Shown one piece after another: positions 1-64,000 of a stretch of 64,000 nucleotides of DNA. This DNA comes from Blepharisma japonicum (Eukaryota; Ciliophora; Heterotrichea; Heterotrichida; Blepharismidae): contig CATKHK010000011.1 in NCBI GenBank assembly GCA_949751835.1, forward strand, positions 310,327 to 374,326, written 5' to 3'. The position numbers and the translations under genes were made by a program. The notes beneath the pieces were generated by a model that did no database searches, was not told the origin of the DNA, and saw only the letters and a program-made list of their open reading frames with translations. Each line of letters starts with the position of its first letter. The first letter of the stretch is position 1.

Positions 1-3000
1 GCAAATTGGTAAAGCCCCATTCCCCTTATTTGATTTACAGTTTATAGAGCTAATATCAGCAGTATCTGAACTAACTATTGAATAAGTAGGCGATGAATTT
101 CTACAAGTATTGTTTATAATTGTAGCTTGAGAAATATCAACATTGTAAGAATTTGATATAGAAACCATATATTTGCAATCAAGCACTTCAGGATTTATTG
201 CTTCTCTTTTTAAATAAACATCTTCATTTCTGATAAAATATGCAAGAAGTAAAGTGTTGAAATTTTTATCTTCGCTTGGAGATCCATTAGAGTCAATATT
301 AATATTTTTGAGAGAGAGATTAACTACTTTAGACAGATTAATCATTCCAACTCCATGATTATTCTTGAATGACAAGCTGTCCATTTTGCATCATCTTGGC
401 CCTAAATGCGCATCTAGAGTTCTCCCAGAGCTCAGTTTATAAGGTCTTAAAGTTCCATTTTTGTATTCATCTAGTATAAATGAGTTTGAAATAGTTATTG
501 CAGGTCCTTGCTCTATCCCATTGCCCTCAAAAGTTAAGTTTTCAAAATGAATATTTATGAGATAATAAAAAAGATCAATATCAATCAGTGAAGATTTTCC
601 ATAATTAGAAATAAATCTTGAATTATGTATATAAAGGTGGTCTTCATATGAGTAAGATAGATAATAAGTTTCATTTACACCTCCAGGATATGATTTCACG
701 CTCAAGTCGAGGTTTATTATTCCATTCTCACAGTAATTATACATAAAAGTGCAATTATCTATTGTTAAAAAGTTGACTGCACTTATATAAATCATTGAAA
801 CCTGGGCATATATGCTATCTTTTTTTCTGTAAACCAAATTATATTTGAATTCAACATCTTTGATTAAAACTGAAGTAATTGTAGGCGAATATAAAAATCC
901 TCTAAATTCCATTTGGTCTCCATACTCATACCCATTATTTAATCTGGTTACTGAGCCTCCAATATATATTAGATCCGCATTTGAAGTATCTTCACCAGTG
1001 AGTGATATTATTGCAGCTGTATCGTATCACTTTAGTCAGATATTGTCAAAATCAACATTGTAAAGCCTTATATTAGCTTCTCCTCCAATAAGACTGCTGT
1101 AGCCTGACCTAAAGTTTATGAATTTCACATTTCTCAAAATTAAAATAGATGCTAAATAGTTTGCGTTAAGGTCTGGCATTACAGATCTACAGTAAAAGAG
1201 TGGGTGATTATATCTAGACCATGCTTTTGGATATAAACTATTGCAAAAATCATTCGGCAAATTGCTCGATACACTTTCACCTCTATCATTATAGTAAAAT
1301 CCATTATTTTTATTATAAGTGTTATATGAGCAATAGGAGCAGTAAATTGAGTCGCTACAAGTACTTCCTTCTATATCATCTCCTTGAATAATTAAATTTT
1401 CCATTTCAAGATTCCCGAAAACTTGGATCATAGTATAATTCCAACTTTTAACTTTCATAGTAATTTTGCTGTCATCTTGAGAAATTATTTTTCACTCTCT
1501 TATTTCATTAGTGAAGCCAAACTGTATATCATTGAAATCATATGATCCGTCATTCTTTAGAAGAATAATATTATGATAGGTTTTAATATTGGAAATTGCA
1601 TATTTTATTGTTTCGAATGGATTATTTATTGATCCATCACCTGAAGGTAAATTATTTATTTGCTTTGAAGTTACATAATAAAAGGAGAGATGAGGAAATA
1701 AATCAAATGATGATAAATAGTTAGAGTAATATAGAGAAAGATCAAATAAATTTAGGTTCGTGCAATAAGTGCTTTTATCAAAGCATTGATTGCAAGAAGC
1801 TTTCCCTAGGCTTTCGGTTGGGTTTGCACAAATATTGCAGAGGTTTCATGCAGATTTTGGAAGATTTTCTTTGCAAGAACTATAAGAATTTATATTGCAT
1901 AATCCATAATTGCATTCAGGAACGAAGCATTCTGAGTGGCATTGGCTTGCATCAAGAGCCATTGCTATATTGCATTTGTAATTAGAAGCAGTAAAGCATT
2001 TCTCAAAGCTTACAACGGAACTTATATCGTTTGCAAGCATCTGCTGATAGACTGTAAATAAAACTAAATTTTTATCATTGCACCATTTATTGGCATCATT
2101 ACTCATTCGATCATAATTACAAGTTCCTACCAAGCATTCAGGTTTGCAGCTTCCATAGTCATTAATTGCGCACCCATCTGCGCATCCACAAGCATAATAA
2201 TCTCATTCACACTCTTTTGTGTTGCATTCTGGATCGCATACATTATTTGCTAGCATTTTATCTGAGCATTTTGAATTGCAGTATCCACAATCCCCATTGT
2301 CAAATTTGCAGTTCAAATTATTACAGACTTCATCGCAAATCCCATTTTTTAAAAGTTCATCAGAACAAAAGGGTGCACAAGTACAGTCAGTTTTGTCATA
2401 TTCGCATTCTTCAACATAGCAAGCTTGGTCACATAAAGAATTTCCAACCATCCAATTGTTACAACCTACTGAACAAGTTGAATTAACGCAATCTCCCATG
2501 TCAAAATTACAGTCAGCAATATTGCAGGCTTCATCACATACTCCATTTCCTCAAATCGTTGTATTGCATCCAACAGAGCACTCTTTGCAGGCTCCCATAT
2601 CATAATAGCATTCAGGAACATTGCATCCTTCATCACAAGTGCCTCCTAACTGAGTTTTATTGCCTAAATTATATTTACAAGAAGGTCCACAATAACTACA
2701 GTCACCTAAATCATAGCCAAGATAAGCACTATTGCATATTTCATCACAAATACCATTTCCGCGATTTTCTTGTTTACATTGACTATATATAAAAAACAAT
2801 TCACAATCTGTTGTAAAAGCAATATCAGTGTTATCCAAGACGTATGAATCAAAATTACAAAAAGGATTCATGCAGTTTAGGTTGCATTCCCCATTTCCTC
2901 TCTGTATAGCACATTACAATCATTGGTGGGCATCAATTTAAATTGCATGCTATGCTTGCTCCATGCACGGCAGCAAAAAGTGCTAGTCATATGAGCGTAG

Positions 3001-3004
3001 CCAT
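1..3004 (-). CDS. Large LNR/beta-helix surface protein, 3' end outside window
   Basis: One reading frame runs from the ATG at 3004 to the left edge of the window (about 996 codons) when TGA is read as Trp and a 16-nt intron (2902-2917) is removed. The protein opens with a signal peptide (MATLIWLALFAAVHG), followed by tandem Cys-rich modules of the Lin12/Notch-repeat type (pattern GNGxC..C...C.YD.GDC) over roughly residues 25-370. After about residue 430 comes a region of short beta-strand repeats rich in Asn and Ser, as in right-handed beta-helix proteins. It is a tandem paralogue of the complete gene at 3760-10995, so it probably continues left into a Cys-rich module and a polytopic membrane domain. 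A surface role is inferred; the ligand is unknown. The frame has no TAA or TAG. Confidence 0.85.
2902..2917 (-). other. 16-nt spliceosomal intron
   Basis: The minus-strand sequence GTAATGTGCTATACAG carries an in-frame TAA. Removing it joins the signal-peptide exon to the first LNR module in phase 0 and matches the exon structure of the paralogue at 3760-10995, which has a 15-nt intron at the same place. Confidence 0.85.
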
Positions 3005-3277
3005 CAATTAAATAAATTATAAGCAATTAAAAAAACCCATTTTGTTACCAAATCTTATGCATTTGAATTATTTTGCTATTCAATTAATCAGCATCTATTA
3101 ATTCATAAAAATGTTGATATTGAGTATGGTAAAAATCTTTAATTGAGATAATTTTTCAATAGATTTGGTGCTTTGAAATCTTATTTGTGAGTTTAAATCA
3201 TATATAAATAAAAAAAATTAACTGTTAAGTTTTTATGAATATTTTATTAAAAATTATTATAGCTTTTATTATATTTC

Positions 3278-3540
3278 TTGTTGACTTGAAAAGGCGCTAT
3301 TTTCAGAAGGATGAGGGTCTATCCCTTCTTGATGAAGAATTTTAGTATTTCATTGCACTCCAAGCTATCGATCTCAATTTCTTGTAAGCACTTAACAATT
3401 CTGCTAGATGTGATATATGTATAATTCAGGTTTTTATTTTTTCCATCATCAACTTGGCTTTCATCAATTATATAATTAGATTTTCTAAACAGCATGCTTC
3501 TTATAAGAAAAAATTTTTCCTTAAGCGATTTAAATCTCGC
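3278..3540 (-). pseudogene. Decayed copy of the C-terminal tail of the adjacent surface-protein gene
   Basis: Read on the minus strand, this stretch encodes a degenerate version of the last 70 or so residues of the gene at 3760-10995. Aligned pairs include YIIDESQVDDGKNKNLNYT here against YIIDDNQAEDEKNTNINYT there, and YITSSRIV against HITASRII. The nucleotide match is strongest over 3380-3480 versus 3870-3980. There is no start and no membrane domain, and stops interrupt it towards the end. It is best read as the left-over tail of a further tandem copy. The rest of 3005-3759 shows no gene. Confidence 0.7.
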
Positions 3541-3759
3541 TAAAAATTCTTATTTCCCTCATATATAAATTGATCATCCTTATATATAAGTTTTATCTAA
3601 AATTCCTAATGGTTCGAATTAAATAAGCAGCGAGAATTGTTTTAATAAACTAGATGAATAATAAAATAAATCACGGATGGGGAGTGACCAATAGTAAATT
3701 ATTCGATTAATTATAAAGAAATAAAAGTTCTCATATTTAACTCTGCTTTTTATATGAAT

Positions 3760-6700
3760 TTATACATTTTCTTGCTTACTTGATAAAATACTAATCTCTG
3801 ATGGATAAGGACCTTTCTCATAAGCATAATTTTTCTCACCCTCATTATTTGAGAAATACTCACTATCAATTTCTTGTGAGCTGCTTATTATTCTACTAGC
3901 TGTGATATGAGTATAATTTATGTTCGTGTTTTTCTCATCTTCAGCTTGGTTATCGTCAATTATATAGTCTATTTTAGCTCTTGATTTCCCAAATAAATAA
4001 ATTTTCATCAATATAATCTTTTCTGCGATAACTTTAAGAAACTTATTAAAGATTCTTAATAAACTATAAATGATAAACCAAATATTTGAGCATAGTGCTA
4101 TGATAAATATCAACATTGTCCCAGGATCCCCCAATTCATCTGTCAAAAAGAAAAGGCCAGTAAAAATTGTTATTAATACAATCCCCCTGGAATGCAGCTC
4201 CATTTTGTTTAAGGACTTTTCTATAAATGGTTCATTTCTATTTTGAAGGCAAAGGAAAAAAATCAATAAAATAGTTACAGCAAGAGCTTGAACAGAAATT
4301 GAGATGTTCGACAAGAAGACTGAAAAGCTGATTAATAAAATTTTGCAATACAAAATCACAAATTCCCAATAATAATGTTTTGTGTTATAGCCATTGTAAA
4401 GAAATCCGTATTTCAACTTAACCGCAGTTTCTTCTAATTTTGCTTTATATTTTGTCATTTTTATCAGCCATGTTGCAGGAATGAGGATACCCCAAACTAT
4501 AATTGCAGGTAAAACTATTAAATATGAGTAAAAAAAATGATCCTTAGTCCAGCACTGTATGTCAAGATCAATAGTAAGCCAAAATTCCCCAGAGTTAATT
4601 TCCCTACAGCTATAAATACTAAACAGAGTTTCCATAATGCCTGGATGAATCAAAAAAAGTACAATAATGCATGAAGAAATAAAATCATCTGAAAACAGTT
4701 TCCAAATATGCTTTCTTACCTTATAATACAATGCCCACAAAACAAAGCATAAAGTTCATACCATTAATGGGATGAAACTGATAAGAACAAGTTTTACATA
4801 AAAAATCTCTATTTTAGGATTAGAGTGCTGCAAAAAGCAATCAAAAGAAAATAATTGTTCTCCGATATAGTTCATGCTTAACTCTATATAAAAAAATTCC
4901 ATCACTCATCGTGGCCAATTTAAATTGAAGGTGGTAATGATGATTATAATATGCAAATAATTCCAAAATATTTTGATATATATTGAAGTAAAGGCAGATG
5001 CATTTAAAACAAAATTTTTTGAAGCTTTTAGTGTAAGTAAAGCAATAATAAAAAATATGCCAAAAAATCCTAACATTCTTAAGGTATTGGTGGTTGACTC
5101 AAGGCAAACTTTGCATTGGTTTTTATATAGCCTTGAATATCCATAAGCACAAGACTGACACATATTACCTTTATATCCCTCTTTGCAAACTCCTGTATAT
5201 GATATATTATGAATATCAGGAGATCCCAAGCAAGCTTTAGGGTAAGGACATGCCCAGAAATTGTCAGTATATTTGTTATCTCTCCAATATCCATGACGAG
5301 GCACCATTGTATAATTCCCATAACAAATAGCATGCTCTGGGCAAGACAAGCAAGCATGATTATTTGGATTTAAACTATAATATGCCTCTTCACAAACCAA
5401 ACAAGTTATGTTCACAGTTGCTTCTCCAAATGTACATAGCCTAAGATCGACATTTGCAAAGAGATTTGGATTAGAGTCGAAATTTCCTTTTGATGCTGTA
5501 ATCGCTGAAGTGTAAATTTTGATTTGAGTTGAGGATCCTGGCCGTGCTGTTATAACATAATCTGTAAAGTTAAAGATCCCATTTATTGCTGTAGTCATGG
5601 TTACCCCAAAAAGAATGGTATCAGAATTTAAATTAAGCAGCTGAGCTTGGCTTATATTGTCTGTTTTAACGATCTGATCATAATGGTCAACTAAAGCAAA
5701 AGCCATTGGCTTATTATTTTTTTGACCTGACGCAATTCCGCTGATAGTTAGAGATTCCAAAATTCGGGTTGGTGAATTGCTTCTGCTTAGTTTTTCTTCA
5801 TAAAACATTTTAATTGGAAATGAAGCAATGTCATTTCCATAGGCTGCAGAATTTCTCTGAAAAGAGTTATTATAAAATACTGGTTCTATGTCAGTTCAGC
5901 TGATTGCTCCTCCATTATTTATTGCTTTATTTTCGCTAAAGAGGTTATATGATATGTTAAGCATGCAATTGTCGAAATCTTTACAGCTAAGTTTAAGCCC
6001 TCCTCCTATACCATCAATCACCCCTTTTTCATTATTTTTTGATCTTAAAGAGTTCGCAAAATTTTTTGTAAATTCAGATAAAGAGAGAGTCAAATTTATA
6101 TTTTCAGAAAAAATTGCCCCACCATTATAAGCGGTATTATTTTCAAATTTTGAAGAAGATATCGTATAATGATCCATTGGATAACTCTGCTCAGTAACAA
6201 AATAAACTGCTCCTCCAGAGTCTGATGCATAGTTATTACTAAATAAGCAAGAATCGATTATTAATGACATACATTTTGAGCAATAAATAGCACCTCCTTT
6301 CAACCCTGATCCAGCCCGAAATTCTGTATTTTCAATACTTAATAAATAATTTCCAACTCCATTAATAGCACCGGATGATGGATTTATAAATAAAGAATGC
6401 TCAATATTAATAAAACTGTCATGTGAATCAATATCTGAGCCTTTTGAGTTTTCGAATGTTGTATCATTTATTCACAAAAAGCTTTCTTTATAAATAAATA
6501 TGGATCCTCCATTATTTGAAGTTAAATCATGAAAGAAAGAATTGAAAACAGAGATATTACTTGAAATAGAAAATATAGCAGCCCCTGTGCTGCTGCTTAA
6601 GCCATTAGAAAATTTTGAATTTTTGATTAAAGCATTGCTATTTGACTTCAGCTGAACAAAGGATCCCTGACTTCCAGATTGATCTGAAAAAGTAGTATTT

Positions 6701-9700
6701 TGAATTGATGCAGATGAAAAAGTCATCAGAATTCCTGGGTTATCATAATTTCCAATGTTATTATGAATAATGGAGGAATCTAATGATATGGCCGATGATA
6801 AAAGATATAATACACCTCCATTTGGTGACTGATTATCACTAATTTCACAGTTTATTATCTCTGAAATTTTACTTAGGCATCGAATCATAATAAATGCAGA
6901 ACCTTTACCTTTGCAAGAATTTTTTATTATTTTTGAATCCTTTATATTGAAAAACGAATCGGAATCTGCATAAACAACTCCTCCTACATTAAGGGCGGTA
7001 TTTTCCTTGAATTCACAGAAATCGCAGCTAAAATGAGAGCTATAGCTCAATGAAGTAACCCCGCCATTCATTGTGCTTGTATTATTATAAAATTTTGTTC
7101 TTTTTAGCTCTGCGACTGCAGAATTTATAAGTATAAGCCCTGCTCCATGCATGTCTGAATCTCCATGCTGAATAATTGAATCATTTTCTATAAGTGTATC
7201 ATTATTCAAAGAAAAAATTGAGCCTAAATTATATTCAAATAAGCATTTATTTGTTTCCAAATTCGATCTTTTATTTTCATCATCAACTAAAATGATAATA
7301 GGACCTGAATTTTTTTGAAATATACACGAACTTAATATCACTTTTGAAGGAAGCTCTTTTAAATCTTCATTAATAGATACATGAAGAGCTGAGCTATACA
7401 ATCCTTTATTTTCAATGAATTTTGAATCGTTTATAGAAAGTGTTCCATCAGAGTATAAAATCGAAAACGAGCTTGAAAGTGATGCATTATTTGCTTGGAA
7501 TATGCAGTTATTGACTGATGAGCTGTCCAGCAATTTGATGAAATTACCAATATATATGCAGGCTCCATTTAAAGCATTATTTTCATAAAAGTCTGTATCA
7601 TGAATTGATAAGGATGTTTTGATGTCTGAGTAAAATTTTTTATTTATATATATTGATCCACCATTAAGAAGGCAAGAATTATTTCTGAAAATAGTATTTG
7701 AAATAGTAAATTCTGAGTTGCTACTTACTGCTTGAGGCAATATATAATTAATTGCTCCCCCAGATAATCCAGGTGATTGGTTTGATATAAAGCGGCAGTC
7801 ATTTATATACAGATTTTGTCCTGAAAAATACAATGCACCTCCTAGATCAGCACTATTCTCTATAAAAGTGCAATTTTCTAATGTTAAAGAATTTTTGTCT
7901 GAAAAATCAACTGCTCCTGCGCATCCACTCAAATAATTACTGTTACCTATAAATTCTGAGTTTTTGATAGATGCCGAATAGCTGTTTTGAAAAGACAAGC
8001 CAACACCATTAGTACCTCTTCCTATATTTCGTTCTGATCTTAGATTACTAATTATACTTGCTTTTGTGCTATCGATGATTATTGCTGGCGATGAGTTTGC
8101 ACAATAATTATCAGTGATATTGATGCTTTGCATTAAGAAATTAACTGAGCCACTAATGATTGACATTGATTTACAGGACAAAATTTCAGTGTCTGGTGCT
8201 TCAAGCTTCAAATAAAGGTCAGGGTTATTAATATAATTTTTCAGGATAATCGAATTTATTTCCTTACTTTTATTTGAATTTCCACCATTTTCATTTATTT
8301 GTGTGTCTTTTATGTCTATGTTTGCCATTTGGTTTATTTCTATTAACCCAGAACCTCCAGAATAATTATCAGTAAAAGTTAGATTTTTTATTTCTAACCA
8401 GCGAGGTAAAACATTGACAGTGATTGCTATTCCACCTGAAGTTATTGCATTAATATTTTTTCCATAGATAAATTCATCTTTCTGAGTTTGGCTTCAAATT
8501 GATAATAAGCTGCTTCTTTCAACTCCATTTGATATAAACTGCGAAGATTCTATTAGGATATTTTGGGTTTCATTAAAATAATTTGCAGACAAAATACCAC
8601 TTTTTTGGCCATAGTTCGATATAAATGAAGTATTTTTTATATGCACATGATTCAAAGTTGAATAAATCAATACCCTATTTTTATCAAATTTAATTGGGTA
8701 ATAACTTTTAGTGTTTTGTATATTGATAATTCCCAATTCACAGTAGTTATATGAAAATCTGCAAGAATCAATCTCTAATGTTTCGAATCACCCAAGAGCA
8801 ATTAAAGAGGCTGAGTCTAAAAGATTCAGCTGATTCTGATATATCATATTATATTCAAACTCAACATTTTTGATCACTATAGATGTGATATTAAGAGCAT
8901 ATAAAAATCCTCTTAAATTGATTGGATCTCCAAATTCATAACCATTATTTAATCTGCTAACTTTTCCGCGATTGTAATAAAAATTTGTAGGTAAGTCACA
9001 ATTCTTTTGATAAGTATAAACAATAATTGCAGATTCTTCTTGTTCTGATAATTTTATATTATCAAATGATACATTTTCTAAAGTAATATTGCTGTTACAC
9101 GTTGCAGCTATTATTCCATTTAATCCAAATCGATAGTTTTGAATGGTCACATTGGTTAAAATTAAACTGCCATTATTTATATTGATTATATGCTTTCCTT
9201 GGTATCGATCACACAAAGATGAAGATAAATATTCGGATATTTTTTCATGGCGATCATTATAATACTCTGTGGGAGATTCTGGGCTCGTATAAACAACCGG
9301 ACAATATTCACAATATATGCTGCTATTACAAGTCAGAAAAGCTTTTCCATCAATTATAATATTGCGGAACTCAACTACAGAATGTGATGCCTCAATCAGC
9401 TTGCCTTGCGCATCATGTAATTTTATTGTTACTTTTGTTGAATTCCAGGTAGTAAAGATAATTTTCCTATGATTGAATATCGGATTTAAATTCCCTAATT
9501 CCAAGCTATAAAAATAAATGAATTCTCAATCAAAATCATAAATCCCATCATCCAATAGATAGACGATTGAATTAGCTGTATTCATAAAATATATAGGTAA
9601 ATAAATGTTTCTATAAGGAGATTTAGCTGTACCATCACCTTCAAAAAAATTAGTAGTATTTAATGCAGATACGAAATAAATATGCGGATTTTTCAATGTT

Positions 9701-10995
9701 GAGATATCTCTTGGTTTATTGATACCTAAGGACCCATCTGGGAAATGCCATAGAATATATTCTGATTGTGTAGTGCATCCATAATCTGCTAAGAACATAC
9801 TTTTGCAAGATAAGCAATTTACATCGCTACTGTCTCCGTAAGGCCTTGAGCAATCTTCATTTTGAGATTGTGTAGAATTGCAATTACCATTTGCAAAGTT
9901 ACATTCTGTTATATTACATTCCTGAAAACAATTTTTCATGTCAAAAACTTTGTCGAAAGAGCAAGCATAATTTGAAGCTGTATAGCAATCTTCTAAGTGA
10001 ACAACATAGTTAAAATTTTTATGTATAATTTGCTGATATGAAGAAAAAATAGCTAAAGAGGTGTTTTGGCATCAAGAATTCGGGTATTGGCTTATTTTAT
10101 CATAATTGCATGAAATTACTAAGCATTCTGGCTTGCACTTTCCATAATCAAGATAAGTGCAACCATCAGAGCATTGGCAATCTTTATAGTCATATTCGCA
10201 ATCATAATTATTACACTCAGGATCACAAATTCCATTTCCTAGCATTTCTGCATTGCATCCACTAGCGCAAACTCCACAGTCATGATTATCTAATGTACAA
10301 TTTCAATTATTACATACTTCGTCACATTTCCCATCCCCTAGCATTGACTCAAAACAGCCAGAAGAACAGTCACAATCATAATTATCAAAATTACATTCAG
10401 GTACTCTACATGCTTCTTCACAGATTGAATTGCCAATCATTCAATTATAGCAGCCAGGAGCACATGCTAAATTTTTGCAGTCACCTAAATCAAAATTGCA
10501 TTCAGGATAAGCACATTCAGGGTTGCAGACTCCATTACCTAATAAATTCGTTGAACATCCAGCATGGCACTTTTTACAAGTCCCAAGTCCATAATAGCAA
10601 GATGTGACATTGCAGCTGAGATTGCAATTTTGATTCACTTTTGTGAGTGAACCTAAATAAAATTTACATGACGGTGCACATTGTCCACAATCTCCCCAGT
10701 CATATCCACAGGTTTTAGTATTGCATACAGAATCACAAATTCCATTTCCAAGCTTTTCTTTTTTACAGCCGTCTATATAAATACAATTTCAATAGCAATC
10801 TGAATTTTCTTTTAAGGAAGTTGATGGACTTGAATCATAATTGCAGTACGATGTCATACAAGCTGGGTCGCATTGGCCATTTCCTTTCTAATTAATTTTT
10901 ACTTTTGAATCCGGGCAATCAAATAGACTACAGAATAATTTTTCACTTGAAGCTAGTTTGGCAAATATTCAAAGAAGAAAAGCAAAACCAATCAT
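3760..10995 (-). CDS. Giant LNR / beta-helix / polytopic membrane surface protein
   Basis: A single frame of 2406 codons plus TAA, from the ATG at 10995, with one 15-nt intron and numerous in-frame TGA (Trp) codons. Order of parts: signal peptide (MIGFAFLLWIFAKLASS); about seven Cys-rich LNR (Notch-like) modules, residues 30-340 (for example LGNGVCNPECAYPECNFDLG); a GDGTAKSPYRNI motif near 447 opening a long right-handed beta-helix, residues about 450-1690, with repeated FxxN and GGAI/GGAVY/GGALY motifs like those of chlamydial Pmp proteins; a Cys-rich EGF/GCC2-GCC3-like module near 1860-1960 (CxxCPEHAICYG); then about nine hydrophobic helices (about 1965-2330) and an acidic cytoplasmic tail. 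Sensing or adhesion at the cell surface is an inference from the architecture. Its neighbour at 1-3004 is a tandem paralogue. Confidence 0.9.
10888..10902 (-). other. 15-nt spliceosomal intron
   Basis: GTAAAAATTAATTAG on the minus strand contains an in-frame stop and separates the signal-peptide exon (ending CPDSK) from the first LNR module (KGNGQC). The position matches the intron of the paralogue at 2902-2917. Confidence 0.88.
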
Positions 10996-11592
10996 ATATT
11001 TTATTAAATTTATATTAAGATTATTTAAATTGGCAATTATTATTCACTATTTCTAATAAATGTTTAATTCAAAAAATTAATTTTTGATACTTTCTTTTTT
11101 GGGTATAACATATAGAAAGAGAGCCAGATTTAGGGTGTAAAATAGTTTAAATCGAAATTATTTTGTAATTCTTGAAGAATAAAATTAAAATTTATCAATT
11201 TATTAAATTTTTCTAAACCGTTTAATATTGTGTTTATATATTATTAGGAGCAATTATTTGGTATAGAATCTTAATACATTTTTATTATTATCATAGAAAA
11301 ATTTTAATATTTTGGAGGATTAGGCTAAAGTTATTGAGTAACTCACACTTCACAGTATACATTTTAAGTTTTGGATTCCAGTTTTAGTGAGTAATATTAA
11401 ATTTATATAAAAATTTATAAGCTACGCAAGAATTTTGTTCTTGAGAAAGGGGTCAATTTCCAAAAATCAGACCCAAAAAGATAAAGATTAATTTGACTTT
11501 AAAGAATAATAAATCATTTATAAAAAATATACAACATTGTTTAGCTTTACAAAAATAATTGGTACTTATCTTATTTTATTTATATAAATAAA
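10996..11592. other. Intergenic, nothing recognised
   Basis: AT-rich spacer between two minus-strand genes. I see no open frame of note, no RNA gene and no repeat. Confidence 0.6.
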
Positions 11593-12486
11593 TTACTTTT
11601 CATTTTTAGTTGGAGTGTCCAAAATAAGCACCTCGTCGTTTTTTTCTTCCTTTTTCTTCTCAGTACACTCTGAATTCACCTTTTTCTCAGTTTCATCGTG
11701 TTTATAAAAATTTTTACCCAGCAACTCTTTCATCTTTAGAGCAGCAGCTGATAATTTTGGTTGACTATCTCTCGGAGACCTATTCGGTGACTCCTTCAGC
11801 ACAATTCTTTTTGAAAACACTACCTCTTTAGTCCTATTTGTATTTAGCTTCCTATCAATAAACTTGCTTTCTTTTGTATAATGTTTTTGATTCTCATGTC
11901 TGTGCTTTGGTGGAGAGGTCATTCTTTTTTGAGGCAAATCTTCATTCTTTTCATTATCATTTTGGGGCTTTATTTCATCTAAAAATTCCAAGGTTTCTTG
12001 ATATAGCTCAAGGGTTTGACTGAATTCCAATAAAGCTTCATGGAAAATTACTGAAGAATATCTAGGCAGAATATCTGAGATATAATATCGAAAAAATATG
12101 CTTGAATCTCCATCAATTCCCATTCTCATCATTAAAGTTCTGCCAATTCTACCTAATTTTTGTATTAATTCAGGTGATTTGTCGACTCTGAGCAGCTCCA
12201 TATGTAAAATTAGTTGAAATTTTAATTGAGTCTAAATAAAATTTACTGTGGATAGGAATCTGAATTCTTCAAGTAAAAGGGGCTGAAAAGTAATCGGCAA
12301 TATTAGCTTGAAAGGAACACCATTTTCTGAAATCAAGTCTATTAGGGAATCTAGAGTGCTTAGAAATGAGATGATGCTGGTAGATTCATGTGTTTGGTTT
12401 CATCTTGATATAATATTTGTTAATTCTTTTGAAAAGAAATCTGGGGCACACGATCGAAAAAATCTTAGAGTTACTTGGTTATCCAT
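11593..12486 (-). CDS. Hypothetical protein, 292 aa
   Basis: Start ATG at 12486, one 15-nt intron at 12232-12246, one TGA (Trp) in exon 1, stop TAA. The first 200 residues look helical (for example SIISFLSTLDSLIDLISENG and SPELIQKLGRIGRTLMM) and suggest a compact alpha-helical domain. The last 110 residues are charged, low in complexity and rich in Lys, Glu and Ser (KKVNSECTEKKKEEK), as in cytoskeletal or basal-body associated ciliate proteins. I do not recognise the family. Without the intron the frame appears to start at an internal Met (12201), which would lose the conserved-looking N-terminal third; the intron has canonical ends and the size typical of this genome, so the longer model is preferred. 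Confidence 0.75.
12232..12246 (-). other. 15-nt spliceosomal intron
   Basis: GTAAATTTTATTTAG on the minus strand. It carries the only in-frame stop between the ATG at 12486 and the end of the gene, and its removal keeps the frame. Confidence 0.8.
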
Positions 12487-12761
12487 GATAAGTAAGTTAT
12501 TTATTGATTTAATTCATCATATTTATAATTTAATTTCCAAAATGATATCTCGCCCCAATTTTAATTAATTTTCTAAATATTAAGAAATTTGGCTCAATAG
12601 AAAGATAGACTTATAAGTTATTAGCTCATGCTTTTTCACCACACAAAATATCAAATTGAAGCATCCAAAATACTAAGTTTATATTTTAAAGGCACGAAAA
12701 GAGGAATTAGTAAAATCATCTATAGCTTAAGAGAAAAAATTAAATAATTTCAAAGAGCAAA

Positions 12762-13575
12762 ATGGAAAAACTGATCTTTACGATTGAATCAAAACAAAGT
12801 ACAATTCTTACAATCTGTGATATAGAGCACAAAACAATATCTGATATCCCAATAAAGCTTCCAGTAAATTTAACTAGATTTACTTGCATTACTCAACTTC
12901 CAAATTATGAATTACTCGAAGAGAGCTAATAATACAAAATATTTGCAGTAAATATTTTGCTTCGGAAAAGAAGGCATTCCATCATCTGGGTTTACTTGTA
13001 TTATAGATCTTCAAAATTATGTTTTGAAGAAAAGATTGAATCTTGGATATCCTTGCTATTTATCCTGCGCATTATATTATAATAACTTTGTTTATACTTT
13101 TGGAGGAGGAAATAACACAAAAGGAGATTTGCCTTCTTCTTATAAGTTTGATCTGTTACATAATCGGTGGATTAAACTATCGCCTTTACCTAAATCTTCG
13201 CGTTCCTGCTCTTCTGTTATCTTCAAATGTAATATCCTTGTATCTGGGTTTAGTCATAAAAATCTATATCAATATAATATTCAATTGGATAGCTATTCAA
13301 TAGCTTTTTCTTTTGAGTTTGGGGACTCATGAAAAATATTAGTTGCTGGAAATTCCAGAGTGTATATAATAGAAAGACTTGGGAGAATTTATGAATGTGG
13401 AGTTGAAAATGTTTATAATTGGAATGATGTCGGAGAGTCAAAAATTGATTGATTTTTTCAGCATTATGTAACTTATTATGAGCACTCTGCATATATTGGA
13501 ATTAATACTGGAACTAATAATCTCTATTATGAATTTGATTTTGAAAAGAAAAAATTGCAAAAATTTTATTTTTAA
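12762..13575 (+). pseudogene. Truncated, disrupted Kelch-repeat gene copy
   Basis: Homologous to the C-terminal two thirds of the Kelch gene at 20254-21510. An opening ATG at 12762 gives a frame that aligns with that gene up to ITQLPNYELL, then meets TAA codons near 12928. The homology resumes after a short unrelated stretch at about 12954 (IFCFGKEGIPSSGF) in a different frame and runs to the TAA at 13573-13575, with in-frame TGA codons where Trp is expected. Kelch signatures are visible (FVYTFGGGNN, NRWIKLSPLPKSSRS). The N-terminal coiled region of the parent is missing. No canonical 15/16-nt intron can bridge the break, so a decayed duplicate is the best reading; a real gene with an unusual intron is the alternative. 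Confidence 0.7.
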
Positions 13576-13804
13576 GTTAGTTTAAATGTTTAAATATTAT
13601 TAATTTATATTTGCAATCATATTATACTGGTCCAAAAAAGAACTAATAGTACTCAAAAGCTATTGAAAAAAATTTTTAAATAATACTCAAGATGTATATA
13701 AACTAAACTAAGGTATATAAAAAAAGTTTGAGTATAAATAGCTTGTACAGTTTCGAATATTTAATATTTTCAACATCTTTTTGATAAATGAAATAATCTA
13801 ACGT

Positions 13805-15040
13805 ATGGGGCAACTGAGTTGTAAAACATGTGACTGCAAGAATAAGGAGCAATTAATAGAAATCAAATTTACAGAACCTGACAACACTATTATGGATGAA
13901 ACCTCAAAATTTGAAGAGATGCATGAAGTTCCTGAAATCAACCTTGCCATGTTATCATATGTCATAAGGATTCAAGCAAACTGGAAAGCTTTTCAGGAAC
14001 GAAAAATGTGCCGAGTTCTAAATAAACTTATCCCAAAGTTTACCTTTTATTTAAACAGAGAAGAAATGAGAGAAACTTTGAGTTCCACTCGCCCTCCTCC
14101 GTTGCATAGAGTAAACAAGCTTACATACCGATATAAAGATGGATCAAATTATATAGGAGATTGAAGAGGTGGATTCAGAGACGGCTATGGCACAATGACA
14201 TGAATTTCTGGTGCTCAATACTCAGGTAATTGATCCTGAGGAGTTCCTTATGGACATGGAAAATTTACCTTTCCTGATGGAGACCACTTTGAAGGATTAT
14301 GGAAAGATTTCAAAGCATCCTCAAGAGAAAAAGTAAATAATGAAGCAAAATCTTCAGATGGCTACTTTTGGCTGCATCAAAAACAGCAATTTCTTATAAA
14401 AGAAGCTCAGCTAGACCCTCTATCTCCTTCAAACCTAGAAAAATTAACAAAAATTTACCAAAAATTGCAATTTATTAATGCTCAAATTTCTGACTCAATT
14501 AAAATCTCGACGAATGCAGGAGTTCCTTCCCATAAAGTTTCCATCGGTATAAGGACTTTTAGGCAAAAAATATACCAGGATGGAAGCTTATATATAGGAG
14601 AATGAAAAGGAAATCGACGATGCGGAAGAGGAAAATTTGTGAGTAGAATAGGAGAAAGCTATGAAGGCGAATGAAAAAATGATATAGAGCATGGTTCTGG
14701 GAAAAAATCATATGGCAGTGGAACCATTTATATAGGCAACTTTGTTATGGGGGAGAGAGAAGGGTATGGAGAAATGAGATGAGAAGAAGGCAATGTGTAT
14801 AGAGGAGAATGAAGAAAAAATGAAATTGAGGGAATTGGAGAATGCAGCTGAGTTGATGGAAGAAAATATACTGGAGAATGAAAAGTAGGGAAAAGTGAAG
14901 GATTTGGAGTAGAAATTTTAAGCAGCGGAGAAAAATATGAAGGGGAGTGGATGAATGGAAAAAGAGAAGGAAAAGGAATCTTAGAATGGAATGGGGTTTT
15001 AAAGGAAGGTTTTTGGGAAAATGGAAATTTATTAGAATAA
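13805..15040 (+). CDS. MORN-repeat protein with IQ motif, 411 aa
   Basis: Opens MGQLSCKTCDC, a likely N-myristoylation site followed by cysteines that could be palmitoylated. Residues about 53-67 (VIRIQANWKAFQERK) form an IQ-type calmodulin-binding motif. MORN repeats fill residues about 112-165 and 255-405, with the usual YxGxWxxGxxxGxG spacing (YIGEWKGNRRCGRG, YEGEWKNDIEHGSG, YRGEWRKNEIEGIG). Many of the Trp residues in the repeats are encoded by TGA, so a standard-code reading stops at residue 119. Stop TAA. MORN proteins of this type typically tether to membranes or cortical structures and bind lipids or partner proteins; that role is inferred. The last third of the gene is duplicated as a fragment at 18056-18206. 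Confidence 0.92.
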
Positions 15041-15245
15041 TGAAATAATTACAGTAAAATCTTGGCTTATATATAAATAAGCCATTTTAGTTATTAATAA
15101 GTACTCTAAAGACATTGGGCAAGCTTTTAAAATTTAAACACAATTGAATAAATTCAAATAATGAATCATGATTTCTCAAAAAACAGTATTTAATTTCTGC
15201 TCATTTCTGTTCATGTCAATATTATAAACGACATATTTATAAACA

Positions 15246-16901
15246 ATGAATTTCTGTAAAGATAATCACTGCAACTGTATTGGAAATGCATTTTGTTTAT
15301 GCAATTTACAATTTTACTGTGAAAAACATCTGAAAGAGCACCTTCAATCTGAATCAAGAAAGCATAATTTTGGGTTTTCTTATAATAATCCAGATTTAAC
15401 AACTAAAAGGCATATTCTGAGCCTCCTTGGTTCTCTTATTATATTTACAAAGAGAGATAAATATAGTCAAATTATTTTATCTATTGAAGAAGGCTCTTAT
15501 TCAAGGATAGAATGATGCCAAAAATTGGATAAAATAAACGAAGATATAGATTATTATCAAAATTTAATTAATGAAATTGAAACATGCCAAGAGCTTTCTG
15601 TAAAAAATGCTAGATTCCCCCAATCATTATTATTTTTTCCTCCTAATGTAGCAACCAAATTATTACATCATCATCTCCTTGACAAGATTTCTGAAAATTT
15701 TCCTTTAGGGGTTAAAAATGAGATAATTGAGAGTAAAAATATCATAAACCTGAAAGTAAAAATTAATGAAATCTTACTATTAGAAAAGCATATGGAAAAT
15801 ATCATTAAAGGTCAAACAAACATAAAGCTTTCTAGTTTTAATATCACAATAAAATTACTTGATGATTCAAAGCTATACTGAGATCATATAAATGAATTAA
15901 AATTGAAGATAAAGCAAGTAAAAAATGATCATAAATCTTCTAAAGAGCTTTTTGAGAAGCTGCAAGATGATAATCTTAAGTATTTTTATGAAAATATATA
16001 CAATAAATTCTTGATAACATTTTCTTCTTTTCACATTGTAATTGGCAAAAAAGAAAAAGATTTAAGCATTCATCATGGAAGAATTATTTACAGTATCTAC
16101 CGAAGCATTATTTATAGTTATACAGTTATTATACCTTTTGATTGCGATACTGAAGAGTTTGAATACAATAGAATAGATCATGAAAAGTATACAAGAATTC
16201 CATTGATTGATCTTTCTTCATGTATTACAGTTATTCCGAGATCTGGATTATTTGTATATGGAAGATTTTTTAATGGCTGAGAGGTATCAAAACATAATTA
16301 TGCTTGCAAAATTGATGCCAAATTTCAAATGAGAATTATTCAAAATTCATCTAGCCGTAGTTTTCCTGGATGTCTTTTTTATCAGAATTGTGTTTATGTG
16401 TTTGGAGGTAAATGAAATACACAAATGGGCTTATCAATTGTTGAAAAGTTTAACTTAGAGACAGATAAATGATTTAAATTGTGCCCGCTTCCAACTCCTT
16501 CTTGTTCATGCGCATGCGTAACTTATTATAATTCAATATTGGTGTCTGGGATTCGCCATAGCAAAATTTATAAATATGATATTGATCTTGATGGATATTC
16601 AGAAATTTTGACAAATTTAAATATTGGAAATAAGGTGCTACTATATGGAAATTCAAGAATTTATGTAATTGAACAGCCTGGAGCTATTTATGAGAGTGAT
16701 GCAGAAAATGAATTTAAATGAAATAAGATTGATAATTCTTTTATGAATTCTTATATAGGGCAGACTTTTTGAGTCTTAAACAAAAAATCAATATATTTTT
16801 CCCAGAGTGATGGATCTAGAATGTTTCACTATTATAAATTTAATTTGCAAACCAAAAAGTTCAAAATTTTGAAATCAGTTCCTATAAAACCTCATGAGTA
16901 G
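15246..16901 (+). CDS. B-box-like zinc finger / Kelch protein, copy 1, 551 aa
   Basis: A single frame from ATG 15246 to TAG 16899-16901 with several TGA (Trp) codons. Residues 4-33 carry a Cys/His cluster (CxxxxCxC....CxCxxxFYCEKHLKEH) like a B-box or related zinc-binding finger. Residues about 90-240 are predicted to be helical or coiled. The second half holds Kelch-type beta-propeller repeats, for example VYVFGGKWN followed by the DKWFKLCPLP motif, and KIYKYDIDLDGYSEIL. It is about 85-90% identical to the gene at 18436-20094. TRIM-like N-terminal zinc fingers with a propeller usually work as adaptors; a ubiquitin role is possible but no RING is visible. Confidence 0.88.
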
Positions 16902-16996
16902 AGCTAAATTGAAATTGAATTCAATATTTAATATATCTTATTTATAGCAATAAAATTTTTAAAAAATTACTTTTAATTAAATTGTCAATTGCTTAG

Positions 16997-17197
16997 CCAA
17001 ATATTCGTTTTCGATTCTCTCGATGAAAACCCCGTATGTGCGATATAGTAGCCCAGCGTCTCTGATTCTTGGGTAGTAGTGCAAGCCGCTGTCCTGAGAA
17101 GCAATACACTAAAAGGCAATTTTTGGCAGAGAAAAAAGTGGTGGACCTATTCGAAGAGAAAATAGTGGCATTCGAGTATATCAAGGATTTTCTATAA
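16997..17197 (+). pseudogene. Coding-like fragment inside an insertion unique to unit 1
   Basis: A GC-richer island lies in an about 275-bp stretch missing from the other duplication unit. One frame stays open for 66 codons before TAA, includes two TGA codons read as Trp, and looks protein-like (for example RFSRWKPRMC and FLAEKKVVDLFEEKIVAFEY). No start codon opens it and a TAG lies directly upstream. It is probably an exon or gene fragment moved here from elsewhere. I do not recognise the family. Confidence 0.4.
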
Positions 17198-17362
17198 GTT
17201 ATTCATGCTAATACCTACCTATACTTCAATAATTCCATTTAATTTATATTTAAAAAAAAAGTTAAGAATTAATTTTTGAGTCATCTGATCCATAATTAAT
17301 ATTAGATTTATATTTTCGTATTTTTTAAGTTCAATAAAATAAACCACACTCTTTGCAAAGAA

Positions 17363-17486
17363 TATGGATGAACCTACAAGTGTTTTCAAAATGTCAAATT
17401 CAGTTGCCATTCTGAGTTAAAATGTTTCTTCAGTTCTCAAATAGCAAAATGAGCCCTAAAAATTAAAGAAAATTGTAATAAAAACT
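17363..17486 (+). pseudogene. 5' fragment of a Kelch gene (duplication remnant)
   Basis: About 120 bp match the promoter-proximal region and first 40 or so codons of the gene at 20254-21510 (ATG GAT GAA.. in both). The copy has a shifted frame and ends abruptly where similarity to unit 2 stops. The upstream spacer is also conserved. Confidence 0.75.
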
Positions 17487-17669
17487 ATATTAATTTTCTT
17501 GAATAGCCTTGTGAGTAGCTGTAAATGGCTGGACATAGACGCATTTTTACTCTTGAAGCAGAAAAATATGAAGAAGTAGCATTTTAATTTGCATCATTTT
17601 CTATATAGCTTCAGATAATATGATTCACCACGATTTTTATATTTATTTAAATAATTTCTATTGGTGAAT

Positions 17670-18055
17670 ATGAGTGAAAATAGAAGAACTACTGCAGAAG
17701 TTTCAGCACTTGCTAATCTATGGTTTGGAGTAGAAGCTGCAACTGAAGCTCTCAACTTCTGCAGAGGAAACGCTGATGTGGCCTTCAGCTTATTGCTTGA
17801 AGGAAAAATGCATGAGGAATGGATACAATCTATGTGTAGGGAGATGAAGGCTACACTGGCAGGGTGACTGGAGTTACAGATGGAGATTATCTAGACAGAA
17901 ATTTAGGGCTTGCACTAGCAGATGCTGAAGTGTGCTCCTGCATCAATAAAGATTAAGATGATGTTGATGGAGTTTGCTGCAGAAGTCTTGAAGATGAATA
18001 TTTTGAAATTAAACAAACAGAAGAAAAAACGAAAAAATCGGTAAATTAAATGAAG
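17670..18055 (+). pseudogene. Fragment of a UBA-domain gene
   Basis: The ATG at 17670 opens about 66 codons with a UBA-like sequence: an ALANLWFGVEAATEALNFC helix pair, a GNADVAF turn and a SLLLEG helix. Coding-like sequence continues after a frame change near 17870 (VTDGDYLDRNLGLALADAE) but is interrupted by stops. The fragment sits exactly between the end of duplication unit 1 and the start of unit 2 and so looks like filler DNA captured at the junction. A 16-nt intron near 17866 (GTGACTGGAGTTACAG) can be drawn but does not restore the coding-like frame. Confidence 0.55.
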
Positions 18056-18206
18056 GGAAAAGTGAAGGATTTGGAGTAGAAATTTTAAGCAGCGGAGAAA
18101 AATATGAAGGCGAGCGGATGAATGGAAAAAGAGAAGGAAAAGGAATCTTAGAATGGAATGGGGTTTTAAAGGTAGGTTTTGGGAAAATGGAAATTTATTA
18201 GAATAA
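18056..18206 (+). pseudogene. 3' fragment of the MORN gene
   Basis: Near-identical to 14885-15040 (last two MORN units and stop), but without the rest of the gene and with a lost base near the end. It marks the left edge of duplication unit 2. Confidence 0.85.
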
Positions 18207-18435
18207 TGAAATAACTACAGTAACATCTAGGTTTACATATAAATAAGTCATTTTCAGTAACTATAATCATTTTAATAAGATAAATACTAAGAAATTAGAG
18301 CCAGCTTAAAAATTTAAATATGCTTGATTAAAATCAAATAATGAATTAAAAAAAAATCATCATGATCTTAAAAAAATGAATTAATTTCTTTTCATATCTG
18401 TTCATGGCAATATTATAAATGACATATTATAAACA

Positions 18436-20094
18436 ATGAATTTCTGTGAAGATAATCACTGCAACTGTATTGGAAATGCATTTTGTTTATGCAAGTCAAA
18501 ATTTTATTGTGAAAAACATCTGAAAGAACACCTTCAAACTGAATCAAGAAAGCGTAGTTTTGGATTTTCTTATAATAATCAAGATTTAATAACTAAAAGC
18601 AAGATTCTGAGCTTCCTTGATTCTCTTATTACATTTACAAAGAGACATAAATATAGTTATATTATTTCATCCATTGAAGAAGGATCTTATTTAAACATAG
18701 AATGATGCCAAAAATTGGAAAAAATAAACGAAGATATAGATTATTATCAAAATTTAATTAATGAAATTGAAGCATGCCAAGAGCTTTTTATAAAAAATAC
18801 TAGATTCCCCCAATCATTATTATTTTTTCCTGTTAATGCAGCAACCAAATTATTATATCATCATCTCCTTGGCAGGATTTCTGAAAATTTTTCTTTAGAG
18901 GTTAAAAATGAGATGATAGAGAGTAAAAATACCATAAAACTGAAGGTAAAAATTAATGAAATATTACTATTAGAAAAGCATATGGAAAATATCATTAAAG
19001 GCCAAACAAACATAAAGCTTCCTAATTTTAATATCACAATAAAATTACTTGATGATTCAAAGCTGTACTGAGATCATATAAAAGAATTAAAATCAAAGAT
19101 AAAGCAAGTAAAAAATTATTATAAATATTCTAAAGTGCTTTTTAAAAATTTGCAGGATGATACTCTCAAGCATTTTTATGAAAATATATACAATAACTTT
19201 TTGGAAACTGTTTCTTCTTTCAACAATGCAATTAGCAAAAAAGAAAAAGATTTAAGCATTCATCATGGAAAAATAATTTACAATATCTTCCAAAGCACTA
19301 TGCATAGTCATACAGTTATCATACCTTTTGATTGTGATACTGAAAAGTTTGAATGCAATATAATAGATAGTGAAAAATATAAAAGAATGCCTTTGATTGA
19401 TATTTCTTCATGTATTACAGTTATTCCGAACTCTGGATTATTTGTATTTGGAAGATTTTTTGGTGGCTGAGAGGCTGAAAACCAAAGTTATGCTTGCAAA
19501 ATTGCTGCCAAATTTCAAATGAGAATTATTGAAAATTCATCTAGCCGGAGTTATCCTGGATGTGTTTATTATCAGAATTGTGTTTATGTGTTTGGAGGTA
19601 TATGGAGTTCAGTAATGGGCTTATCAATGGTTGAAAAGTTTAACTTAGAGGCAGATAAATGATTTAAATCGTGCCCACTTCCAACTCCTTCTTGTTCATG
19701 TGCATGCATAGCTTATTATAATTCAATATTGGTGTCTGGAAATCTTCACAGCAAAATTTATAAATATGATATTGATCTTGATGGATATTCAGAAATTTTG
19801 ACTAATTTAAATACTGGAAATAAGGTGTTGCTGTATGGAAACTCAAGAATTTATGTAATTGAACAGCCTGGAGCTATTTATGAGAGTGATGCAGAAAATG
19901 AATTTAAATGAAATAAGATTAATAACTCTTTTATGAATTCTTATAGAGGGCAAACTTGTTGATCCTTAAACAAAAATTCAATATATTTTTCTCAAAGTGA
20001 TGGATCATTAACGTTTCACTATTATAAATTTAATTTGCAAACCAAAAAATTCAAAATTTTGAAAATAGTTAATACATATTTCCTGACTAAATAA
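18436..20094 (+). CDS. B-box-like zinc finger / Kelch protein, copy 2, 552 aa
   Basis: Same layout as the gene at 15246-16901: an N-terminal Cys/His finger (residues 4-33, ending FYCEKHLKEHLQ), a helical middle, then Kelch-type repeats (CVYVFGGIWSS, KIYKYDIDLDGY). It runs without TAA or TAG from ATG 18436 to TAA 20092-20094 and uses TGA for several Trp codons, including one (GGKW in copy 1) that is TGG here. The C-terminal 15 residues differ from copy 1. The frame is intact in both, so both are probably expressed. Confidence 0.88.
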
Positions 20095-20253
20095 AATTGG
20101 ATTTCAAATTTAACATGTTTTCTTTATAAAAATACAATTTTAAAAAATGTTAATAATTAATATCTGAGTGATCTGATTCATAATTAATATTAGATTTTAT
20201 ATTTTCTTATTTTTTAAATTAGTATAAAATAAACCACACCCTTTGCAAAGAAT

Positions 20254-21510
20254 ATGGATGAACTAGCAAGTGTCTTTCAAAATGTCAAATTCAGTTGCCA
20301 TTCAGAGTTAAAAAGTATCTTCAGTTCTCAAATAGAAAAACGAGCCCTAACAAATAAAGAGAATTGTAATGAAAACCTAAGAAAAATGCAAAATGAAGCA
20401 GAGATAAAAATCAGCAAAATTTTATCATACGAAAGCAAATTGGAAGAATTCTTTAACCGTCCCCAAGCAAGCAACTCTAAATATCCTTTAGAAGAATATT
20501 GCAGCGACGATATAGAAATCGACCAAGAAGGACTCAATAGCTTAATAGAAAAGATAAAAGAGCTGTCAAAAGATTGTTCAAATTCAGTGAAATTTACTGA
20601 AAAGAACAAAATATTTGAGTTCTTATGTAGGTGTGACAATGAAATCAAAGCAGCCTGCTATCTTTATGCATATCTTTACAAAGAATCTTGAGATAGATTA
20701 ATTTCAAAAATCAAAAGCAGATCAGGCTCTTCATTATTCTGTTGCAAGTATCTCTATAACATCTCCGAAGCTCCAGGAAAGAAAACCCGCTTGGTTTCTT
20801 ATGATGCTGACACACTCAAATCAAAAGTCACATATTTAAATACACCTGAGCCTCTTCACATTCATACATGTATAGCACAGCTTCCCAACAATAAAATTTT
20901 CTGTTTTGGGAATTCTTGCCCAGTTTCGGGAATTACACTTATAATAGACTCAAATTGCGACACTAAACGTTTCGCTAATGGAACTCCTTGTTTTGACTCT
21001 GGAGCTGCCTACTTAAACAATAAAGTTTATGCTTTTGGAGGCATAACAAAAAATTCGACGTCACCATCAAATTTTGCTGAAATGTTTGATTTAACCAAAA
21101 ATAAATGGTACAAATTGCAACCCTTACCAGCAAGTTCTAGATGGTGTTCTTGTGTTTCGTTTAAACGAAGCATTTTAGTCACCGGGTATTTGCATTCAAA
21201 AATATATCAATATGACACAATCATTGATAGCTTTACTGAGCTTCCAATAGAGCTGAAGCGAGGTGAAAAAATCCTTTTTATTGCAAACTTCAAAGTTTAT
21301 GCTATTGATAAAACACAGACAGTTTATGAGAGTGAAGTTGGAAATGAATATTTCTGGAAGAAAACAAAAATATCAGGATCTATAGCCTGCATTCAAAATT
21401 ACAAGACTTTTCATAACAACTGCATTTATTCGAGTGGGATAAATAATTACTCAATGTTTTGCTATTACAAATTCAACCTAAGCGAGAAAAAGCTTGAGTA
21501 TCTAGAATAA
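20254..21510 (+). CDS. Kelch-repeat protein without zinc finger, 418 aa
   Basis: ATG 20254 to TAA 21508-21510; one TGA (Trp, position 20689) splits it under the standard code. Residues 1-145 are acidic and helical, with no zinc-finger cysteines. Residues about 180-418 hold Kelch-type blades (KVYAFGGITKNST, NKWYKLQPLPASSRW, KIYQYDTIIDSFTELP). It belongs to the same local family as the two B-box/Kelch genes and is the parent of the fragments at 12762-13575 and 17363-17486. The name Kelch rests on the GG and paired W/P pattern rather than on full repeats. Confidence 0.85.
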
Positions 21511-21574
21511 TACAAACTTAATTATAAATAAGCGAAATTTAGTAATTCTATTGGAATGATAATCTTAAAGGTAA

Positions 21575-24500
21575 TTAATTAATAATCAGAATCAGTATAA
21601 AGGAGATTTGTATGAAATTCTCAAGATTATACAGTTCTACAGATAAAGTTGTGACTGTTAAATTAATCAAAGGAACGCTATACTCTGCTTCAATGCAAGC
21701 AGGCCATAGTGGATAGTCATTGCAAGCAGTAAAATAGCATGTATAATTTGTCGAAGGACTCAAGCTTGATACAGTAAGTGTTGAGTTTACTTCTGCAGTG
21801 CTATTTATACAATTTCCATGAGCAGAAGCTGAATTACCATCAAGTCAATCTATAACTTGCCACGCATAAGTAGTTTTTGATATTTCTGATCTTGTACATG
21901 ATACACAAATGATTCCATCTTGCGTTTGCGTTACAATAAATGTCATTTGTGTATGGGTTATCCCTGTCAAAATCGGATTTTCAGTCCATAATGGTGCAAC
22001 ACCTAAGGATACTCCATTTCACGAATAAGTTGGATTTATGCCAACTAAACTAGTTAGCTCACTTGTAGCTTGGATATCATTGAAGTTTGCAATAATCTTA
22101 GCAGAGTCATAAAAAGCTTTACTTCGGTCATATAACACATAATAAATAAAGCTTGTGGTACCTCCGCTTTGAAGCCTTCTAGTAGAAGCCGTCTTTACTC
22201 CTCCACTTAAAAGCCAAGCTGGGTTAATTCCCATATTTTTCCCCAAAATATATCTGATTGGCTCAGTATTTGCTGTTGAAACACCCCCAGGAAAATTCAC
22301 AGCAAAAGCTTGCATACTTGGGAGAGGTTTTGTAGTGAAACTTTCTATTGTTGGAATATAATTAGAAAAATTCAAAGAAATTCTATTATCAAGATATGCT
22401 GCAAATGTATATGAAGTGCCTGCCATAAGGAAACTCAAATCAATAAGAATTGGCACTCTTGAGTAAAGAACTTGAGAAGAAACCCAAAAAGTTGAGCAGT
22501 GCTCGGAGTGTTTTCTACGGAAAAATGAACTGATGTCTAGGTCTTTTTTGGGATCATAATCTGTTTCAGTAGCAGCATATTCTTTATCAAGTTTATCTTG
22601 AAGAGTAGCTTGACTATTAGGAATCACAAGATCTGAAGTAAGATTGTACAGTTCTTGGAAAGTGGGTACAATTGAGCCAGAACAAGAAAGATATCAATAT
22701 AATACCCCATTTTCTAATGAATTCGCTGTAATAACGACTTCGGTGCCACTAACTATGCTACTTTCAAGAGATACATCAGCCTGAGGAGCAGAAATTTCCA
22801 TTTCTATTATGTGGACGGTTTTTGTTGATGGCGTGGAAAATGCAGAAAAATCAGTTCCGTCCAAAGTAAAACTTATTTTGGGGAAGTCTACACCTTGACT
22901 ATATGAAGAGGAAACTTCAATCTGGAAGTATAATGTATCAATGTCTGGCAAAAAAGATAAAGTAGAAGGATAAATTGTAATTTCTGATGAATCAGTATTT
23001 AATTTTATCATCAAATCACTGGCAGGAGCATACTCAAGACTGACAGCTATCGGATTACTTGTGACTCCCATATATAGCTTTGGAATTTCAGCCACATTAA
23101 TTGAAACGAATGAATTTTTTTGACTACAAACTTCAACTAAAAAGCTTAATGGTGCGCTATAAATCGGATTGTCCACTTTCTCTTGTGTGATTTCCTTAAT
23201 ATCCCAATCGATATAATAAATTCCATTTTCAATGCTTATATCTGCTGCAATTCTGAAATATATTTTTGATATCATTTGCCACATAATTCAATTATGGTGA
23301 ATAGAAGTGTAGCTAAGTTTTCCATTATCTGGGTAGTTCCTATTAGTTTTTGGCATGAATTTCAACGATTTTGACCTTAAAGGCCAATTTGCCGCCAAGT
23401 AAATTGGTATATCTTTGCTTTGAGTTCCTGGGATAATTTGGACCTTATTTGCTGTTGTTTTAGGATCATACCCATTTATATCAATAAGATACGAATTTAA
23501 TGAGTATCCTAAAAATCCTGAATGAAGAATTCCATATGACCTTGAAGTTACTAAATGAGTCTTTGTATTTAAGATGCTCACCTCAAACTTCTCACTAAAT
23601 AAAGAGTATGAGCCAAATGAAGAAGGATCTTGGATATCTCATAAATCATCAAAACGCTGTAATCCTCACTCAGGATTCTTAATATCATATATGTTTAAGC
23701 TGATGCGAGATTGTGACTGGAATTCTTTAGACTCTCCAGGTGCAATTGACATAAAAATTGAAGAGCCAGACACTGTGCAACTGCCATCATTATTTCACGC
23801 TATTCCAGCCAAAGCATTATTAGAGTCGTCAAAATAAGAAGGAATGCAGCCGACAGCTCTGTTGAGGTTTAATTTCAAGTTATACTGAGGAGGGAAAGTT
23901 ATATAAAACACATAGTCCGAATCATATGTTCCTGCTGCATACCAATCAAATATATATGAAGCCCTATCTGTGGAGAGCTCTGCATTTTCTGTAGAAACTC
24001 CTTTAAAAGTGATCAAATTAGGTGCAGCTGAAATGGAAACCGTTTTTTTGGTTCCAGTAAATGCTTTCACTGCTTCTAACTCGTTATATTGTAATATGCT
24101 AAAATATCCAGTTACTCCTGCAGCAGAATTTCTGACACTATTGATTGTTAAGTCTATATATTTATTTTCAGTCACTCTATATGAAATTTCATTTACTATA
24201 AGATACCAATGGTCAACTCTGCATACAACTTTTCCAAGCAATCTTGAGCTGCAATCTAAGAATCAATCATCCGGAAAACAATCTGGGAGGGTTTGAGCTG
24301 CATCTCCTATATATGAATCAAAGTCTCTAGGAAATTGTATAACAAAATAGTCTCCAATTTCAACAGTCACTTCACTTGAAAAATTGAAGGAATATGAAGT
24401 GGTTTCTCCCGCATTTTTTCTATCATTTATACTGATGCTTCATATAGATATTTGATTATTTATAGAGGGCTCTACTTTGAAAAGGATCCCTGGAGAGCTA

Positions 24501-27500
24501 TCACTTGTTATAGTAACAGAATTTCAGGATGACGAAAATAGCCAGCCATTTGAAGTTACCCCAGCATTTGTAGGAAGATCTAAAGCTGAGTCTAAATATA
24601 GCTGAACAGTATCGTATGCTTCTAATTTTTTAGATAAAATCAGTTCAATTTTCCCATTGTTTATATTGCAAGACAGGTAATCAATATTTGACCAGCAATA
24701 ATCTTTTATGTCTCCTTGATGATTTCAGGTAGAAAACCCTGGAGATATATAAATTATAGTGTTCCATGGGAGTGGTCTTGTAAAGGAAAAAGTTAGAAAA
24801 ATATCCACATCTTTTGCACCTGCAAAATTTGGGTAAGCAATAGCAGAAAGTCCATATGAAGTTCCTACTGGTAAAGATGAAGAAATTAGTGAAATTTGCT
24901 GAGATAAAGATGAAGCAGTATCAATAGGAGTATTTCATAGACCATAAGTTGTTATTGAGCTTACACAGTTTGCAGTAGATCCGGAGGAAGGTGGAAAAGT
25001 ATGCAAGATAGTTATAATAATTTCTCCAGCTATAAAATTACCAAACCCTGTTATTTTTAAGCTGGTTCCAGAAATTATACATTTAACTTGAGTTATATCA
25101 TCATAGTCATTAAGACCTTCAACTTCACAATTATTATCGAAATATTGCCAATTCGAATCCAATGTTATATCTATTTTTCCATTTCCTGGAATATTATGAA
25201 GAGTTTTTACTGAAATCGTCATTGTAGTATCAGCTGAATTTAGGCCGCGAGTATAAACTTCTTTTGGCGAGCAGGAAATATCATAATTATTAAGAATCCC
25301 AGGATTGACTGCATTTGTAAGAGTTGCATCCGCTAAATTGCAAGCTCCTCCCACAGTTGTCGCACTAAAAATATTGAAGCTGAACGACCCAGAATTATAT
25401 GGTGCTCTAATATTTGTTAGGGAAATTTTGGTTGGAGTACTAAAAAGAGACGTAGAAGCAGTTCCTAATATAAATCCAACACTTTTATAATCAGTGTAAG
25501 ATGAAGCATAATATAAAGAGTTCATTGGAGAATTGTTTATTTGAAAAGTCGGATAAGAAGAAATAGAAAATCCATATGGGATACTTATCCCAATATAATC
25601 TCCTGACGAGGTTGGAGTTGTAAGAGTAGCTCCTGTAATTAAAAGGTCCCCTATTTCTGAAACTGTTCATGAGCTTGATGTTGATGCAGAACTGGCATCA
25701 AATAAATGAGAAGATCCACCCAATGTAATTGAGCCACTTGTGCTTTTATATAAGACATAGTGCAAAGAAGGATCACTTAATCTTGTATAGTAAACAGTCA
25801 TTACTGACTGAAATGATGATAAAGATGTGGTATCTCCAGTAGCAATAAAAACTTCTATTGTACTTGCCGATGTACTCACAACTCCAAGTCCTTGAACTTT
25901 TATGATGCTGGAGCCGCTGCTGCTGACAGTTAAGGATGCATAAGCTCCATTTACGCTAGAAGAAATAGGGATTAATTCACCATCATTTATATTCAATCCT
26001 AACTTTCCACCGTTAAAAATTTCTATTTCAACTGCAAATAAGTTGCCTTCTTCTGTAAAATCAATAGTCATTATTTTTGCGATAAATGTCATTAGAATCG
26101 GGATACCAATAGCATTGTTGTCAGAGCACAGAGGAAGTGCAGCCAATCCTACACCTAAATAATCAGTTGTGAAAGCACTAAATACTGAGCTTCCTATTTC
26201 AGTTTGTGCTCCTGTAGTTACTTTAGCCCAGCACTCATAAAATGTTCCTAAGTTTGACTGAACATAAGGCAAAGCAGAATTTCCACTATACGAAAACACA
26301 AGATAATGACCAGCTAATAAGGCACTTGGGTAATATATAATAATTGAGTTAGTCTTTATAGATAGTATATAAGCAGCTGTAGTATATGAGCTTAAATATT
26401 GTTGGGTTGCAAAAAGATCAATCAAATCATATACTACATTCGAACTATCAATATAAGATTCAGTTAGAGCAAGAGATGTTGACATCGGAAGATAAACTTT
26501 TATTACTGTCGACTCAGTCCATGCCACTCCTGCATGCGATTTAATTGCCCAATATAAATCTTTCGATTGGTCAGCACCTATTAAATCTCCACTTGACCAC
26601 GTTGGGTTTTGACCTATTGATGGGTATTTATTTGACCCTGGAGATTTATATGCGTGGTACTGAAATTTTGAGAGCAAAAAGTTGCTTGAGCTAAGTTTTC
26701 AAAGTATTCCGCTATTGAGAGCATCAATTTTATAGAGAGATGATGTATAAGTTACGATTGAGTCGATTTTAGCAGCAGTTGAAAAAGTGGTTAAGAGGGC
26801 AATAGACATTTCTCCTGAGGACTTACCAATAGAAAAATTTATGGTGACTTGGATTTTTGAATCAACATTGCAAGAAGCACCTTTAATATAGGTTGCTAAG
26901 TAGCATAAGGAATTTTGCGAATTTGAGCCATCTAAATCTGACCACCAATTTGGAGTTTTAATGTCAACATTTAAAAATTTTATAATACATTTTCCTCCTG
27001 AAGGGATTTCGTGGGGATTCGTAAAAGTAACTTTAGTAAAGATAGTTGCTCCAGCTGGTATATCGCTTGCTGAAATACTGCTAACTGGTGCTCAGCTGCT
27101 AAGCTTAATTACTCCTGCTCCAGTACTAACAGGCCCAATTAAAGCTGTATACTGGGCTATTAAAGTATTTGTTCCCCATCTTCATATATTTATGCTCCAG
27201 CTGTCTTGTGTTGCAAGTCTTGTATACCCAGGCAAAGTAAATGTTGAAACTCTAATAATTACTGGAAGTGATCCATCTTTAAGAAAAACATCTTGAGAAA
27301 TCCCATATATATAAATGCTATTTTCCCCAGACTGACCTGCTTTATATTGTGGGCCTGTTATTGGAGAACTTTTTTCTGCTAAAGCACAAGGTAATTTATT
27401 ATCAGAATTAGGGCCATATAGAACATTTTTTATTCCAGGTATATCTTGTGAATTACACCTTACAATTGACGAAGGAGTCCAATTATCATCTGGAATTATT

Positions 27501-28060
27501 TCAATTATATCATGTTTTCATAAATTTATTGTCAAAGTGAATATAAAATAAAGCCCATCAGTCGATTTTACAGCAGGAGTTGGGTAACCACTTACAGTTG
27601 AAATCAATAGAGAATCATCTGCTGTAACTATAGGAGAAGTCGCTATAAATCCAAAAATATAGTTTATATCGTAAATTTGCCCAGTTTGTGAAGATCTTGA
27701 AACGACTCCAATAGGTCCATGAGCGCTAACTACTGTTGGTAATTTTAACCCTGAATAATAAACGGAAGTATCAGTATTTGCTGTTAAAGAATTTGAATTG
27801 ATCATTAGAGAACGGGTAGTGAAGGTTGATGGAAAAATGACTTCAATTACAGAAGAAGAAAGACTTGTTGAAGGTCTGAAAGAGATAGTAATGGAAACGA
27901 CCGAACCAGCGTTTGTTTTTGAAACTTCTATAGGGTTGTTAACTCAGTTTTCTTTTGGCCATGTGATTCTGCCTGGATCAAGAAAGGAATCGTGAGAGCC
28001 AATAGAGATAGACCAAGCTATCACGATATGGATGAATAAGAAAATTGAAACGAATTTCAT
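21575..28060 (-). CDS. Giant secreted / GPI-anchored surface protein, 2161 aa
   Basis: One uninterrupted frame from ATG 28060 to TAA 21575-21577 with more than ten TGA (Trp) codons and no intron. It starts with a clear signal peptide (MKFVSIFLFIHIVIAWS) and ends with a short hydrophobic tail (IQISFILILIIN), which suggests GPI anchoring rather than a long transmembrane helix. Between them lie many beta-rich modules of about 150-200 residues with repeated motifs such as IPGNGKIDITL, YVFYITFPPQYN and paired cysteines. They resemble the Ig-like repeats of large ciliate surface proteins, but I cannot name the family. Localisation to the cell surface is inferred from the two ends. It could instead be a lumenal cortical protein. 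Confidence 0.88.
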
Positions 28061-28557
28061 TTTTTATATATTTAAAAATCAAAGCAAGGAAAATTATTTT
28101 AAGGCTCATAATTTTAAATTCTACGTTATATAATGTGATCCTTAAATTTGCTTCTAAACTGGGCCTTAAGAAATTACTTTAAATATATTTATGAATCTTC
28201 TAAATGGTAAGTTTGAGCTTCATATTATGACTTATTTGCACTATTTATTTGTATCAAAAAATAGTATTTGACTGTGCAGTTCTTCAAAAATTAAACTTTT
28301 ATTCTAATTTTAATAAAACTGAACGCAAAGAGCCTATTCTTATTTTACATATTTTATACCCAAAGAGCCATAATTTTATAAAAATTACTGCTTATTTTGT
28401 ATTTTAAGGAGAATAAAGCTTAAGCTTTATTTATTAAAGAATGCCAAAGCTACACTTACTTTATTAAAATTAATAAAATATTATCAAATTAAGCATTTCA
28501 TATGCCTGTATTAAATTTATATTTTTAATAAATGGAAAGCTGTATTATTTAATCAAT
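28061..28557. other. Intergenic, nothing recognised
   Basis: AT-rich spacer between two minus-strand genes. It holds the promoter region of the gene at 21575-28060. No RNA gene or repeat seen. Confidence 0.6.
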
Positions 28558-29088
28558 TTATCTTTTCCGACTAATGGACTTTCCTGAAGATTTGACACTT
28601 TTTGAAGCTGAAGCTTTGCTAGCTGACTTTGCTGGGGTCTTTTTTGGTGACTTTGCTGGCGTTTTCTTAGGAGTTGAGATTTTTTTAGGCGTTGGGGCAG
28701 ATTTTTTGGCACTTGGCTTTGGTGATTTGTCTGATACTTTTGCAGGTGTCTTTTTCTCATCTACTTTTGGGGCAGGCGCTGGTGCGACTTTTGGCGACTT
28801 AGGAGACTTTGGAGATTTAGGGGTTAGGGGCGGAACTTTTTTCCCTGAAGATTTTTGTGCTTTTTTAGCAGGGGTTTTCTTTGGTGTTGCCTTTACAATT
28901 GATTCAGGAGCTGGGGTTGGCTCTACTTTTGCTTCTTCTTTCTTTTCAACTTTTGGCTTTGCAGCTTGCTTCCTGGCTGCAGTCTTTTTAGGAGCTGCTG
29001 CCTTCTTGGTAATGACTTTCTTTGGTGCTACTTTCTTAGGTGCTGCTTTCTTTGGTGCTGCTTTGCTTGTTTGTCTTGATTTTGCCAT
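28558..29088 (-). CDS. Linker-histone-like basic protein (H1-like), 176 aa
   Basis: Almost entirely Lys, Ala, Pro and Ser. The N-terminus has repeated APKKA/APKKV blocks and the middle has SPKSPKSPK, typical CDK phosphorylation sites of linker histones; the C-terminus is TPKKTPAK and KSSGKSISRKR. There is no winged-helix globular domain. That matches macronuclear H1 of ciliates, which also lacks it. The expected role is binding linker DNA in macronuclear chromatin. Another lysine/proline-rich chromatin protein cannot be excluded. The frame is open on the plus strand as well, but that is only a shadow of the biased composition. Confidence 0.8.
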   Translation of the reverse strand: MAKSRQTSKAAPKKAAPKKVAPKKVITKKAAAPKKTAARKQAAKPKVEKKEEAKVEPTPAPESIVKATPKKTPAKKAQKSSGKKVPPLTPKSPKSPKSPKVAPAPAPKVDEKKTPAKVSDKSPKPSAKKSAPTPKKISTPKKTPAKSPKKTPAKSASKASASKSVKSSGKSISRKR

Positions 29089-29655
29089 ATTAATTATAAT
29101 CGTGTTTTTAAATTTGGTACCAAAAACGCCATTTTTTTAAAGATCTGAAATATAATTGGAGGATTTAGGGCAAAGAGGATAGAAATATCAGCATGATAAT
29201 TCAAGCAGGGTTAGAGTATTTTTGGTCAGTCAAAAGGATTTTTAGTGATTTTACACTTCAATAAATAATAAGTGGACATTTTTTATGCATATTTTTTGTT
29301 ATAATAGGGATTTATTTTGTATTAAATTGATGGGGGTCATTTTGGATAAAAGTAGAGACAAGGTATGAAAAAAAGATTTTTAAAAGATTTTGAGTGCTCC
29401 AAGCTATTTTTTATGGAAAAATAAAACATATAATAGTAAAATTGTAAATGAAATATTGAGAATTATGGGTAAAATCGAAAAATGTTTGATCACACTTGAA
29501 GTATGCATTATTTTCATTATTGAGATCATTATATAATCTTGGAACTTAGAGTTTGCTCAGTTGAGGGAAAGAAATGACAATATTATGATTTATACTACAA
29601 ATTTTAGAATATGAACTGAAAACCAATATAAAAAATGTTATAAATCAGTTTTTAG
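29089..29655. other. Intergenic, nothing recognised
   Basis: AT-rich spacer upstream of the H1-like gene and downstream of the RING gene. No open frame, RNA gene or repeat of note. Confidence 0.6.
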
Positions 29656-31230
29656 TTAATAACTCTCTTCTTCATTGCTTCCAATTTTATGACTCTTCTT
29701 CTTTTTATGTCTTTTTCTTACCTCACTCTCTTCAGCATTATTATCCTCTCTTGTGCTTTCTTTTAATTCTTCATCTCTTTCGCTTTCTCTTTCTCTTTCG
29801 CTTTCTTTTTCTCTTTTTCTCCTCTTTCTTTTCTCTTTTTTTCTTTTTCTTCTTTCCCTCTCCCTTTCCCTTTCCTCTTCCCTTTCTTCTCCTTCTTCTT
29901 CTCCTTCTTCTCCTTCTTCACCTTCTTCTTCTTCAGCTTCCTTATTTTCTTCATTTTCCTTTCTTTCTTCTTCTCTTTGATTTCCACGCTGTGGAGCGCT
30001 TCTTGAGGATGTTGAGATGTCCTCATCTTGATTTTCTCCATTTAATACCTTTTTACAAAGAGGACACTTTGCATTAGTTTGAGTTCATTCATCTATGCAC
30101 TTTGCATGAAAGATATGTTCACATATTAATTTTCTAACTTTTGCTTCACCTTCAAACTCTTCTAAACAAACTGAACAAGTTTCTTTTTCTTTTTCTAAGC
30201 TGCATCATGCTACCGAAGGATACAACTTTTCCATTTCTTCCGGAGTTAAAGGATTTGCAGGTCTATCATAAAGCATTTGTGCTAATCTTTCTGATCTAAA
30301 TTTTATCATAGCTCTGATAGCAATTGGTATTAAAACACATACAAAAAAAATAACAACTACTACAACAACTATTATCCAAACCACATTCTGACTTGAAGAA
30401 TTTGAAAATGTAGTAATTTTAATAGTAAATTCACAGTTGGTTTCTCCTCTGCAATTTACAGAATAAGTTCAATAGCTTCATTGAGAATCTTTATAATCCA
30501 CTGATAACTGTTTTTCGGATTTTCCGAATGATGGAGACAGCAAACTATAGAACATGCTTGGAAGATAGGGATCATCCCAAAATGGATAAAAATAAAATTT
30601 TGGATCTCCAGTGGTTTTTGCAAGAGAAGCAGTAAAACCGTAGCTATCATAAATACTAAAAATAAAAAATTTTCATTCATTCGGAGACAAAGTGTAAGTG
30701 CTGTTTTCATCAATTTCTGTTACACTATATAATATAGAGCAATCGTTACCAGAGTACAGTTCGTAGCATGAGCAGGATCCTCCTATACAACTGCTATAAT
30801 TTGCAGAGACGCATTCAGGGTGACATAAATTTCAATCTAAATTATTATATATTGAAATATAATAAGATACATCTCAGATTTCTGAATAAATTCCAATATA
30901 GTAATCGCTTCCAACAGATAAATCAGATTGCTGTATAGTTATAGAAGAATTGCCAGAATTTTGAACTCATGCTTGAAAATCAACATAATCCGTATCAATA
31001 AAATAGGTATCAGATGGAATATCATAATAAAAGTTTGGCTTAGTCTCTTTTTTAACTAGCAATATAAGTGGAACACTTGAAGACTTATATGATAGCTCGA
31101 TTGTAAGATTTCCTGAAATCATACCATCATTCACTTTGAATGGAACATATACAATATTGGAATCTTGATACATTAATTGTGAAGCAGTTGCTGCTAAATA
31201 GGTCCTGAATCATAAAATCACGAGTAACAT
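29656..31230 (-). CDS. Single-pass membrane RING-H2 E3 ligase-like protein, 524 aa
   Basis: Frame from ATG 31230 to TAA 29656-29658 with several TGA (Trp) codons. A signal peptide (MLLVILWFRTYLAATAS) precedes an extracellular part with an EGF-like Cys cluster near residues 133-165. One transmembrane helix follows at about 280-304 (VVWIIVVVVVVIFFVCVLI). The RING-H2 finger at about 351-392 reads CSVC...CEHIFHAKC....CPLC, with its conserved DEWT Trp encoded by TGA. The last 120 residues are an extreme Glu/Arg/Lys tract ending in RKRHKKKKSHK. The layout is that of Goliath/RNF13-type membrane E3 ligases acting in endosomes or at the surface, although the extracellular part is not an obvious PA domain. 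Confidence 0.88.
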
Positions 31231-32094
31231 ATAACTTTTTTTTGATTTTATAATAAAACATCATAAAGAATTAAGTTTTCATCATTTTATGTGCTCATAA
31301 CTTAGTGTTATTTTATAGATTTTATTTCAAATTGCATGCAATCTTTTCAATTGAAGCATTATTAATTTATATGGCTTTTGAATATGATATAAGGGTTTTA
31401 ATTAGTTCTATACTTAGGCCGAGTTATTTAAGAATTCATGTGAAGTTATTTAGAACATTAATAATTAGATTGAATACTGATATAAAGTTTAACAATTTTT
31501 GTTGATATGAATAAAAGAAATTTGAAAGCTAGTCTAAATTAATTAATGATTATTTAATTTCATCTAGAAATCTAACTAATTTTACTATATATATTTTTAT
31601 ATTATTATATGATATCTAAAAAGTCTTTCCTTTTTAATGCCTATAGACAAAATGTCTAAATTTATTATATTTCCAGTAAATTTGAGCATACTCTGATATT
31701 TTTTACTTAACTAATAATTAGTAAAACTTAATAATAAAAATCAAGCATAAATATTTTCATATATTGTTAAAATTTATATATTTGATATTAAATAAAGTAT
31801 TTCTTGCTGGAGTCATAAACCTACTGAGCTATTTCTATAATCTCTACTTAGAGATACTCAGCAGATAATTCTAAATCTCTAAATGGCTTACAGTTGGGTT
31901 ATAGGAGCTGTAATTCAAATTTACTCAAATGCTTATTACTCAAAACCCAGAAATAGCTGTCAAAGTAATAATATTCTATTCTATTCTTGTTGTTAATCAA
32001 ATATAAATGCTATATTTTTCTAAAATTCAAACTAATATGACAATGTTAATATTAGCATAGGTTACAAATAAATCTGCGTTATATAAAAATTAAA
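31231..32094. other. Intergenic; partly duplicated upstream of the next RING copy
   Basis: No gene seen. The stretch from about 31610 to 32094 is related to 33700-34127, so the promoter region was duplicated together with the small RING genes. A 66-codon plus-strand frame at 31305 has no coding character. Confidence 0.6.
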
Positions 32095-32412
32095 ATGGAA
32101 ACGCATTTTAGTCAAAACTTAGATCAGACATTAGCCAAAGAAAAAGAAATAGATACTTGCTCAATATGCTTAATTGAGCTTAAAAGATCAGCTAAAATTA
32201 GAAAATTGAAGTGCAATCATATTTTTCATAAGAAATGCATCGACAAATGAACTAAAACAAAAAAAGAGTGTCCTTTATGCAAAAGGAGGCTTGTGGAATA
32301 CTCAGATCATGAAATCGTGCCAAAAAATAGAACCAATTATAAAACCAGTACTGAAGATAGAGTAGAAATTTTTGAGGGATACATTATAGGAAGTTATGTA
32401 CCGATGTGGTAA
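32095..32412 (+). CDS. Small RING-H2 protein, copy 1, 105 aa
   Basis: ATG 32095 to TAA 32410-32412. A TGA at codon 54 encodes the Trp of the conserved CIDKW motif, so standard-code gene finding misses the gene. The RING-H2 finger spans residues about 23-64: CSIC, CNHIFHKKC, CPLC. The remainder is short, ending EGYIIGSYVPMW. There is no membrane segment. An E3 ubiquitin-ligase or adaptor role is the family expectation. Two close paralogues lie downstream on the same strand. Confidence 0.88.
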
Positions 32413-32964
32413 AGAAAATTGAGCACTTTTCATTTTAAAGTAAGGGAATGTATATAAAGTTAAATTATTTTAGACTTGCTTTTAATAAAATCTTACTAAA
32501 TTCGTATTCAATATGTCATTCGATTCTGCAGAGCGGCATTATTCAAAGCTCAGCTTTAAATAGGAACTAATGAAAACGCAGGCTTTCACATCAAAGTTTG
32601 GCGTATTCCTAACCCTTAGGTCTCTTGTTTGTAATCGAACCTACGATCTGTGTTGCTTGCTATTAGTACGCCTTCAGCATATTCCGCTTAAGATCTCTTG
32701 AGAATTTTAAGCAGTGAAAAATCTATGTTTCCAAATATGCAAAGTCAACAGCTCTCGCCTATACTTTAGGGTGTTTCTGATATAAATTGATAAATGGTTA
32801 TTGACCATAGAATGAGTGATTTTCGAAGAGAATTTATTCTGAAATAGCTATTTAATCGTTATGCTTTGCAATTGATAATTTGGCAATAATGATATATTTA
32901 GCTAATTATTTCGTTTTTTAATTAGCTTAATAATAAAATCTTGTTTTTATATTTCCTCATCTTT
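32413..32964. other. Intergenic with a GC-richer island
   Basis: About 32520-32770 is less AT-rich than the surrounding spacer. On the minus strand it gives broken coding-like stretches (for example EGVLIASNTDRRFDY) with several stops. This may be a further gene relic; I cannot identify it. Confidence 0.4.
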
Positions 32965-33405
32965 AATAGCTCATCAGCCGTTATATTTCATCATTTGCTT
33001 TAAATTATAAAGGTCGAAGTGCAGTTACTAAAGCGACTAAAAAATTAATTCCAAAAACCAGAGCTTTGCCTTTTGGAAATACTCTCTTCGATTTTTCATC
33101 AAAATACATTCATTCTCTTAACCTTCATATCTTTTAGCTTTTAATAGTTCCATCTGAATAAATGATAGTATGAATAATTGTTAGTATTCTAACATCATAT
33201 AATCTAAGGCAACCTACAGACGGTTATACCAATATTTGGACTATGTGATTTGCTTTTATAAGATATTGTTTGGGAATCATCATTACTCTCTATTTGTATA
33301 TATACCGTCCCAGTGCATCCAATTTATTTGACATCTCTTATAGATTTTTGAATAATCGCAGGATCATTATAATCTACTCCTTGGAACAAAGAAACTGTAC
33401 TGATT
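32965..33405 (-). pseudogene. Relic of the class C GPCR-like gene, middle part
   Basis: About 440 bp match 37205-37650, the segment of the intact receptor gene covering the end of the ectodomain and the first transmembrane helix. Identity is obvious (for example GCAGTTACTAAAGCGAC in both, and the conserved block around TTTTGGAAATACTCTCTTC). Several indels break the frame. With the relic at 35840-36150 it belongs to one former tandem receptor copy in the same orientation. Confidence 0.85.
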
Positions 33406-34127
33406 TAAAGGAGAAATAAAATCGCATTTATTTCGAGAGAAATTAGCGGAGTCAATTTCTCTCCCTCATGTTTACCTCCTTTAATTAATCGTGACTTCAT
33501 AGTTGGGTAAAAATATATTTATTTGAGTAATCAATCTTGGAGACCTATTTAATATGCACTCGGTAAGTTCTTCAAGATATTTCTAATTAAAATAATTTTA
33601 AAAAATGACTCGCTTATTTTCACTTTCTGAAAAATAAATGTCAAGACTCCTAATATGTTTATTTCAATCTCTCTATAGAGAAATATATTAATGCGCTTAA
33701 ACGATATCTAAAAAGTCTTTACCTTTTCCAGTATAAAATGTCTAAATTTATTATATTTTTAGTAAACTTAAGCAAAGTACTCTAATATTTTACTGAACTA
33801 ATAAATCGTACGATTGATATGCTATAAAGTATTACTTGTGGAGATCGAAACCCAATTTTACTTTCTATAATTTTTTCTAAGATATATATTGAGATTTAAA
33901 TTCTAAATTTTCTAAATGACTCTCAGTTGGATTGTAGAAACTGTAATTCTAATCTCCTTAAATTTTATTATTTACTAGTAAAATAAAGCTTGTAATTATT
34001 CTAGAGCAATAATCTTTATTTTATTCTTGCTCCAACTATAAATGTCATATTTTTTTAAATTCAAATAAATAAAAAAATATTAATATTAACATAAGCTACA
34101 AATAAAATCAACGTTATATAAACTTAA
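33406..34127. other. Intergenic; contains duplicated RING-gene upstream region
   Basis: From about 33700 the sequence is related to 31610-32094, the upstream region of RING copy 1. No other gene seen. Confidence 0.6.
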
Positions 34128-34445
34128 ATGGAAGCTCATTTTAGTCAAAATGTAGGTGAGAGACAAGCCGAAGGAAAAGAAATAGATAATTGCTCAATTT
34201 GCTTAGTTGAGCTTAAAAGATCATCAAAAATAAGAAAATTAAAGTGTAATCACACTTTTCATAAGAAATGCATCGACAAATGAACTAAAAAGAAAAAAGA
34301 GTGTCCTTTATGCAAAAGCAAGTTCGTAGAAGGCTCAGATAATGAAATTGCGCCAAAAGGTAGAACCAATAATAATCCAAGCGCTGAAGATAGAATAGAA
34401 GTTGTTGATGGCTACCTAATAGGAAGTTATATGCCAATTTGATAA
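34128..34445 (+). CDS. Small RING-H2 protein, copy 2, 105 aa
   Basis: ATG 34128 to TAA 34443-34445, same length as copy 1. RING-H2 residues CSIC, CNHTFHKKC, CPLC are intact. Trp 54 and the last residue (Trp 105) are both TGA; the terminal one is TGG in copies 1 and 3, direct evidence within the window that TGA and TGG are interchangeable. The C-terminal motif is DGYLIGSYMPIW. Confidence 0.88.
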
Positions 34446-35216
34446 GGGAATTAATTACTTTTACGTTTAAATTAAGTATAATTGAAGAATATATATAAGA
34501 TTAATTAATAGAAAACTTTCTTATAATAAAATCAGAGATGAAAAACGATTTCCATTAAAAATATATAATAAATGGGAAAAAAAAATAATATGTGCGGACA
34601 TAAGCGAGTTCAAATAGAAAAGACTAAATAATTTATCATATAACCAAGTTATGCACCTCAAAAAGAGCTTAATATGTATGCTTTAATAAAATAAAGCTTA
34701 ACTATAAGGCGTCTTTATTAAGGTAACTAATTCGATATTCTGTTTACATCATCTCTGTTTATGTTTTTATAGTAAAATAGGAATTTTTCAAGAGGATATG
34801 AGTATCGCTTTATTTTTGTGAGATATATATGTGATGCATTATAGGAGGTCTCTTTTAATAATTATTATATTAAAATGCTGTTTTAAAAGCAGATTATAAA
34901 TATTTCACTTTATAGATTTATAAATATTTAGAACATCAGGCCAAGATGTTCTACCAATGAGTGGAAGCAAATAAATCGATACCGAATTAGCATTTTGCTG
35001 AGTTGGAGTAAGTAATAGACAAGCCCTAGACTTGCAATCAGCAGCCAAAGATGAGGACCTTCTAGACTAACTAAGCTTTTTGCATTATTAACTCAAGCTA
35101 GATCAATCATTCCTCTGATCAAAATTTAAATCTAATCGTAAACCATTTAACTACGAAGTTAAAATAAATCATCAACCGAGTCCTGAAAAATATATTTGCT
35201 AATTACAAAAAATTAA
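34446..35216. other. Intergenic, nothing recognised
   Basis: AT-rich spacer between RING copies 2 and 3. A small perfect hairpin (AGAACATC / GATGTTCT, near 34938-34960) is the only structure noticed. Confidence 0.5.
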
Positions 35217-35534
35217 ATGGAATCGCATTTTAGTCAAAATTTAGGAAAGACATTCGAAAGAAAAGATATAGATTCTTGCTCAATTTGCTTAATCGAGCTT
35301 AAAAAAGTAGCCAAAAATAGAACATTGAAGTGCAATCACACTTTTCATATAAAATGTATCGACAAATGAACTAAAAAGAAAAAAGAGTGTCCTTTGTGCA
35401 AAAGCAAGTTTGTAGAATGCTCGGATTATGAAATAGCGCCAAAAGGTAGAAGCAGTAATAATATTTCCAGATCTGAAGATAGAGTAGAAGTTGTTGATGG
35501 CGGCGTAATAGGAAGTTATATGCCAATTTGGTAA
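35217..35534 (+). CDS. Small RING-H2 protein, copy 3, 105 aa
   Basis: ATG 35217 to TAA 35532-35534. RING-H2 residues CSIC, CNHTFHIKC, CPLC are intact and Trp 54 is TGA. It is closest to copy 2 over the second half (KSKFVE.., GSYMPIW). All three copies keep open frames and the same length, which suggests that they are functional genes rather than decaying duplicates. Confidence 0.88.
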
Positions 35535-35839
35535 TAAGAATTGACCACTTGTTCACTTTTAAGTGAGTATAATTGAAGAAAATATATATTAAGATTAATA
35601 ATTAGAAGGCTTGCTTATAATAAAATTTAATTAATAAATTTTTTATTCAACAGTAGTTTTTCGGAGAGAATTTATTCTGAAGTAACTGCTTAATTATTAT
35701 ACTTATAATAAAATCAGAGAAGAAAACCGATCACCATTGAAATATATGATAAATGGGAAAAAAATTAGATATCATTATAGCAAACAGCAAAAGGCCGAAT
35801 TATTTATCGTATGCAAAATTATGTACCTAACCTCAAAAA

Positions 35840-36150
35840 TCGGTTAGAGCACTTTTTGTAAATTTTGAGTATACAATTAAAATTTCAGTGGATCCAGATA
35901 TCACAAAAATGCTCAAAAAGCACCAAATTTTTACAATGGCCTTCCCAAGCAATCAAATGGCATATTATTTATAATGAACAAGGCAAAATATAAAATATTT
36001 GAATATTTTGTTAAGAATTATCATTATTTACTGATAGTGAAATATAAGATATAGAAACATACTTAATACTTAATCCCATAATTATAAAATTTTTTTAACT
36101 AATGTAGCAGATAAATTATAGATTGAATTCTCTAAATACATCTTTAAGAT
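35840..36150 (-). pseudogene. Relic of the class C GPCR-like gene, 5' end and promoter
   Basis: Matches 39475-39790, the first 40 or so codons and the upstream region of the intact receptor gene. The ATG context and the signal-peptide region are recognisable but the frame is broken. It lies on the same strand as, and 5' of, the relic at 32965-33405. Confidence 0.8.
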
Positions 36151-36190
36151 AGAAGTATTAAATAATGATTGAAACGAAATATATAAATAT

Positions 36191-39100
36191 TTAGTAATTC
36201 TTGATAAAGTCCAGCATTTGAGGTGCAATTTTAGATTGAAGACTTCTTGACTTCTTTCCAAAGGTGAACGCAAACTTAAATAATGTTGAAGTATCCTTCC
36301 CTTTCTTTCTAAATAGCAAGCTTGGGTACTTCTTTCTCTGGACTAATAATCCCACAAAAATAATTAAAATTCAACCACATGCCATTAATGCAGTATATGG
36401 AAAACTTGAATTTTTATAAAGCAAGCCAAAAGTTGATAAAAATGCAATCCAAGCAACCCCAATTAAGCTTAATTGTTGCCACCAATTAAATCTCCCATAG
36501 TTATAGGCTTTGAATTTTCATATAAAAATTGTTTTAAAAATGATTACAGCAGTAAACACAAACCCATGAGCTAATTTGCTACCTCTTTTCAAAGTTTTAT
36601 TCATGACAACTAAAAATACTTGAATTACAGTTTTTGTCATTAGATATAATGGAACTGATTTGACATGTAAATTTGATTGCAGTTCTTGTCAAAGAGGTCG
36701 ACAAAACACTGCAAATGGCTCATAGCAAATTAATGCTATTGATGATAAAGCCACATATATAATATGAGAACCTTGCCAACAAAATTGATAGCAATCATTT
36801 GCAAGGTAACTATCAGTATAGTTATCTCCAATTGATTCATCACAAATAAAAACATCTAGAAGTGTTGAAATAAAAGGAATAAAACACAAGTTTCCTAATA
36901 TCGGCATTAAATTGTCAGCTAAAAATCCTGAAAATTTAAAAAACCAGATATTTCCATATTTTTCGTCAAGTTGGTATAAGACTTCAAGGCAAAGGAAAGT
37001 TCAAAGCGCACACAAAGCAATAACGACAGTTAAAAGCCACCAAAACACCCCATTTTGGAGCTTAAAAAAGGTGCCAAGATCTAAAGACATAAGATCTCCA
37101 ATATTAGCAATAAAAGAGTTTATAGGTCTAATATCCGGACCCATTGCAATTAGTTGGAAAAATTCAATTCCTATGCTAACGCCGATAATAAAATCTTGTA
37201 TTGAAATTTCTTGGCCTTTAATAAGCTCATCAACCTTTATATTTCACCATTTTCTTCAAATTATAAAGGTCACAGTTGCAGTTACTAAAGCGACGAAAAA
37301 GCAAATTCCAAAAACCAAAGCTCTACCTTTTGGAAATACTCTCTTCAATTTGTTGTCAAATGGACAATCCGTTCTCGTAACCTTAAAATCTGTAGGCCTA
37401 TTAATAGTTCCATCTGAATAAATAATTGGATGAATAATCGTTAATACTGTAGCACTATATGGCCTGAGGTAGCCTACTGTGTAAACAGTTATACCAGTAT
37501 CGGGACTATACGAATTTGCTTGTACAGTTATACTGCTTGGTAATCTATCATTACTCCCTTTTTGTATATACACAGTCCCTGTGCATCCAACGAATTTGAC
37601 ATCTCTTATAGATTTTTGGAGGATCGTAGGGTTATTATAGTCAGCTCCTCTATGAATTGTTCAGTCTAAGGCATGCCCAATCAAATAAGCTGCATCATAA
37701 TAAGGACAAGCATATGGTCCCGGTTCAGTCTTATTATACTCTACATACAGCTCATCGTGAATTTGTTTCCCAATATTGCCTACAAAATTTGTAGGAAGTG
37801 CGATCATTAGCGGAATGCCAATTTCAAGCCTTTTATCTCTATAGCCATCATCATTTGCAATTGAATTTATTTGATCAGAATAGAAAGAAAATACAAAGAT
37901 ATCTCCTTTCCTTACTCCTAAGTCATAAAATAACTCAAGAGCATAGTTGCATAGAGGGGCATTTAAAACCAAAAAGACGAACCTGACATGGAGGTCGATA
38001 ATTTCTTGAAAAGGTTGAGTTCAATTTCTAAGCTGTTCCCTATTCATAGAGGCTGGGATTATCCTTAAATTGTTAACAATTTTTATATTCTGTATTGCAG
38101 CTGTTTGCGAGACATAATAATTCACTGATATCCCATTACTGCTGTTTTGATATATTATTGCCATGCTATTTCAGCCCATAGCTTTTAATAGCAATGGGAT
38201 TTGAGCATAATAGCCATAATTAGATAAGCTAACTCTTGAATAAAAAGGAAAAACAGTCGAATTGCTTAATCTAGTATCAGTATTTGTTGCACTGACCATA
38301 GGAATAGTGACATTTAGCTTTTTAAATGTTTCTATTTCTCCTAAAGCCATCCCCGAAGTGAGTCCGCCAATATGAGCTAAGCCTAATTTCTTTATATCTT
38401 TCCCAAAGCAAGCTAGGCAAAACGCAGCACTATAATTATTAACTCCACAATCGAAATCATTGAGCTTTACATAAAAATTTTGCAATATATCTCCAATAGT
38501 ATTCATATGCTTTACAGCCAAAGTGACACCTCTTGCATTAATAGGGCAAGATGGCTGAGGATTTCCGCCAGGATCTGTCGGACCATTACTCGCGCTAAAA
38601 TTCAAAGTCATTTTTGATGATCTAGGAATTTCTATAGAATTTCCAGGGAAAATAATAGAAGAATTTAGTATTAATTCAAGGTTTTTTATTGAGCCAACAA
38701 TTTTTCTATGCCCTTGCTGAATATTGATAAGCGAAAATTCAGTTACACAGCAGTTATTTGGGCATATATCTGAAATTAATTTCTGTATATCATCTGAACT
38801 TGAGATATTGCCCAAAATTTTAATCATTTCTGAAATTGCAACCAATAAATAATTAAATTTTGAATATACAAGCTCTTTTCCCTTATCCACAATTGCAAGA
38901 GCACCTTCAAGATTCGTTTCATAGCTGCTATCTTGAATAAGCAATATTCCTGTCCCATTAATCACTAGTTTTGAAGTGATTAAACTTCTTTGAAACTCAA
39001 TAGAGATCTCTTTTTCAAGAAATAAATAAAATAAAGATGAACCTAGGCCCATTATTTTTCTTTCAACTAATTCTTCAATAAGTGTATGTGATTCAGCAGT

Positions 39101-39601
39101 AAATATATTTATTTTTGGAAAATATTTTGAGGCCATAGATAAACTTGAATGTTTTTTTATATCACTAATCGCTATCCCATCAGTTCAATTAAAATAAGAT
39201 AAAACTGTAATAAATGCTCTATTTAAATCTTTTTGAGAACTTGACAGTAAAAATGTTAATTTATTTCGGCAGGGCAGTCTATCAGAAACCAAAAAATGAG
39301 CAAGAGAGTTAACTTCTGAAACCTTGCAAATCTCGAATTGATAGCTTAAACTATTTGTAATATCGAAAATTGCAATTAAATCCAAATGCTCAGAAAGCAT
39401 AACATCTAAAAAAAAATAATCACAATAAAAAATTTCGATTTTATCTTGATGTGAAGATTCTATACCAGCCATAAAGTCGGGCAGAGCACTTTTTGTAAAG
39501 TTTGAGTATACTATTAAAATTTCAGATGATTCAGATATTGCAAAAAAGCTCAAAAAATACAAAATTTTTAAAATTGGCCTGGAAAAGCAGGCAGTTGGCA
39601 T
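36191..39601 (-). CDS. Class C GPCR-like receptor, 1136 aa
   Basis: Frame from ATG 39601 to TAA 36191-36193 with about ten TGA (Trp) codons. A signal peptide (LKILYFLSFFAISESSE) leads into a large ectodomain. Around residues 355-640 it has hallmarks of a type-1 periplasmic-binding / ANF-receptor fold (CPINARGVTLAVKHMN, HIGGLTSGMALGEIETF, VSATNTDTRLSN). Residues about 760-1080 form a seven-helix membrane domain (for example LVFGICFFVALVTATVTFII, WWLLTVVIALCALWTFLCLE, AWIAFLSTFGLLY). This is the layout of GABA-B/mGluR-type receptors and their ciliate relatives, which sense small extracellular molecules. The ligand cannot be told. Fragments of a second copy lie to the left. Confidence 0.85.
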
Positions 39602-40219
39602 TTTATTAATAATGAATGGGCAAAATATGACAATGTTGAAATGTTTTTTAAATATTTATGATTATACATTATAGTAAAATCTAAGACATAGAAGCATGCT
39701 TTAATAATTAATTCCATAAATTGTAAATAATAACATTTTTTTAACATAAAAGTTATAAGATAAGTTATAGATGGAATTTTATAAAATATGCTTAAGATAG
39801 GGCCTCAAAAATTGATAAAACGAGCATATTAAAATACTGCTCTTATATTTTGATTTCAAAATATATTGAATTTCAACTGCTAGTGTTATTTAAACAATTA
39901 AAATTTAATCCACATTATTGTTTCTTTCTTATTAATTGCATATTTTTACACAAATGCTCATATTTAAGTTTATTATTTTATATTTAAGATGAGCAAACTT
40001 ATAGCTAATTTTTTAGAAAGTACTTAAACCACAAAAGTCAACATATCTTTACCCTAAATCTTAAGTTTATTAAAATGTTAATCTAAAGCAGTTTATCTCA
40101 TTCGTATAACTTCAAACGCAACCCACATTTTGAATGTAATAATTTATATATTCTTAATTCTTATAAAATATTGTATAATAAAAACACCATGTTGAATATG
40201 AAAGATAATAATTTATTAA
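39602..40219. other. Divergent intergenic region
   Basis: Spacer between the divergently transcribed receptor and Rab genes. The part next to the receptor (to about 39790) is duplicated at 35975-36150. No gene seen. Confidence 0.6.
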
Positions 40220-40816
40220 ATGGAAGAACTTCCCACATTAAAAATTTTGACATTAGGAGATGCTAGTGTAGGCAAGACTTCAATTTTGCTACGTTTTTCA
40301 GACGACGAATTTCCCAAAACAACAATGCCTACAATTGGGATTGAGTACAAAACAAAATACACTGAAATATCAGGAAGAGCATTAAAATTACAAGTGTGGG
40401 ATACCGCTGGACAAGAAAGATATCACCGAACTCTTGCCAGCACCTTTTATAGAAGAGCTAATGGAATTGTTTTGGTATTTGACTTGACGGATAAGGCATC
40501 TTTAGAGCATGTGGAAAGCTGGATGAAACAAATTCGTGCAAAAGCAGATCCCAAAGTTGCAATTATTCTCGTGGGGAATAAAATGGACCTGATAGATCAA
40601 AACGATTTTCCTGAAGGTAAGGCCCTTGCAGACTCATATGGGATTCCTTTTATTATGGTCAGCGCTAAAAGTGGTAAAAATGTCGTAGAGGCTTTTAATA
40701 CCCTTTCAGAAATGATTATTCTGCGCGACCCAACAGCTCTTCAAGACAATGTTGCAGCAACAGAAACTTTAAGCCAGAGACATAAACCTCCACCCAGCAA
40801 TCAATGCTGTAGTTAA
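40220..40816 (+). CDS. Rab-family small GTPase, 198 aa
   Basis: Complete Rab G domain: P-loop GDASVGKTS, switch I with TIGIEYKTK, WDTAGQERY, the NKMD motif (VGNKMDL) and SAK (VSAKSG). It ends NQCCS, a CC-containing tail fit for geranylgeranylation. The RabF-like IGIEYK and YRRANGIVLVFD motifs mark it as Rab rather than Ras or Rho. Membrane traffic is the expected role; I cannot assign a subfamily with confidence (Rab8/1/18-like group). It converges with the gene at 40850-41479, leaving a 33-bp gap. Confidence 0.9.
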   Translation: MEELPTLKILTLGDASVGKTSILLRFSDDEFPKTTMPTIGIEYKTKYTEISGRALKLQVWDTAGQERYHRTLASTFYRRANGIVLVFDLTDKASLEHVESWMKQIRAKADPKVAIILVGNKMDLIDQNDFPEGKALADSYGIPFIMVSAKSGKNVVEAFNTLSEMIILRDPTALQDNVAATETLSQRHKPPPSNQCCS

Positions 40817-40849
40817 ATTAAGCTTAATCTTCATAAATGTGTTAATTAT

Positions 40850-41479
40850 TTATATTAATAGAAATGCCAAGGTCAATACAGCAAATATTAAGTACAAAAC
40901 TCCTGCTGCAATTTTTACGATTTTTTCAGGAATGTGCTTCCCAATAACTTTGCCTAGGATTACTGCTAAAAATCCAATGACTGCAAATCCCATAATTGCC
41001 CCAATGGCGACAAAAACAGGATTTGAAAGTGCTGCAAGAGCCATAATACTCGTGTTTGATTTGTCACCCCATTCAGCAAAAAATACCATTGCTGCAGTTT
41101 TCCAGAATGTTTTAAACCAAGTTGGGTATGATATGAGAGGTTCATGATTATCTCCTTCAATTTTTTCGCTTTCTCCTGCATATGCTTCATAAAATGATAA
41201 AATTGCATAAACCAAAAACATCACGCTTGAAGCAATTGCAATTCAGAAAGGATCAATCAAATAAATCACAGCTCCTCCGATAAAAGCAGCAACTGCAGCA
41301 ATAAATGTCATAGCTAGTTGATTTCCTAAGAAAATTGCAGATCTTGAGTATGTCATAGCTAAAACTGCAATAATAAAAAATGTTCTGTCACCTATTTCAG
41401 CAATAAAGATTGTTAGTAGAGAACTTCCTATAGTTTCTAGTGGAGAACCGTTAGAGATGATCGCTTTTGTGTCGGCCAT
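40850..41479 (-). CDS. GDT1/UPF0016 (TMEM165-like) cation transporter, 209 aa
   Basis: Two copies of the family signature E-x-G-D-(K/R)-(T/S): EIGDRT near residue 27 and EWGDKS near residue 137. Each lies in a three-helix half, giving six or seven hydrophobic helices in total. A TGA (Trp) at 41243-41245 joins the two halves. Members exchange Ca2+ or Mn2+ for protons in Golgi or contractile-vacuole membranes and support glycosylation. Length matches the short eukaryotic and bacterial forms. There is no clear signal peptide or long N-terminal extension. Confidence 0.93.
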
Positions 41480-41989
41480 TTAATATTTGTAATAGATGCT
41501 GGTGCATTTTTATAAATCATCGTTACTGGATTAATCGCTGATCCATTTTAAAATGTTTTAAGCTTAATTTTAGCTAAGCTTAAAATGTAACAATTTTTAT
41601 AAAATTGAGTCATTTGAAGAAATCTCAATAGATTATTAAAAGAAAGCAAGATTTTATAGATTCAGCGAGAAATGAAAGAGATTATGAATCAAGATCATAA
41701 AGATCAGCCCTTTATAAATTATGAGCATTAGAACTTCATTCCATCTCAAGGCTATTGATAATTTATGCCATACTTTAAATGTTTTATAATTAATCAACTT
41801 AGCAATACTTTAATACGAGAAGAAAATCATAGAAACAAATTACGATCAAAAAATAAGAAATTTTACTCATTTATGAAGAAAATCCTCAGAAACGTATTAA
41901 AATCATATTTTAAGCTAAGAAATATTTATAAAATTGTTCAAATTTTGGTTTTTGATCTAAAATAATTCTAACCCATATGTACTTATAAA
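41480..41989. other. Divergent intergenic region
   Basis: AT-rich promoter region between the GDT1-like and eIF4E genes. A plus-strand frame at 41765-41965 is rich in Lys, Asn and Ile and has no homology I recognise; treated as chance. Confidence 0.6.
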
Positions 41990-42520
41990 ATGGGACACGA
42001 ACTCGAATATCCTTGGTCACTTTATGTGACAAGAAGCAAGAAAAAAACCAGCCAACAAATAACTCTTCAAGCATGGGAAGAGCGTTTAAAGAAAATAGGC
42101 ACATTTAAAGAAGCTGAAGACTTTTGGCAAGTTTACAATAACATCAAAGTCCCTACAGATATTTATGGGAGAGGAGACTATTACCTATTTAAAGGTGACA
42201 TTTTACCTGAATGGGAGCATCCAGCAAACGCCAATGGAGGAGCATGAATTCTGAGAACAGAATACATGGAAAAAATCAATGAACAATGGCTGAATACACA
42301 ACTTGGATTAATTGGATGCTTTTTTCTTGAGCTGATGCCACATATTTGTGGAACCGAAATGTGCGTTCGCATGAAACGGTTCAGAGTTTGTCTATGGATA
42401 GACACAATTGAAGAGAATGTTGCAATGGAGATTGGCAGGAAGTTTAAAGAGCTAATCGGACAAGAAACAGCGCTAGAGTTCAAAAAACATTTTGATGAGA
42501 AAATTCTTTATACGCTATAG
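41990..42520 (+). CDS. eIF4E-family cap-binding protein (4EHP-like), 176 aa
   Basis: Covers the whole eIF4E fold. The cap-stacking tryptophans are present: LQAWEERL (W56 equivalent), LPEWEH (W102, with E103) and VCLWIDT (W166). The dorsal motif EDFWQVYNNIKVP, which contacts 4E-BP/eIF4G-type partners, is kept (W73). The Trp of NANGGAW is a TGA codon; the start is the first ATG, directly before HPWxLY-like PWSLYV. The short N-terminus and overall match suggest a class II (4EHP) or divergent class I member. It binds mRNA caps for translation or repression. Confidence 0.92.
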
Positions 42521-42845
42521 ATTAAGAAATATTTCAGTAGTCATTTAGAGATTGAAGTTAATTTTCTTTTATTAATAATTGAATTATTTTTATAATGATT
42601 TATAATCCATGCTTCATATCATTTAGTATTCAGTAATGCTTGTAATCATCAGTAAATGCTTCAAGCATACTTTGCACTTTTCCAAAATGTGATATAAAAA
42701 TCAAGTAATTTAACAAGAAACGTTCATAATTGCCAAAATTCATTAGTATAATCCATTTTCGCCATATCATTACTCCACGTAATCAGTAATAAATCCATTA
42801 TGTGACTATTTATTCGCCTGCCAAAAGTTGAATTATTTTTGAAAA
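42521..42845. other. Intergenic, nothing recognised
   Basis: AT-rich spacer between two plus-strand genes with no visible feature. Confidence 0.6.
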
Positions 42846-43319
42846 ATGGTGAAATTTATAAAAATAATGGGAAGTTCAACATCAATCTCTGCTCAAACTG
42901 GAGCTCAGGAAAAGCAGAAATTAGACCTAAAACTTCCATATGAAAATGACTTTATTATCCAAATTCAATTGCCAAACAAAGGAAACTGTTATGAATATAA
43001 GTATCCAGCATTCAAGGACAAAATATCATTCACCACGCTGATGAATTTATTATGCTTTGAGACTGAGTTTGACGAAGAGTTAGATTCAAATTTCATATCC
43101 ATATATAATAAATCAAAGGACAGGTTCGAGTATTTCGTGCAGAAACTTATGGGAATTGAAATCGAAAATGAGACTTCTCCATATAAAGGGCAAATGTGGG
43201 TCGTCTATATAAATAATTCCCAATGGGATTGGGATGAAGTTTGTGAGAAAGACCTCAATATCTCTGTTAAAGACAAAATCATTTGGAAGTATCAAAAAAG
43301 CAGTAAAGTAGTTAATTAA
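42846..43319 (+). CDS. Small protein with DUF4430-like C-terminus, 157 (or 150) aa
   Basis: Two possible starts: ATG 42846 (MVKFIKI) or ATG 42867. The second gives MGSSTSIS, a strong N-myristoylation signal, and is preferred. The C-terminal part (GQMWVVYINNSQWDWDEV ... VKDKIIWKYQ) resembles the beta-grasp DUF4430/transcobalamin C-terminal fold, in which W.VY.N and DKI.W.Y are typical. No membrane segment. The function is unknown. If myristoylated it would sit on the cytosolic face of a membrane. The domain call is tentative. Confidence 0.7.
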   Translation: MVKFIKIMGSSTSISAQTGAQEKQKLDLKLPYENDFIIQIQLPNKGNCYEYKYPAFKDKISFTTLMNLLCFETEFDEELDSNFISIYNKSKDRFEYFVQKLMGIEIENETSPYKGQMWVVYINNSQWDWDEVCEKDLNISVKDKIIWKYQKSSKVVN

Positions 43320-43798
43320 ATCAATTTTGTTTTTCCTAAAATGTGTGATTATTCTTATCAAAATTTAAATAATCATAACAATTCATAAATAACTTGAAAT
43401 TTCCTAATTAATATCAAGCAGTTACAATAGACGAACACTTGAAGATTCATGCAAAATGATAGATTATATACATATTTTAATAATTTAAATATTTTATGCC
43501 AATTATAAAGAAATTTATATTAATTATAAGCATAATATAAGCCGAATAAAAAGACACTTATCTTAAATATTATTTTTATACAGTAAATTAAATAATATGG
43601 AAATTCTTTTTTATTTCATGAAATAGATTCAATTTTAATATTTAATAGAAATTTTTTAGCTCGCTAATAGAGATATGAAGATAAGCAGAAACCGCAAAAA
43701 ATAAAATGAAAAAATAGATACAAATAAAAAAAAACTAACACTTATTAGACAAAATTCTTTCGAAATATAATGATATCATTAATATGTTATAAAATTAC
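43320..43798. other. Convergent intergenic region
   Basis: AT-rich spacer between convergent genes; no feature seen. Confidence 0.6.
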
Positions 43799-44389
43799 TT
43801 AGCATGAGCAGCGCTGCACCTTTTTAGGTGGCTGCAGTGCAAGTCCTTTGGATAGATCACCTATTTTAAAATTAGTATTCAAAAGTGGCACAATTTGAAA
43901 AATCAATGTATAAAGTTCCTTCACATTTTCCCCTGTTTTAGCACTCGTTTCAATGTAGAGAGCTTCCATTTCTGAAGCTCTAGTCATTCCTTCTTCTTGG
44001 TTAACGATTCTATCCAGATCTATTTTATTCGCAACAATTATGATGATAACAGAATTTCCTGCTTCTTTTCTTACTAATCCTATCCAAGATTGCAAATTTT
44101 CAAAACTTTCTCTATTAGTAACATCATACACTACAATAGCTATAGTACTGTCACGGATGTAGCCATGAATCAATGATTTGTATTTTTCTTGCCCAGCTGT
44201 GTCCCAGAAATGCAACTTAAGTAGTTGTTCATCTTTGTATAAAGTCCTTGATAAAAAATCAATCCCAATCGTCGCTGTGTATGCGGGGTCAAATACATTG
44301 TACATATACCGACAGATTAAGGAAGTCTTCCCTACATTTACATCTCCCAAGAAGATTACTTTATATTGTACATATGGGATGCCTTTCAT
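43799..44389 (-). CDS. Rab6-like small GTPase, 196 aa
   Basis: Full G domain with GDVNVGKTS, TATIGIDFLSRT, FWDTAGQEKY, VANKID and ETSAKTG. It ends RCSC, a CxC geranylgeranylation signal as in Rab6. The switch region (ATIGIDFLS.T) is typical of the Rab6/Rab21 branch, so retrograde Golgi traffic is a reasonable expectation. No TGA codons or introns occur in the frame. Confidence 0.9.
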   Translation of the reverse strand: MKGIPYVQYKVIFLGDVNVGKTSLICRYMYNVFDPAYTATIGIDFLSRTLYKDEQLLKLHFWDTAGQEKYKSLIHGYIRDSTIAIVVYDVTNRESFENLQSWIGLVRKEAGNSVIIIIVANKIDLDRIVNQEEGMTRASEMEALYIETSAKTGENVKELYTLIFQIVPLLNTNFKIGDLSKGLALQPPKKVQRCSC

Positions 44390-45167
44390 TTTATAATTCC
44401 ATTAAAAAATTGCAATTGAGAAAGCAAGAATACATGAGCTGGCATAATACGTTGAAATTATAATAATTGAAGTTATGGGTTTAGGAATATTTTTAAATTT
44501 AGATTAATTTGTTTTGGATGATAATAATGTTAATTATATAACTGATTATTCAAGTATAGAAGGATAGCTAATCTTTTCTTAATTTTTGGTTTCAAAAAAT
44601 TTAATTCCATTTATAATAATTTTTTGATAAAATGTACTCGATCCAAAAGGGATAAACTAACCTTACATGATGATTGAATAGTTGCCTGAATTGATGAGGT
44701 CAATTATTATCTGAATTTTCATGCTTTCATAAAGATTTCTGGCAAAAGAGCTAAATATGACCACAATTAAGAGTCTTTCAACATAAAATTAGATCAAATG
44801 CACTAATGCTAGTCCAAATTTTCAGCAGCTCTCATTATACCTCTAAATTCCTAAACCAAGCAAATCTGCTGCTTAAAGTCCTTCTTTATATTGTTTAATC
44901 AAAGGAAATGAAGATGCGACAGTCATTCTCAAAGCTAATTCTCCACCTCATGATCTATTGATCACTTGATCAATTACATCTAGTTATAAAATCCTTATAA
45001 AAGCTAATCTTGGCACTTATTCTAAGTGCCTACACTTCTCATCTTCTCAAATTCACGATTTCTTTCTTTTTTCCTTTTCTTTTTCGCTCTTAGAGATTGC
45101 CCATCCTCACCTTCTCACTTGTCCTTGCATGCACTATAGACATTAATATGCATTAAACTATCTAAAA
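44390..45167. other. Intergenic with weak coding-like trace and a hairpin
   Basis: On the minus strand, about 44780-44950 gives a coding-like stretch (ELALRMTVASSFPLIKQYKE) broken by several stops, possibly a relic of an unidentified gene. A perfect 8-bp hairpin with a 3-nt loop lies at 45012-45030 (GGCACTTA / TAAGTGCC). No intact gene seen. Confidence 0.4.
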
Positions 45168-45959
45168 TTAACCTAGATGAGTAGGCTGATATAAATATGC
45201 AGGGGCTGCTGAGTCTCCTTTCTTTAATTGTACTTTTAAACGTTTACCAAGGACTTGGAACCCATTAAGTGCCCTTACGGCGTTCGAGGCACTTGTGGGG
45301 TTATCATAAGTGAGAAAACCAAAGCCACGACTTCTCCCTGAGTCTTTTTCTGTCATGATTCTCGCACTTACTATTTTTCCAAACGGAGCAAAATGTGCAA
45401 CGAGCTCAGTTTCTGTTCATTCGTTTGGGAGATGGAACAAAAATAAATTGCAGCCAGACTTTGTCTGAGCCATTTGATGAGAATTCGTTTGGGCTGGAGA
45501 GGAAACTTGAATCTGGTCAACTGGAATTACAAGGGCATTTTCAGGCTTTTCCCATTGGGTTTCGCCAGTTTGAGAGTTTCAGTAATAAGGGCGGCCGTCT
45601 GAAGAAGTGTACTCTACAAATGTGGACACGTACTGAGCAGGGGCTTGCTTGTAATCGGCAAGTCGTTCTTCTTCACCATCAGCCCATCGAAGAGTTATAT
45701 TTTTCTATATAGAGCTAAGTGGAAATTACCTTACAGTTGTCCCTCCGAGATCACGGATGCATTTTTCAGCTTGGGATTTTTTAGCAAATCTTACATAAGC
45801 GCATCCGAGGCCTGAATTAAAATTACTTTTTCCTTGTTCTTTGAAGGCTGATGAGTCAAGAATAGTTCCATAAGATTCGAAATATTCTTTTATTTTGGTA
45901 TCGTCCCATTCTTTGGGGAGCTTGGAAACGAAAAGCTTCAAGTCAGGTTCAGATGACAT
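45168..45959 (-). CDS. CELF/FCA-like RNA-binding protein, RRM-WW-RRM, 253 aa
   Basis: ATG 45959 to TAA 45168-45170 with a 30-nt intron at 45705-45734. RRM1 (residues about 8-85): LKLFVSKLPKEWDD, GCAYVRFA, then after the intron NITLRWADGEEERL. A WW domain follows (YYWNSQTGETQWEKP, first Trp from TGA). RRM2 has CNLFLFHLPNEWTETEL, GRSRGFGFLTYDN and GFQVLGKRLKVQLK. The order RRM-WW-RRM is unusual but recalls CELF/Bruno and plant FCA proteins, which control splicing, polyadenylation or mRNA stability. The C-terminal QPTHLG tail is short. Confidence 0.87.
45705..45734 (-). other. 30-nt intron that reads as two nested 15-nt introns
   Basis: On the minus strand the outer donor GTAAG (45734-45730) is followed by a complete 15-nt intron GTAATTTCCACTTAG (45729-45715) and then by CTCTATATAG (45714-45705). 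Removing only the inner unit leaves GTAAGCTCTATATAG, itself a canonical 15-nt intron, but the exon frame stays blocked by a stop until it too is removed. Removing all 30 nt joins GGTT to KNITLRWADG within RRM1 in phase 0. Confidence 0.75.
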
Positions 45960-46566
45960 TTATTTTTTATGTTTCTTAAGAGAATGTCATACTTCCCAAG
46001 ATATGAATTTATTATAAACAATTTAATTAGGCAATAAATATATAATACTGTGAGATTATATTTAAAATAAGATTCTATAATAAAAAATTATAGAGAATGC
46101 TCAGAAAACATCAGGATTTATCAATTATAAAAATGGTATCTGCCAATGTTTGAAAGTTGGCAATCTAATCAGTAAAAAGGTAGCAGTTTAATAAAATATC
46201 ACTATCAGCTTAATTAGTAACAAAAATAGAAAGATAATCTATATATTTATAAGCAATTATAACTTATATGAATAATTTATATCCAGAGCAAGAGCCTTTT
46301 TTTATATTTTAATGTGAATTTCAGAATTTAAGAGAAAAAATAAAAATGCATTCACTTTTAATTTATAACTCTTGAGGAGAGACTGCAAGAGAAGATTTAA
46401 GCCCTCATAAAAGAAGGGTCATTCCTATTAAATATTAGAGCATAATTAGTTCGCTAACATAAATGAAGAAAAACAGGTATAAATTTCTTGATATTTAAGC
46501 AATTTCTCAAAGGATAATATTTTTATTAATCCTTTAATTCACAAACTATTAATTAAAATAAATTTT
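45960..46566. other. Intergenic, one possible micro-ORF
   Basis: AT-rich. A 30-codon plus-strand frame at about 46350-46442 (MHSLLIYNSWGETARED, with a TGA as Trp) may be chance or a relic. Confidence 0.4.
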
Positions 46567-48423
46567 CTACTTTAAAAGGCCTTTAGTGATCATTGAGAGA
46601 AAAAGACGTAAGTCTATAAGTGATATTTTAGCCTCCGCCACAATGTTTACTATATCATCTAGATCTATATCATCATGTCCTGGCCTCTGAATTATTGCAC
46701 TTTTATTTGCCATCACAGCACTGCATATAGAATTTCATTGTTTTTTCGCATATTCAGGGCATTTTTTATCTTCAAATATTTGAATTAAGGCATCACTCAT
46801 CTTTTTTTCTTCAATGTCTTCTTTTTTAGTTATCCCAAGATACTTGAATAAAAAGACAACAATATTGTATAGCTCTGCTCTTTCCAGAACCAAAATTATG
46901 TAAAACAAAGAAAACTCTTTTCACGTCATTTTATCCCCTTCAAGCAGTTTTTCGTTGATTCCTTTCAGAACTCCAAAAGGTAGGGAATATTTCATACAGA
47001 CTACATTTGGAGCTAAGCCTTCTTCTGATTCACATTTTAATTGAAGAGAGCAATATTCTGTCGCAATTGCTATTGTTTCGTTTCGTGTTAAAGAATTTTT
47101 TAAGATTTTATCAACTGATTGAATCTCTTTAACTACATCTTTCATTTTTGGAAGCTTGGCAGGAGATTCTTCGTTATGATATTCGCTTGGCATTTGGAGA
47201 GTTTGAATTCTGTGACTCCGTCTATCATTTTCCAGCTTTAAAGTAGGTAATGAGGTTTTTCTAAACCCGCCAGTTCCTTCTTTTACCTTGAAACCATTTA
47301 GTGACTTTTCTCTGCCGGTTCCATATGTTGAAGGTTTTGTTTCAAAGTTGTTTTGAATTATGATTGATTTTTTGGAAGGTTTTGGAAGACATAATTTCAT
47401 GTCTTGAACGAAAGCTCGCCATGTGATAAGTTTGGTTTCTTTAATATTTGCAAATAAAGGTAGAGTTAAAGGCATATCAGTTTTTCCATTAAAATGTTGT
47501 GTGCTTTTGCTACGTTTAACGAGAGGTAGAAATTCTATGAAATTACAACATTTTTTCTCAGATTTCTTGCTGTTTTCAGTACTTTCAGATTGATTTCCTT
47601 CTTTATTTGGAGATTTGCTTTTTCTCTCTATAACAGTTTTGCCTCTTTTTGGTAAAATTTTGAAATTTCCTTCAAGTCCAGGGTCAAGCAACGATGTGTT
47701 TATAATTATTTGAGTCTCTGGATCATAGCCGGTGAGTGTAGGATTAAAATTCAGCCTATTTCTTGGGCTGACAATAAAGACATCATTTTTTTCTGGTAGA
47801 TCTTCAACTCTTATGATTGGAAAATCACTATAAGAAGAATAGAGATAAAGAAACACTTCATCATAAATCTCATCCACAGAATTTCTATAGTAATCTTTGA
47901 TAATTTTGCTTTGGGGAAATTTTGTTAATATTATATCAAGAAGCTTTTTTAGTTTCCAGCCAACAATGATTTTTATGTCCCCAGATAGAATATATAAAAA
48001 ATTTCCAGTCTCTTTTTCTTCTTGAGAAGGTTCTCATTGAGCTTTTATAGGTTGCCGCTCTGAAAAGGCAGCACTTTGAGAGCTTAACCATTCGATGTCT
48101 CTGTCAGTTGATTTCGGTTTTTTTAGTGTTTTTTTACCTCTTAGCAATATTGATGTTTGAGGAAGCGTTTTGCGAGGAAACATACTTGATTTTGCTTCTT
48201 TTGGGACGGAGCTTTGATTTGTGTGATTCTTTAGCTGGCTTTTGATGCTAAAAGCTTTAGTTTCTAAAGAAAATCCACTTTTTATATGTATGCTTTTCGC
48301 TGATTTGGTTGAAAGCGTGAACTTGTCTCCTTTTTTTGGTTCTTCTTTTATTCCAACATCTGCTCATACTTTAACTCTATTCTCTGATTGTAGAGAAGTT
48401 TCTGCAGCTTTATCATCAGTCAT
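46567..48423 (-). CDS. Hypothetical protein, 618 aa
   Basis: Frame from ATG 48423 to TAG 46567-46569 with TGA (Trp) codons at several points, including 46921-46923. The N-terminal third is basic and low in complexity, with Ser/Lys/Pro tracts (LRGKKTLKKPKS) and a short ordered segment around residues 165-215 (GNFLYILSGDIKIIVGWKLKKLL). The middle is disordered and charged. The last 170 residues look like a helical domain (VCMKYSLPFGVLKGINEKL ... FSLFYIILVLERAELYNIVV). I do not recognise a family. Its start lies 208 bp from the divergent phosphatase gene. Confidence 0.78.
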
Positions 48424-48631
48424 AACTAAATGCCTATTTATAAATAAACATGTTTACTTGAATCTCAAAATTATTTTTTTTAATAACCATCACAACTTTA
48501 TTGCACTTGATTAAATTTTATAATTTATTCTATAGAAATTTTAAGAAATAAATCTTTTACAAGTATACTTTGTTAAATTCATAGTTAATTCTCTGTCTTG
48601 TCAAATTTAAAATGTTCTTGAAATGCTATAA

Positions 48632-49327
48632 ATGTCTGGAGCTCGACACTCTTTTCAAGAAGTTATTCCAGGACTCTTTATTGGCTCTCAATTTTCCCTG
48701 AGTCTTATAAAGCATATAAAAGCTGCTGGCATTACACAATTGCTTTCAGTGAACAATTTTAAAGACATGCCAAGCGGTTTTACAACAAAAACTCTTAACA
48801 TTGAAGATGAGATCGATGAAGACATTTCAATATTTTTTGAAGAGTGCATTGAATTTATAAAATCTGGAAGCACCCTTGTTTTCTGCACTGCTGGAAGATC
48901 AAGAAGTGCAACAATTGTTGCTGCTTACCTTATCAAAGAAAAGAAAATGAGACTGAAAGATGCCCTCACCACTATTAACCAAGTGAGAAAGGTTAATCCA
49001 AATCCTGGATTTCTAAAGCAGTTGAAGAACTGGGATAATAAATTGCACTGCGAATTATGTAGACTAGAAAAGGTATCTGAATGGTTTTTTGATTGTGACG
49101 ATTTCGCAGTAATGATTTGTGATCAATGCGAGCTGCCAATGGCTGTATATAAGAAACATACAAATTTTGCAAAAGAGTCACATAGAAAAGAAATGAAAGC
49201 AAAGCTAAGCCAAATAGCTAACCAATATTTTAAAAATCAACATTGGAAAATCGATTATAACCAAAGAACTATTAAAGACCATCTACATTGGCACGCAAGA
49301 CCAATGCTGATAGTTCCAAAGCTTTAA
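48632..49327 (+). CDS. Dual-specificity phosphatase fused to a HIT-like domain, 231 aa
   Basis: Residues about 9-137 are a DSP catalytic domain: IPGLFIGSQ, the general-acid region IEDEIDEDI, then the signature loop VFCTAGRSRSA with Cys85 and Arg91. The residue before the catalytic Cys, normally His, is Phe84. Residues about 138-231 carry CELC (140-143), CDQCELPM (163-170) and near the end HLHWHARPM. This pattern (two CxxC pairs and HxHxH) resembles the HIT-like family found in bacteria and plants that has C..C...C..C...D.HxHAHARP. Expected roles: removing phosphate from Tyr/Ser/Thr or small molecules; the tail may bind zinc or nucleotide. Convergent with the gene at 49353, 25 bp away. Confidence 0.85.
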   Translation: MSGARHSFQEVIPGLFIGSQFSLSLIKHIKAAGITQLLSVNNFKDMPSGFTTKTLNIEDEIDEDISIFFEECIEFIKSGSTLVFCTAGRSRSATIVAAYLIKEKKMRLKDALTTINQVRKVNPNPGFLKQLKNWDNKLHCELCRLEKVSEWFFDCDDFAVMICDQCELPMAVYKKHTNFAKESHRKEMKAKLSQIANQYFKNQHWKIDYNQRTIKDHLHWHARPMLIVPKL

Positions 49328-49352
49328 GTATAAATAAACATAAATTACATGA

Positions 49353-51533
49353 TTATCTGAATATTCCTAAATCATAAGGCGTCCTCATTTTTGCTCTCAT
49401 TTCTCTTGGTTTTGAAGAATAATCAACATGTGTAGTAATATCAAAGTACTCAACCTGATATTTGATGACTCCTGGCTTTTCATCTCCTCCTCCATTTCTG
49501 TTTAAATTCATAAGATAAAGGGTATTGTTAGATCTGCAAAATGTAATCGGCCAAGCAGTCTCTGTAGGCTCATCTAAAGGTCTTAAACAGTCTTCAATTC
49601 TATATACTTCTGCGCCGCCTTGTGGGTTATACCCTATTCCTTGCATATCTAAAGCATTTTCAATGTACATCACAAAGACTCAGTGAGAGCCAGTTCCTCC
49701 CATAATGGCAATTCTTCTATTCGTAATTGGGAAGACAGAAAGTCTAGCTAGTGGCCTTGGAATTGTGGTAGTTAAAAGCTCTCAATGGTTGAATAAAATA
49801 TTATACCGCTCTATTGTGTTACCAGTCGGAGTGATTGGCTCTCCTCCAAAGACATAAATATAAGTAGAATCCAGCGCAGTACAAGCTGAAGCTTCATGAC
49901 GAATGTAATACATAGAAGCTATAGGCTGCCAAGATGACTTTGTATTTATATTAGTTTTCTCGCATTCTTTCATACCTTTTCCTCCAAGGACATATACATA
50001 ATCATTCACTAGCAAACAAGTTGGGCATTCTCTAGGATAAATCATGCTTTTATAGTTCTTTAGCGTGTGGTACTTCTGTGGTGAAAACGTCCATACATCT
50101 TTCATTTCATTACCAGTTTCTCTACTTCGTCCACCAATTATCATAATTGAGCCTTTGGATAGATATACAAGTCTGCTATTCCAATTAAAGCTCCAATCTT
50201 CTCCTCTATCTCTTTTCAGGACCAATTTATTTCTCATTTTGGCTTGCTCCCAAAATTCTCTATCAATATCATATCTTCAAATGCTTTTCCCATGCCACTC
50301 AAAATAATACAAATATCGGTCATGAAACTTCTCCATATAGCCTAAATGGTCTTGGTGGAGATACTGCTCAAGCAGTGGGAGATTTAGAAGAGTTAAAGCG
50401 TTTACCATATATTCTAGCATAGGGTTGATTTTCATTGCTATATTTATTTTTCCTTCACATTTCACATACATTCCTTGGAGTTTCCATTGCTGTGTAAATA
50501 TAGGATTTCCTGGGAGAATATACTCTTTTTTTCCTGATGAAAAGGTGAACTTATTTTCATCTAGAAGGAGCACTTTTTTGACAGTGTATTCGTCAAAGGG
50601 AAAGTAAAAGACAAGATCGTCCATTTTAAGTTCAAATTCTTCTTTAATTCTGATAGGCCTGAAGTACCTTAAAGCTGTAGCTGTATGTGCTTTAAATGCG
50701 ATAATGGTAAAGCCGTCTTCTATCGAAGTTACAAAACATCGATAAGGATCAAATTTGAAAATTTCGCCACCTCTGAATTGTGCATAGCAATTAATTGCGA
50801 TTTCTTCTTCAGGAATCACAGAATGAGCGGTCAAGCACAAATTTTCATTCAGCAAAATTCCTATCCCATTTGGCATTCCATAATATCTTTTTTCAGAGCT
50901 ATAGCCTTCACTTTTTAAATAAATCGCAAAGATAGAATGAATCATTCATTCTTTTGGCCATTCAGGTTGCTTAGACTTAGGAGCAATCTGCTTATAATAA
51001 TTATCTAAAAACTCTTCTTCCTCCTCAACATTTTCACTTCTTGCTGCTTTTGAAGGGGAGGCTTTTGACATCGTATATCGAGAAGCTGATCCTCTGACAG
51101 TTCCATTTCCTCTTGTGATTAGAATGGGATTCATTGTGTCTGTATTTATTGGCCTCGCAAGTGTAAATGAGTTTAAATCTTTTGCACTTTGAACTATACT
51201 GTTTCCAGCTCGTTTTAAACTAAAAACTGATGGATTTGTCATCAAGCCTTTAGACTCGATTGCTGATTTAGGGTTATTCTGTGGGCTCTTCAACAAAACC
51301 TGGGAGTGGCTTAGCGACTTAACGCTTGCATTACCAGGGTTTTCCTTTATTGAAATTTCAGGACGATCTATATTTCTAGTATTATAGAGATCATTCATAG
51401 CTTTTGAATTCATTGATGGGCTTTTTGATAGGATTTGTGAGTTATTTGGGGATCTTGCTTTTGATTTATTAGGGTCTTCTCTGATAGCAATTTCGGGAGG
51501 ATCAAAATTTCTACTTGAACTGTGACTTAGCAT
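49353..51533 (-). CDS. Trypsin-fold pseudo-protease / Kelch propeller fusion, 726 aa
   Basis: One frame of 726 codons joined across four TGA (Trp) codons. Residues 1-190 are disordered, Ser/Asn/Pro-rich, with repeated motifs (RPEISIKENP, PPEIAIREDP, SQILSKSP). Residues about 200-390 look like a trypsin-like peptidase fold: GIGILLNENLCLTAHSV matches the GTGxxV..xx.LTAAHC/TAHxV region with its catalytic His. The usual GDSGGP loop is replaced by LPGNPIFTQQWKLQGMYV, so the nucleophilic Ser is absent. Residues about 415-726 form a Kelch-type propeller (GSIMIIGGRSRETGNEMKDV, DYVYVLGGKGMKE, YIYVFGGEPI). It is probably a scaffold or binding protein rather than an enzyme. Confidence 0.82.
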
Positions 51534-51566
51534 TTAATTTTTATAATTTAAAAGATATAAAGTTAT

Positions 51567-51941
51567 TTAACTGAAGACTTCATCAACCATTTCTTGTCGT
51601 GTTAATTGCCCTTCCTCTAATCTAATCACTTCATTTCCATTTTGATATCTGATGAGAGTTGGCACACATCTCAAACGTGTTTTTTGGTGTTTTCTGAAAC
51701 CGTTTTCTGGGTTTTTCCACACATCTCTGATTCCTACTTCACTAATGATGATGGTTTTTTCCCCACCAGAAGCATAAGCATTATGGATAAAAGGATGGGC
51801 ATTTCTACAGTCACTGCACCAGTTTTCTCCTGTGCTTGGGTCAACTGATCCTACAAACAGCGCAAGAAGCGGCCCTTCACGCTTGTGCTCTTCAAATTTA
51901 GCCATAAAATCTTCTGGGCTTGAGACAAAGACTTCTCTCAT
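51567..51941 (-). CDS. TXNDC17: Thioredoxin-like protein TXNDC17 (TRP14), 124 aa
   Basis: Full-length match to the family: an N-terminal FMAKFEE region, LALFVGSVDPSTGENWCSDC with the redox motif WCSDC (family WCPDC), then VPTLIRYQNGNEVIRLEE. The family is a cytosolic oxidoreductase of about 120 residues that reduces small disulfides such as cystine and nitrosothiols. No targeting signal is visible. It sits 33 bp from the next gene. Confidence 0.93.
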   Translation of the reverse strand: MREVFVSSPEDFMAKFEEHKREGPLLALFVGSVDPSTGENWCSDCRNAHPFIHNAYASGGEKTIIISEVGIRDVWKNPENGFRKHQKTRLRCVPTLIRYQNGNEVIRLEEGQLTRQEMVDEVFS

Positions 51942-51979
51942 ATTTTTCTACAGCTTCATAATTTAAGACAAAAAAAGGA

Positions 51980-53216
51980 TTATCGCAATTTAATTTCTTC
52001 CAGCTTAATAGCATTTTCTACCTTCTCATTATTGAGAAACTGAACTAAAGAAGTAATGGTTGTGCTCATTATTGCACTTACGGCTTCCTGTGTGAAAAAT
52101 GCCATGTGAGAGGTTACAACTACTTTTGGGTTGCCGAGAAGTCTCATCATTATTTCGTCTTGGACTCCACTTGTAGACCTGTCTTGGTAAAAGATTGAAT
52201 CTTCATGCTCATACACATCTAATGCAACACCTGAGAAATGGTCATGGTTTAAAGCTTTTATTAAGGCTTTTGAATCAATAATGCCCCCTCTGCTGACATT
52301 TATGAGATATGAGCCTTTTTTCATTTTAAATATGTTTTCGCTATTGATTAAATGGTGAGTGCTGGGAACTAAAGGGAGAAATATGGTCAAAATATCGCTG
52401 GCTGCAAGAACATCATCGATCGATTTATACTCTACAAACTCCAAGAGATCTGAATTCGGCTTTGCGTCAAAAGCAAGCAGCTTGCATTCAAATCCTTTCA
52501 TTATTTTACAAAAAAGAGAACCAATGCTTCCTGTACCAAGAATTCCAATAGTTTTCTGATAAAGATTCATCCCCATAAGTCCATCAATTTCAAAATTGCA
52601 CTCTCTTGCACGATTATATGCTCGATACAGCTTGCGATTCAGCATTTGAATCATTCCAATTGCATACTCAGCGACAGCATAAGGAGAATAAGAAGGGACT
52701 GTTGCTACAATGATGCCTAATTCTTCTGCTGTTTCTAGAGACACCATGTTAAATCCAGAGCACATGCATATAGGGATTTCCCCTGATAGCGTTACAAGGA
52801 AAGGCTAGTGCAGGTGGAATTCCAGAGCTGGTTGACCCTGAGTTGATCTTACCAATAAGTGAGTTAGTTGGACCAACTCTGAAATTCCACCTGCAGTAGC
52901 CTGCCCTTGCAGCACTACTCAGGTGAAATTCTTATAAAATCATCTTGATTCCTAAGCTATGAAGTTTCCTTATTACAGCCTCAGAAGCATCGTCATTTAC
53001 AAAAATTGCGATAGCTGCACAATCCTGAGCTAAAGAGACTGTTTCTTCGTTAAGTGCTGCTTTGAAGAATTTCGGTTTAATGAGCTCCTGCATTTGTTTT
53101 TCTTGAATAGCTGATTGGATTCCTTCCATGACATATTGCTTCCCACCATATACCCCAAGTTTAGCCATTGAATTTTTTATCAGAAATGAGGAAAAATATC
53201 GAGCTCTATTAATCAT
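51980..53216 (-). CDS. D-2-hydroxyacid dehydrogenase, interrupted by a TA-flanked element
   Basis: Two halves of one gene. 53216-52935 encodes the N-terminal catalytic-domain part (MAKLGVYGGKQYV, AIAIFVNDDASEAV, GIKMIL). 52768-51980 encodes the rest (CMCSGFNMVSLETAEELG, NAD-binding GILGTGSIGSLF, NVSRGGIID with the catalytic Arg, DVYEHE with the Glu, TSHMAFFT with the His). Between them lies a 166-bp inverted-repeat element. Removing it joins GIKMIL directly to CMCSGF in frame, as in the intact paralogue at 53308-54330. The start at 53216 adds 16 residues (MINRARYFSSFLIKNS), which could be a mitochondrial presequence; the alternative start is Met at 53168. Family: D-lactate dehydrogenase-like, NAD(H)-dependent. 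If the element is not removed from the DNA or RNA, the gene is broken. Confidence 0.8.
52769..52934. mobile_element. TA-flanked terminal-inverted-repeat element (MITE or retained IES)
   Basis: 166 bp present here and absent from the paralogue. Both ends lie at TATA. The ends form long inverted repeats: 52802-52832 and 52872-52902 pair in 28 of 31 positions, and weaker pairing extends outward to both TA ends (left GGGATTTCCCCTGA, right, inverted, AGAATTTCACCTGA). The central loop is about 39 bp. There is no coding capacity. The precise insertion at a TA and the clean rejoining on removal fit a ciliate internal eliminated sequence or a Tc1/mariner-type MITE. Confidence 0.85.
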
Positions 53217-53307
53217 TGGATTATATTATAAAATGATAATTCCTTTAAAAGAAAACTTCAAATAAAAATAATTAAAAAGTAAATCATCAATTAATGAAGA
53301 TTAATCA

Positions 53308-54330
53308 TTACTTAGCCTGCATTACTTCGAGTCTGACCTCATTTTCTACTTTTTCATTTCTCAAAAATTGCATAAGTGAAGTCAAAGTGGTTTGCATTAT
53401 GTTCCTCACAGCTTCAACTGTGAAAAATGCCATATGAGATGAAATGATTACTTTTGGCCAGCTTAATAGTCTCATAACTGTGTCATCAACTACTCCAGTA
53501 GAGGAAAGATCGTGATAAAAAATTGAAGACTCATGCTCATAAACATCTAAGGCAACTCCTGAGAAATGGTCTTGCTTTAATGCCTTCAACAATGCTTTGG
53601 TATCAATAAGCCCTCCTCTGCTTACATTGACTAAGAAAGCTCCTTTTTTAATTTTGAAAATATTTTCTTCATTGATTGTATGATAAGTGCTAGGATAAAG
53701 TGGCAAAAATACACTTAAAACGTCACTTTCAGCAAGGACTTCATCTAATGATTTGTATTCCACGAATCCTGCCAACTCTGGGTTGTGGTATACATCATAA
53801 GCAACTATTTTGCACCCAAACCCATTCATGATCCTGCAAAAAACACTTCCAATGTTCCCAGTGCCTAAAACCCCGACTGTTTTTTGATAAAGGTCAAATC
53901 CTAGCAAGCCTTCAATTTCAAAATTACATTCTCTCGTTCTGTTAAAAGCACGGTGGATTTTTCTGTTAAGAGACATTAGCATCCCGACAGCAAATTCAGC
54001 TACTGCATGAGGAGAATAAGTAGGGACTCTTGCAACAATTATCCCTAATTCTTCAGCTGTTTCAAGAGAAACCATGTTAAAGCCTGCGCACATGCATAAA
54101 ATTATTCTTACTCCAATTGAGTGAAGCTCACGGATGACAGCTCCAGATGCATCGTCATTGACAAAAATTGCAATGGCAACGCAGCCTCTGGCCAGAGAAA
54201 CAGTTTCAATGTTGAGGCTTGCTTTAAAATAGTGAGGGATTACTGCTTCGCCTAAGTTTAGCTCTTTAATTGCAGCATCCATACCGTCGTTCACATATTG
54301 TTTGCCTCCGTAAACTCCAAGCCTAGCCAT
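53308..54330 (-). CDS. D-2-hydroxyacid dehydrogenase (D-lactate dehydrogenase-like), 340 aa
   Basis: Complete enzyme of the D-isomer-specific 2-hydroxyacid dehydrogenase family. N-terminal MARLGVYGGKQYV and NDDASGAV; NAD-binding GVLGTGNIGSVF with an acidic residue following (AYDVYHN); catalytic triad residues in NVSRGGLIDT (Arg), DVYEHE (Glu) and ISSHMAFFT (His). The length of about 340 is normal. It converts 2-keto acids such as pyruvate to D-hydroxy acids using NADH. It is a tandem paralogue of the interrupted gene at 51980-53216 and shows no presequence and no element. No introns, no TGA. Confidence 0.93.
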   Translation of the reverse strand: MARLGVYGGKQYVNDGMDAAIKELNLGEAVIPHYFKASLNIETVSLARGCVAIAIFVNDDASGAVIRELHSIGVRIILCMCAGFNMVSLETAEELGIIVARVPTYSPHAVAEFAVGMLMSLNRKIHRAFNRTRECNFEIEGLLGFDLYQKTVGVLGTGNIGSVFCRIMNGFGCKIVAYDVYHNPELAGFVEYKSLDEVLAESDVLSVFLPLYPSTYHTINEENIFKIKKGAFLVNVSRGGLIDTKALLKALKQDHFSGVALDVYEHESSIFYHDLSSTGVVDDTVMRLLSWPKVIISSHMAFFTVEAVRNIMQTTLTSLMQFLRNEKVENEVRLEVMQAK

Positions 54331-54683
54331 TTATAACTTATGACGAATTAAAATGATGTGGTTTTCTCCAAGTTTAAATGATTTATTAAAATTGAATTGA
54401 AGATCAAAACTAAATCTGATATAGGATTTTAGTGATATTTATTCGATTTGTTTTTGAAAAATTAAAAAATAATTAATCTTATTTTGCTTTACAAAAATAT
54501 TTAATAAGCAGAAGATTTATAAGCTGCGCTTTAGAAGATTCACCTAAAAAGGTATCAGATTGTATTTGAATAAATTTGAGAATGTTGTATAAGTATTGTT
54601 TTTTATGCTTCTTAAGTTCTTTTTTACTGGGCAATCGCTTGCTGCTTAAAATTTTTGTGGTATAAATACAACTCGATATTAAT
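54331..54683. other. Intergenic, nothing recognised
   Basis: AT-rich spacer holding the promoter of the dehydrogenase at 53308-54330. No feature seen. Confidence 0.6.
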
Positions 54684-55082
54684 TTAATTAAAGAAAATAT
54701 TTGTAGCTTTATTGTAAAGTGATCTCATAATCCTGTCATTGTTTTCAACTTCGTCTTTTTGAATTAAGAAGTCGCTATATATTCTATGATCTTTAATTCG
54801 TCTATGCAGTTTTGAGATGATGTCTCTTTGTTTGTCTCTTAGAGGCTTTTGAGCTAAATAAATTTCTCATTGAGAGAAACCTGATTTTTGAGAAAAACTT
54901 GAATTCTTGGAAAGTACTGGCGTTGCATCTCCGTGAACAACAATAGGATGATGATTTATAGGTGGAAGTAGCTTTGACGATTTGCTTCCTACAAGAACGC
55001 TTTTAGATAAGGACTGATTTCTTGGTTTTGAGGCGTGACGGCTCACATTTAAACTATGTGACTGAGAGTGACTGTTTTTCAT
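54684..55082 (-). CDS. Hypothetical basic protein, 132 aa
   Basis: ATG 55082 to TAA 54684-54686 with one TGA (Trp) in the motif FSQWEIYLAQKP. The N-terminal half is Ser/His/Asn-rich and probably disordered. The C-terminal half (LRDKQRDIISKLHRRIKDHR) is a charged amphipathic helix or coiled coil. No family recognised; the frame nearest the start extends a few codons upstream only through a non-ATG codon, so the ATG at 55082 was chosen. Confidence 0.7.
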
Positions 55083-55141
55083 GTATATCAATTATTTTTT
55101 TGATTAAATCAATAATATATAATTATTTTTAAATTATCTAT

Positions 55142-57466
55142 TTAAGAAGACAGAATATAACTATTAAGTTCCTCGCCAATAGCCTTGATATCTTCAAACT
55201 GTGAGTTAATTAAATATTTTGAGCACCCAAGAATCTCAGGCCTAATTTCATCAATGCATTTTCTATCTAGAAGTTTTATTAGGTCAACAATTTCCCGATA
55301 TAGTCTACTCTTATAAGATTGATCTGAGTGAGGCTGAAGCATGATTATTTTTATATTTGGGAAAATTCGTTTTGAAAATCTTGATTCAGTTACAAAAAAT
55401 TCCGGGCTTTCTTGGGATATTAAAGAAAACAGATTTAAAATTGCTAATGATATACCGAAACAATTTGAGTCAGCCAATGATTTCATGCAGAAAACAAGAG
55501 ATGGGAAATATTCATAAGAAATTTCAGTTAGTGCATTCGGAATTGTAACATTTACTCCTTCTTCTATAGCGAATGGTGACTTATCTAATCTATCAATTTC
55601 TATTGGATAATTAGATAAACATGGGACTGAAGATATATAAAAGTTGATTGTTGCCATAATAAGCTTACGGTTTTCAAGCTGATTCATTTTAAGAGCTAAA
55701 AATAGCTTTAACCTCATTAAAATGCTCCTGACAAGATTTGCGGTCTGAATTTTTTCTGAGATCTGGAATTCACGAATGTATAAAACTAATGATGAAAATA
55801 ACTCAATATAGCCAAGCTTGGCTTTTATATCCATAATTCGATACGATTTATCAAATTTCTGTAGACACGCAACTATTGAATCTGTCAGCAAATCAACATT
55901 TTGAGAAATATCAAGAAGACAGAACAAGGCTGATTTAATTTGATCAATCCCAAAGATCTTAATTTTTGTGATCATTGACTGCTTCAGATTTGAGTATTCC
56001 TTTTTAACCATTTCACTAATATTTTCGAAATTTTTCTCTTTTGATATTGCTTCAATCAAATTTAAGCAAGATTTTTTGGTGGATTCTTCATAAGTTAGCA
56101 TAATGCTATCCAAAACATCAGTAAGCTCCATTTCTTTAGAATGCTCTAGAGTTAATTGTAAAAGCAGGCTTCTAATAATAAATTTATTTTCATTTTCACA
56201 ACTTTTAATAGCTAATTCTTTGAGTATGGAGATTGAGTTTTGTGGCCAGCTGAAGCTTAGAAGATATGCAATTTTCAATAAATCATCAGCTATACTCAAA
56301 TCATTATTTTTAGCTAATTTTCTTTGCCCTTCATTCTGTTCCTCTATAAGCTTATCAAATATTTCATACTTCACAATGACTGCTAATAGCTTTTCAAGAG
56401 ATTTATAACAATTCTCATCTCTTTCACAATATTCTATAACATTTCTAAGGCTAAATTCACTTAAAACAGAAACAGAAAAATTTACAATTTGTTTTATTAT
56501 GCTCAAGATTTCATTTGCTTTTCTTGTAAGAAAATAAGGCAAAGAGTCCCCTAATAGTTGCAAAGAATAAATAAGAGAATTCATTGATCTTTTTTTCATG
56601 CTTATTTCAGTAATCAGGATTAAATTTTTCAACAATGAGTATGATATTGAATATAAATCATTTTTATCTATAAGTAATAAAGAAGGAAATACTTCAAGAT
56701 CAGCTGAAATCAATATATAACACTTCAAAATTTCTTTGAAATTTAAATCCAAAGATTCTTTCAAATTTGTAATGAGAAATTTAAGCAAATCAAGCATTAT
56801 TTCTTTAGAATAATCATAATTTGATGCGACTATAGAAATTAACTCTTTAGATAAGCTTGATATTAAGCCCTTACATTTTTCTTTGGCAAAAATCGTCCAC
56901 TCATCATTATTACTATCAGAAATATATTCCAGCACTTTAATTAAGACTTCAATTGCTATCACAAATGCATATTTTGATGCCCCAAGCCCTTGATTATTAA
57001 ATCTTTCAACTTCACTTATCAAGCATTTCATTATTCCAGGATAACACTTTTTGATGATTTCTTTTTGAGAAATTACTGTAAAAAAGGAATTTAGTGTACT
57101 TCAAGCTTCTTTTCTTACCCGTGCATCACTCTCTTCTGCAAGCTTGATGATCCCGCTTAAAAGAATTGTGACATGCATTTCGCTGTCTTGAGAATTCTCA
57201 TTTAGCCAAGACGAGTCATAATTGGTGAGAAGCGTGTTTTCTATTTGTAGCGCTTTTATTAATGTATCAGAGTGTTTTGATTTCTTTTTGAGAAATCCAA
57301 GCTGAATAAAGATTTGTTTGGAAAAAGATTCAGGCACTGCAAAGTGTAGAGATAATATTTGTTGGATCAGTTGAAGAGATGTCTGTACCTCTTCTTCAGA
57401 TTTGGATTTTAAATTGTGAATTGCATATAAAAACTCATTGGCAAGCTGCTGAATTTCGGCATCCAT
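55142..57466 (-). CDS. HEAT/ARM-repeat protein, 774 aa
   Basis: Frame from ATG 57466 to the stop at 55142, joined across TGA codons (Trp in KEAWSTLNSFF). The protein is all-helical, with leucine-rich helix pairs repeating every 35-45 residues from end to end (LNSFFTVISQKEIIKKCYPG, LLKFLITNLKESLDLNF, SILKELAIKS, IKSALFCLLDISQN). The N-terminal helix pairs and the overall length fit TTI1-like members of the TTT complex, which stabilises PI3K-like kinases, but I cannot confirm that. It is otherwise a scaffold or adaptor. It is divergent from the zinc-finger gene. Confidence 0.8.
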
Positions 57467-57880
57467 AGGAAATGTTTATAATTTTATTGCACTAAAATGG
57501 AAATATATAAAATCGAATTAAATTTAGGATACTTTAAAACAATCACCATTGTATATCTTGAGCATTGATTGAGATTTACTGATGGCTTTATAAGGATTTA
57601 TTCTCATTTGAGCTTTCAATTCTAATATTAAATAATTAGTTTAAAAACGATCTCCATTATTAATTTTTTTAAAAAATGAAGAACAATATGTGGTTTTTAC
57701 CCTTGACTGAAAGATTTTGAATTTTTATATTCTGATCACAAATTAATGGCTAAATAAATCAATATTATTAGATCTTATATGCTTCCTATTATATTTTTAA
57801 TAGTATGCTGTTTCTAGCAAATATTGAATTACGAATATCCATTTTAAATTCAAATTATGATACCTTTTATATAAATAAGG
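57467..57880. other. Divergent intergenic region
   Basis: AT-rich promoter region between the HEAT-repeat and zinc-finger genes. No feature seen. Confidence 0.6.
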
Positions 57881-58321
57881 ATGATAGGGCAACAATTCAG
57901 CTGCTATTACACATGGTGCGACAAAAGTTTCAATAGCAAATATAATCTCAAACGACATATCAATGCGACCCATATCGGTATTAAAAAATTCAATTGTGAT
58001 GTATGCAACAAAAAGTTAGTAAGCAAGCAAAATCTTACCGAGCATATGTATACACATACAGGAGAGAAGCCGTTTAGTTGTGAAGAGCCAGGGTGTGGAA
58101 AGAGCTATCGACAATCCTCACAATTAAGCGTCCACAAGAAGGTTCATAAAAGAAATCAAAAGAAAGCAGGGTCAAGGAAAATGAAATCCAAAGAGATTTC
58201 AGACGAGGAAGAGAGAGATCAGCTTGTTATAGAAGGTCTTGAACTCCCTCCAATCGATTTTGAGAGCTACTTAAGACAGCAAGATATTAAATTGCCTATT
58301 TATCACTCACTGCTAATATAA
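57881..58321 (+). CDS. C2H2 zinc-finger protein, 146 aa
   Basis: Three C2H2 fingers in residues about 8-90: CYYTWCDKSFNSKYNLKRHI..H, CDVCNKKLVSKQNLTEHM..H and CEEPGCGKSYRQSSQLSVHKKVH, joined by a TGEKPF linker before the third finger. A basic stretch (RNQKKAGSRKMKSK) is a likely nuclear signal, followed by an acidic tail (ISDEEERDQLVIEGLELPPIDF) that could be an activation or interaction region. Probable DNA-binding transcription factor of the TFIIIA/KLF style. Confidence 0.9.
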   Translation: MIGQQFSCYYTWCDKSFNSKYNLKRHINATHIGIKKFNCDVCNKKLVSKQNLTEHMYTHTGEKPFSCEEPGCGKSYRQSSQLSVHKKVHKRNQKKAGSRKMKSKEISDEEERDQLVIEGLELPPIDFESYLRQQDIKLPIYHSLLI

Positions 58322-58769
58322 TGCACCATTTTTCCATAAATTTTTCATATTATTACCGTTAAACTGTTCTGATTAGTGCTTTTTTTTCAGTATAAATTTT
58401 GTCTTTTACAATAAAACTCCATATTTTCGGTGAAACAGAAATAATTAAAACGTAAAAATATTATGAATAACTTATAAATTTGTCTAAATAATGACATTAA
58501 TAATTTATTTTTATGAAAAACGCTTTAAAAACCAAACTAATAGATTGAATATATAAATTAAAATAAACAATTATTGTAATATTTTACCCTCAATGGGGAG
58601 CTTTGCGAATAAAAATAAATATCATCAATTCGTATATATAAGCAAATATTGAGGTATAGCATTTAATTAAATTCCAAAAATTTATTCATTGCAACTTATA
58701 AATTTATAACGCGCAATTAAATTCCTATTTAAGTTTTAACCCTCATCTTTAATTTTTTGGAAAATTTTA
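58322..58769. other. Intergenic, nothing recognised
   Basis: Very AT-rich spacer between two plus-strand genes. No feature seen. Confidence 0.6.
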
Positions 58770-60047
<1,278 letters not shown>

Positions 60048-60209
60048 TTTTTATATCAGCTGGTTCAATTTGCAAAATAATAATTATTAATCTGATCTGG
60101 ATATTATCTTTAAAATTTCCAGCCAGTATTCCATTTAAATTCATATTTAATTTAAATATCAATCGCATATCTTAATGGATGCAAGATTCATTAATGATAG
60201 TTCATATAA

Positions 60210-62000
60210 ATGTTATTGCACAATTGCAGAAGATCCGCTTCATCTGAATTCCATCACCTATTTAAGCTCCTTGTTCCAGAAAAGACTCTGCTAATGAAAT
60301 TTGCATTTTCTTTAACAGTCTCTTCTGGAGTAAGTCTCTGCTTTCCTCTAGCTTTGGTAAAAATTATTTAGCAAGATATATATAACCTATGTGCAGTTCC
60401 TACCACATCTCAGCATGAAATTGTCACAGTTGTAGGAAAATGAACTGCTGTTTTTGGAGCTGGCGCTTTATCCACTTATATGAGAAGATTGACCATTGAG
60501 GATCTGGTAGAATTTATATAGTCAAATACTGTTGCAATGAAAATGAGAATTGAATTTTTCGAAGATCTTTTAAGGAAAAAGTATCAGGTTTTCGGAGAAA
60601 CTACAACAGGGGACTTGTCACACCAACTGAATAGCGATATATGGACAATTGCGTACACAATAACGAATGAATTTTCTTCTGCGATGCGTGGGGTAGCCTT
60701 TTTTACTGGCGGGGTAGGATTTTTGTTATATACGTGCCCTCCTCTTACGATGATTTCTTTGTTTCCGATGATGGCGCTGGCATCAATCTCAAAATATTAT
60801 GGAAATCTGCTTAGGAGGGAAAGGGAGACTCAAGCAATTTATTTAAGGCAGCTGAACTCGTTTGCTCAAGAAAGACTTGTCCAGATAAAGACAATTAAGC
60901 ATTTTACTGCAGAAGGGATTGAGCTTAAGAAATACGCAGAAAAGCAGTCAAAAGTATACAATAAAGCTATTGATGTAGCAAGGTATTCAGCAAAGCATCA
61001 CGCTTTGATGGAAGCTATGGGCCAAAATGCAGTGCTATGATGCCTAGGTTATGGTGCTTATCTAATCTCTACAGGTTCAGGGTTAAGTGTAGGAGCTTTA
61101 ACTGCTTTTGCAATGTATAGTGTCTATGCTGGGTTAGGATTCAGATTATTAGCCTCAGGCTATACTGAATTAAAAAAGGCAGCCGGTGTTTACAATAAAA
61201 TTCTCGAAACAAAATCATCCAATGATGACAAAGAAGAAATCTTAATATCCCCAACAATTTTGCCAAAATCCACAGTAGGCCGTAATTTTTAAACAGCTTC
61301 CATTGTCTTTAAAAATGTATCCTTCACCTATCCAGGAAGAGAAATTCCAGTGTTGGATAGTATCAATCTAGAAATAAAATCTGGAGAAATATGGGGAATA
61401 GTTGGGCCAAGTGGCTGCGGAAAATCAACTTTATTTCATTTATTAACTCATCTTTATGCGCCGACCTCTGGACTAATATATATTGATAACGTAGATATTC
61501 ACACAAAACCAGCTTGGTGGGCCCGACAACAAATTTCTATTGTAAGCCAAGAAGCTCCCTTATTCTCAGGAAGCATCCTAGACAACATAAAATATTCAAA
61601 TCCAAATGCTACAATGGAGGAGGTTATTGATGCTTGCAAGAGAGCAGATGCATATGATTTTATCAATAATTTTGAGGATAAGTTTGACAGTGAAGTAGGA
61701 GAAGGAGGTTCTGCTCTTTCTGGAGGACAAAAACAAAGAGTAGCGATTGCGAGAGCACTTTTGAAGACACCGCATATGCTTCTTTTAGATGAAGCAACGT
61801 CTGGATTAGATCATCAGTCAGAGAAAACTGTACAAGGAATTCTTGAAAGAGAAGTCAAAAATAGGGGTTTCACAGTATTATTGATTTCTCATAAAATCAG
61901 AACGCTAAAAGCTCTGACTGACAAAATAGCAGTGCTTCATGGAGGTAAAATTATTGCGACTGGAACATTTGATGAGTTAAAAGAAAGTAAACATATTTAG
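60210..62000 (+). CDS. Half-size ABC transporter, mitochondrial ABCB type, 581 aa
   Basis: Four exons (60210-60356, 60372-60506, 60522-61281, 61297-62000) separated by three 15-nt introns. The N-terminus MLLHNCRRSASSEF is Arg-rich and suits a mitochondrial presequence. The membrane domain spans residues about 25-305. The nucleotide-binding domain has Walker A GPSGCGKST (near 383), signature LSGGQKQR (near 487), Walker B LLLDEATSGLD (near 510) and an H-loop LLISHK. It resembles ABCB10/ABCB8/Mdl1, which work as homodimers in the inner mitochondrial membrane. The start is the ATG that gives the presequence; an overlapping ATG at about 60177 is out of frame. Confidence 0.9.
60357..60371 (+). other. 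15-nt spliceosomal intron
   Basis: GTAAAAATTATTTAG between FPLAL and QDIYNL; contains an in-frame TAG; removal keeps phase 0. Confidence 0.88.
60507..60521 (+). other. 15-nt spliceosomal intron
   Basis: GTAGAATTTATATAG between TIEDL and SNTVAM; contains an in-frame TAG; removal keeps phase 0. Confidence 0.88.
61282..61296 (+). other. 15-nt spliceosomal intron
   Basis: GTAATTTTTAAACAG, phase 1, between STVG and PSIVFKNVSF; contains an in-frame TAA. It lies just before the nucleotide-binding domain. Confidence 0.88.
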
Positions 62001-62617
62001 ATAGTAATTTAGTATGAATTTTAGTTTTAGATTTTTATGAATCATTAAGTTATTTGGCAATTGAATGATTAAAAAGAATTTTTCTCAGAAATATGTACAA
62101 AATGTAACTTTCAAAGAATTTATTAAAATCCAAATTTCATATTTATGTAATTAATTTTAAAACAATTATTTGCAAAAGCAATAAAAGCTCAGAAAATGAT
62201 TTCTGTTTAAAAATTAGACTTAAATCATTAAGTTAATTATTACTAATTTTGTATCTTACTGCTTATCTTCCAGAATATACCATTAGCTTTAGCTCTAACA
62301 TTATAACCCATATAAAACTCAACCATGGAAAATTTTTTAAAAAAATTTTTGTGTAGGATGCATCCAATCCTTTCTGTTATTATTACCTATTTTTGAGTAT
62401 TAAAATAATTAAATCAACTTAAAATCAAAAAACCGATTAAAAAATAATAAAGGTTTACATATTAAACTATCACCAGGAAATATTTTGAAATGGATTATTA
62501 AATAAATTCTGTCGTTCAATTAACTTATTTTATAAAATACTAAAAAAATTATAGCATTAAAATAAAAAGAATGGAAATATACATTTATCTTTATATTGTT
62601 TTGCCAATAATAAAAAT
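62001..62617. other. Intergenic, nothing recognised
   Basis: Very AT-rich spacer between two plus-strand genes. No feature seen. Confidence 0.6.
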
Positions 62618-63208
62618 ATGCAAGGTGAGAAACAATTATTATCCTGTGAATATTTTAGTTGCGAATTTTATAAAATGGATTCATTTGATTCACCTTATAC
62701 TTATTCTTTAAATCAGGAAAGTCATCGGGCAGCTCATGTGAAACTGCTGACTATCGAAAATAATTCTCAAGCAAAAAATGAAGTGAGCTATGATAACAAG
62801 AACTTATCGATAGTGATGAACCCGCAATCGTTGAAATCCTTTGCAATTATGGTCTCATCTATACCTCAAAACATCATCAGTCTGTCCATAGTCAATTCTT
62901 ATTTGGGACATAAAATTGTCAGAAACCTTGCTCCTTGCTTGAGCCACCTAGCAAATCTGGAATACCTAGACTTGTCAGGAAATTACATTGAGGATAGAGG
63001 AATGAATTTACTTAGGGAAAGTGGAGATTGTCTAGAAAAATTGGAGACATTTATTATTTGTTTGAACCATATTTCTTATAGAGGTGCGCTGCTAGTGGCG
63101 GACTTTTATATTTTCCGAAATCCTATGCATGCGATTGCAGGAAACTTTAATTTGCATGATTGGGAAAAGTATCAAGAAGCTGTTCAAACAATTGATTCAG
63201 CATGTTAA
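62618..63208 (+). CDS. Leucine-rich-repeat protein, 196 aa
   Basis: Residues about 68-175 hold RNI-type leucine-rich repeats: ISLSIVNSYLGHKIVRNLAP, LANLEYLDLSGNYIEDRGMN and LEKLETFIICLNHISYRGAL. The N-terminal 65 residues are unclassified and there is no membrane segment or signal peptide. LRR proteins of this size are usually binding partners, for example in cilia or ubiquitin ligases. No TGA, no intron. Confidence 0.8.
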   Translation: MQGEKQLLSCEYFSCEFYKMDSFDSPYTYSLNQESHRAAHVKLLTIENNSQAKNEVSYDNKNLSIVMNPQSLKSFAIMVSSIPQNIISLSIVNSYLGHKIVRNLAPCLSHLANLEYLDLSGNYIEDRGMNLLRESGDCLEKLETFIICLNHISYRGALLVADFYIFRNPMHAIAGNFNLHDWEKYQEAVQTIDSAC

Positions 63209-63405
63209 TTCGCTTAATGTCCATATAAATATTACCAAATTATACAATTAATAATTATCAATATTAAATAATGAAGTCTTAAAAATGTTTAAAAATGAAA
63301 ATAGACTCCGAATTTCTTGAAAATTTCGGAAAAGATACTCTGAATTTTCAAATCTGTATTAATTAAATAATTCTATATTTAGAATTAATTTTTCACGTCA
63401 ATATA

Positions 63406-63948
63406 TTATGCAACACAACGATGATCGGTTCTTACAACCAAATTTGAAATATTTCTTGTCAAAAGCTTCGAAAAATGCCCTGGCAGAGAATCTTTATTAA
63501 TTCTATAGTTTTGGGATAACCTTTGAAGATTTTTCCTATATGTTCTTTTATTTTCTTTTTCTAAAACAGTTTCACTGTTACATCTGCAATGTGATAGCTT
63601 TAAAGGTGATGCCCTCCCTTTATTAACTTCGTTAATATCAAAATTAATTTGCGAGTTCTTCTTTTGCAAACAATTAATAGGTTTGCATCTGTCTTCACTT
63701 AGTCTGCAAAATTCTGGACTTGAATATCTTGGCTGAGCTGTATTTGTAATCACTTTAAATGGATTTGATGGTTTTTCTCATTTTTTGTAATCACTGCAAT
63801 TTCTTTCTGTTATTGAAACAAACGGCCTTGGCAGATCGTAATTTCTTTCTGGTGAATTTTTCTTTATTGAGCTTAACTTAATATGAACTCTTCTCGCTAT
63901 ATTATAATTACGTTGAATTTGCTTAGCAATTTTTGAATTTGTGCTCAT
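63406..63948 (-). CDS. Hypothetical basic protein, 180 aa
   Basis: ATG 63948 to TAA/TAG at 63406, joined across one TGA (Trp in DYKKWEKPSNPF). The protein is basic, rich in Asn, Ser and Lys with scattered Cys, and probably largely disordered; ITERNCSDYKKW and PRYSSPEFCRLSEDRC look like short linear motifs. No domain recognised. Upstream sequence reaches the right edge of the window. Confidence 0.65.
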
Positions 63949-64000
63949 CTTTAATTAACTGTATAATCATTTTAATACCATTAAGGAGAGAAAGTTGCCC

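Follow-up and report, generated by a model that had tools for sequence, protein, structure and literature searches.

The 64,000-nt stretch of Blepharisma japonicum DNA analysed here (the window) is part of contig C11, which measures 645,489 bp in an assembly of 45.2 Mb and 224 contigs. It carries two tandem D-lactate dehydrogenase genes about 140 bp apart, of which one is intact and the other is interrupted by a palindromic segment of 166 bp. The features of the locus are:

52769..52934, no strand: TA-bounded, near-full-length palindromic insertion of 166 bp, MITE/IES-like (inverted-repeat alignment, fold and palindrome scan)
52787..52832, plus strand: inverted repeat, left inner arm (inverted-repeat search)
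52872..52917, minus strand: inverted repeat, right inner arm (inverted-repeat search)
52768..52770, no strand: junction direct repeat ATA, left copy, made of the last flank base and the first two insert bases (sequence)
52934..52936, no strand: junction direct repeat ATA, right copy (sequence)
52932..53168, minus strand: interrupted D-lactate dehydrogenase gene, 5' part, with 78 sense codons and then a TAA formed at the element's end (frame and domain analysis)
51980..52765, minus strand: interrupted gene, 3' part, an open frame of 261 aa from ATG (residues 80-340), NAD-binding domain complete and catalytic domain halved (frame and domain analysis)
53308..54330, minus strand: tandem paralogue, intact, 340 aa, 68% identical, without the insertion (sequence comparison)

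The insert creates a TAA right after codon 78 and shifts the reading frame. When it is taken out of 53168-51980 (minus strand), a single open D-lactate dehydrogenase frame of 340 aa results, with 2-hydroxyacid dehydrogenase catalytic and NAD-binding domains and with solved relatives that include 4cuj. A first-pass annotation had proposed that deletion of 52769-52934 rejoins the frame exactly and that the adjacent intact paralogue is without the element; both points are borne out, by the colinearity of the 340-aa frame with the paralogue and by the DNA alignment of the two genes. Specifically, the joined site (CACATGCA followed directly by TAAAATCATC) aligns with CACATGCATAAAATTATTC of the paralogue, and the insert-free site is colinear with the paralogue at the DNA level and with protein P0001 at the protein level (72%). 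The tandem pair is apparently conserved in another organism, where the contigs of P0001 and the paralogue-like P0004 have the same listed length of 21,422 bp; this suggests that the D-lactate dehydrogenase pair is old. On its own, the 3' frame keeps the NAD-binding domain and covers only positions 68-133 of the 134 in the catalytic-domain model, and the truncated 3' protein, judged by its domains, is unlikely to be an active enzyme.

The DNA of the window is somatic. Contig C11 starts with 326 masked bases, followed by CCCTAACA telomere repeats and then unique sequence. The 18 ATG-to-stop frames of at least 200 codons (with TAA and TAG as stops) make up 57% of the window, the longest reaching 2,365 and 2,161 codons, and the top protein match of the interrupted gene is from Blepharisma stoltei (94-95% identity). 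These 18 frames contain 90 in-frame TGA and 94 TGG codons, which agrees with UGA being read as tryptophan, as described for the B. stoltei code (PMC9942806). The B. stoltei germline is reported to contain 39,799 assembled internal eliminated sequences (IESs) over 41 Mb of somatic sequence (PMC9942856), or about one per kilobase, a density at which germline DNA would scarcely contain uninterrupted frames of 6-7 kb. Such long frames, and a telomere at the start of C11, make it very unlikely that the window represents germline DNA.

Anatomy of the element and search for relatives

The element has a GC content of 46%, compared with 38% in the gene flanks. Its 52787-52832 and 52872-52917 arms (46 nt, ungapped) are 83% complementary, and alignments reproduce the long imperfect inverted repeats noted earlier, with 28 of 31 positions matching in the inner arms. 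Over the first 67 columns, the alignment of the element with its own reverse complement has 53 matches, 9 transitions, 4 transversions and 1 gap; the central stretch matches its reverse complement poorly. As single-stranded DNA, 52765-52940 folds at -41.8 kcal/mol, a value equalled by none of 200 shuffles (z -7.9). TATA, which had also been noted at both ends, is present at 52769-52772 and 52933-52936, where the second copy extends 2 bases beyond the end of the element; the exact direct repeat at the junctions is ATA, which contains TA on both sides. Both ends start with TATA(G/A) and match 5'-TAYNR, a consensus named for Paramecium IESs. This fit is weak support, since Blepharisma IESs are described as sharing no single TIR motif (PMC9942856). 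The element is MITE-like in being short, with terminal inverted repeats and a target-site-like duplication, and at 166 bp it is too short to encode a transposase.

A transcript of the element is predicted to fold into a very stable hairpin (about -85 kcal/mol as RNA), as might be expected if the segment were a normal part of a working gene that is removed or skipped at the RNA level, either as an intron or by ribosome bypass over the hairpin. When GT-AG pairs were tested with donors up to 150 nt upstream and acceptors up to 150 nt downstream, one pair, 172 nt apart, left an open frame of 338 residues, in which 14 residues are replaced by 12. However, no tested pair restores the exact protein, because the TAA stands at the very junction, and each of the 15 combinations that stay open drops 14 or more of the codons immediately preceding the insert. 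Introns of B. stoltei are moreover predominantly 15-16 nt long (PMC9942806), and the codons that flank the gap differ (TTA and ATA), which argues against codon-matched bypass. Removal or skipping of the segment from RNA thus appears very improbable.

Twelve other, weaker inverted repeats were found in the window, with 70-80% complementary arms of 25-39 nt that lie within 400 nt. A stricter palindrome scan (score of at least 22, span below 450) of 264 kb, comprising the window and a further 10 kb from each of the 20 contigs C1-C20, had two matches, one being the element and the other a masked N run; with the element as the sole match outside N, it is not a chance palindrome. DNA similarity searches of the 45.2-Mb assembly with the whole element or its left arm recovered only the element itself and its own palindromic partner, a result that is no proof of rarity for a DNA search, and a 22-base pattern from the inner arm, allowed up to 3 mismatches, matched only the element's own two arms in the same genome (reversed control, 0). 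The failure to find relatives is expected for a somatic assembly. An 18-base end pattern (up to 2 mismatches) matched 54 places in the genome, including the element's own 2, compared with 24 for the reversed control. Four of the 52 other places were inspected (three with one mismatch, one with two) and none folds alike, the lowest 180-nt RNA energy being -42.0 against about -85 for the element; we took these matches as chance. A bacterial or archaeal origin was rejected, with no exact match of the 22-base pattern in GTDB contigs, and a match to Rfam MIR8706 (26.2 bits against a cut-off of 95) was likewise taken as chance.

Long palindromes can mislead assembly, and the interrupted state could in principle be an artefact in which a germline-derived read path was followed at this one place and nearly all macronuclear copies are without the segment. 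MAC-enriched B. stoltei libraries do contain residual germline reads (PMC9942856), but residual retention in such DNA is given as at most 0.02 in the same source. The 264-kb sample holds no other such palindrome, and the window has frames of up to 2,365 codons, indicating that germline reads do not generally win; in addition, the B. stoltei gene model is itself truncated beside the same site (see below). We therefore consider an assembly artefact improbable.

Possible constraint on the interrupted gene and its B. stoltei counterpart

The only B. stoltei protein among the 120 matches listed for the interrupted gene is P0003 (255 aa). Its first residue corresponds to Met 86, 7 codons beyond the insertion point, and from this methionine on the two proteins align colinearly up to the C-terminus. 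Candidates of about 43-137 aa and of 186-593 aa included no B. stoltei protein with the N-terminal part, whether separate or fused; in the latter range two of the 24 candidates matched, namely P0001 and the window's own paralogue. Since an unbroken gene would be expected to be annotated whole, the 5'-truncated P0003 is most simply read as the product of a B. stoltei somatic gene with a break before codon 86. The disruption may thus be shared between the two species, perhaps at the same site, although misannotation or a different lesion would give the same picture.

This truncation also fits the main rival to incomplete excision, according to which a MITE-like insertion, unseen by the excisase, was fixed in both germline and soma and turned this dehydrogenase copy into a young pseudogene covered by its tandem paralogue. 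We regard such a fixed insertion as a serious possibility, short of an even chance. The insert is present in the assembly, where a query with the 569-bp left flank matched only its own place and the paralogue and gave no insert-free copy; the intact paralogue is close by, and the 3' fragment alone is without about half of the catalytic-domain model. The 3' part of the interrupted gene is also less conserved than that of the paralogue: 189 of its 261 residues are identical to its orthologue P0001, as against 216 of 261 between the paralogue and P0004 (56/79 and 55/79, respectively, in the first 79 residues). Faster evolution is nonetheless not peculiar to the broken copy, since P0001, whose gene is uninterrupted, departs from the other four proteins in 14 of the 127 columns on which those four agree, compared with 12/125 for the window gene and 1/114 for the paralogue (the comparison sets differ). 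Ten of the window gene's 12 deviations are common to B. stoltei.

A fixed insertion in a dead gene sits less well with the state of the coding sequence. Neither gene half has any other stop or frameshift besides the insert, although this argument from stops alone is weak, because 15% of simulated runs (substitutions without indels) were stop-free even after 10% neutral substitution per site. The window gene and P0003 differ at 14 of 255 residues, a count that alone would fit neutral divergence of only about 2-3% per site. These differences avoid conserved positions: two fall at the 125 columns that are invariant in four relatives, where about 7 would be expected without constraint (P about 0.008), which, at the level of protein comparison, shows constraint on the 3' part since the split from B. 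stoltei and would be informative on the insertion only if the insertion predates that split. The part of the window gene before the P0003 start comprises 85 residues, of which 78 lie 5' of the insert; of its 33 columns that do not vary among the four relatives, one is changed in the window gene. The paralogues are saturated at synonymous sites, which precludes a dN/dS estimate.

The arms of the element mismatch at 13 of 66 ungapped columns, which implies a considerable age of the insertion if the arms were identical when it inserted; MITE arms can be imperfect from the outset. An old insertion would conflict with a gene that is free of other lesions, unless the gene works in some copies. Overall, the comparisons lean towards a gene that is still in use.

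Proposed incomplete excision and comparison with known systems

The reading that we favour, and to which we would give about an even chance, is that the element is a MITE-like IES that is incompletely excised, with a large share of somatic copies keeping it while excised copies hold the gene under selection. The first-pass annotation had described an IES or MITE that escaped excision; the anatomy, the exact rejoining and the assignment to Blepharisma stand on sequence grounds, and escape from excision is the leading reading. A palindromic derivative of a TA-targeting DNA transposon would have inserted into the germline copy of one of the two tandem D-lactate dehydrogenase genes. As the macronucleus develops, a domesticated PiggyBac-type excisase would cut at the two TA ends and the gene would be rejoined exactly. 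A large share of somatic copies would nevertheless retain the element, so that the assembly shows an interrupted gene, and precisely excised copies, or sexual generations with excision, would keep the gene under selection.

This would be consistent with what is described for B. stoltei (PMC9942856), where TA-bound IESs make up about three quarters of the total of 39,799 and some 70% of IESs lie within genes. The commonest junction repeats there are TA, TAT/ATA and TATA, especially in IESs of up to 228 bp. According to the same source, two palindromic repeat families are suggested as MITE-IESs, partly excised retrotransposon sequences occur in the MAC, and it is conjectured that DNA without suitable target sites may undergo only partial excision. 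The PiggyBac domain PF13843 has 12 matches in the B. japonicum genome, three of them over the whole model, and none in 14 control genomes, which makes their genes candidate excisases by domain. It is the resemblance of the anatomy and junctions to B. stoltei IESs, together with these PiggyBac-domain genes, that leads us to favour an incompletely excised MITE-like IES. Among the 12 matches, the three whole-model ones are free of TAA or TAG, and those at C112:107992-108915 and C214:4909-5954 are interrupted by TAA/TAG and possibly belong to broken or intron-bearing genes.

Some observations count against the favoured reading. No second copy was found in 45.2 Mb, the GC content of 46% is well above the average of 33.3% reported for B. 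stoltei IESs (PMC9942856), the gene has the lower 3' conservation of the tandem pair, and decay of the gene would also be absent if the insertion were recent. We further considered a conserved facultative IES, present in at least two Blepharisma species at the same dehydrogenase codon and kept in many somatic copies, which would heritably turn the gene on or off or control its dosage; this seems unlikely.

Somatic IESs in Paramecium (PMC8467633), retention that sets mating types (PMC11334263) and MITE-IESs in B. stoltei (PMC9942856) are already known, as these sources describe. Compared by description only, the element resembles the palindromic IES families, or MITIES, of B. stoltei (rnd-1_family-87, in the 153-bp peak, and rnd-1_family-160; PMC9942856) in its TA-type repeats, palindromic structure, comparable length, intragenic position and frame-exact removal, but those families are germline sequences, whereas our element lies in a somatic assembly and has a GC content above the IES average. 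As proposed here, it would resemble the incompletely excised somatic IESs of Paramecium, in which a germline segment is kept in a share of macronuclear copies; in that system, retention is measured from reads and IESs are typically <150 bp and AT-rich, while ours is known from the assembly alone (PMC8467633). A likeness, again as proposed, exists to the Paramecium mating-type IESs (mtA, mtB), whose differential retention in or beside a gene alters somatic expression. For those a switch that determines mating type is described, whereas the present element is known in the interrupted state alone (PMC11334263).

What is new is the locus, together with a hint of a disruption common to two species. 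A search of the open-licence literature, with query terms other than the gene name, found no work on this locus. Should insert-bearing and insert-free copies occur side by side, the gene would report cleanly on incomplete DNA elimination in a heterotrich, and the adjacent paralogue would serve as an empty-site control. If the somatic genome of B. stoltei carries the same insert, this would show that the soma has tolerated a MITE-like IES in coding sequence for a long time, or that retention of this IES is regulated, and it would test the view of excision as a continuum against that of an all-or-nothing defence. A conserved facultative IES, if real, would parallel mating-type retention in Paramecium but act on a metabolic gene, one of two tandem enzymes.

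The element also resembles BogoMITE, a Pogo/Tigger MITE of B. stoltei, in being short and having inverted repeats. Identity with BogoMITE was ruled out, as that element is described as about 389 bp long, with TAA/TTA repeats and a C-rich TIR of about 30 bp (PMC9942856), none of which our element has. A search of the B. japonicum genome with the B. stoltei Bogo TIR gave 8 weak partial matches with 2 mismatches (reversed control, 0) and no link to the element. Six of these matches were cut out; in L041 (contig C21) and in the overlapping L042/L043 (contig C38), the match forms half of an imperfect palindrome of about 40 bp, which in L042 reads CCCTGTGAGCGAACAAAA TTA GTTTGTTGGCTTATGGAG. L042/L043 lie about 0.4-0.5 kb from telomere repeats, and L041 and L042/L043 may be decayed Bogo-type remnants in somatic DNA.
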